Below, in pieces: positions 1 to 34,468 of a stretch of DNA of 34,468 bases (positions are counted from its first letter, which is position 1; every line of letters starts with the position of its first letter). The position numbers were made by a program, and so were the translations under genes. Source of the stretch: an uncultured Erysipelotrichaceae bacterium. GTDB lineage: Bacteria > Bacillota_I > Bacilli_A > RFN20 > CAG-826. The stretch covers positions 1 to 34,468 of the forward strand of contig CADBIO010000008.1 in the NCBI GenBank assembly GCA_902794835.1, written 5' to 3'. The notes under the pieces are model-generated. The model saw nothing but the letters and a program-made list of their open reading frames with translations. It was not told the origin of the DNA and did not search any database.

Positions 1-653
1 GAATTCAAATGAGTGTAAGAATCGCTGATGTAATAAGAGAAATCGATCAAAGTGTCGACTTTGTAATGATAGAGGATGCCCGTTCTGCCTCCGGGCGCAG
101 AAGAGTCGGCGTTCCCGACGAATCCGGCGATATGGTCTTGATGGGCGTGGGTGGCAATCACATATTCGAGTTTTCCGTCGGTGACATAATTGTCGATATA
201 AGAAGTCGCCGTGGCAGCAACTCCTTTTCTCGCCCCACCATCGATCACAATGTCATTCTCCCCCGCTTTGATATAAATCAGATCGCCAGTGTAGGGGGCG
301 TCTTGCTCGATGAAATGGATAGAAAGCGGCGAAGAATCACCGTCAAGTGAAATAGATTCGGACTCTTCCGAGCTCGATTGCTCGGAGAAAGTGGATTCCG
401 AATGAGAATCCAGCGAAGAATAAGAAGAGCTGGAATCGGAAGAATGAAGGCTTGTGGAATCGTGACTAGAACCTTCTCCTCCGGTATGTGTTTTTTGATA
501 TAAGATAACGGCGCTGATGGCTAAAGCAACGACAAGGACAACCGCAACGATGGCAATGAAAACGCCAGGGTTTTTCTTGGCAGCCTTTTTTATTTCTTTT
601 TTGACCGCCTTTTTCACCGATTTCCCAGTAGAAGAAGATTTTTTCTTAGCCAT
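1..653 (-). CDS. Membrane-anchored metallo-beta-lactamase-fold hydrolase (ComEC C-terminal-like), 3' end cut by window edge
   Basis: Reading the minus strand from ATG at 653 gives an open frame of 217 codons running off the left edge. Residues 1-29 are very Lys-rich and cytoplasmic in character. Residues about 30-52 form one hydrophobic transmembrane helix. Residues about 58-108 are a Ser/Glu/His-rich linker. A metallo-beta-lactamase fold then begins, with VIDGG near 136-140 and the metal-binding motif HAHQDH at 169-174. This matches the secreted or surface ComEC/Rec2-type MBL hydrolases of Firmicutes, where the domain would face outwards behind an N-terminal anchor. The substrate is unknown. 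It lies 14 bp downstream of mnmA, but a TACAAT box 6 nt before the ATG and the lack of an SD suggest its own promoter. The C-terminal half of the domain is not in the window. Confidence 0.85.
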   Translation of the reverse strand, partial: MAKKKSSSTGKSVKKAVKKEIKKAAKKNPGVFIAIVAVVLVVALAISAVILYQKTHTGGEGSSHDSTSLHSSDSSSSYSSLDSHSESTFSEQSSSEESESISLDGDSSPLSIHFIEQDAPYTGDLIYIKAGENDIVIDGGARKGVAATATSYIDNYVTDGKLEYVIATHAHQDHIAGFVGNADSSAPGGRTGILYHYKVDTLIDFSYYISDSYTHLN

Positions 654-659
654 GCTCTT

Positions 660-665
660 ATTGTA
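660..665 (-). promoter_or_regulatory. -10 box (TACAAT) 6 nt upstream of the MBL-fold gene
   Basis: On the minus strand TACAAT is followed by six bases and the ATG at 653. No clear -35 box is visible in the end of mnmA. If used, transcription would start at or beside the ATG, giving a leaderless mRNA. Confidence 0.35.
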
Positions 666-667
666 CC

Positions 668-1807
668 TTATTTGTCGCGACGTTTACCTTGATAATAGGT
701 TCGATCGATGATCCCTCCCCCTAACATCACGCCGTCTTCGCTATAAAAAACCGCGAATTGGCCGGGGGTAACCGCCTCTACGGGCGTATCATAATCTAAA
801 TGGACATTTTCTCCAATGAAACGAAGGTGGCAAGGGTTATCTTTTTGACGATAACGGAATTTGACTTGCACCGGCAAGGGCTCTATCGGTTTCTCGCCGA
901 TCCAATTGACATCGGTGATTTCGCATTCATCAGAAAGCAACCAGGCGGAAGTCTCCCCTTTGGTGACGTAAAGGATATTGTTTTCGACATCCTTCTTGCA
1001 AATGAACCAAGTGGCGTCTCCTTCTCCTTTGATTCCTCCGATGCCTAGGCCTTTTCTTTGACCGAGCGTGTAATAGAGCACCCCGGTATGTGTGCCCAAG
1101 ACACGGCCAGTCTCGATATCGATGATATCCCCTTTGGTGGCAGGGAAATAATTGCGCAGGAATTGTCGGAAATTACGTTCACCGATGAAGCAAATGCCCG
1201 TAGACCCGTGTTTGGCGGCAACTTCATTCAGCCCAAGTTTGGCGGCGATTTCTCGCGCCTCGCTTTTGGTGATGTCTTCCATCGGGAAAAGAGAGGAGGA
1301 AATCTGTTCCTCGGAAAGCTCGCAAAGGAAATAGGTTTGATCTTTGTTCAAATCATATGGTTTGGCTAAATGGGTATGGCCATTCAAAACCACCTTTTTT
1401 GCATAATGACCCATTGCGATATAGTCGAAACCATGGGATTTCGCATAATCAAGGAAAGGGCCGAACTTGATGTTTTTATTGCATAAAACGTCAGGATTTG
1501 GGGTTCTCCCCTTCTTGTATTCTTCCAAGAAATAGGAAAAGACGGTATCCCAATATTCTTTGATATAGTCGATGCGAATGAGGGGGATTCCTAATTTTTG
1601 GGCGACGATTTTAGCGTCATCCCAGTCTTTCTCTTGCGGACATTGATTATCGTTGACCGTCGGATTGCCGAGATAATCGCCATTGGCCATGGCATCCCAA
1701 TTGCGCATGAAAGCGCCAGTCACCTCATAACCCATTTCTTTCAGTTTATATGCCGCAATGGCGCTATCGACGCCACCGCTTAAACCCAATAATACTTTCT
1801 TGCTCAT
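668..1807 (-). CDS. mnmA: tRNA-specific 2-thiouridylase MnmA
   Basis: A full-length 379-residue MnmA (TrmU), which places sulfur on U34 of Lys, Glu and Gln tRNAs using ATP and a persulfide donor. The PP-loop SGGVDS is at residues 10-15. The two catalytic cysteines are Cys109 in PDVLCN and Cys206 in STGICFIGE. The central GLGIGG segment and the C-terminal beta-barrel are present. The start follows a GGGAG Shine-Dalgarno and lies 1 nt after the dtd stop, so it is cotranscribed with pdp and dtd. The length agrees with the family (about 360-380), and nothing suggests loss of function. Confidence 0.97.
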   Translation of the reverse strand: MSKKVLLGLSGGVDSAIAAYKLKEMGYEVTGAFMRNWDAMANGDYLGNPTVNDNQCPQEKDWDDAKIVAQKLGIPLIRIDYIKEYWDTVFSYFLEEYKKGRTPNPDVLCNKNIKFGPFLDYAKSHGFDYIAMGHYAKKVVLNGHTHLAKPYDLNKDQTYFLCELSEEQISSSLFPMEDITKSEAREIAAKLGLNEVAAKHGSTGICFIGERNFRQFLRNYFPATKGDIIDIETGRVLGTHTGVLYYTLGQRKGLGIGGIKGEGDATWFICKKDVENNILYVTKGETSAWLLSDECEITDVNWIGEKPIEPLPVQVKFRYRQKDNPCHLRFIGENVHLDYDTPVEAVTPGQFAVFYSEDGVMLGGGIIDRTYYQGKRRDK

Positions 1808-1808
1808 C

Positions 1809-2264
1809 TTATCTCCCGAATAATTCTTTGCTATCTAGCCATAATGTGAACGGCCCATCGTTGACGAGTTCCACCTTCATATCCGCTTGAAAAACGCCAG
1901 TTTGAAGGGTTGGTATTCTCTCGCGGAGGAGATTGTTCCACAAAGCAAAAAGACCGCGTGCTTCCTCCGCTTTTAGAGAAGCGACAAAAGAAGGACGATT
2001 GCCTTCTTTCACCTCTCCGTAGAGAGTGAATTGACTAACGGAAAGCATTTCGCCATGAATTTGGTCCAAGGAAAGGTTGGTTTTGCCTTTTTCATCGGGA
2101 AAAATCCTCAATTTCACGACTTTATCGCGCATCTTCTTAAGGGTTTCCTCATCGTCTCCGGCGCTAAAGCCGACAAATAGCAAAAGCCCTTTCCCGATTT
2201 GGGAATGGATTTCTCCGTCGATTCGGACGGCGGCTTTGCTGACCTCTTGAATCAAAATTCTCAT
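1809..2264 (-). CDS. dtd: D-aminoacyl-tRNA deacylase
   Basis: A 151-residue DTD-family protein that hydrolyses D-aminoacyl-tRNAs (and mischarged Gly-tRNA) in the cytoplasm, removing D-amino acids before translation. The family motifs are SQFTLYG at 77-83 (usual SQFTLYA) and NDGPFT at 135-140 (usual NxGPVT). The opening MRILIQEVSKAAV is typical of the family. Its ATG overlaps the TGA of pdp as ATGA, and mnmA follows after 1 nt, so it is the middle gene of a pdp-dtd-mnmA operon with probable translational coupling. Confidence 0.96.
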   Translation of the reverse strand: MRILIQEVSKAAVRIDGEIHSQIGKGLLLFVGFSAGDDEETLKKMRDKVVKLRIFPDEKGKTNLSLDQIHGEMLSVSQFTLYGEVKEGNRPSFVASLKAEEARGLFALWNNLLRERIPTLQTGVFQADMKVELVNDGPFTLWLDSKELFGR

Positions 2265-3565
2265 TTGTGGATATATTCGCGAACGATCGGTTCCATCTTG
2301 ACCTCGTTCTCGGAAAGATTATACGCATCATGAATCTCTTGGAAAACCGATTCGCATCCGACTTTGTTGGTGTGGGCGTAAGCGAGGACCTCGCCACGAT
2401 TGACTTTGTCACCGACTTTCTTTTGCAACACGATGCCGGCCGACATATCGATTTTATCTTCCATCGTCGCTCTGCCGCCGCCCAATTTCATGCTAGCTAA
2501 GCCGATTTCCAAGGAATCGATACGGGAAACATAGCCATCGCGGTCGGCGAGAATCGGGACGATATATTGGGAAACGGGGAATTTCTCAGGGTGCTCCAAA
2601 TAAGAAATATCCGCGCCTTGAGCCTGGAATAATTCGAGAAGTTTCCGGAATCCACTACCATCCTCAATCGCTTTTTGAATCATTCTCTCGCCCTCTTCTT
2701 CGGTTTTGGCAATTTTGGCTTGTTGCAGCATGATGGAACCGGCTTTGGTGACCAGCTCGACGAAATCCTTTGGTCCGTGGCCATGCAAAGTATCGATGGC
2801 TTCTTTGACTTCAAGGTTGTTGCCAACAGCTAGGCCCAAAGGCTCGTTCATGTCGGTTAAGATGGCTCGGGTGTCGCGATGTAAAGAATCGCCGATTTCA
2901 ACCATCGTTTTGGCTAATTCTCTGGCATCTTCTAGAGTTTTCATGAACGCCCCGGTGCCGAATTTAACATCAAGAAGGATCGTATCTGAGCCGCTGGCGA
3001 GCTTCTTGGACATAATGGAAGAAGCGATCAAAGGAATGGATTGGACGGTTCCCGTCACATCGCGGAGGGCGTAAAGTTTTTTATCGGCGGGAACGATTTC
3101 GCCAGTCTGTCCGATAATAGCAATTCCAATGCGGTTGACTTGGTCTTCGAATTGCTTGTCCGTAAGGAAAATGTTCATACCTGGAACGGACTCCATTTTG
3201 TCTAATGTCCCACCGGTGTGTCCTAATCCACGGCCTGACATCTTGGCCAGTTTTGCCCCACAGGCGGCCACAAGAGGACCTAAAGCAAGGGAAGTCTTAT
3301 CCCCAACTCCACCGGTGGAATGTTTGTCTACTTTGACGCCTTGAATCGCGGAAAGGTCAATCGTTTCCCCGGAATGTTCCATGGCATCGGTCAAAGTGGC
3401 GATTTCCCGTTTGTTCATCCCTCGGAAAACGATCGCCATTGCTAAAGCGCTCGCTTGATAGTCGGGAATACTTCCCTCCGTATAGCCCGAAACAAAGAAA
3501 CGGATTTCCGCATCGGAAAGTTCGTTCCCATCTCTTTTCTTTTCTATAATGTCAACCATCCGCAT
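2261..3565 (-). CDS. pdp: Pyrimidine-nucleoside phosphorylase
   Basis: Phosphorolysis of uridine, thymidine and deoxyuridine to base plus (deoxy)ribose-1-phosphate for nucleoside salvage. From the ATG at 3565 the product is 434 residues, the usual family length. It carries the phosphate-binding KHSTGGVGDK and the family signature SGRGLGHTGGTLDKME. The frame stays open for 53 more codons upstream, but that stretch has no homology-like character and overlaps the divergent promoter and the start of the opposite gene. A GAGG Shine-Dalgarno lies just before ATG 3565; a second ATG at 3559 (giving MVDIIEKK) is also possible. It is the first gene of pdp-dtd-mnmA. Confidence 0.95.
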   Translation of the reverse strand: MRMVDIIEKKRDGNELSDAEIRFFVSGYTEGSIPDYQASALAMAIVFRGMNKREIATLTDAMEHSGETIDLSAIQGVKVDKHSTGGVGDKTSLALGPLVAACGAKLAKMSGRGLGHTGGTLDKMESVPGMNIFLTDKQFEDQVNRIGIAIIGQTGEIVPADKKLYALRDVTGTVQSIPLIASSIMSKKLASGSDTILLDVKFGTGAFMKTLEDARELAKTMVEIGDSLHRDTRAILTDMNEPLGLAVGNNLEVKEAIDTLHGHGPKDFVELVTKAGSIMLQQAKIAKTEEEGERMIQKAIEDGSGFRKLLELFQAQGADISYLEHPEKFPVSQYIVPILADRDGYVSRIDSLEIGLASMKLGGGRATMEDKIDMSAGIVLQKKVGDKVNRGEVLAYAHTNKVGCESVFQEIHDAYNLSENEVKMEPIVREYIHK

Positions 3566-3598
3566 GTGTTTTACCTCTATATTTTCAAACTTGTTTTT

Positions 3599-3606
3599 AT
3601 TATAAT
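3599..3606. promoter_or_regulatory. Overlapping divergent -10 boxes between pdp and the rRNA methyltransferase
   Basis: The octamer ATTATAAT contains TATAAT on both strands: plus 3601-3606 and minus 3599-3604. On the plus side it sits 8 nt before ATG 3615. On the minus side it gives a leader of roughly 30 nt with an SD for pdp. Neither side has a good -35 hexamer. Confidence 0.5.
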
Positions 3607-3614
3607 TCACTTGT

Positions 3615-4901
3615 ATGGATTTCCGCACGAGTTTAGTTTCACATTTGCCGGAAAGCGAAGTCGATTCGTTAATTGACGCCATCGAAAATGGCAAAGTCAC
3701 CCATTGTTTGTTGCTGAACACCAAAAAGATGAGCGACGAAGAATTTTTGACGCGCTACCCCAATGTTAAAAAGCATCCTTTTGTCGAACATGCCTATTAT
3801 TACGACAAAGAAGAATACGAATTTGGAAAGGATCTGTTATACGATGATGGCGTTTTCTCGATTGAAGATGCCTCTGCGATGATGGTCGTCCACTTCTTAA
3901 AACCAGAAGAAGACGATGTGATCCTTGATATGTGTGCCGCTCCCGGGGGCAAATCCATCGGGGCTTCCTTGGCGATGAATGATAAGGGAGTGATTATCGC
4001 TAATGACATCTCCTATCCTCGCGCCAAAGCCATGTCACAAAACGTCGAACGGATGGGCCGAGGCAATATGATCGTCGCTTCTAACGATTTCGTTTTCTCG
4101 CATGTCCATTTCGCGAATTTGTTCGATAAAATCATCCTTGACGCCCCATGTTCCGGAAGCGCGATGATGCGTAAAAACGCATTGGCCAAAGGCGATTGGA
4201 AGCCAGAGAAGGTAAAAACCAACGCCAGAAGACAACTAGAATTGCTGGAACTTGGCTATTTTATGCTGAAGGAAGGCGGAACTCTCTCTTACAGCACCTG
4301 TTCTTTCTCCTACGAGGAAGACGAGGAGGTCATCCTTAATTTCAAGGCCATGCACCCAGAGATTGAAATCATCCCTCTTCCAGAAGACCCTTCTTTCTAT
4401 CGTTCCGCCGCTCTTCCTGAAGCTGTCCGCCTTCATCCGAACCATTTTGAAGGCGAAGGGCAATTCATTTGTTTGCTCAGAAAGCCGGGAACCCTGGTCA
4501 AAACCAAAAAAGAAATCGTGGAAAACACGCGTTATAAAGATTTCATCGCTCAATATGATCTGCAGGATAGATCCAATGAGATGATGAGAAACAAATTTTA
4601 CTCTCTTTCTCAACATTTCGACGTCTCTCATTTAAATATCCTTCGCTACGGGGTCAAGTTGTTTGAGATGAGAAGCATTTATATCCCAGACCACCACTTA
4701 ACTCATTTTCTTTCTCCGAAATATTCGATTCCGATCAATTTCGAAGAGGCGAAAGCTTACATCCACGGGGACACTTTCCCCTTGGAACGGCCGGATAATT
4801 TCTATATCGTCAGCTACGACAATCAGAACCTCGGCTATGTGAAAGTCACCCAAGGGGTTGCGAAAAATCATTATCCGAAGGGATTGAGAAGAACAATTTA
4901 A
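3615..4901 (+). CDS. rRNA m5C methyltransferase, RsmF/NOL1-NOP2-Sun family
   Basis: A SAM-dependent RNA cytosine-C5 methyltransferase of 428 residues. Visible motifs are the SAM-binding DMCAAPGGKS at 105-114, motif IV DAPCSGS at 176-182 (Cys179 releases the product) and motif VI STCS with the catalytic Cys229. The C-terminus (about 330-428) is an RNA-binding PUA-like region ending in KNHYPKGLR, typical of the RsmF/YebU subgroup. The likely substrate is 16S rRNA, although the exact cytosine cannot be told from sequence. It is a single-gene unit with a -10 box 8 nt before the ATG, no SD, and a terminator directly at the stop codon. Confidence 0.93.
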   Translation: MDFRTSLVSHLPESEVDSLIDAIENGKVTHCLLLNTKKMSDEEFLTRYPNVKKHPFVEHAYYYDKEEYEFGKDLLYDDGVFSIEDASAMMVVHFLKPEEDDVILDMCAAPGGKSIGASLAMNDKGVIIANDISYPRAKAMSQNVERMGRGNMIVASNDFVFSHVHFANLFDKIILDAPCSGSAMMRKNALAKGDWKPEKVKTNARRQLELLELGYFMLKEGGTLSYSTCSFSYEEDEEVILNFKAMHPEIEIIPLPEDPSFYRSAALPEAVRLHPNHFEGEGQFICLLRKPGTLVKTKKEIVENTRYKDFIAQYDLQDRSNEMMRNKFYSLSQHFDVSHLNILRYGVKLFEMRSIYIPDHHLTHFLSPKYSIPINFEEAKAYIHGDTFPLERPDNFYIVSYDNQNLGYVKVTQGVAKNHYPKGLRRTI

Positions 4902-4924
4902 AAAAGCCATCGCTGGCTTTTTTT
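4901..4924. terminator. Bidirectional intrinsic terminator between the methyltransferase and plsC
   Basis: A perfect 9-bp stem (AAAAAGCCA, loop tcgc, TGGCTTTTT) with a T-run on the right and an A-run on the left serves both convergent genes. The last base of the methyltransferase stop codon is the first base of the stem. Confidence 0.9.
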
Positions 4925-4925
4925 C

Positions 4926-5729
4926 TTATCTAAGTTTCCCTTTTCGACGAGGGATTTTTTGGTAGCCTTTTTCAAAGAAATCCTGATTTGAGGCAATCTG
5001 AAGTTTAAGTTCCGCTTCAGTGATTTCCATCACTTTTTCGGCAATCGCTTCCGTATCGTTTTCTTTCACCATATTTTGATCGAGTGGTTCAAAGAAAGTG
5101 AGTTCGACGGGGATTCGTTTGTCATTAGGCCTCATCGGAAGGATTCTTTCGTTGCCATACATGCAGGATGGCAAAATCGCCACCCCTGCCTTTTTGGCGG
5201 CTTTCAAAGCCCCTGGCTTATAAGGAAGTAGCAAAGACTTGTCCATGTCTTTGTTTCTCGTTCCTTCAGGGAAAATCAAATAGGAGAGTTTCCCATTTTC
5301 GAGTCGTTTCCCCAATTCGATCATCACGCGGAGGGATTGTCTTAAGTCGTCACGGTCCATGAACAAACCATCGATGGATTTAATGATTTTCCCAACGAAG
5401 GGGAATTTCTCGGTTTCCTTTTTTGCGACGAAAGAAATCGGCTTCTCGCAGAAATATAGCATCACGATCGGATCCATGTTGGACTCGTGATTGGCACACA
5501 TGAGGTATGGCTTGTCAGAAGCCTCCAATCGACGCAAATGTTCCAAACCTTTGACTTTGAAGTCGACACGATAGCAATCGACGACATAAACAATTAATTT
5601 ATGGACCTTCGCATAACGCTTCTCCAAAGGATAACGTTCTGGATGTTTGGCATAACGGAGAATATAAAACAACCAATCCCAGAGGATGCGAAGCCCTGCA
5701 GTGAACACCAATCTTAGATATTTCAACAT
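4926..5729 (-). CDS. plsC: 1-acyl-sn-glycerol-3-phosphate acyltransferase
   Basis: A 267-residue PlsC-family acyltransferase that makes phosphatidic acid from lysophosphatidic acid at the inner face of the membrane. The catalytic HX4D motif NHESNMD has His81 and Asp86. The glycerol-phosphate-binding FPEGTR is at 153-158, with FVAKKE and MDRDDLRQS between them. The hydrophobic N-terminus (about 5-25) probably associates with the membrane. It has a strong TATAAT 6 nt before the ATG and no SD, so it is probably transcribed separately from the SSB-like gene 53 bp upstream. It ends at the bidirectional terminator. Confidence 0.94.
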   Translation of the reverse strand: MLKYLRLVFTAGLRILWDWLFYILRYAKHPERYPLEKRYAKVHKLIVYVVDCYRVDFKVKGLEHLRRLEASDKPYLMCANHESNMDPIVMLYFCEKPISFVAKKETEKFPFVGKIIKSIDGLFMDRDDLRQSLRVMIELGKRLENGKLSYLIFPEGTRNKDMDKSLLLPYKPGALKAAKKAGVAILPSCMYGNERILPMRPNDKRIPVELTFFEPLDQNMVKENDTEAIAEKVMEITEAELKLQIASNQDFFEKGYQKIPRRKGKLR

Positions 5730-5735
5730 GGCTGT

Positions 5736-5741
5736 ATTATA
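5736..5741 (-). promoter_or_regulatory. -10 box (TATAAT) 6 nt upstream of plsC
   Basis: A consensus TATAAT on the minus strand is separated from ATG 5729 by only six bases. No SD is present and no convincing -35 box was found. This is a leaderless-start candidate. Confidence 0.5.
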
Positions 5742-5782
5742 TTACTTTTCTTCTCTTTTAGGGCAAAATGAGGGGTTTCTTC

Positions 5783-6058
5783 TCATTTCTTTTTCTTAAG
5801 TGGAAAGATTTCCTCGAGCTCCAAGCAAACGACTAAGCCAAGTTTCTCCCTGGTTTCTAGATGCCCCTTGACGGTGATGAAAGAGCCAATCGGAGCCTTC
5901 ATGAACAAACACCCAGGCCCTCCATAAGTGACGACCGGAATCTGATCGACTTGATATTCGCCCATCGGGCCAGGAATCACACGATCCAATTCAACAAAAC
6001 GGGTCACGGAATCAACGGGTTTGCCTAATCGACCCGTCACAAAAACTGCAGAGACCAT
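5783..6058 (-). CDS. Small SSB-like OB-fold protein
   Basis: A 91-residue protein with an excellent SD (AAGGAGGAG). Its start VSAVFVTGRLGKP and later segment GSFITVKGHLETRE resemble strands 1 and 3-4 of the single-stranded DNA-binding protein OB fold. It is shorter than a housekeeping SSB (usually 140-180 residues) and lacks the acidic, Gly-rich C-terminal tail with the DDDIPF-type tip, ending instead in PLKKKK. A role in nucleic-acid binding is an inference from the fold. It follows pulA by 44 bp and may be cotranscribed with it. It could alternatively be a PriB-like or plain hypothetical OB protein. Confidence 0.65.
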   Translation of the reverse strand: MVSAVFVTGRLGKPVDSVTRFVELDRVIPGPMGEYQVDQIPVVTYGGPGCLFMKAPIGSFITVKGHLETREKLGLVVCLELEEIFPLKKKK

Positions 6059-6102
6059 AATCTCCTCCTTAACGATTTATCTTTGGGTTTTGCGAACTCC
6101 CG

Positions 6103-8205
6103 TCAATCTTTTAATAGAGCCGTAACGAGGACGGAATGCTTCGGGACCAGGACATTCCTTCCTAAAATGGCGGCACCCAAGGCAGAGCCTCCGCTGGTAA
6201 AGAGAATGCGGCGGTCTTCCTTGAATGAATAAGTTAAGGAATCAGAAGTGACATTGAAGAGGAATTCCACTTCCTGATAAGGCGAAGCAAGGGATAGGTC
6301 TTTCACCTTCATCATCAGCCCTTCGCCAAATTCCTCGAAATCGACCATCGCCGCAATGCGGTCCGGGTCGGTTTCCGAATAGAAGGCCAAGGACTTCCTT
6401 AATTGGATGGCTCCTCTTAAATAATGCGTCATTTCAATCCGCTCGTCAAGAAGTTTATCTGACAATTTGTTATAAATGTCACCAAGGTTATAGGTGTTCT
6501 CATTTCCGAACTTCGATTGGGCGATTTCCTGACCCTCGTGAATGAATGGCATGCCAAAGGCAAAAATCGTCGCTGCCATCCCAAGTTTGCAGATTTCTAA
6601 TTTGTCCGATTCCTTAAATCCCCCATTCTTGCTGAGGTAATCGTAATAGGTTCCATTGTCGTGGCATTCGATGTAATTCAATGATTGTGCCCCATTGCCG
6701 AACATCGGGCTTTGGAGAGAATATTCATAACAACTTCCGATCATCGAATAGATGAAGGCGTCTTTTCTAGTCAAATCGCCAGCGCAAAAGGCTTTCACAT
6801 TCTCGCGGAAACGATCGTTGAAAAAACCGACGGCAGGAAGCCTTGAGGCATGATTGAGATTGGCCATCGTGGCTTTCGTTGGGCAAAACATATTCCAACC
6901 CTCGCCATAGAGGATGAAATTAGGGTCTTTGGATCGTGCGTTAGCCTGGATCGTGGCAATCGTCCTTGCGTCTAAAAGGCCCATCAAATCGAAACGGAAG
7001 CCATCAATCCCATAAAAATCCACCCACCAATCACAGGCGTCCATGATAAGACGCCTCACCATCGGCCGTTCCGAATCGATGTCATTGCCGCAGCCAGAGG
7101 AATTGGAGATTCTCCCATTAGGCATTTTCCTAAAATAATAATTCGGGACACATTTTTCCAAACTGGAGAAAAGATAATCATAAACATGGTTAAAAACGAC
7201 ATCGACAACGACGCGGATGCCTTCTTGATGAAGGGAATCGACAAGATCTTGCACTTCTTTAAGGCGTTTTATTGGGTCATTGGGCGAGAGGGAATAAGAA
7301 CCTTCCGGAGTGAAATATTGCGTTGGGTCATAACCCCAATTGTATTGACTGAAAGGACGGAGTTCATCGACAGAGCCAAAATCATTAAGAGGCTGCAACT
7401 GAAGATGGGTAATGCCTAAAGATTTCAGATAATCCAGCCCAAAGGGATTTCCTTTTTTCGTCGTTCTTCCTTTCTCTGCAAGACCAGCGTAGGTCCCTTT
7501 TTGAAGAATAGTATTATGTTTATCGACGGTTAAGTCTCGGACGTTCCCTTCATAAATGACGCAATCTGTCAAAGAAGCGATCGGAGGAAGGTTCGATTTG
7601 TCAAATCGACGAGCCATTGATTTTTCGTCAATGACAACCGATTCTTTCCCGTTTGCCGTCGAAGCTTTTCCATAAGGGTCGATGCTAGTAAGGGCGACCT
7701 CGTTGTTGGTAACTGAATATTGGTAACAAGCCAAAAGGTAGTCCCCTTCCAAAACAATCTCCCAAGACCCATTCGCCCCGCGGACCATCGGATAGGAGTA
7801 ATCGCCCATTTTTGTTTTCAAAATAAGTTTCACATCGCTAGCCAACGGAGCCCAAAGAGTCCATTTTGTCGAATTTTTACGATATTCTGCACCCAAGTGG
7901 CCTGGATAGAAGAATTCGGTGTCGAAATTTGGGAATTCCGTCGCCTCTTTTACATCCAGAGGGACTGCCCCAAAAGAGGAAATGTCCACAAAATACGAAT
8001 GGCCTAATTCCAAAGGGGCGCGGAGTTTGAATTCCAAGAAAGTGTGGGCTGGAAGATTGATGTTTTTGGCAATGGTTAATTTGACTCTCTTCTCATGGTC
8101 AATGATAAGAGTGAATTGCTCATGCGAAAAAGAATTTTCGGAGAAAAAAACCAGCCGAATCGTATCGGGGCTAATCAAACGTGCTGAAACATAAGTGTCT
8201 TTCAT
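6103..8205 (-). CDS. pulA: Type I pullulanase (GH13 debranching enzyme)
   Basis: A 700-residue debranching enzyme that hydrolyses alpha-1,6 linkages in pullulan, glycogen and starch dextrins. N-terminal beta-sandwich domains (about 1-200, with a CBM48-like WTLWAP segment near 115-120) precede a GH13 barrel. The type I pullulanase signature YNWGYDP is at 288-294. Conserved GH13 regions are DVVFNH (335-340), GFRFDLMG with nucleophile Asp406, YGEGW with acid/base Glu435, and ECHDN with Asp516. No signal peptide is visible, so the enzyme is probably cytoplasmic and acts on stored glycogen or imported maltodextrins. Its ATG overlaps the acpS TGA as ATGA. Confidence 0.95.
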   Translation of the reverse strand: MKDTYVSARLISPDTIRLVFFSENSFSHEQFTLIIDHEKRVKLTIAKNINLPAHTFLEFKLRAPLELGHSYFVDISSFGAVPLDVKEATEFPNFDTEFFYPGHLGAEYRKNSTKWTLWAPLASDVKLILKTKMGDYSYPMVRGANGSWEIVLEGDYLLACYQYSVTNNEVALTSIDPYGKASTANGKESVVIDEKSMARRFDKSNLPPIASLTDCVIYEGNVRDLTVDKHNTILQKGTYAGLAEKGRTTKKGNPFGLDYLKSLGITHLQLQPLNDFGSVDELRPFSQYNWGYDPTQYFTPEGSYSLSPNDPIKRLKEVQDLVDSLHQEGIRVVVDVVFNHVYDYLFSSLEKCVPNYYFRKMPNGRISNSSGCGNDIDSERPMVRRLIMDACDWWVDFYGIDGFRFDLMGLLDARTIATIQANARSKDPNFILYGEGWNMFCPTKATMANLNHASRLPAVGFFNDRFRENVKAFCAGDLTRKDAFIYSMIGSCYEYSLQSPMFGNGAQSLNYIECHDNGTYYDYLSKNGGFKESDKLEICKLGMAATIFAFGMPFIHEGQEIAQSKFGNENTYNLGDIYNKLSDKLLDERIEMTHYLRGAIQLRKSLAFYSETDPDRIAAMVDFEEFGEGLMMKVKDLSLASPYQEVEFLFNVTSDSLTYSFKEDRRILFTSGGSALGAAILGRNVLVPKHSVLVTALLKD

Positions 8206-8525
8206 GGGATGATGACCACTGCAAAAGCATAGTCTCCATCATGGGAGATGGAAACCTCGTATTCCTTTCCGTCATAACACAAAACCGGCTGACCAGAAGG
8301 ACGGTATTTAACATCGATTTCTTTCATTCGCGGACCACCGCTTAGCCCCGTTCCTAAGGCCTTCAAAAAAGCCTCTTTGGCAGCGAACCTTCCACCGAGA
8401 AAATCTTTTTTGTTGTTTGTTGCCTCAAAAAGCGTCATCTCCGAAGGAGAAAGAACGCCTTTCAGGAAGGGCAAGCAATCTAATTTTAAGCGTCGTAAGT
8501 CGACGATATCGCAGCCGATTTTCAT
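8202..8525 (-). CDS. acpS: Holo-[acyl-carrier-protein] synthase
   Basis: A 107-residue AcpS that moves 4'-phosphopantetheine from CoA to the serine of acyl carrier protein for fatty acid synthesis. The metal-binding Asp6 is in IGCDIVDLRR, and the second motif GRFAAKEAFLKALG has Glu51. The C-terminal SISHDGDYAFA is typical. It is slightly shorter than the usual 115-125 residues but all motifs are present. Its ATG shares one base with the ftsK TGA, and its own TGA overlaps the pulA ATG, so ftsK-acpS-pulA is tightly coupled. Confidence 0.95.
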   Translation of the reverse strand: MKIGCDIVDLRRLKLDCLPFLKGVLSPSEMTLFEATNNKKDFLGGRFAAKEAFLKALGTGLSGGPRMKEIDVKYRPSGQPVLCYDGKEYEVSISHDGDYAFAVVIIP

Positions 8526-11455
8526 CAGTCGTTGTCTCCGTCAAAATTTTCGTTTCCGTTGCCCAAAACGGAAGGATCATGAATCAAAACCTTCGAGCCT
8601 TTCGCATTCGATTGACTATCGGCTTTAGCGACGATTCCTTCGGCGATCAGTTGATTGAAGATTTTGCCAGCGCGTGGGAAACCAACACTATAAGTACGTT
8701 GGATTTTCGAAATCGAGGTATATTCTTGGGTCATGACATCCATCTTGATTTGCTCATAAAGATCGCCTTTGGCTTTCTCTTTAAGGGCTGCCCGTTCTAA
8801 TTTTTCGTTCTCTTCTGCTTCTTTCTCATCATTGGAATGATCGGTGAGATCGAGGAAACGAGGATCGTATTCGACAGTTTGCTGCTTCTTGATGAAATCC
8901 GTGATGGCTTCTAACTCTTCGTCTTGCACCAAACAGCCTTGGCAACGGACATCCCCGTTATGAGAGATTTGCTGGCAATCGACTAACATATCGCCATGTC
9001 CGTTTAATTCTTCCGCTCCCGCATGGCCTAAAATCGTCCCGGAGTCAACTTGCGAACTTACGCGCAAAGCGACACGAACATTCAAATTGGCCTTGATAAC
9101 GCCTGTAATGACGTTAACGGAAGGACGCTGGGTGGCAATGATTAAGTGAATACCGGCCGCGCGGGCTTTTTGAGCGAGACGTACAACGCTCTGACCGATG
9201 TTTTTGCAAGTGTCGGAAAGATCGGCGTATTCATCGATGAAGACAACGATAAAAGGAATTGGCTCGGCGCCTGCCTTGGGGCAATATTTTTCATTGTAGG
9301 CGCGGATATCGCGAACCCCAGCGAATTCAAACAGCATCAAACGGGCTTCCATCAAATCGATGAGTTTATCTAAGCAAACTTTGGCTTGGCTAGGTTCTTT
9401 GATGATTGGGCAAAGAAGGTGCGGAATATCGGCATATTTGACCATTTCAACACGTTTCGGATCCACCAAAACGAGTTTGAGATCTTCAGGACGATTACGC
9501 ATGATCAAGGAAGCCAATATGCCATGGGCGAAAATTGATTTACCTGAACCAGAGGTGCCGGCGATAAGCATATGAGGGAAAGCGGAAAGATCAGCGCAAA
9601 TCGGCTCGCCTGAGATGTTGATGCCAAAAGGAATCCACATATTCTTGTGTGGGTCATCAGGAAGGGATGCCACCATTTCTTTCAGGGAGACAATGGTCGA
9701 TTTCTCGTTGGCAATTTCCAACCCAGAAGTCGTTTTTCCGAGAATAACTTCTTCATAACGGGTGTGAACGCCGCCCAATTTAACGGACACGTCCTTCACG
9801 AATCGACCAATCGAGGCGACAGAAACGCCACGATCTGCCTGAATATCATAGCGGGTGACCGATGGGCCGACGGTATAGCTGACGACTTGGGCGCCGGCAT
9901 GAAGGTCGGCAAACGTTTCATTGATAATGTCGGCGCGATGTTGGCAATCCAGCTTGTTTTGCTCCTCCAATTGAGGGTCTTTTTTATAAGTTTGCAATAA
10001 ATCCAAAGGAGGGAATTGGTAGGCAGGGCGTTGTTTTGCCGGCATAACACCATGTTTTTCTTCCTCACTCATCTCGTGCTTAGGCTCTGGCATCGGTTCC
10101 GGTTTGAAGGTAGCGTCTGGGATGGCTGTATGAATTGGCTCTGGCTCTGGCTCGACATGCGGTTCTGGCTCGACATGCGGCTCTGGCTCGATATGCGGCT
10201 CTGGCTCAGCAAGAGAGAGACTTTCTTGTTCTTGCTCTTCATCTGAGGAATATTCCTCTTCTTCGAAAGACTCCTCTGAAACAAAGGATTCTTGGGGGGT
10301 TTCTTCTGTTTCTTCGCGTTTTTCTTCCTTGATGGATTCCTCAGAGGGTTGAGCCACTTCTTCCCAAGTCACTTCAGCGTCTTTCGTATCGACTTTTTCT
10401 GGCGTAGGCTCTGGTTTTTCTTCTCCAGGAAGAGGCAAAACGACCTCTCCGTAGGCAGGGGCTTTTTTCGGTGTTTCGAGGATGATTTCCTTTCTGTTTG
10501 AGGAAATGCCGCTTGGCGCAGAAGGAGAAGAAACAGGTTGAGAGAAGATGTCGTTGGCATTGGGGTCAAAGACAGCTTCTTGAAGACCGGCGTTGAATTC
10601 GGTTTCTGCCAAAACAGCCTCTCTTAGCGGTTCTACGGGAGCGATTTCTTGGGGGACAGGAGAGACTTCCTTCGGTCCTTCGGAATGGTAAAGGCTAGTT
10701 CTTGAAGCATTTTCCTCCACCGGCCCTTTTGGGGATTCTGGGCGGACTTCATAGGAAATTTGAGCCGCCGGGATTGGCTCATCTACCTCAATGGGCTGAT
10801 TGTCTTGGACATAGGCTTCCAAGGCGATGCGATTTTCTTCTTCTTGACGGCGGATTTCCTCGTCGCTCTGTTTTTTCGCACGGCTGGCGCCGACTTTGGA
10901 GGTAACTCCGTGAATCCCCCGCATGATCAACGGATAAAAAAGGAAGAAAAGACCGACTAGGATGACGAGAATGGCGATGGTCAAGGTCAAAGCCCGACCT
11001 GCCGCGTTGATGCCATAGGCGATTAGCGCATAAATAATCCCTCCGCCATCGCGGGCGTTGATAATTCCTTTCATTTCGGCGAAAGAAGCCAGAAGACCTG
11101 TGCTTTCTGTTCCATAAAGGTCATAAAGAGAGAGACCGTTGTCGGCATAAAAATTCGCGCTGCCAAAGCCGAAGATCAAGGAAACTCCGATCAAAACGAC
11201 GAAAATTCCAACAACGATTCTCCAGGTTAAGATTTTCTTGGCGTCTTTCCCTTTGACGAACAAAAGAACGCCGAAAACCAAGGCTAGCGGAAAGAAAGCC
11301 CAATAACCCAAAAGGCCGAACAGATAGACGAAAAGAAAGGCGATGCCCCACACATGATGGGTGAAGGGAGACAATAGGAAAAGCAGGGATAAGATTAAGA
11401 TTCCCGCACCTAAAGCGCGAATGATTTGATTGTTGGTATAGATTTTTTGCTGCAT
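8525..11455 (-). CDS. ftsK: FtsK/SpoIIIE-family DNA translocase
   Basis: A septum-anchored ATP-driven DNA pump that clears chromosome ends during division. With the ATG at 11455 it has 976 residues; a TTG at 11470 would add five residues but has no SD. Hydrophobic helices fill about residues 10-100 and 145-180 (four membrane spans). A long acidic Pro/Glu/Ser linker (about 195-465) follows. The motor domain carries Walker A AGTSGSGKS at 632-640, the VDPKRVEM segment and Walker B VVFIDEYADL. The last ~65 residues form the gamma winged-helix DNA-reading domain (SISKIQRTYSVGFPRAGKI). It follows rnjB by 21 bp, as in the B. subtilis rnjB-tepA-spoIIIE region, but tepA is missing. Confidence 0.95.
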   Translation of the reverse strand: MQQKIYTNNQIIRALGAGILILSLLFLLSPFTHHVWGIAFLFVYLFGLLGYWAFFPLALVFGVLLFVKGKDAKKILTWRIVVGIFVVLIGVSLIFGFGSANFYADNGLSLYDLYGTESTGLLASFAEMKGIINARDGGGIIYALIAYGINAAGRALTLTIAILVILVGLFFLFYPLIMRGIHGVTSKVGASRAKKQSDEEIRRQEEENRIALEAYVQDNQPIEVDEPIPAAQISYEVRPESPKGPVEENASRTSLYHSEGPKEVSPVPQEIAPVEPLREAVLAETEFNAGLQEAVFDPNANDIFSQPVSSPSAPSGISSNRKEIILETPKKAPAYGEVVLPLPGEEKPEPTPEKVDTKDAEVTWEEVAQPSEESIKEEKREETEETPQESFVSEESFEEEEYSSDEEQEQESLSLAEPEPHIEPEPHVEPEPHVEPEPEPIHTAIPDATFKPEPMPEPKHEMSEEEKHGVMPAKQRPAYQFPPLDLLQTYKKDPQLEEQNKLDCQHRADIINETFADLHAGAQVVSYTVGPSVTRYDIQADRGVSVASIGRFVKDVSVKLGGVHTRYEEVILGKTTSGLEIANEKSTIVSLKEMVASLPDDPHKNMWIPFGINISGEPICADLSAFPHMLIAGTSGSGKSIFAHGILASLIMRNRPEDLKLVLVDPKRVEMVKYADIPHLLCPIIKEPSQAKVCLDKLIDLMEARLMLFEFAGVRDIRAYNEKYCPKAGAEPIPFIVVFIDEYADLSDTCKNIGQSVVRLAQKARAAGIHLIIATQRPSVNVITGVIKANLNVRVALRVSSQVDSGTILGHAGAEELNGHGDMLVDCQQISHNGDVRCQGCLVQDEELEAITDFIKKQQTVEYDPRFLDLTDHSNDEKEAEENEKLERAALKEKAKGDLYEQIKMDVMTQEYTSISKIQRTYSVGFPRAGKIFNQLIAEGIVAKADSQSNAKGSKVLIHDPSVLGNGNENFDGDND
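10139..10207. repeat. 18-bp tandem repeat inside the ftsK linker
   Basis: Three full 18-bp units (10145-10162, 10163-10180, 10181-10198), differing at one or two positions, are flanked by partial copies. They encode a repeated six-residue unit EPEPHV/EPEPHI in the disordered linker. The unit length is a multiple of three, so copy-number change keeps the frame. Confidence 0.9.
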
Positions 11456-11476
11456 AGCTGAAATTCTCAAAACGGT

Positions 11477-13150
11477 TTACTTTTCGACAATGAGCGGCAA
11501 AACCATGGGTTCTTTACCGGTTTGACGACGAATCAGACGGAAACAATGCTCATAAAGATCGTTTTTGATTGCCTCGATATCCATGTCCTCACGGCCAAGA
11601 TCTTCAAAAAGGCATTCATTAAAAACTTTGGTGACATCGCGCATCAAAGATTCGCTTTCATTGGGGAGAACAAGACCGCGGAATTGAATGTCTGGGCCAG
11701 CGAGGATTTTGCGGGTCTTCTTGTCGACGGTGACGGCCATGATCGCGACGCCTTGGGAGAGTTTCTGACGTTCCTCAAGCACCGCAGAGCCAACATCTCC
11801 CACCCCAATGCCGTCAATCATGATGTCGCCATGAACCACCGCATTAGGTTCGACGAAAGCGCCTTTTTCGGTGAAAGTCACGGCTGTCCCGTTCTCCAAT
11901 AAGAAGACAGATTGATGGGTCAAGGCCCCGCCAGATTTCAAGCTGACTTCGGCATTGTTCAAAAGGTCTTTGAAATAGCCTTTCAAAGGTACGTAATATT
12001 TCGGATGAAGCAAAGAAATCATCATCTTCAAATCTTCTTCTGAAGCGTGCATGTTCAAGAAAGATTTTTTGCTGATCGGAACGACATGGCAGCCGCTGCG
12101 ATAGAGTTCGTCGAGAGCGTCGGTGGCTTCGATTTCGGTGTTGTCATTGGCCGGGCAAGCCATGATGAAAGTGTCGCTTTCTTCGAGAGAAACAGGACGG
12201 TTTCCATCTGATTGGCCGGCTGCCAAAAGGGCGATTTTACGATAAAGCCTCGTCCCATAGCCAAACATCAAAACGACGATATCGACGCCGCGATAACGAT
12301 TGATATCATCCGCCGGGGCATAATTCTCGTTGGGGAGGATTAATTGTCCTGCTTGCCTCATCGATTGGAGGATATCGGCCGTCTCTTCGTCATAAGGAAT
12401 GATTCGTTTGTGGGAAGAAACCATCAAATTGATGATGCCGTGAATGTTATAGAAATTCAGGCCGAACATCCCAATAAAGATGCGTCCTTGAGCGTTTTTG
12501 ACCTCTTTTTCAATAAGAGGGGTGATTTTATAGTGAGGGGCGGTATAGCCGCTTTTGCCGGCAAAAACCGATTCCGGGCAAAGAACCAAAGTCTTGTCTT
12601 CAGCGATTTTCGCAATCATGTTCAAATCCGTAAGATAGGCCGGAGCAGCGTTGTTTTCGATCACATAATCACTGGTAAGAACGACATTGCCTAGGCTTGT
12701 GTTGATGGCGATGCCGCTGGATTGGGCGATATTATGGGAAGTCTGGAAAAAGGAGATTTTCCTTGCGCCGATATAGAAAACCGAAGAAGGCTTAACCACA
12801 TTAAAATGGTATTTCACGTTTGCCGTCCCCACGTGGCGAGTGAAATTTTTAAACATTTCAATCGTCACATTCGACCCGTATATTGGCGCTGGCACATCTT
12901 CATAAAGGTAGGCCAAAGCGCCCATTTCATCATCATGGCCGTGAGGCAAAAGATAAGCTTTGACGCGATGCTTATTTTCGCGAAGGTAAGTGAAATCGGG
13001 GATCACATAATCGATGCCTGGCATCGTTCGATCTGGATATTTGACGCCGCATCCGACCACATAAATCTCATCATTGACTTCGACGATGGTACAATTTTTT
13101 CCATCTTCGTCCAAACCGCCAAGGGTAAATAATCTCACCTTATCGCTCAT
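11477..13150 (-). CDS. rnjB: Ribonuclease J family protein, RNase J2-like with altered metal site
   Basis: A 557-residue MBL/beta-CASP protein of the RNase J family (5'-3' exo- and endonucleolytic mRNA decay). The start at 13150 has an AAGGGG SD; the 26 upstream codons are rejected. The canonical HGHEDH is replaced by HGHDDE (70-75), with the third His now Glu75. His139, Asp161 and His368 (motif HAS) are kept. The usual PxHGEYR His is Lys390 (PLKGYFK), and the TGSQGEP loop reads FGYGTRL near 296-302. B. subtilis RNase J2 (RnjB) is also degenerate and works as the partner of RnjA, and its gene lies near spoIIIE, as here. I therefore infer a J2-type, largely non-catalytic subunit; rnjA would lie elsewhere. 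Confidence 0.85.
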   Translation of the reverse strand: MSDKVRLFTLGGLDEDGKNCTIVEVNDEIYVVGCGVKYPDRTMPGIDYVIPDFTYLRENKHRVKAYLLPHGHDDEMGALAYLYEDVPAPIYGSNVTIEMFKNFTRHVGTANVKYHFNVVKPSSVFYIGARKISFFQTSHNIAQSSGIAINTSLGNVVLTSDYVIENNAAPAYLTDLNMIAKIAEDKTLVLCPESVFAGKSGYTAPHYKITPLIEKEVKNAQGRIFIGMFGLNFYNIHGIINLMVSSHKRIIPYDEETADILQSMRQAGQLILPNENYAPADDINRYRGVDIVVLMFGYGTRLYRKIALLAAGQSDGNRPVSLEESDTFIMACPANDNTEIEATDALDELYRSGCHVVPISKKSFLNMHASEEDLKMMISLLHPKYYVPLKGYFKDLLNNAEVSLKSGGALTHQSVFLLENGTAVTFTEKGAFVEPNAVVHGDIMIDGIGVGDVGSAVLEERQKLSQGVAIMAVTVDKKTRKILAGPDIQFRGLVLPNESESLMRDVTKVFNECLFEDLGREDMDIEAIKNDLYEHCFRLIRRQTGKEPMVLPLIVEK

Positions 13151-13189
13151 CTTTTTCCCCTTTCTCCATAAGAAAAAACGCTCTTTTGC

Positions 13190-13208
13190 AAAGATTATTA
13201 TAATCTTT
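13190..13208 (-). promoter_or_regulatory. rnjB promoter -10 inside an inverted repeat
   Basis: A minus-strand TATAAT (13197-13202) lies inside a perfect inverted repeat AAAGATTA-tta-TAATCTTT. A weak TTCCTT stands 17 bp upstream as -35. The leader to ATG 13150 is about 40 nt and has an SD. The repeat could be an operator covering the -10. Confidence 0.5.
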
Positions 13209-13248
13209 ATGGCCTTTTTAAGGAACAATGAACGGCAATATTTTTGAA

Positions 13249-13281
13249 AAAAGAAAAAGCCCCCGTTTCATGCCGAGGGCT
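13249..13281 (-). terminator. Intrinsic terminator of the FAD oxidoreductase operon
   Basis: On the minus strand the 8-bp stem AGCCCTCG/CGGGGGCT (one G-T pair) is followed by TTTTTCTTTT. The TGA stop of the phosphodiesterase gene lies in the loop. Confidence 0.88.
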
Positions 13282-13825
13282 GTCCGTCAAGTTTCAACGA
13301 TCGAATGGGAGAACCATCGGATAATCTTCGAATGGTGACGATCTCCCCATCTATCGTCGCATAAGAAGGCTCATTCCCGCCTTTGGGGAAGGAGGGAGAG
13401 CCAGGGTTAAGGTAAAGATAGCCATCCTTCTTTTCGAGAATTTGAATATGGGTATGTCCGGAAATCAGAATGTCCCCGATCTCCGGTTTGAGGTTTTCTA
13501 GAGAAAACTCATCCCCGTGATAAAGGTCGAACCAATATCCTCCTAAGGCAAAACGTCGGTTGTCTTCCAGAGGGAAAGATAAGATATCCTCGTCGATTCT
13601 AGCATCACAATTGCCACGGACGGCGATGATTTTGTCTTTATGGCTCTTCAGGATTTCCCCGACCGCCATAGGATCGTAATCTTCTGGCACCCCATTTCGC
13701 GGGCCATGATAGAGAAAATCGCCGAGCAAGAAGATCTTGTCCGGCTGAAAGGCGCGAATTTTTTCGTCAAGCATCTTCATCCGCGACAAGCGGCCGTGGA
13801 TGTCAGAAGCGACTAAGATGCGCAT
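13268..13825 (-). CDS. yfcE: YfcE/MJ0936-family metallophosphoesterase
   Basis: A 185-residue calcineurin-like phosphodiesterase. The metal-site motifs are D8-x-H10 (SDIHG), GD at 35-36, GNCD at 71-74, YHG with His103 and GHTH at 123-126. The short single-domain form matches YfcE, which hydrolyses phosphodiester model substrates; the natural substrate is unknown. Its ATG shares a base with the TAA of the DUF1667 gene, making it the last gene of the FAD operon. A link with glycerophosphodiester or glycerol-3-phosphate metabolism is an inference from this position only. Confidence 0.9.
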   Translation of the reverse strand: MRILVASDIHGRLSRMKMLDEKIRAFQPDKIFLLGDFLYHGPRNGVPEDYDPMAVGEILKSHKDKIIAVRGNCDARIDEDILSFPLEDNRRFALGGYWFDLYHGDEFSLENLKPEIGDILISGHTHIQILEKKDGYLYLNPGSPSFPKGGNEPSYATIDGEIVTIRRLSDGSPIRSLKLDGQPSA

Positions 13826-14181
13826 TAGATTTTCTCCATATTGCGGGTGGCAACCACATCAACGCCCGTTCCGCAAACATCGGCAATAACGACGTCCCCA
13901 ATATGCACCGGAGCTTCGATATGAGTGTTTATGATTGACTGCATCACATCAAAGATTTTTCCTTTGGGAATCGGGTCTTTTGTCTTCACTGGGCACATGG
14001 CCAATTCGGCATGGCTAATTCTCACAGACGAAGTCACGACACGGGTGGGGTTGGAGACTTCTTGTTTGCCATAGGCCGCCCCGCGTGGGCAGAAATTTCC
14101 GGTGACATTAAGATTCTCATCAACTTTTAAATGGCATCCTCTTGGGCAGCAGATGCAGATTAATTCTCTTTCCATCCTCAT
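13825..14181 (-). CDS. DUF1667 cysteine-rich protein, partner of FAD oxidoreductases
   Basis: A 118-residue protein with an N-terminal Cys cluster: Cys9, Cys11, Cys12, Cys16 (CICCPRGC) and Cys31 in GNFCPRG. This resembles the Fe-S-binding start of molybdopterin oxidoreductases but without the rest of that enzyme. DUF1667 proteins usually sit beside a GlpA-like and a second FAD oxidoreductase, which is exactly the case here. A role in electron transfer or as a small subunit is plausible but unproven. Its ATG overlaps the TGA of the upstream oxidoreductase (ATGA). Confidence 0.88.
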   Translation of the reverse strand: MRMERELICICCPRGCHLKVDENLNVTGNFCPRGAAYGKQEVSNPTRVVTSSVRISHAELAMCPVKTKDPIPKGKIFDVMQSIINTHIEAPVHIGDVVIADVCGTGVDVVATRNMEKI

Positions 14182-15437
14182 TCCTCCTTCTGGACCAAAG
14201 AAACCTCTATCGTCCCTTGGTCATTTTTTAGTAAGCTTTTAGGCATTTTCTGAATTTCCATTTCACTAGGAATAATCACAGGTTTGAACACCTTTTTTAC
14301 CACTTCTCCATTGAATTTGTAAACAATGTAGACATTCTTTGATGGCTTGCGAACTCTGAATTTGAATTCCAAGGCTTCTGAGGCTGAGGAAAGATCAATT
14401 TCCCCTGGCACGACATAGCCAATGCCATCCCCCGCTTGGACGGCGATTTTCTTGTCGCCGCGTTTCAAATTCCCAAGGATATAATCCGCGGCAGATCTGC
14501 CTGCGACGGTAGCTTCCATCGCAACGTTGTCGACCAAATCGTGGACATGCAAGACATTGCCGCAAGAGAAGATGCCATCGATGGTGGTTTCGAAGTTTTC
14601 ATTGACTAATGCGCCACGGCTTCTTCCCTTGGCTGCGCCTGCGTTGTTAAGAAGGTCATTGTTTGGCACCAAACCGATGGATAAAACGAGGGTGTCGCAG
14701 TCGAATTCCATTTCTGTTCCCGGGATTGGCTGCATCCGTTCATCGACTTTGGAGATAATGACTTTTTCCAATCTTGATTTGCCGACGATCTTAGAAACCG
14801 TGTGGCTGAGATATAACGGGATGTTGTAGTCGTAAAGGCATTGAACCATATTACGATTCAAACCATTGGACCAGGCGCAGATTTCGGCTACGCCAAGCAC
14901 TTTCGCCCCTTCTAAAGTAAGACGTCTAGCCATGATAAGGCCGATGTCTCCGCTGCCAAGGATAAAGACGCGCTTCCCGACAAGATAGCCGTATTCATTT
15001 AAGAACAATTGAGCTTGCCCTGCGGTCAAGATGCCTGCGGGACGGTCGCCAGGAATGCCGATAGCGCCGGCATTTCTTTCATAGCAACCAGCAGCCATGA
15101 CAATCGCCTTGGCCTGAAGTTCAACCACGCCTTCTTTGGCATTCGAATAAGTCACCACTTTATCATGGCTGATATTCGTAACGTAGGTATGAAGCTTATA
15201 TTCGATCTTTCTTTCTTTGATTTGCTCGATAAGACGAGAAGCGAATTCTGGACCGGTGAGTTCTTCTTTGAACAGCGTAAGACCAAATCCATTATGGATG
15301 CATTGATTTAAAATGCCGCCCAAAAATTCGTTGCGTTCCAAAATCAAGATGTCACGGATGCCCTTGTCATAGGCGGCAACCGCAGCCGCCATGCCGGCAG
15401 ATCCACCACCGATAATCACTAAATCTTTGGTTTTCAT
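14178..15437 (-). CDS. NAD(P)/FAD-dependent oxidoreductase (pyridine nucleotide-disulfide type)
   Basis: From the ATG at 15437 (AGGAGG SD, 7-nt spacing) the protein has 419 residues; 45 upstream in-frame codons overlap the previous gene and are rejected. The FAD-binding GGGSAG is at 10-15, the second NAD(P)-binding GSGDIG at 161-166, and the C-terminal FAD contact FSCGNVLHVHD near 330. The family includes the small FAD subunits found with GlpA-like dehydrogenases (NADH oxidase or GlpB-like function). It follows the GlpA-like gene by 2 nt and overlaps the DUF1667 gene, forming a conserved trio. The electron acceptor cannot be read from sequence. Confidence 0.9.
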   Translation of the reverse strand: MKTKDLVIIGGGSAGMAAAVAAYDKGIRDILILERNEFLGGILNQCIHNGFGLTLFKEELTGPEFASRLIEQIKERKIEYKLHTYVTNISHDKVVTYSNAKEGVVELQAKAIVMAAGCYERNAGAIGIPGDRPAGILTAGQAQLFLNEYGYLVGKRVFILGSGDIGLIMARRLTLEGAKVLGVAEICAWSNGLNRNMVQCLYDYNIPLYLSHTVSKIVGKSRLEKVIISKVDERMQPIPGTEMEFDCDTLVLSIGLVPNNDLLNNAGAAKGRSRGALVNENFETTIDGIFSCGNVLHVHDLVDNVAMEATVAGRSAADYILGNLKRGDKKIAVQAGDGIGYVVPGEIDLSSASEALEFKFRVRKPSKNVYIVYKFNGEVVKKVFKPVIIPSEMEIQKMPKSLLKNDQGTIEVSLVQKEE

Positions 15438-15439
15438 CC

Positions 15440-16876
15440 TTAGGCCTCCTTCTTGACTTCTTCTTTGACGATTTGGCTGTCGTCTTTGTCGTATAAGACT
15501 TCGATTGGGCTTATCCCATAATGCTTCGCCAACAAATTGATGACTTTCGGTTGGCAGAATCCACCTTGGCACTTGCCAAAGCCAGCACGCGTTCTCTTTT
15601 TCACGGCTTTGACGGTCTTAGCAGGGACGCTACGAGACAAAACATCTTCAATCTCGCCGATCGAAACTTTTTCGCAATCGCAGATGATTTCCCCATAACG
15701 AGGGTCTTTGGCAATTAAAGCGTTGCGCTCTGCAACACTCATCTTCTGTGGATGGCAATAAGGGCGGATGGTTTTCTGATAATCGCTCTTTTCCTTGAGA
15801 GGAAGCAATTTCCCGACCAAGTCTTTGGCGACATATTCGCCAATGGCTGGAGAAGAAACCAAGCCTGGCGATTCAATTCCTGCCACATTGATGAAGGATT
15901 CATAAGCTTTGGAAGGCTCGATGATGAAATCGTGAGTCGATGGCGTCGATCTTAACCCGGCATAGCAACGGATTTGTTCAGGGAATGGGATGTTAGGAAC
16001 CAACATCTTAGCCTGTTCTTTGACGTTAGCTAAGGTCAAAGTGTCCGTGGAAAGGTCTTCTTTATCATCCACGAATTCAGAAGATGGGCCAACGAGGTAA
16101 TTCCCTGAGGTGGTCATCGTCACCAAAATGCCCTTGCCTTTTTCGCTTGGAAGAGGGAATAAAACGTGATTCACTAAGCCTTTGGCATAATGATTAAGGA
16201 CATAATATTCGCCTTTTCGCGGATGGATGGTCCAAGAGATTGGCTCAATCATCTTCGCGATATCGTCAGAATGAAGCCCTGCTGCGTTGATAACGATTTT
16301 CGCTTCGTAATTCCCTTTTGTCGTTTTGACCAAGAAATGGTCGTTTTCGGCCTTGATGTCTGTGACTTCTTCGCCCAAATGGAGCTTTACCCCATTATCG
16401 CAGGCATTTTCCATCGCATGGGCGGTAAGTTCAAACGGATTGACGATGCCGCCAGTCGGGCAAAGCAAAGCGCCTTTGACTTCTGGATTGATGTTTGGCT
16501 CCATCGCCTTGACTTCTTCGGCGGTGAGGATTTTGGCAGGAACGCCATTTTCTTTCGCGCGTTCCAATAATTCATCCAGCATTGGGAGTTGCGAATCATA
16601 AATCGCGACAGTCAGGGTGCCACATTCTTCGTAAGCAACATCCAAATCCTGGCAAACTTCTTTCATCATGCGGTTGCCTAAAACATTGAATTTGGCTTTG
16701 TTGCTCCCTGGGACTGGGTCATAGCCAGAATGTGCGATGGCGGAGTTGGCCATCGAAGTTACATCGCCCACGTCATTTTCTTTTTCGATTACTAAAGTAG
16801 AGAGTTCGTAACGCGATAGACTGCGGGCAATAAAACATCCGACCGCGCCGGCTCCAATGATAATGATGTCTTCCAT
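15440..16876 (-). CDS. GlpA-like FAD oxidoreductase with C-terminal [2Fe-2S] (BFD-like) domain
   Basis: A 478-residue DAO-family FAD enzyme (glycerol-3-phosphate or L-2-hydroxyacid dehydrogenase type). The FAD motif GAGAVG is at residues 8-13, so the ATG at 16876 must be the start. The SMANSAIAHSGYD segment (41-53) and RKGEYYVL loop are typical. The C-terminus holds Cys399-x-Cys401, then Cys436-x4-Cys441, the pattern of a BFD-like [2Fe-2S] domain as in anaerobic GlpA. With the next two genes it forms an electron-transferring unit, probably oxidising glycerol-3-phosphate. LhgO-like activity on L-2-hydroxyglutarate is the main alternative. It has no SD; a TATAAT lies 7 nt before the ATG. Confidence 0.9.
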   Translation of the reverse strand: MEDIIIIGAGAVGCFIARSLSRYELSTLVIEKENDVGDVTSMANSAIAHSGYDPVPGSNKAKFNVLGNRMMKEVCQDLDVAYEECGTLTVAIYDSQLPMLDELLERAKENGVPAKILTAEEVKAMEPNINPEVKGALLCPTGGIVNPFELTAHAMENACDNGVKLHLGEEVTDIKAENDHFLVKTTKGNYEAKIVINAAGLHSDDIAKMIEPISWTIHPRKGEYYVLNHYAKGLVNHVLFPLPSEKGKGILVTMTTSGNYLVGPSSEFVDDKEDLSTDTLTLANVKEQAKMLVPNIPFPEQIRCYAGLRSTPSTHDFIIEPSKAYESFINVAGIESPGLVSSPAIGEYVAKDLVGKLLPLKEKSDYQKTIRPYCHPQKMSVAERNALIAKDPRYGEIICDCEKVSIGEIEDVLSRSVPAKTVKAVKKRTRAGFGKCQGGFCQPKVINLLAKHYGISPIEVLYDKDDSQIVKEEVKKEA

Positions 16877-16883
16877 AGCATCA

Positions 16884-16913
16884 ATTATAGACCAGTCTTC
16901 TTAGTTATTGAAA
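16884..16913 (-). promoter_or_regulatory. Promoter of the FAD oxidoreductase operon
   Basis: Minus-strand -35 TTTCAA (16908-16913) and -10 TATAAT (16884-16889) with an 18-bp spacer. The -10 ends 7 nt before the ATG, so the transcript probably begins at or beside the start codon. Confidence 0.65.
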
Positions 16914-16920
16914 CTAAGAA
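16898..16920. promoter_or_regulatory. Perfect 9-5-9 inverted repeat over the -35 box (candidate operator)
   Basis: TTCTTAGTT-attga-AACTAAGAA, with both 9-base arms perfect, encloses the -35 hexamer of the FAD operon. No T-run follows on either strand, so it is not a terminator. Repressor or activator binding is inferred. Confidence 0.55.
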
Positions 16921-16965
16921 AAACAAAAATTTCGCAATCGAATGGCTTTTTGGCTTTTCCTTAAC

Positions 16966-17003
16966 AAAAAATAAAAAGAAAAGGCCCAGCCTAAGGTTGA
17001 GCC
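16966..17003 (-). terminator. Intrinsic terminator of pnp
   Basis: On the minus strand a stem of GGCTCA with TGGGCC (one G-T pair, plus a further C-G pair after one mismatch) is followed by TTTTCTTTTTATTTTTT. It starts about 20 bp after the pnp stop. Confidence 0.85.
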
Positions 17004-17023
17004 TGATCTCTAAAGGGTGAAAA

Positions 17024-19273
17024 TTAGCGACGATTGCCACCACGGTTTCCGCCGTTTCTTGGCTTGCCACCATGGTCATGGGTTCCGCCATTGCGTGGGC
17101 CTGCTGGACGTTCTGGGCGCTCTGGGCGTTCCACGAAATCGGCAGGTTTTTCAATGAATTCACGGTGCGAGAGCTTGATCTTTCCTTCTTCCAAGCCGAT
17201 GACTACGACTTTGAGGGTGTCGCCAACTTTCACGAAATTATTGGCGTCATCGACATATTTCCAATCTAAACGGGACACGTGGCAAAGACCATCGGTGTCG
17301 CCGAAGAGGTTGACAAAGGCACCATAATTCTCGACGCGAGTGACCTTTCCTTCGTAGATTTCACCGACTTTGGCTTCACGGACGATGTCATCGATTCTTT
17401 GTCTGGCTTTTTCAATCATCGCCTTATCGGTGTGATAAATCGTGACTTTGCCAGAATCTTCGACGTCAATCTTGACTTGGCCGCAGGTAGCGATGATGTC
17501 ATTGATGACTTTGCCACCGGTTCCGATGACTTCGCGGATCTTGTCTGGATCGATATTGAAAGTCACCATCTTTGGCGCATATTTGCTGACTTCCTTGCGT
17601 GGAGCAGGGATTGCTTTTTCCATGACTTCGCGGATTTCGGCGCGGGCTTTGTTGGCTTGGGCAAGAGCTTCGCTTAAAACATCGCGGGTGACACCATGGA
17701 TTTTAATGTCCATCTGGAGGGCGGTAATACCATTTTTGGTGCCAGCGCATTTGAAATCCATATCGCCGAAATGGTCTTCCATGCCCTGGATATCCGTAAG
17801 AATCGTGTAATGGTTGGTTTCTTTGTCTGGTGCACGGCTTGGATCGTCGGTGATTAAGCCCATGGCGATGCCAGAAACGGTTCCTTTGATCGGAACGCCT
17901 GCTGCCATCAAAGACATGCAGGAAGCGCAGATGGAAGCTTGCGAAGAAGAGCCGTTGGATTCGACAACATCAGCCACACAACGGATGGTGTATGGGAATT
18001 CTTCGATGGATGGGATGACATAGCTTAAGGCTCTCTCGCCTAAGGCGCCATGACCGATTTCGCGACGTCCTGGGCGTCCCATTCTGCCAATTTCACCGAC
18101 CGAATAAGGTGGGAAATTATATTGATGCATGAAAGTCTTGTTGCCTTCCCCTGTCAAAGAATCGATGATTTGAGCGTCAGAAAGAGGGCCTAGGGTTGTC
18201 GTGGAGATAACTTGGGTCTGGCCACGGGTGAACATTGCCGAGCCATGGGCTCTAGGAAGCAAATCGACTTGAGCGTCGAGAGGACGGATTTCGTCGACTT
18301 TACGGCCATCCGGTCTCACTTTGTCTTCAATGATCAAACGTCTGACCTCTTGGGCAACCATCCCTTCAAGGATGTCATTGACCATCATCATAGTGGCGTT
18401 ATGGTCTTTCTCGGTGTCATATTCCCTGGCATCATAATCGTCGAGGATTTCGTTCTTTAAGGCATCGATCTTATCTTGTCTTTCCAACTTATCCATCGTG
18501 TGGTCGATGGCATCAACCATACGATCATTGATACGGGAATAGATATCTTTCTTGATTTCTGGGTCCGGTGCGTAAAGTTGAATTTCGCGCTTTGGCTTGC
18601 CAACCGCTTGGATGATTTTTTCTTGGAATTCGCAAAGTCTCTTGATTGCTTCATGGCCAAACATGATGGCATCAAGCATCTCTTCTTCTGGGACTTCGGC
18701 GGCGCCAGCTTCCACCATCATGATGGCTTCTTTTGTGCCAGCCACGGTTAAATTGATGTCAGAAAGTGCCTTTTCATCGACGCTTGGATCGATGATGAAT
18801 TTGCCATTGATTCTTCCGACGACAACACCAGCGACTGGGCCATCGAAAGGAATGTCAGAGATGCAAAGGGCTAAAGAAGCACCTAACATCGCAGCCATTT
18901 CCTGTGGGCAGGCTGGGTCACAAGACATGACCGTGTTGACCAATTGCACTTCATTGCGGAAACCTTCGGCAAATAAAGGACGGATTGGACGGTCAATCAA
19001 ACGCGCAGAAAGGGTTTGATGGGCGTCAGGAGAACCTTCGCGGCGAAGGAAGCTTTGCGGGATTTTCCCCGAGGCGTATTGCTTTTCGATATAGTCGACG
19101 GTCAATGGGAAGAAATCTCCCCCTTTTGGTTCATCGGCGCAGCAAGCCGTCGATAAGACGACCGTATCGCCGAATCTGACGAAGACCGCACCGTCAGCTT
19201 GTTTGGCGATCTCCCCGGTTTCGATTTGAAGGTGACGACCTTCAAATTCCATTTCGAATACTTGTTTACTCAT
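17024..19273 (-). CDS. pnp: Polyribonucleotide nucleotidyltransferase (PNPase)
   Basis: A 749-residue PNPase that degrades RNA 3' to 5' phosphorolytically. Two RNase PH-like cores are present. The second contains the catalytic-core segments FTRGQTQVI and GDMDFK. The C-terminal KH domain follows, with IGTGGK in place of the usual IGPGGK. The S1 domain is GEIYEGKVTRVENYGAF onwards, and a short Arg/Gly/Asn-rich tail ends the protein. The length is slightly above the usual ~700-720 because of the tail. An AAGGA SD precedes the ATG. In B. subtilis pnp follows rpsO in one region; here each has its own promoter and terminator. Confidence 0.97.
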   Translation of the reverse strand: MSKQVFEMEFEGRHLQIETGEIAKQADGAVFVRFGDTVVLSTACCADEPKGGDFFPLTVDYIEKQYASGKIPQSFLRREGSPDAHQTLSARLIDRPIRPLFAEGFRNEVQLVNTVMSCDPACPQEMAAMLGASLALCISDIPFDGPVAGVVVGRINGKFIIDPSVDEKALSDINLTVAGTKEAIMMVEAGAAEVPEEEMLDAIMFGHEAIKRLCEFQEKIIQAVGKPKREIQLYAPDPEIKKDIYSRINDRMVDAIDHTMDKLERQDKIDALKNEILDDYDAREYDTEKDHNATMMMVNDILEGMVAQEVRRLIIEDKVRPDGRKVDEIRPLDAQVDLLPRAHGSAMFTRGQTQVISTTTLGPLSDAQIIDSLTGEGNKTFMHQYNFPPYSVGEIGRMGRPGRREIGHGALGERALSYVIPSIEEFPYTIRCVADVVESNGSSSQASICASCMSLMAAGVPIKGTVSGIAMGLITDDPSRAPDKETNHYTILTDIQGMEDHFGDMDFKCAGTKNGITALQMDIKIHGVTRDVLSEALAQANKARAEIREVMEKAIPAPRKEVSKYAPKMVTFNIDPDKIREVIGTGGKVINDIIATCGQVKIDVEDSGKVTIYHTDKAMIEKARQRIDDIVREAKVGEIYEGKVTRVENYGAFVNLFGDTDGLCHVSRLDWKYVDDANNFVKVGDTLKVVVIGLEEGKIKLSHREFIEKPADFVERPERPERPAGPRNGGTHDHGGKPRNGGNRGGNRR

Positions 19274-19303
19274 TCATTTTTCCTTTTTTCAGTATACGTG
19301 GGA

Positions 19304-19331
19304 ATTGTAACACACTTATCTTTAGATAAGT
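19304..19331 (-). promoter_or_regulatory. pnp promoter with 8-2-8 inverted repeat
   Basis: A minus-strand extended -10, TGTTACAAT (hexamer 19304-19309), is preceded by the inverted repeat ACTTATCT-tt-AGATAAGT (19314-19331), which occupies the spacer and -35 area. There is no good -35 hexamer, as expected for an extended -10 promoter. The repeat is a candidate operator. Confidence 0.5.
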
Positions 19332-19450
19332 AGTTTTAATAGAAAAAACCGACAAATAAAAGGTTCGAAAAAGATAACAATGAGACGAAATTTCCCTCTA
19401 TCCCCTACTTTTTTCCTTTTCTGCTGCCCAATCATTAGGACCGAGCCATC

Positions 19451-19489
19451 ATAAAATAAAAACCCCACATCAGTTGAAATGATGCGGGG
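19451..19489 (-). terminator. Intrinsic terminator of rpsO
   Basis: A 10-bp stem (CCCCGCATCA/TGATGTGGGG on the minus strand, one G-T pair) has a 7-nt loop and then TTTTTATTTTAT. It ends the rpsO transcript before the pnp promoter. Confidence 0.92.
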
Positions 19490-19538
19490 ATTTAGGCTGA
19501 TTAGGCTTGTTTTTGTCGATCTTCAACTCAGGGCAAAA

Positions 19539-19805
19539 TTATTTGCGGAGTTTGAGAGATTCGATCAAAGAAGCATAGGCTTCGTGGTCATTTTTCTCAA
19601 GATAAGCCAAGAGAGAACGACGTTTTCCGACGAGTTCGGAAAGAGAACGTTTGGCAACTGCGTCGCCTTTGTTCTTCTTGAGATGGGCAGTGAGCTCGGA
19701 GATTCTCTTGGTGAGAATAGCGACCTGAACCTGAGTATTGCCGGTATCTTTTACGTCTTTACCGTACTTTTGGACGATTACGTTCTTTTCTTCTTTCGTA
19801 AGCAT
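19539..19805 (-). CDS. rpsO: 30S ribosomal protein S15
   Basis: An 88-residue S15, the primary 16S rRNA-binding protein of the platform. The sequence is typical, from MLTKEEKNVIVQKYGKDVKDTGNTQ... to LIESLKLRK, with the conserved TGNTQVQVAILTKRI and GKRRSLLAYL segments. The SD is AAAGGAG. It has a good promoter about 80 nt upstream of the ATG and a strong terminator, so it is a monocistronic unit. S15 often controls its own mRNA; see the leader. Confidence 0.98.
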   Translation of the reverse strand: MLTKEEKNVIVQKYGKDVKDTGNTQVQVAILTKRISELTAHLKKNKGDAVAKRSLSELVGKRRSLLAYLEKNDHEAYASLIESLKLRK

Positions 19806-19885
19806 GTTGAATTTTCTCCTTTCGAACGTGACTTAGCAGTGTCTAAGTTTAGTCCAAGAGAGGGGCTAAACAAGGGCACGCCGCA
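19806..19885 (-). promoter_or_regulatory. rpsO 5' leader with two overlapping hairpins (possible S15 autoregulation)
   Basis: The leader can form GTTTAG/CTAAAC (19847-19852 with 19866-19871) or CTTAG/CTAAG (19832-19836 with 19843-19847), sharing a base. S15 leaders in several bacteria fold into alternative structures that bind S15. Similarity to a known class is not shown here. Confidence 0.35.
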
Positions 19886-19891
19886 AGAAAG

Positions 19892-19920
19892 AATATACGG
19901 TTTTGCCTTGACAAAATCAA
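19892..19920 (-). promoter_or_regulatory. rpsO promoter
   Basis: Minus-strand TTGATT (19915-19920), a 17-bp spacer and TATATT (19892-19897) form a good sigma-A-type promoter with a start near 19885. Confidence 0.7.
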
Positions 19921-19961
19921 TAAAGAAATGCGCTTTTTTGCTCTTTTTTGTGTTTTTTTGA

Positions 19962-19990
19962 TTGCACCTACGCACGCACGAGCCTAAAAT
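19962..19990 (+). promoter_or_regulatory. typA promoter
   Basis: TTGCAC (19962-19967), a 17-bp spacer and TAAAAT (19985-19990). The predicted start near 19997 gives a leader of about 25 nt containing AAGGAGG. Confidence 0.65.
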
Positions 19991-20021
19991 TGACAAGGCT
20001 TTGCGCCAAGGAGGGTACATT

Positions 20022-21869
20022 ATGGATATGAGGAACATTGCGATTATCGCGCACGTTGACCATGGAAAAACCACGTTGGTGAATTCCTTGCTCACCTCTT
20101 CCCACACGTTCCGCGACAACGAGGAAGTGCAAGATCGTATGTTAGATTCGAATCCCTTGGAGCACGAAAGAGGGATCACGATTTTAGCCAAAACCACCGC
20201 GGTTATATATAACAATACGAAAATCAACATCGTCGACACCCCAGGGCACGCCGATTTCGGGGGCGAAGTCGAACGTATCATGCATATGGTCGACGGCTGT
20301 CTTTTGCTGGTAGATGCTTACGAAGGCACCATGCCACAGACCCGTTTTGTCTTAAAAAACGCTCTTGAAAATCATATTAAGCCTATCGTTGTCATCAACA
20401 AAATCGATCGTCCTAATGGGGACGGCCAAAAAGCGGTAGATGAGGTTTTGGATTTATTCATTGAGTTAGGAGCGCCAGACGATTTGCTGGATTTCCCAGT
20501 TTGTTACGTCTCCGCTTTAAATAACACTTCTTCTCTTGATCCAGACCCTGCCACCCAAAAGCCAGGGATGGACTGCCTATTCGATCTGATTCTCAAAAAC
20601 ATCCCCGCCCCAAAATGTGAGCCAGAGAAACCATTCCAGTGGCAAAGCGCTTTGCTAGATTACAACGATTTCGTCGGAAGAATCGGCATTGGCACCGTAA
20701 GGCGTGGCTCGATTCATGTCGGCGATACCGTCACGGATTTGCGAAAAGATGGCACGATTTCTCATTTCAAAGTCATGAAGTTATATACCTTCTTGGGCAT
20801 GAACCGAAACGAAGTCAACGAAGTCCAATCGGGTGACATCTGTGGGATTGCGGGCTTGCCAGATATGGGAGTTTCGGACACGATTTGCGATCCGAAATGC
20901 GTCGAAGCCTTGCCTCCTCTTCGTGTCGATGAGCCGACATTGCAGATGGAATTTGGCACCAACTCTTCCCCACTTCGCGGACAAGATGGCAAGAAAGTCA
21001 CCGCCCGTGTCATCGAAGAGAGACTTTATCAGGAAACGCAACGAGACGTTTCCTTGAAATTCTCCCGCATTCCCAACACGGAACGCTGGGTCGTTTCTGG
21101 CCGTGGTGAACTTCATTTGGGCGTTTTGATCGAAACCATGAGACGGGAAGGCTATGAATTGGAAGTTTCCAAGCCGCAAGTCATTATCAAAGAGATCGAC
21201 GGCGTCAAATGTGAGCCATTCGAGGATTTGCAAATCGATGTCCCGAACGAATTCGTCGGTGATATGATGACCACCTTGGGCGCGCGCGGAGGCATCTTAG
21301 GAGATATGGATGATAATGGGATCACCACCCGCCTTAATTATGTCATCCCTTCTCGCGGCTTAATCGGATTCATCTCCAATTTCATGACGATGACCAAGGG
21401 ATATGGCATCATCAACCATATGTTCAAAGAATATCGCCCTATGTTGAAAACCGACATTGGGGAACGGAATATCGGGGTTATCGTAGCTACGGACAAAGGT
21501 CAAAACCAAGCCACTTCGTATGCGCTGCAGAAAGTCGAAGAACACGGAACGATGTTTATCGTCCCTGGGGATATCTGCTACGAAGGGATGATCGTCGGCG
21601 AGCATCGTTATCCGGTGGATATCGCCGTCAATTGCACCCAAGCCAAGCCAATGACCAACGTCCGTTCTTCCACGCGTGAATTGATGATTGTCTTGAAAGC
21701 CCCTCGCAAAATGTCGCTGGAAGCTTGCCTCGATTACATCAATTCGGATGAATTGGTCGAAATCACGCCTCATGCGATTCGGATGAGAAAGAGAATTCTC
21801 GACACTTCGGAACGAAAGAAATTCGATGCCCATCAAAAGGCAGCCAAAGAGGCGATGGGAAATCATTAA
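20022..21869 (+). CDS. typA: Translational GTPase TypA/BipA
   Basis: A 615-residue ribosome-associated GTPase involved in ribosome assembly and stress or cold growth. The start at 20022 is set by the AAGGAGG SD and by the family N-terminus MRNIAIIAHVDHGKTT; the 20 upstream in-frame codons overlap the promoter. The G motifs are AHVDHGKT (G1), DTPGHADF (G3) and NKIDR (G4). The elongation-factor-like domain V and the TypA-specific C-terminal domain are complete. It is a single-gene unit, with promoter and terminator, inserted on the opposite strand between ribF and rpsO. Confidence 0.97.
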   Translation: MDMRNIAIIAHVDHGKTTLVNSLLTSSHTFRDNEEVQDRMLDSNPLEHERGITILAKTTAVIYNNTKINIVDTPGHADFGGEVERIMHMVDGCLLLVDAYEGTMPQTRFVLKNALENHIKPIVVINKIDRPNGDGQKAVDEVLDLFIELGAPDDLLDFPVCYVSALNNTSSLDPDPATQKPGMDCLFDLILKNIPAPKCEPEKPFQWQSALLDYNDFVGRIGIGTVRRGSIHVGDTVTDLRKDGTISHFKVMKLYTFLGMNRNEVNEVQSGDICGIAGLPDMGVSDTICDPKCVEALPPLRVDEPTLQMEFGTNSSPLRGQDGKKVTARVIEERLYQETQRDVSLKFSRIPNTERWVVSGRGELHLGVLIETMRREGYELEVSKPQVIIKEIDGVKCEPFEDLQIDVPNEFVGDMMTTLGARGGILGDMDDNGITTRLNYVIPSRGLIGFISNFMTMTKGYGIINHMFKEYRPMLKTDIGERNIGVIVATDKGQNQATSYALQKVEEHGTMFIVPGDICYEGMIVGEHRYPVDIAVNCTQAKPMTNVRSSTRELMIVLKAPRKMSLEACLDYINSDELVEITPHAIRMRKRILDTSERKKFDAHQKAAKEAMGNH

Positions 21870-21873
21870 GGAA

Positions 21874-21906
21874 AAAAGCACTTCCTCGCTAAAGTGCTTT
21901 TAATTT
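21874..21906 (+). terminator. Intrinsic terminator of typA
   Basis: The 10-bp stem AAAAGCACTT/AAGTGCTTTT is followed by TTTTAATTTT. It begins 4 nt after the typA stop. The A-rich left side may also act on ribF transcripts. Confidence 0.88.
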
Positions 21907-21917
21907 TGTACCTTTGC

Positions 21918-21940
21918 AATATTGTTTAGGTAACAATATT
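21918..21940. repeat. 9-5-9 inverted repeat in an AT-rich convergent spacer
   Basis: AATATTGTT-taggt-AACAATATT has perfect arms. The spacer 21907-22042, between the convergent typA and ribF, is very AT-rich and repeats the short motif TTAGGTAA/TTACCT several times. No gene was seen in it. Confidence 0.7.
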
Positions 21941-22042
21941 AACTTTATTTATCGTGTATTTTTATTACCTATATTATTAAAATGTTATCTTTTTACCTTT
22001 TAACTAATATTTAGGTAATTAATATATTCGTAACTTACTACT

Positions 22043-22948
22043 TTATTTAATACCTTTTCTTTCAAAATAATGCTGATCGTAATCCAATTGGGATTTCAAC
22101 TTTTCCAAGGAGCCGAAGTCCTTTTCTTCCCGCATCCAGGAAAGGAAAGAGATGGCGATTTCTTTCCCATAAAGATCGCCATCGAAATCCAGAAGATGGC
22201 TTTCGACGATCGGATGATTCAAACGGCCCACGGTTGGATTGCTTCCCACGTTGATGATAGAACGATAAGATTTGCCACCGATGGTCGTATAGCCAGCATA
22301 AACCCCTACTTTTGGCAAGACGTAAGGGGCCTCTAGGGCAAGGTTTGCCGTTGGGAAACCGATATTCCTTCCATTTCCCAATCCACGAACGACTTTGCCT
22401 TTGATTTCATAACAATATCCCAGTTCTTGATTGGCTTTCTCGATCTCTCCCTTTTGGAGATATTGAATGATGTTTCGAGTCGCGATTTTTTCGCCGTTAT
22501 TTTGCAATAAAGGCAGGGCCAGAACTTCGAATTGTTCTGTTAAATCCTTGACATCCCCTTCCGCCCGATAGCCAAACGAATAATCGGTTCCGACGACGAT
22601 AAGGCTAGGATCCATCGGTTTTAAAACCCGGTCGATGAATTCTTGCTTCCGTAAAGCCAAGAACGATAAATCGGTATGGACGATATAAGCCCGGTCAACT
22701 CCGAAAGAAGAAAAACGGGAAAGTTTGTCTTCCAAAGAGGTCAAGATTTGATGAGATTTGCCAAGTGAGGGGATCAAATCGGCCGGATTGGCGTCAAAAA
22801 GCAAGACACCGACCAAGGAAAAACGTTCTTTGGCCGCCTTGATCAAAGTCTGATGCCCGCGATGGACCCCATCGAAATTCCCTAACAGCAAGGCCCCTTT
22901 TTTGATGTCAGGAATCGATTCCCCCAGGCGAAAGAAGATCTTTTCCAT
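22043..22948 (-). CDS. ribF: Bifunctional riboflavin kinase/FAD synthetase
   Basis: A 301-residue two-domain enzyme making FMN from riboflavin and then FAD. The N-terminal nucleotidyltransferase has GNFDGVHRGH at 23-32 and VVGTDYSFGYRAEGD near 118-132. The C-terminal flavokinase has GRNIGFPTANL at 193-203 and the EIKGKVVRGLGNG entry at 181-193. Its ATG shares a base with the truB TGA (TGATG). It supplies the cofactor used by the FAD oxidoreductases of the window. Confidence 0.96.
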   Translation of the reverse strand: MEKIFFRLGESIPDIKKGALLLGNFDGVHRGHQTLIKAAKERFSLVGVLLFDANPADLIPSLGKSHQILTSLEDKLSRFSSFGVDRAYIVHTDLSFLALRKQEFIDRVLKPMDPSLIVVGTDYSFGYRAEGDVKDLTEQFEVLALPLLQNNGEKIATRNIIQYLQKGEIEKANQELGYCYEIKGKVVRGLGNGRNIGFPTANLALEAPYVLPKVGVYAGYTTIGGKSYRSIINVGSNPTVGRLNHPIVESHLLDFDGDLYGKEIAISFLSWMREEKDFGSLEKLKSQLDYDQHYFERKGIK

Positions 22949-23799
22949 CAGAAAAGTCCCCTTTCTGGTTTGTAAGTCAAAGTGTCTTGGACCTTCACGT
23001 AAATCGCCAAGGCCTTTCCCTCTTTTTTCATCACGATGCGTTCTCCCAAATCTTTTCCAACATAGACCATTCTTCCATTCATAATGTCGGCAAAATCCTC
23101 GTCTTCCTGGATTTCAAGCGACGGAAAAGGAAGATAAGAGGAAGGGTCGAGAAGATGATTTTCGTTTGCTTCTGACAATGAAATCGCGTCTTTGACATCA
23201 AAATCCCCCAGCCTGGTCCGTTTCAACGAAGAAAGATAACCTACCGTGCCTAATTTTTCGGCGATATCTTCGCCTAACGTCCGAATATAGGTGCCTCTTG
23301 AAACCACGCATTCAAACACGATTTCCTTTTCCCGATAAGAAAGAAGATGGATGGAATCGATGCGGATTTTCCTCGGCTTTCGTTCGACTTCTATCCCATG
23401 GTGGGCTTTTTGATATAATGGGACGCCATCGATTTTGATTGCGCTGAACATCGGAGGAATCTGCTCCCCTTCCCCTAAAAAGGAAGCCAAAACGGAATTG
23501 ATTTTATTTTCCTCTAAAAAAGGCGCCTCTTTGCTTTCCAAGACCTCTCCTTCCGGGTCTCCGGTGGAGGTCTTTTGCCCTAAAACCAGGGTAGCGATAT
23601 ATTTTTTCTTGGAATCGTCAAGATAGGTCAGAAATTTCGTCCCTTTGTTGATCCCGATGACCAACAAGCCTTCGGCAAAAGGATCCAAAGTCCCCAGATG
23701 GCCGACTTTTTTTGTTGAAAAAAGATTCCCAAGATGATTGTCCACTTGGCGAGAAGTCATCCCTTTTTCTTTGTTGATTAAGATAATTCCGTCTTTCAT
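22948..23799 (-). CDS. truB: tRNA pseudouridine(55) synthase
   Basis: A 283-residue TruB that makes pseudouridine 55 in the T loop of tRNAs. The motif HLGTLDPFAEGLL contains the catalytic Asp39. The LINKEKGMTS opening and the RGTYIRTLGEDIAEKLG segment are typical, and a short C-terminal PUA-like part follows. It precedes ribF in the classic truB-ribF pair, but it is cut off from rbfA by an inserted gene on the other strand. It has a TATAAT 8 nt before the ATG and no SD. Confidence 0.96.
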   Translation of the reverse strand: MKDGIILINKEKGMTSRQVDNHLGNLFSTKKVGHLGTLDPFAEGLLVIGINKGTKFLTYLDDSKKKYIATLVLGQKTSTGDPEGEVLESKEAPFLEENKINSVLASFLGEGEQIPPMFSAIKIDGVPLYQKAHHGIEVERKPRKIRIDSIHLLSYREKEIVFECVVSRGTYIRTLGEDIAEKLGTVGYLSSLKRTRLGDFDVKDAISLSEANENHLLDPSSYLPFPSLEIQEDEDFADIMNGRMVYVGKDLGERIVMKKEGKALAIYVKVQDTLTYKPERGLF

Positions 23800-23807
23800 G
23801 CTTAACT

Positions 23808-23813
23808 ATTATA
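23808..23813 (-). promoter_or_regulatory. -10 box (TATAAT) 8 nt upstream of truB
   Basis: A consensus TATAAT on the minus strand, 8 nt before ATG 23799. The intervening bases (agttaagc) have no SD. Confidence 0.5.
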
Positions 23814-23858
23814 GAAGAAAAGTAGTCTTTCCGCCTAAAAAGAACGTCTCAAATGCGG

Positions 23859-23864
23859 TAAAAT
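23859..23864 (+). promoter_or_regulatory. -10 box (TAAAAT) 6 nt upstream of the TtcA-like gene
   Basis: TAAAAT followed by ctttct and ATG 23871. There is no SD and no clear -35 box. Confidence 0.4.
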
Positions 23865-23870
23865 CTTTCT

Positions 23871-24971
23871 ATGGCAAATCTCACTTTCAGAAATGTCCTT
23901 TCTTGCGTTAGGAACGCCGATTCCTCTTATGCGTTGATGGAGGAAAGCGATCGGATTGTCGTTCCTCTTTTTGGGGACCGCGATTGTTTCGGCTTGCTTT
24001 ATGCCCTTTTCTATTATCGACGATATCGCCAGAAAAACTATCGTCTCTTCCCTGTTTTTTTAGATGTTGGCTATTCGAAGGAAGACCCGGCTTGTTGGGA
24101 AAAATTCGCCATGGATTTGGGTCTTTCTTTGACTGTCGTGGACGCGAAATTCATCTATCCCACGTTGCTTAGCCGGCAAAAAGAAAGGAAGAAACTTTCT
24201 CGCAGCCTATATTCCAAGCTTCTGAAAAGCGCCCTCAAGGACGTGGCCCATTCGTTGAAAGCCAATAAAATCGCCTTTCCTAGCACCCACGATGAGGCCG
24301 TGAGAACCTTATTTTTCAATCTTTTCGAAAACGGAAAGTTCGCCACGATCACCCCAAAACTGCACTGGGAAGGAGCCAATATCGATCTGATCCGCCCCTT
24401 GATTCTTTGCGAACGAAGACAATTGGAAACGATGGCCGAAGAATTGTCTTTCCCCCATTATGAGTCTTCTCTCCCTCTTTCGGAGATGGAGTCAAAGATT
24501 CCTGCCATCCTATTGCAAGACGAAAAGGTCAGGAAAAGCCTGAAAAAGGCGTTGTCTAATGCTGAAGAATTCGAGCTTTATTTCGAGACGTTGGAATTTT
24601 TCTGCGAGAATGATCCTTCCTATACCTTGAAACCCGTCTATTCTGCCAAGGATATGCGTCTCACCCATTTTGCTTCCCGAAAAGAAAAAGAGGGCGAAAA
24701 AGATTTCCTTTTGTTGAAGCATCAAAGAAAAGTCGGCGAAATCGCCTACCGTTTCTGTTCCCGCCACCGGGTGGAATTCTTCTATTTAGAGGGGAAGGAT
24801 GACGATCTTTGCGTTGGCTTGAAAGAATTGATGGACCGGCTTTCCCAAGAGAGAATTCCTTTGACTTTCCGGCTTCTTAACGTCAGGAAAAGCCTCGCGT
24901 TGCGATGTGGTTTCAGCAAAAAGAAAGAATACGGATCCACTCAAGAAAGATATCTTCTGAAGCGAGGATAA
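23871..24971 (+). CDS. Degenerate TtcA/TilS-like PP-loop superfamily protein
   Basis: A 366-residue protein whose order of segments follows tRNA 2-thiocytidine synthetase TtcA: DRIVVPLFGDRDCFGLL (27-43) for the PP-loop region, PVFLDVGY (61-68), THDEAVRTLFFNLF (139-152) for the GHHxDDxxET-FLNLF region, TPKL (161-164) and IRPLILCERRQLE (174-186). The PP-loop SGGKDS is replaced by FGDRDC (34-39), and the Cys-x-x-Cys near residue 110 (here KLSRSL) and the third Cys (here FPHYESS) are absent. Canonical ATP and Fe-S sites therefore seem lost. About 150 extra C-terminal residues are unassigned. The frame is intact, so it is not an obvious pseudogene. It stands alone between rbfA and truB. Confidence 0.75.
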   Translation: MANLTFRNVLSCVRNADSSYALMEESDRIVVPLFGDRDCFGLLYALFYYRRYRQKNYRLFPVFLDVGYSKEDPACWEKFAMDLGLSLTVVDAKFIYPTLLSRQKERKKLSRSLYSKLLKSALKDVAHSLKANKIAFPSTHDEAVRTLFFNLFENGKFATITPKLHWEGANIDLIRPLILCERRQLETMAEELSFPHYESSLPLSEMESKIPAILLQDEKVRKSLKKALSNAEEFELYFETLEFFCENDPSYTLKPVYSAKDMRLTHFASRKEKEGEKDFLLLKHQRKVGEIAYRFCSRHRVEFFYLEGKDDDLCVGLKELMDRLSQERIPLTFRLLNVRKSLALRCGFSKKKEYGSTQERYLLKRG

Positions 24972-24997
24972 AGAAAACGCCCCAATCAAGGGGCGTT
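24968..24997 (-). terminator. Intrinsic terminator of the rimP-rbfA operon
   Basis: A perfect 8-bp stem AACGCCCC/GGGGCGTT with a 6-nt loop. On the minus strand it is followed by TTTTCTTTATCC. On the plus strand no T-run follows, so termination of the TtcA-like gene here would be weak. Confidence 0.82.
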
Positions 24998-25001
24998 ATC
25001 G

Positions 25002-25367
25002 TTATTTCATGCCTTTTTTGGCTTCTTCCAATTCCGCTTCTTCTTTTTGGAGAAGGGCGTTCATATGTTCTTCTTCATCGAAACGGGTGTCATAGAAGAA
25101 TTGAATGTCTGGGACTTTGTAGAGATCCATTCGTTTGGCGAGCAAAGAACGGACGACCCCTTTGCAACGGTTTAATTCTTCCAAATTCTTTTGAGGATGC
25201 TTCGATCCAAGAAAGGAAACATAGACTTTCGCCAAGGAGTTATCGCCATTCAGTTCGACCAAATTCACCGATGGCATGCCGATTTTCGGATTCTTCAAAT
25301 CAAACATCAAGATATCGGAGATATTCCGTCCGATCAAGGCTTTGATTCTGCCAGAACGCTGGGCCAT
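25002..25367 (-). CDS. rbfA: Ribosome-binding factor A
   Basis: A 121-residue RbfA, the single-KH-fold factor for late 30S maturation and cold adaptation. Typical features are the start QRSGRIKALIGRNISDIL, the LAKVYVSFLG strand, the RSLLAKRMDLYKVPDIQFFYD segment and the acidic C-terminal tail. Its ATG shares a base with the infB TAA (TAATG). It is the last gene of the operon before the terminator. Confidence 0.95.
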   Translation of the reverse strand: MAQRSGRIKALIGRNISDILMFDLKNPKIGMPSVNLVELNGDNSLAKVYVSFLGSKHPQKNLEELNRCKGVVRSLLAKRMDLYKVPDIQFFYDTRFDEEEHMNALLQKEEAELEEAKKGMK

Positions 25368-27232
25368 TATTCTTTGACCACCATCTCGTATCCTTCGATG
25401 ATGTCTCCTTCTTTGATGTCGTTATAGCCATCAATGGTAAAACCGCATTCATAGCCTTCTTTGACTTCCTTGACGTCATCTTTGAATCGTTTCAAGGAAC
25501 CAAGTTTTCCTTCATAGACGATCACCCCAGCGCGAAGAAGACGAATCTTCTCCCCTGCCTTGATCAGGCCAGAGGTGACATAAGAACCAGCGACAGTCCC
25601 GACGTGGGTGATTTTATAAATATGGCGGATTTCGGCTTGGCCAGTCACATTTTCGACTTGCTCAGCCTTATACATACCCTTCATAAGATCGGTCATTTCA
25701 TCGATTAATTCATAAATGATTCGATGAGGGCGAATCTCAATGCCCGCTTCAGCGGCTTTTTGGGAAATTCTCGCATCTGGTCGGATGTTGAAACCATAAA
25801 TGATGGAGCCGGAAGCTTGGGCCAAAAGAATATCGTTGTCATTGATCGCCCCAGCTTGAGCGGCAACGACATGGACTTTGATTTGGTCGTTGGAAAGTTT
25901 TTCCAAGGAAGATTTGAGGGCTTCCGCCGAGCCATCCGTATCGGCTTTGACGATGACATTGATGTTTTGGATGGATCCAGAAGTGACCAGATTATTAAGA
26001 TCTTCCAAGGATCTTGCGGCAGTTCCCGCCTGTTCTTCGGCTTTTTTGGCTAAGGCTCTCTTTTCGGCGATTTCCTTGGCTTCCTTCTCACTAGGGAAGG
26101 ACATGAAACGGTCGCCGGCATTAGGCACGGCACTTAAGCCAATGACGGAAACCGGGGTCGATGGGCCGGCGGTTTTCACGATTTGGCCATATTCATTGGT
26201 CATGCGGCGGATTTTGCCATAGATTTCCCCGACAACGACATAATCGGAGGCATTTAAGGTCCCATTTTGCACCAAGAAGGTGGCTTTTGGTCCTTCGCCT
26301 TTATCGAGATTGGCTTCCAAAACCGTGCCAATCGCATAACGATTTGGGTTGGCTTTGAGTTCCATCATCTCCGCTTTTAAGAGGATTGTTTCCAATAAAT
26401 CGTCCAATCCTTGGCCAGTTTTCGCCGACACTTCCACCATCAAGACATCGCCACCATATTCTTCGGCGATGACGTTATGTTGCATCAATTCTTCTTTGAC
26501 GCGGCGCGGATCGGCGCCCGCTTTGTCCATTTTGTTGATCGCCACGATCATCTGGCAATTGGCAGCCTGAGCATGGTTGATGGCTTCGATTGTCTGTGGC
26601 ATGACGCCATCATCGGCCGCGACGACCAAAACGCAAATATCAGTCACATCGGCGCCACGGGCTCTCATGGCCGTGAAAGCGGCATGCCCTGGGGTGTCGA
26701 TGATGGTGATTTTCTTGCCGTGGACGTCTTTTTGATAAGCGCCGATGGCTTGGGAAATCCCCCCTGCCTCTCCGGCGGCCACATTGGTATGGCGGATGGC
26801 ATCGATAATGGAAGTTTTGCCGTGGTCGACATGTCCCATGACCGTCACGATGGGAGCGCGTTCCCGGAGATCTTTTGGATCGTCTTCGATTTCGAGCTCT
26901 TCAAAATGCTCGGCATCGACGATCTTCTCTTTCTTGAAATCGTAGCCATATTCCAGACAGATGGTTCCGATTGTTTCGTCATCGAGCATTTGGTTGATGG
27001 TGACCATTTGGCCATTCATGAACAAATATTTGATGATGGCGTTGACCGGGACGTTGATGGCTTTGGAAAGATCGGCGACGGAAAGAGGTTTCGAATAGAC
27101 GAAAACGCCCCCGTTGATCTTGGCAAATTCTTCTTTTTTCTTCTGATGAGGACGGGAATCGAAATTTGCCTGGCGGTTGCGGTTTGCCGCTTCTTTTTTG
27201 TCTTTGTTGGATACAAATTTATTCTTCTTCAT
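25367..27232 (-). CDS. infB: Translation initiation factor IF-2
   Basis: A 621-residue IF-2 that brings initiator tRNA to the 30S subunit and promotes subunit joining. The basic N-terminal part is short. It is followed by the IF2-N domain (about 45-95) and the GTPase domain with GHVDHGKT at 133-140, DTPGH at 179-183 and NKMD at 233-236. Domains II, III and IV (fMet-tRNA binding) follow to the end. It is shorter than B. subtilis IF-2 (about 716) only in the N-terminal region. The start has an AAGGGG SD inside ylxQ and overlaps its end by 14 bp. Confidence 0.97.
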
Positions 27233-27539
27233 GCTTTACCCCTTTCGTTGATTTCGTAACATAAGAGATGGCGGATTTTTTATCCGTGATCCCGATGAAG
27301 TTGATCTCCTCGTGGCCCAAGGCTTTTCCGAGCTCTTTGGCATTAAAGGAAATAGCGTCGGTTGGGATATGGCGGGAAGAGATCTTCTTTTGCCACATTT
27401 TGCTTTGCCCGGAGGAAAGATTATTGGCCATCACGATGAAATGGACTTTCTCAAGATGGCGGAATAGTTCGTCCCCAATCAAAGCGCGGTGAGAGGCATA
27501 TAGAATTCCCAAAAAGCCTAATCTTGCGTCTTGTTCCAT
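27219..27539 (-). CDS. ylxQ: YlxQ-like protein, L7Ae/L30e family
   Basis: A 106-residue protein whose position between nusA and infB and fold cues (LGILYASHRALIGDELFRHL, HFIVMANNLSSGQSKMW, HIPTDAISFNAKELGKALG) match YlxQ, an L7Ae-type RNA-binding protein that recognises kink-turns. The usual glycine-rich first helix is altered, so similarity is moderate. The SD is AAGGAGAGG. In most Firmicutes ylxR lies just upstream, but here there is only a 105-bp spacer. Confidence 0.75.
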   Translation of the reverse strand: MEQDARLGFLGILYASHRALIGDELFRHLEKVHFIVMANNLSSGQSKMWQKKISSRHIPTDAISFNAKELGKALGHEEINFIGITDKKSAISYVTKSTKGVKHEEE

Positions 27540-27644
27540 ATTCCTCTCCTTGTCTAAGAGGCGCTTTCGATAAGTCGCCTTCTTCGGTTGCGGTAAGATA
27601 GGCGACCCACCCTAGATCAATAGAATGGGTCGCAATATTCAGAT
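27540..27644 (-). promoter_or_regulatory. Structured nusA-ylxQ spacer in place of ylxR
   Basis: An 11-bp stem with two G-T pairs (27602-27612 with 27623-27633, 10-nt loop) competes with a second pairing GTCGCC/GGCGAC (27574-27579 with 27601-27606). No T-run follows, so this is not a simple terminator. It may regulate or process the transcript between nusA and ylxQ. Confidence 0.4.
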
Positions 27645-29429
27645 TTATTCGTCGTAATATTCGTCGAAATCTTCGTAATCGACGGAATCGTCTTCCATCT
27701 GGTTGGCGGCGTTTTCTTCTTCTTCGATTTCCGCGAGCTCTTCGTCAGAATAGATTGGCATCGCTTCTTGGACAGAAGGAACTTCGGTTGGGGCAACGCG
27801 AGCCACTTCCGTTTCGGAAATGTTGTGCGGACGTTTGCTCTTGCCGCCTTTTTTGCCTTTCTTGTCGTCTTTCTTCTCGGAAGATTTGGCCAATTCTTGC
27901 TCAAGTTCTTCGAGCGTCTTGGTCGTCTTGACCGCGGTCTTTTCGACGATTGGCTCTGGCTTATCTTCCACCACAGGGGAAGAAACAGGAGTCTCTTCTT
28001 CTATTGCCGGGGTCTCCTCTGGGGCGATAGGCTCGGCAACTGGGGTCTCCTCCAATTCGACTTCTTCTTCGTCGATTTCTGGAAGGACAGGAGCCGCCGG
28101 GGCGATAGGCTCAGCGGTTTTGCTTGCCATCTCGGCGGCAGAACGTTTGGCATATTCTTCTCTGGATTTGGCTTTCTTGAGTTCTTCCGCCTCTTTTTGG
28201 AGTTCGTCGAATGGCACATAATCGATGCCTTCGGCTTCCGCATCGCTCTTCTTATAAACGCGGATGTTCCAGCCGGTGAGTTTGTTGGCTAAGGAAGCAT
28301 TGGATCCCCGTTTTCCGATGGCAGCGGCATATTGTTCATCTTCGATGACCACGGCTGCGGTTGGGTGAGGTTGAGAATTCTCATCGATGATCTTGACCCC
28401 CAAAACATCGACAGGGCGCAAAGATTCGGCGAGATATAATGGGAGGAAATCCGAATAAGGGATGATATCGATCTTCTCTTTGTATTTAGAATTGCCAAGC
28501 TGAGCGACGATCTTTTGGATACGGGTTCCGCCTGGGCCAATGCAAGCGCCGATGGGATCGACGTTTTCATCATTGGAAGTGACGGCGACTTTAGAACGGA
28601 TGCCAGCGCGACGGGCGATGCCTTTGATTAAGACGGTGCCATCGAAAATTTCATGGATTTCTTCTTCAAAGAGTCTCTTCAAGAAACCCTCCGAAGAACG
28701 GGTGGCTTTGATCTGCGGCCCTTTTGGCGAACGACCACTTTCATCTTTTGGCTGTTGGACTTCTTCGATGTAGATCTTGATCGGCTCACCGAGTTTGAAT
28801 TCTTCTTCGCCGATTAAATCTTCGCGATAAAGATCCGTCGTGCCTTTGCCGATATTGACGGTGACAGTCGAGCCAGAGACCGCTTCGACGGTTCCAGTGA
28901 CAAGTTCCCCGATGTGGTCTTTGTAGATTTCATAAAGGACTTCGTGACCTGCTTCGGCGATTTTTTGTTTCAAAGTCGTTCTAATGCCAGCGACGGCAAG
29001 CTTAGAAAGAGTTGCGAATGGGCAATAAACGCGATAATCTTTGCCAACTCGGATGTTCTCTTTCTCCACTTCGATCAATTTGATGAGATATTTGAGGTCC
29101 TCTTTCTTGCGGGCTTCATTGCGTTTAAGATAAGCGATTTCCTCTTTGCTTTCCGCGATTAAGGCATCGGCATTGGCTTTGGCATCTTCCACGCTGATTT
29201 GAAGATAATCATCTTCGACTTCTTCGACAACTTCTTTGAGTTGGGCGATGGTGACGTGGCCTCCGACTTCGTCGATGACAACTTCGACACGGGCGTCATT
29301 TCCGCCTTTCAAATAGCGGATATAGGCGACTTCTAAGGCATCATGCAAGGCGTTGATGACGGCTTGGTGAGAGACACCTTTGGTTTCGGCGATCAGGTTG
29401 ATCGCGTTTTGGAATTCAGTGACATCCAT
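27645..29429 (-). CDS. nusA: Transcription termination/antitermination factor NusA with long acidic tail
   Basis: A 594-residue NusA, an RNA polymerase-associated pausing and termination factor. The N-terminal domain is residues 1-160, S1 about 173-225, KH1 about 235-310 (CIGPGGTRIQ) and KH2 about 355-392 (AIGKRGSNASLANKLTGW). B. subtilis NusA stops soon after KH2 (371 residues), whereas here about 190 low-complexity acidic and Lys residues follow, ending DYEDFDEYYDE. Compared with the usual N-terminal domain there is an extra charged stretch of roughly 35 residues near 85-128, and the FGRIAAQTAKQV motif is changed to FATLSKLAVAGIRTTL. It follows rimP by 17 bp with a GAGGAAA SD. Confidence 0.95.
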   Translation of the reverse strand: MDVTEFQNAINLIAETKGVSHQAVINALHDALEVAYIRYLKGGNDARVEVVIDEVGGHVTIAQLKEVVEEVEDDYLQISVEDAKANADALIAESKEEIAYLKRNEARKKEDLKYLIKLIEVEKENIRVGKDYRVYCPFATLSKLAVAGIRTTLKQKIAEAGHEVLYEIYKDHIGELVTGTVEAVSGSTVTVNIGKGTTDLYREDLIGEEEFKLGEPIKIYIEEVQQPKDESGRSPKGPQIKATRSSEGFLKRLFEEEIHEIFDGTVLIKGIARRAGIRSKVAVTSNDENVDPIGACIGPGGTRIQKIVAQLGNSKYKEKIDIIPYSDFLPLYLAESLRPVDVLGVKIIDENSQPHPTAAVVIEDEQYAAAIGKRGSNASLANKLTGWNIRVYKKSDAEAEGIDYVPFDELQKEAEELKKAKSREEYAKRSAAEMASKTAEPIAPAAPVLPEIDEEEVELEETPVAEPIAPEETPAIEEETPVSSPVVEDKPEPIVEKTAVKTTKTLEELEQELAKSSEKKDDKKGKKGGKSKRPHNISETEVARVAPTEVPSVQEAMPIYSDEELAEIEEEENAANQMEDDSVDYEDFDEYYDE

Positions 29430-29446
29430 ATTTTATTTCCTCTTTT

Positions 29447-29908
29447 TTAGAATTTGATTGCCAAGCGGGCTTTGTCGATAGCATCGCGCTTGAGACGGAT
29501 TGTTTTTTTCCTGGCTTTGATTTTGATGCCAAGAGCGACTTCTTCTTCATTCACTTCCAGAAGGTCCCCTTCTAAGGTGTTTTCTCCTTCGAAGGGATGA
29601 GAGAGATGAAGATTCACGTATTTTCCGACATAATGCGGAAGTTTCTCCAATTTGAGGGGTTTTTCCAGCCCCAGCGAGGAGACATCCAAGACATAAGGGC
29701 CATCGACAGGGTCTTCTTGGTCTAGGATTGGGTTGATAATGTCGCTTACGCGGACGATATCGTCTAGGGAGATTGGCTCATCTCGGTCAACGAAGATATG
29801 CAACGTAAGCCCATCTTTATCACGGGTCAGGGTGACCTCTGCTAGCTCAAAGCCCTCCTTTTCCAAGACGGGCGTGAGTAGCGATTTCACCGCTTCAGTT
29901 TCTTTCAT
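29447..29908 (-). CDS. rimP: Ribosome maturation factor RimP
   Basis: A 153-residue RimP needed for early 30S assembly. Typical features are the PVLEKEGFELAEVTLTRD start, the DRDEPISLDDIVRVSDIINPILD helix-strand region, PYVLDVSSLGLEKPL and the C-terminal SH3-like domain with the ending KARLAIKF. Two adjacent ATGs exist; the one at 29908 has the better AGGAGG spacing (6 nt) and the one at 29911 would add one Met. The frame's earlier start at 29953 lies inside the leader hairpins and is rejected. It is the first gene of rimP-nusA-ylxQ-infB-rbfA. Confidence 0.95.
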   Translation of the reverse strand: MKETEAVKSLLTPVLEKEGFELAEVTLTRDKDGLTLHIFVDRDEPISLDDIVRVSDIINPILDQEDPVDGPYVLDVSSLGLEKPLKLEKLPHYVGKYVNLHLSHPFEGENTLEGDLLEVNEEEVALGIKIKARKKTIRLKRDAIDKARLAIKF

Positions 29909-29923
29909 CATTTTCCTCCTAAG

Positions 29924-29999
29924 AAAACAAAAGAGTGGGTCCGTAGACACCACTCAAGAAATGTTGAGCGCTGGTGGAGCCTCGACGAGGATCTTCCAC
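29924..29999 (-). promoter_or_regulatory. Leader attenuator upstream of rimP-nusA-infB
   Basis: Read on the minus strand, three helices can form in order. The first is GTGGA...TCCAC with an inner CCTC/GAGG (29974-29999). The second is CACC/GGTG plus CTCAA/TTGAG (29948-29957 with 29964-29976). The third is GAGTGG/CCACTC (29950-29955 with 29933-29938) followed by TTTTGTTTT, an intrinsic terminator ending just before the rimP SD. Neighbouring helices share bases and exclude one another, which is the layout of terminator/antiterminator control. Confidence 0.6.
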
Positions 30000-30006
30000 G
30001 TGAGTG

Positions 30007-30035
30007 ATTATCACGCATACGCGAGGAAAATGCAA
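30007..30035 (-). promoter_or_regulatory. Promoter of the rimP-nusA-infB operon
   Basis: Minus-strand TTGCAT (30030-30035), a 17-bp spacer and GATAAT (30007-30012). The predicted start near 30000 places the three-helix leader at the very 5' end of the mRNA. Confidence 0.65.
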
Positions 30036-30086
30036 GCCTCTTTCGTCAAAACATGATCGATTCTTTCTTTTTGAGGGAAAGAGAAA

Positions 30087-31040
30087 TCATTTTTCTTCGC
30101 GGGAGGAAATGGTGATTTGAGGGAAGGGAATGTTGATATGGTTCTCGGTGAAAAGCAGATAAAGTTCGCGATATAGGGCGCGTTCTACGGCATATCGGTT
30201 TGGCTCTTCGACTTGCACGGAGAATTTCAAAACAACCGAGCTATCACCGAGTTTGGAGACCCCCATATAAACCGGCGCGGAAAGCATCATGGGGTTTCTT
30301 TGACGAATCGCTTCCATATTCTCTTGCAAAAGCTCTTCGAGTTTTGGAAGATTTTCTCCATATTCTACCCCCACTTCGACAATCACAACCGAGACGTTCG
30401 CAGATAGATTCACGACCGTTGAAATCTTGCTGTTGTTGATGATTTTCACATTGCCAGAGGCATCGACGATTTTCGTCGTGGTGAGGCCGATTTCCAAAAT
30501 GGTTCCCCGGAAACCGTCAATATAGACGATATCGCCGACGTTATATTGGTTTTCAAAGACAATATTCAACCCCGCAAGAATATCGCTGATGATGCTCTGG
30601 GCTCCAAGGCCAATCACCAAAGCAAGGATTCCGGCGGCCGCCAATTGAGCCATCACCGGGACGCCCCAGACGGATAGCACCATGAAAATCAAGGCGATCC
30701 CCATCCCGTATTTAATGGCGGAAGAGATCAATTTCACGATGGTCAAAGTCTTCTTATCCACGGCGATAAAGAGGACGAAAAGAAGCCCTCGAATCACCAT
30801 CGTGAAACCGATGAAGACAAGAATATAAAAGAAAGTCCCAAGGATTTTCTCTCCGATTCCTGCCTTTCCTACCGCCCCGGCGGCATTCACACTGGCGTTG
30901 ATGAATTCAACATGTGGGGATAAAAGGAGCAAGACGATGCCTGCTAGTGACATTAGGATGGCGAGGATGATGGTGAGGATGGAATTCCGGCGTTCTGTCT
31001 CCTTCTTTTCCCTCCACCATTTCTTTAACGCTTTGATCAT
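30087..31040 (-). CDS. mscS: Small-conductance mechanosensitive channel (MscS family)
   Basis: A 317-residue MscS-type channel that opens under membrane tension and releases solutes after hypo-osmotic shock. Three main hydrophobic segments are at about residues 20-45, 65-95 and 110-160. The pore helix region ends in GLGAQSIISDILAGLNIVFENQYNVGD, the classic TM3/beta-domain junction. The cytoplasmic beta domain (VYIDGFRGTILEIGLTTTKI) and the C-terminal alpha/beta domain are present. It has an AGGAGG SD and follows the 685-residue protein gene by 20 bp, so the two are probably cotranscribed. Confidence 0.94.
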   Translation of the reverse strand: MIKALKKWWREKKETERRNSILTIILAILMSLAGIVLLLLSPHVEFINASVNAAGAVGKAGIGEKILGTFFYILVFIGFTMVIRGLLFVLFIAVDKKTLTIVKLISSAIKYGMGIALIFMVLSVWGVPVMAQLAAAGILALVIGLGAQSIISDILAGLNIVFENQYNVGDIVYIDGFRGTILEIGLTTTKIVDASGNVKIINNSKISTVVNLSANVSVVIVEVGVEYGENLPKLEELLQENMEAIRQRNPMMLSAPVYMGVSKLGDSSVVLKFSVQVEEPNRYAVERALYRELYLLFTENHINIPFPQITISSREEK

Positions 31041-31060
31041 GTTTCTTTCCTCCTTGATCT

Positions 31061-33118
31061 TTAGAAATATATGGTGTCTTTGCTAATCGTTAATGTCGGT
31101 GAACCCTCATGAAGTGCGATCACTTCGATGATGCGGCTATCTCCATGAGCAGAGTCAAGAGAAAAGGCCACAATTTCGGCGGTGGCAAAACCGTCCTGGG
31201 AGAGAAATAAATCGCTTTCGGAAAGAATTTCCCCGCCTTCGTTTTGATATGCCCTCACGACATAGGTTCCATTCCCTTCGGCATAACCGTTTTGGGCAAA
31301 TTCATAAGTTAGGCTGGTGTAATAGATGCCTGCCGCCGCCCCAGTTTCGCTGGTCTCATATTCTTTCAATTTGATATAAGGCGTGATCGTTCCTTCGGGA
31401 TTTAGGCTGAAAGTCTTGTGATCAAGGGGATAATCTCCTGTTTTCTCCGGTTTTTCGATTCTGATCCAGACACTATATTCCGTTGAGGGAGACATCGTCC
31501 CATAGAACGTCTTTTCATAAGAAAATGCATAGCGGTTCTCTTGCTCGGAAACTAAGGTTGCATTTTCAGGACCGCATTTGATTTCGTCACTTTCTAAAAC
31601 GGCATCCAAAGAAGAACCGTCACAAAGAAGAATCCCCGCCAAGCCATAAGAAGAAGGCTCGCTTTCCTCATAAGAAAATTCCAGCTCAAAGGAAACGGTG
31701 AGAGCTAAACGGTTATCGTCTTTTGCTAAAGCCAACGGCTCGCTTAATCTAGCGTGGAAACTAGCAAGGGTTGAAACGTTATATTCCGAGGTGAAATAAA
31801 TCTTCCCGTAATCTTTGTCTTTCACTCGGAAGGCGTAGCCCTCGAAATCATAATTCCCTTGATAAAAACAATTGATTTCCGTGTGGTAATAGCCATTTTC
31901 ATCAGGATTCATGTCAAGAGGATCGGCGATGATTTCCTGCTCATCGATCAAAAACTCATTCCCTTGAGGATCAACGAGATAATGAGCGAGGTTCCCGGAA
32001 TCAAGGAAAGAAAGATCGTATCGGAATTCTAAACTCATCGAATCTTCTTCCCCAGTCCATGAACAATTCTCAATTCGGTAATCATCAAGGAAGACAAGAC
32101 TGTTTTGCGAATAAACAATCTCTTTTCCATTCGGACCAAAATGGTAGAAATCAAATCGATAGCTCTCGTTGAAATCGAATGATAATCCGTCTTCTCTCCC
32201 GAAACTCCCTGTAACGATGTCGCCATAAAGATATAAGGAATCATTAGAATCACCAGGCATTTGCCCATGGTCAAGGCGTTTGTCCTCGCTTTCTTCCAAA
32301 AGGAACTCCTGGGTGGCGAGAAGGGTTCCCGCCTCTGTCGACAATTCACAATAAAGGGTCCCCTTTTTGTTGTAGCCGATGTTAGCGCCATATTCGATGG
32401 TCTCAGCTCGATCATTCGCATTGATGGAGACTTCCCCTCCTAAAATCCCGGCGAAAAAGCCATCCCCCATCTCTATCGTGGCCGAATAGAGGGACTTTCG
32501 TTGTCCATTTTTCCAATAATAAAGGTCAAAATAGTAAGTAGCATCGAAGGTTAGTCCCAAATCTCCCTGCTCATTAAAAACGCCTTCTAAAGAATAAAGA
32601 TAAGGATAATCCGCTTTCTTTTCTTCGGAAGGGGCGTTTTGGTTCTCACTTTCTCCTTCGGAAGAAGAAAGCTCATATTCCCTTAAAGAAAGGACGGTCG
32701 TCCCGTCGCTTAATTCGACGAAGACGGTGCCGTCCATGTTATATTCCAGAGTGCCAAAATAGGAGATGCTTGTTTCTTTGATGTTCACATAGGTTCCGAA
32801 ATGCCCCTCAGAGATTTTTGGGGCAAAAGTGAGAGCCAAAGTGGCAATCGCTGTCTCTACCGCCCCGATGGCCACAGCGCCCACCACCGCGCCGGCAGCC
32901 AAGGTGGTTGTCGTAGTCGCCACGAGATTCCCCGAAGTGATTTTGGAGGGAGTTTGCTCCGATGCCAAAGAAAAGGGTTCATTGGGCGGATTTTCTGAGG
33001 AGTGGCTGAGATTTTTTGCTTCGGGAGTCCCCGATTTTGCCGTGGAGCCACCGAAATCATTGATCTCTTGGCCAACGTCATTCAGTTCGTTGTACTCTTC
33101 GTTGCGATTGAGCATCAT
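31061..33118 (-). CDS. Unknown membrane-anchored surface protein with duplicated beta-rich domain
   Basis: 685 residues; I do not recognise a named family. Residues 1-65 are hydrophilic and Ser/Asn/Pro-rich. Residues about 66-100 form an Ala/Thr/Val-rich hydrophobic segment, probably a signal-anchor, with the rest outside. Residues about 117-236 and 239-358 are a tandem duplication: YNMDGTVFVELSDG pairs with YNKKGTLYCELSTE, and GLTFDATYYFDLYYW with GLSFDFNESYRFDFYHF. Further beta-strand-rich, possibly Ig/Fn3-like modules fill 360-685. The composition is acidic (many Glu, Asp, Tyr, Ser). There is no sorting motif or catalytic signature. The start at 33118 has an AGGA SD (a second ATG is adjacent). 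Confidence 0.7.
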   Translation of the reverse strand: MMLNRNEEYNELNDVGQEINDFGGSTAKSGTPEAKNLSHSSENPPNEPFSLASEQTPSKITSGNLVATTTTTLAAGAVVGAVAIGAVETAIATLALTFAPKISEGHFGTYVNIKETSISYFGTLEYNMDGTVFVELSDGTTVLSLREYELSSSEGESENQNAPSEEKKADYPYLYSLEGVFNEQGDLGLTFDATYYFDLYYWKNGQRKSLYSATIEMGDGFFAGILGGEVSINANDRAETIEYGANIGYNKKGTLYCELSTEAGTLLATQEFLLEESEDKRLDHGQMPGDSNDSLYLYGDIVTGSFGREDGLSFDFNESYRFDFYHFGPNGKEIVYSQNSLVFLDDYRIENCSWTGEEDSMSLEFRYDLSFLDSGNLAHYLVDPQGNEFLIDEQEIIADPLDMNPDENGYYHTEINCFYQGNYDFEGYAFRVKDKDYGKIYFTSEYNVSTLASFHARLSEPLALAKDDNRLALTVSFELEFSYEESEPSSYGLAGILLCDGSSLDAVLESDEIKCGPENATLVSEQENRYAFSYEKTFYGTMSPSTEYSVWIRIEKPEKTGDYPLDHKTFSLNPEGTITPYIKLKEYETSETGAAAGIYYTSLTYEFAQNGYAEGNGTYVVRAYQNEGGEILSESDLFLSQDGFATAEIVAFSLDSAHGDSRIIEVIALHEGSPTLTISKDTIYF

Positions 33119-33170
33119 TTGGCGTTCCTATATTCACGAGGAAAAGAGAAAGAGGATATCTCATGCTGAT

Positions 33171-33176
33171 ATTATA
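33171..33176 (-). promoter_or_regulatory. -10 box (TATAAT) for the surface protein-mscS operon
   Basis: A consensus TATAAT on the minus strand about 52 nt upstream of ATG 33118. The -35 is unclear, with CTTTGA and TTTGAG as candidates at shortened spacing. Unlike the leaderless candidates, the leader here is about 45 nt long. Confidence 0.45.
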
Positions 33177-33275
33177 CAAGGAAAACCAATCTCAAAGGTA
33201 GAGATTGAAAAAACGTCTTTTCTTTTTTCTTTAGCACTGCACTTCTTCGGTTTTTAATAACAACGAAAACACGCG

Positions 33276-33292
33276 GAATCTAGATTAGATTC
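33276..33292. repeat. 7-3-7 inverted repeat downstream of the amidohydrolase-like gene
   Basis: GAATCTA-gat-TAGATTC is a perfect hairpin 54 bp past the stop at 33347. Only a weak T-run (TGTTTT) follows after several bases on the minus strand, so a terminator role is uncertain. Confidence 0.5.
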
Positions 33293-33346
33293 TTTGAAGG
33301 CAAAAGATCAAAGGCAAAGTTTGAATCAATCCCAAAAGACATCCGT

Positions 33347-34309
33347 TTACAGATAAAGTCTCTTATTCACTTCGAGCATGATGGATTCAACATTTTTAAG
33401 CTCTGACTTCTTAAGTCTATTTGGCATGATACTGCCACTGTAGGGGTAATTGATTTGATAAGAAAATCCGTTGTCTTCGATTCTTCTAAGGATAGCATCA
33501 AGCAGTTTTTTATTTTTGAATCCTTCGTTTAATCCGATGCAGATATCTGGAAAAGGTGGTTTTTTCTCAATATGAATAGCCTGCTCATCGCTATAAGAAT
33601 GAAGATCAAGAATTAAGACTTTCTTTTTCTTTTCTAAAATCTTCCTAACTTCAGCAGTCAAGGAGGCATGATGTTTGTCGTAATATTCATCTATTTCACC
33701 ATCTGGATCTACACCATTCCATTGGAAATGCCTGCGCATCTTTTCCCCATCAAACGAGATGGTATAAACATACCCTTGCCCATATTTGCTCATTGGTTCT
33801 AAACGATCGTCTCGATATTTTTCAACATCACAATAAAGCCTGGTGTATTTCGCTTTGACTTCGATTCCTGGAACCCATTGAAACAGTTGGTCCACAAATA
33901 AATCAGTCATCTTAAAATTGTTTATTTTGTAATTTTTGCCAAAGACAAGACTCTTAGACACCCCTCCTTCTTCTTGATACGACGGAGGGAATTCTAACGA
34001 TGCATGCGGTATATGTTTGATGATTTCGTAATCCTTGAAAACCAAATACTCTTTTTCATACCAATCCAAAAATTCTTGAACCGGACCAGAAAATTTCTTG
34101 GCTGGATATCCGTTTGCCTCATTGATATCGAGGGTGCTTATTCTTCCTAACGGAATAGAGAACAACAATAATTTAAAGCCATCTTTGTCATGCTTGATGG
34201 CGTTAAAATCCACCTCTCTCCCGGTGTGTTTCTTATAAAAAGCGCTTAATTTTATTCCTGTTTCTTTATCGTTAAAGCCAAACAAGGTTTCTTTCACATT
34301 TTCATACAT
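33347..34309 (-). CDS. N-formylglutamate amidohydrolase-like protein with N-terminal extension
   Basis: 320 residues. From about residue 95 the sequence matches the N-formylglutamate amidohydrolase (FGase/HutG-like) fold, a zinc peptidase relative: HIPHAS at 99-104, TRLYCDVEKYRDD at 156-168, LDLHSYSDE at 234-242, PDICIGLN at 254-261 and NYPYSGSIMPN at 287-297. The first ~95 residues are not part of that domain and are unassigned. No histidine-degradation genes are nearby, so the true substrate may be another N-acylated or amide compound. The start has an AAGGAG SD. Codon and composition look slightly more AT-rich than the neighbours. Confidence 0.83.
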   Translation of the reverse strand: MYENVKETLFGFNDKETGIKLSAFYKKHTGREVDFNAIKHDKDGFKLLLFSIPLGRISTLDINEANGYPAKKFSGPVQEFLDWYEKEYLVFKDYEIIKHIPHASLEFPPSYQEEGGVSKSLVFGKNYKINNFKMTDLFVDQLFQWVPGIEVKAKYTRLYCDVEKYRDDRLEPMSKYGQGYVYTISFDGEKMRRHFQWNGVDPDGEIDEYYDKHHASLTAEVRKILEKKKKVLILDLHSYSDEQAIHIEKKPPFPDICIGLNEGFKNKKLLDAILRRIEDNGFSYQINYPYSGSIMPNRLKKSELKNVESIMLEVNKRLYL

Positions 34310-34379
34310 ATCATCGACTCCTTAACAACAAAATTTGATTTTCTTTTTTCCTTAGGAAGTCTGTCGGTTGATCAACGAA

Positions 34380-34468
34380 TCAATTACGAGATGTTGATTC
34401 AACGACATCACTTTCCTTCTTTTTGTCTCGTTTCTTGATGATGGCACGATGGACACCAACACCAGATC
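34380..34468 (-). CDS. Possible 3' end of a gene entering from the right edge
   Basis: A minus-strand frame is open from the edge for 28 codons to TGA at 34380-34382 and reads SGVGVHRAIIKKRDKKKE onward, like a charged cytoplasmic tail. A second minus frame is also open for 37 codons, so the choice is uncertain. If real, it precedes the amidohydrolase-like gene by 70 bp on the same strand. Confidence 0.3.
   Translation of the reverse strand, partial: SGVGVHRAIIKKRDKKKESDVVESTSRN

Follow-up and report, generated by a model that had tools for sequence, protein, structure and literature searches.

A candidate transcription attenuator with an antiterminator hairpin upstream of the rimP-nusA-infB operon of an uncultured Erysipelotrichaceae bacterium

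The rimP-nusA-infB operon of an uncultured gut bacterium is preceded by a leader which we read, with a probability of about 0.6, as a transcription attenuator in which an antiterminator hairpin (P2) and a terminator hairpin (P3) would race behind a hairpin at the 5' end (P1), NusA being the likeliest feedback effector. That the leader has three hairpins, that they are conserved and that P2 and P3 exclude each other was demonstrated computationally. Positions are those of the window, i.e. the whole stretch of 34,468 nucleotides that was analysed, and energies were computed on a 92-nt transcript unless otherwise indicated.

Location, promoter and operon

The leader (ca. 90 nt) is read on the minus strand upstream of rimP, and precedes rimP-nusA-(ylxQ-like)-infB-rbfA. 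A preliminary description of this DNA had given the operon order as rimP-nusA-ylxQ-infB-rbfA, and Pfam agrees with it, ylxQ by way of a sub-threshold L7Ae match. The elements and genes, with their evidence, are:

30030-30035, minus strand, -35-like element TTGCAT (sequence; weak, 3/6, the sole -35 candidate)
30007-30012, minus strand, -10 element GATAAT (sequence; 5/6, 17 bp from TTGCAT)
29915-29920, minus strand, Shine-Dalgarno AGGAGG (sequence)
29447-29911, minus strand, rimP (ATG at 29911-29909; Pfam RimP_N and DUF150_C)
27645-29429, minus strand, nusA with NTD, S1 and KH domains (Pfam NusA_N and KH_5; PDB NusA matches)
27219-27539, minus strand, ylxQ-like, L7Ae fold family (PF01248 E 0.042, below cut-off; operon position)
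25367-27232, minus strand, infB (Pfam IF-2)
25002-25367, minus strand, rbfA (Pfam RBFA 1.2e-26)

The promoter had been called good, which is too generous for a -35 element of this quality, and a consensus promoter scan reported none for the leader. We infer a transcription start at about 30000, with the three hairpins within the next 67 nt; in relatives P1 begins most often 6 nt past the -10 hexamer, which places it at the start site. A transcript that starts at P1 leaves no room for the Shine-Dalgarno of a leader peptide, and attenuation through ribosome stalling is hardly credible here: a GTG-initiated frame does span the window leader, but SD-like strings are rare inside the leaders of relatives, and inspection of those leaders by eye shows no prominent start codon or frame.

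Hairpins and energetics

The RNA elements of the leader, with the analyses that bear on each, are:

29974-29999, minus strand, P1, hairpin at the predicted 5' end, GUGGA-AGAU-CCUC-GUC-GAGG-C-UCCAC (covariation, energy, family-wide hairpin test)
29948-29973, minus strand, P2, antiterminator hairpin, core CGCUCAA/UUGAGUG (energy, shuffle tests, three-way covariation with P3)
29933-29955, minus strand, P3, terminator hairpin GAGUGG-u-GUC-UACG-GAC-CCACUC (energy; conserved class-wide)
29921-29932, minus strand, interrupted U-tract UUUUGUUUUCUU, followed by the Shine-Dalgarno (sequence)

The predicted energies are -9.0 kcal/mol for P1, -10.7 for P2 and -12.8 for P3 (-11.6 alone). The sequence agrees with the preliminary description in its succession of a promoter region, three helices and an intrinsic terminator right before the Shine-Dalgarno, its T-run interrupted (TTTTGTTTTCTT). 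The terminator stem, put there at a modest 6 bp, has 6+3 bp and a UACG loop. That each helix overlaps the next holds for P2 and P3, which are mutually exclusive and have strand 29948-29955 in common, but not for P1 and P2, which are compatible: P1 ends at 29974 and the best P2 starts at 29973. Because these two do not overlap, the leader offers one switch, P1+P2 (read-through, -19.7 kcal/mol) versus P1+P3 (termination, -21.8 kcal/mol), instead of a chain of three helices. The chain, in which all three would be mutually exclusive and P1 an anti-antiterminator, is very unlikely. An alternative P2 in the window (CACCA/UGGUG) does overlap P1, but this form reaches only -9.3 kcal/mol and costs P1, as against -19.7 for P1 and P2 together, and relatives typically have P1 and P2 next to each other, 1-3 nt apart.

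In stepwise folding P1 appeared first and P1+P2 when some 48-56 nt had emerged, followed by a related P2-containing fold at 60-64 nt and by P1+P3 from about 68 nt. The fold z of the isolated leader sequence (transcribed strand) is a modest -1.64, and what points beyond chance is the comparative evidence (pairing, covariation and shuffle tests) rather than this value. Some of the predicted folds retain P2, and in them the released 3' arm of P3 and the U-tract (CUCUU) pair with the Shine-Dalgarno (AGGAG) within 29936-29915; this pairing may couple attenuation to translation or may have arisen by chance from SD composition.

Conservation within the genus

The genus sample comprised 30 rimP loci, read from 37 genomes. 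A structure-blind MAFFT alignment of 16 trimmed genus leaders recovered P1 and P3, with 9 pairs varying on both sides. The covariation analysis proposed in the preliminary description finds conserved pairing: 94.5% of the cells of the named P1+P3 structure are paired, with 29 cells of two-sided change against 10.7 in shuffles and a covariation score of 0.387 against 0.222. Slid versions of the structure are far lower (36-54% paired). P2 was assessed by linker shuffling, which gave a Fisher p of ~4e-6 for 17 genus leaders, near-identical ones removed. The fixed-window test for P1 was weak in the genus, and P1 was retested upstream of P2, with P2 as the anchor, in place of the fixed window. P2 itself is weak in several leaders (G004, G002 and G009) and across much of g18, the sister genus. 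One leader (L020, genome G035) has an 11-bp P1 whose 3' end, CCCC, doubles as the 5' arm of P2, and there P1 and P2 compete.

Distribution across the family, order and class

The wider set, drawn from the family, order and class, comprised 143 distinct rimP leaders of class Bacilli, near-identical ones removed, and includes MAGs of uncultured Bacilli, Bacillales and Erysipelotrichaceae, many from rumen or gut. P3 is found class-wide, commonly as (A)AGAGUGG(G)..(C)CCACUCU. For P2 the genus gave a Fisher p of 8.6e-4, the rest of the family (a group that includes named loci, and in which a few of the 77 may fall outside family f1) 2.1e-17, and families f3 and f5 4.7e-6; these leaders are related and non-independent, so that such combined values overstate. 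The upstream-of-P2 test for P1 gave 3.5e-4, 1.9e-18 and 1.2e-7 for the same three groups. P2 was not significant in families f2, f4, f6, f7 and f8 (0.42) or in the other families of the class (0.067), nor was P1 in the five other families of the order (0.95) or elsewhere in the class (0.073). P1 and P2 are significant only in the window's own family and two others of its order, and the contrast with families that lack them, under the same procedure, makes a stronger argument than the combined p values. A GNRA-capped P1 occurs in 29/109 leaders versus 0/34, and P1 and P2 stand together in the pre-terminator fold in 84 of the 109, where 40.6 were expected.

In sister families that lack P1 and P2 (f4 and f8; L224, L226, L234 and L235) the terminator hairpin starts only ~4-5 nt past the predicted start. 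The median distance from the -10 hexamer is 10 nt, and a hairpin so near the start implies terminated RNAs of ~30 nt. The window leader would exemplify a minimal terminator just past the start site elaborated into a switch within one order. A divergent rimP leader is present in genus g26 and similar (L160-L167, L093-L096); its terminator is GAUGCC..GGCAUC, its T-run is long, and in some cases an AUCAUU..AAUGAU hairpin lies upstream.

Compensation in the shared strand

The strand common to P2 and P3 changes together with both of its partners. At its second core base, A occurs with U in P2 and U in P3 (68 leaders) and G with C and C (4); at the fourth, U occurs with A/A (48) or G/A (19), C with G/G (6) and A with U/U (1). 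Since these partners were drawn from predicted folds, the shuffle tests serve as the control. The three-way changes suggest that P2-P3 complementarity is preserved, and together with the shuffle tests in relatives they bear out the view, taken in the preliminary description, of an attenuator with an antiterminator helix.

They also weigh against a constitutive partial terminator that sets the level of the operon unregulated, with P1 and P2 serving RNA stability or a fixed read-through. This is rather unlikely, even though P3 generally out-competes P2 and no effector has been demonstrated, given that complementarity kept through such changes is joined by the autoregulation of nusA by termination in B. 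subtilis, as a review has it (PMC12288461). The margin of P3 over P2 is ~2 kcal/mol in the window and ~5-7 in most relatives; with P3 usually clearly the more stable, P2 may only tune termination efficiency.

Proposed mechanism

On the attenuator reading transcription would start at ~30000 and P1 would fold at once at the 5' end. P2 would form second and sequester the 5' arm of the terminator, until the 3' arm of P3 emerges and P3 can displace P2. If P3 has formed while the polymerase is on the interrupted U-tract, transcription would stop before rimP; otherwise the operon would be read. Because P2 makes termination a race, a slower polymerase, or help for P3, would raise termination. NusA, encoded by the second gene, would promote termination and so exert negative feedback. 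It comes first among the candidates since its gene lies in the operon, it acts on weak terminators by stimulating them and, in B. subtilis, it is autoregulated by attenuation. The preliminary description had mentioned that autoregulation, and a review states that in B. subtilis NusA controls nusA by stimulating termination in the nusA leader (PMC12288461, citing Mondal 2016). We infer kinetic control, with NusA as the effector; by analogy with B. subtilis, NusA feedback on the window leader is plausible. The ACUC-like sequence in the 5' arm of P2 was considered as a target of the NusA KH domains and set aside, being only a resemblance, and one confounded by pairing.

The U-tract

Distal U-tract interruptions are known at NusA- and NusG-dependent terminators (PMC8060035). 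In having a suboptimal hairpin and/or an interruption of the U-tract, the window terminator resembles those that depend on NusA. Tail position 4 is U in 37% of rimP leaders versus 76% of control T-tailed hairpins (p 9e-14), the control set having been compiled mechanically and including chance hairpins; the break in the window lies at position 5, not 4. Class-wide, rimP leaders have a single conserved non-U near position 4 (e.g. 29932-29921 of the window; UUUNUUUU).

TTNTTT occurs in the U-tract of 69/142 rimP leaders versus 42/218 controls. In favour of the attenuator reading, the host NusG has the NT dipeptide known from pausing of the B. subtilis type. A NusG pause at TTNTTT was rejected as support for termination, the published spacing being such that polymerase would be held past the release point.

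The 5' hairpin

Most of the family has a plain hairpin as P1, frequently with a GNRA cap, and a conserved bulge is found in only two genera. One of them is the sister genus, g18, where the bulge AUC is nearly invariant and the pair beside it covaries (A-U 12, U-A 3, G-C 2); the window's own genus, g1, conserves a related bulge, AGAY. Such a bulge could be a recognition site. That P1 is a sensor in these two genera, binding either a small molecule or a protein (RimP, IF2, RbfA or a ribosomal protein) and thereby biasing the choice between P2 and P3, is unlikely. The nearly fixed AUC beside a covarying pair and the retention of AGAY speak for a sensor, and against it stand the plain P1 of the remaining family and the occurrence of the motif once in the host genome, so that no second target is seen. 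A kink-turn (the YlxQ/L7Ae target, a three-nt bulge and then tandem G-A pairs) was also looked for in P1 by inspection and dismissed, as P1 has no tandem G-A. No simple coupling of P1 to P2 is visible either, because the two do not overlap.

The extra sensor suggested in the preliminary description is therefore not borne out, P1 being a compatible neighbour of P2 and a plain hairpin in most relatives. More doubtful still is the specific proposal that the AU(C) bulge is the receptor for an operon-encoded translation or ribosome-assembly factor or another ligand; were it true, an effector other than NusA would control rimP-nusA-infB, and these Bacilli would hold a previously undescribed class of leader RNA. 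In the attenuator, the probable role of P1 is to protect or insulate the 5' end, not to switch.

Relation to known leaders

Rfam 15 gave no covariance-model match at gathering in the window. The search of the leader that had been suggested found no relevant family up to E 10 (best sbrA, 17 bits versus a cut-off of 45), and 17 relatives gave nothing relevant (asX2, 36.8 of 70, in L010). Our model R1 has one copy in the host genome; a regulon was considered and rejected, the R1 matches away from rimP (L055, L056, L058-L066, L068 and L071) resembling ordinary terminators.

The rimP-leader of Naville and Gautheret (2010; PMC2965389) heads a list of the genes for which regulation by attenuation is predicted most frequently, and its sequence is conserved across Firmicutes. 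For its general Firmicute form the authors report neither a larger conserved element nor a visible antiterminator. The window leader shares its position upstream of rimP-nusA-infB and its build, an intrinsic terminator with a G-rich 5' arm, a C-rich 3' arm and a T-stretch just before the gene, and P3 is the known rimP-leader site. It differs in adding the conserved antiterminator P2 and the 5' hairpin P1, and in a stem core of GUGG..CCAC (GAGUGG..CCACUC) rather than GGGc..gCCC; GUGGG..CCCAC stems are found in many other Bacilli. In Gammaproteobacteria the leader has a different build, in which tandem terminators are combined with an antiterminator (PMC2965389). With the B. subtilis nusA leader the window leader has in common an attenuation proposed before a NusA-encoding operon, a weak terminator and an interrupted U-tract.

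We regard the window leader as a lineage-specific elaboration of the rimP attenuator, most probably a kinetic switch that NusA-stimulated termination would read as feedback. This lineage supplies an antiterminator with a defined competing strand, and the NusA-feedback model can therefore be tested by mutants of single helices. In three-hairpin attenuators of the trp/his type antiterminator and terminator compete for one strand, as P2 and P3 do; the window leader is unlike them in having no leader peptide and a P1 that does not compete with P2.

Elsewhere in the window, positions 31061-33118 encode a 685-aa protein with no Pfam match at E 1 and an N-terminal hydrophobic stretch, and positions 10143-10207 hold a tandem repeat of 3.6 copies of an 18-bp unit.
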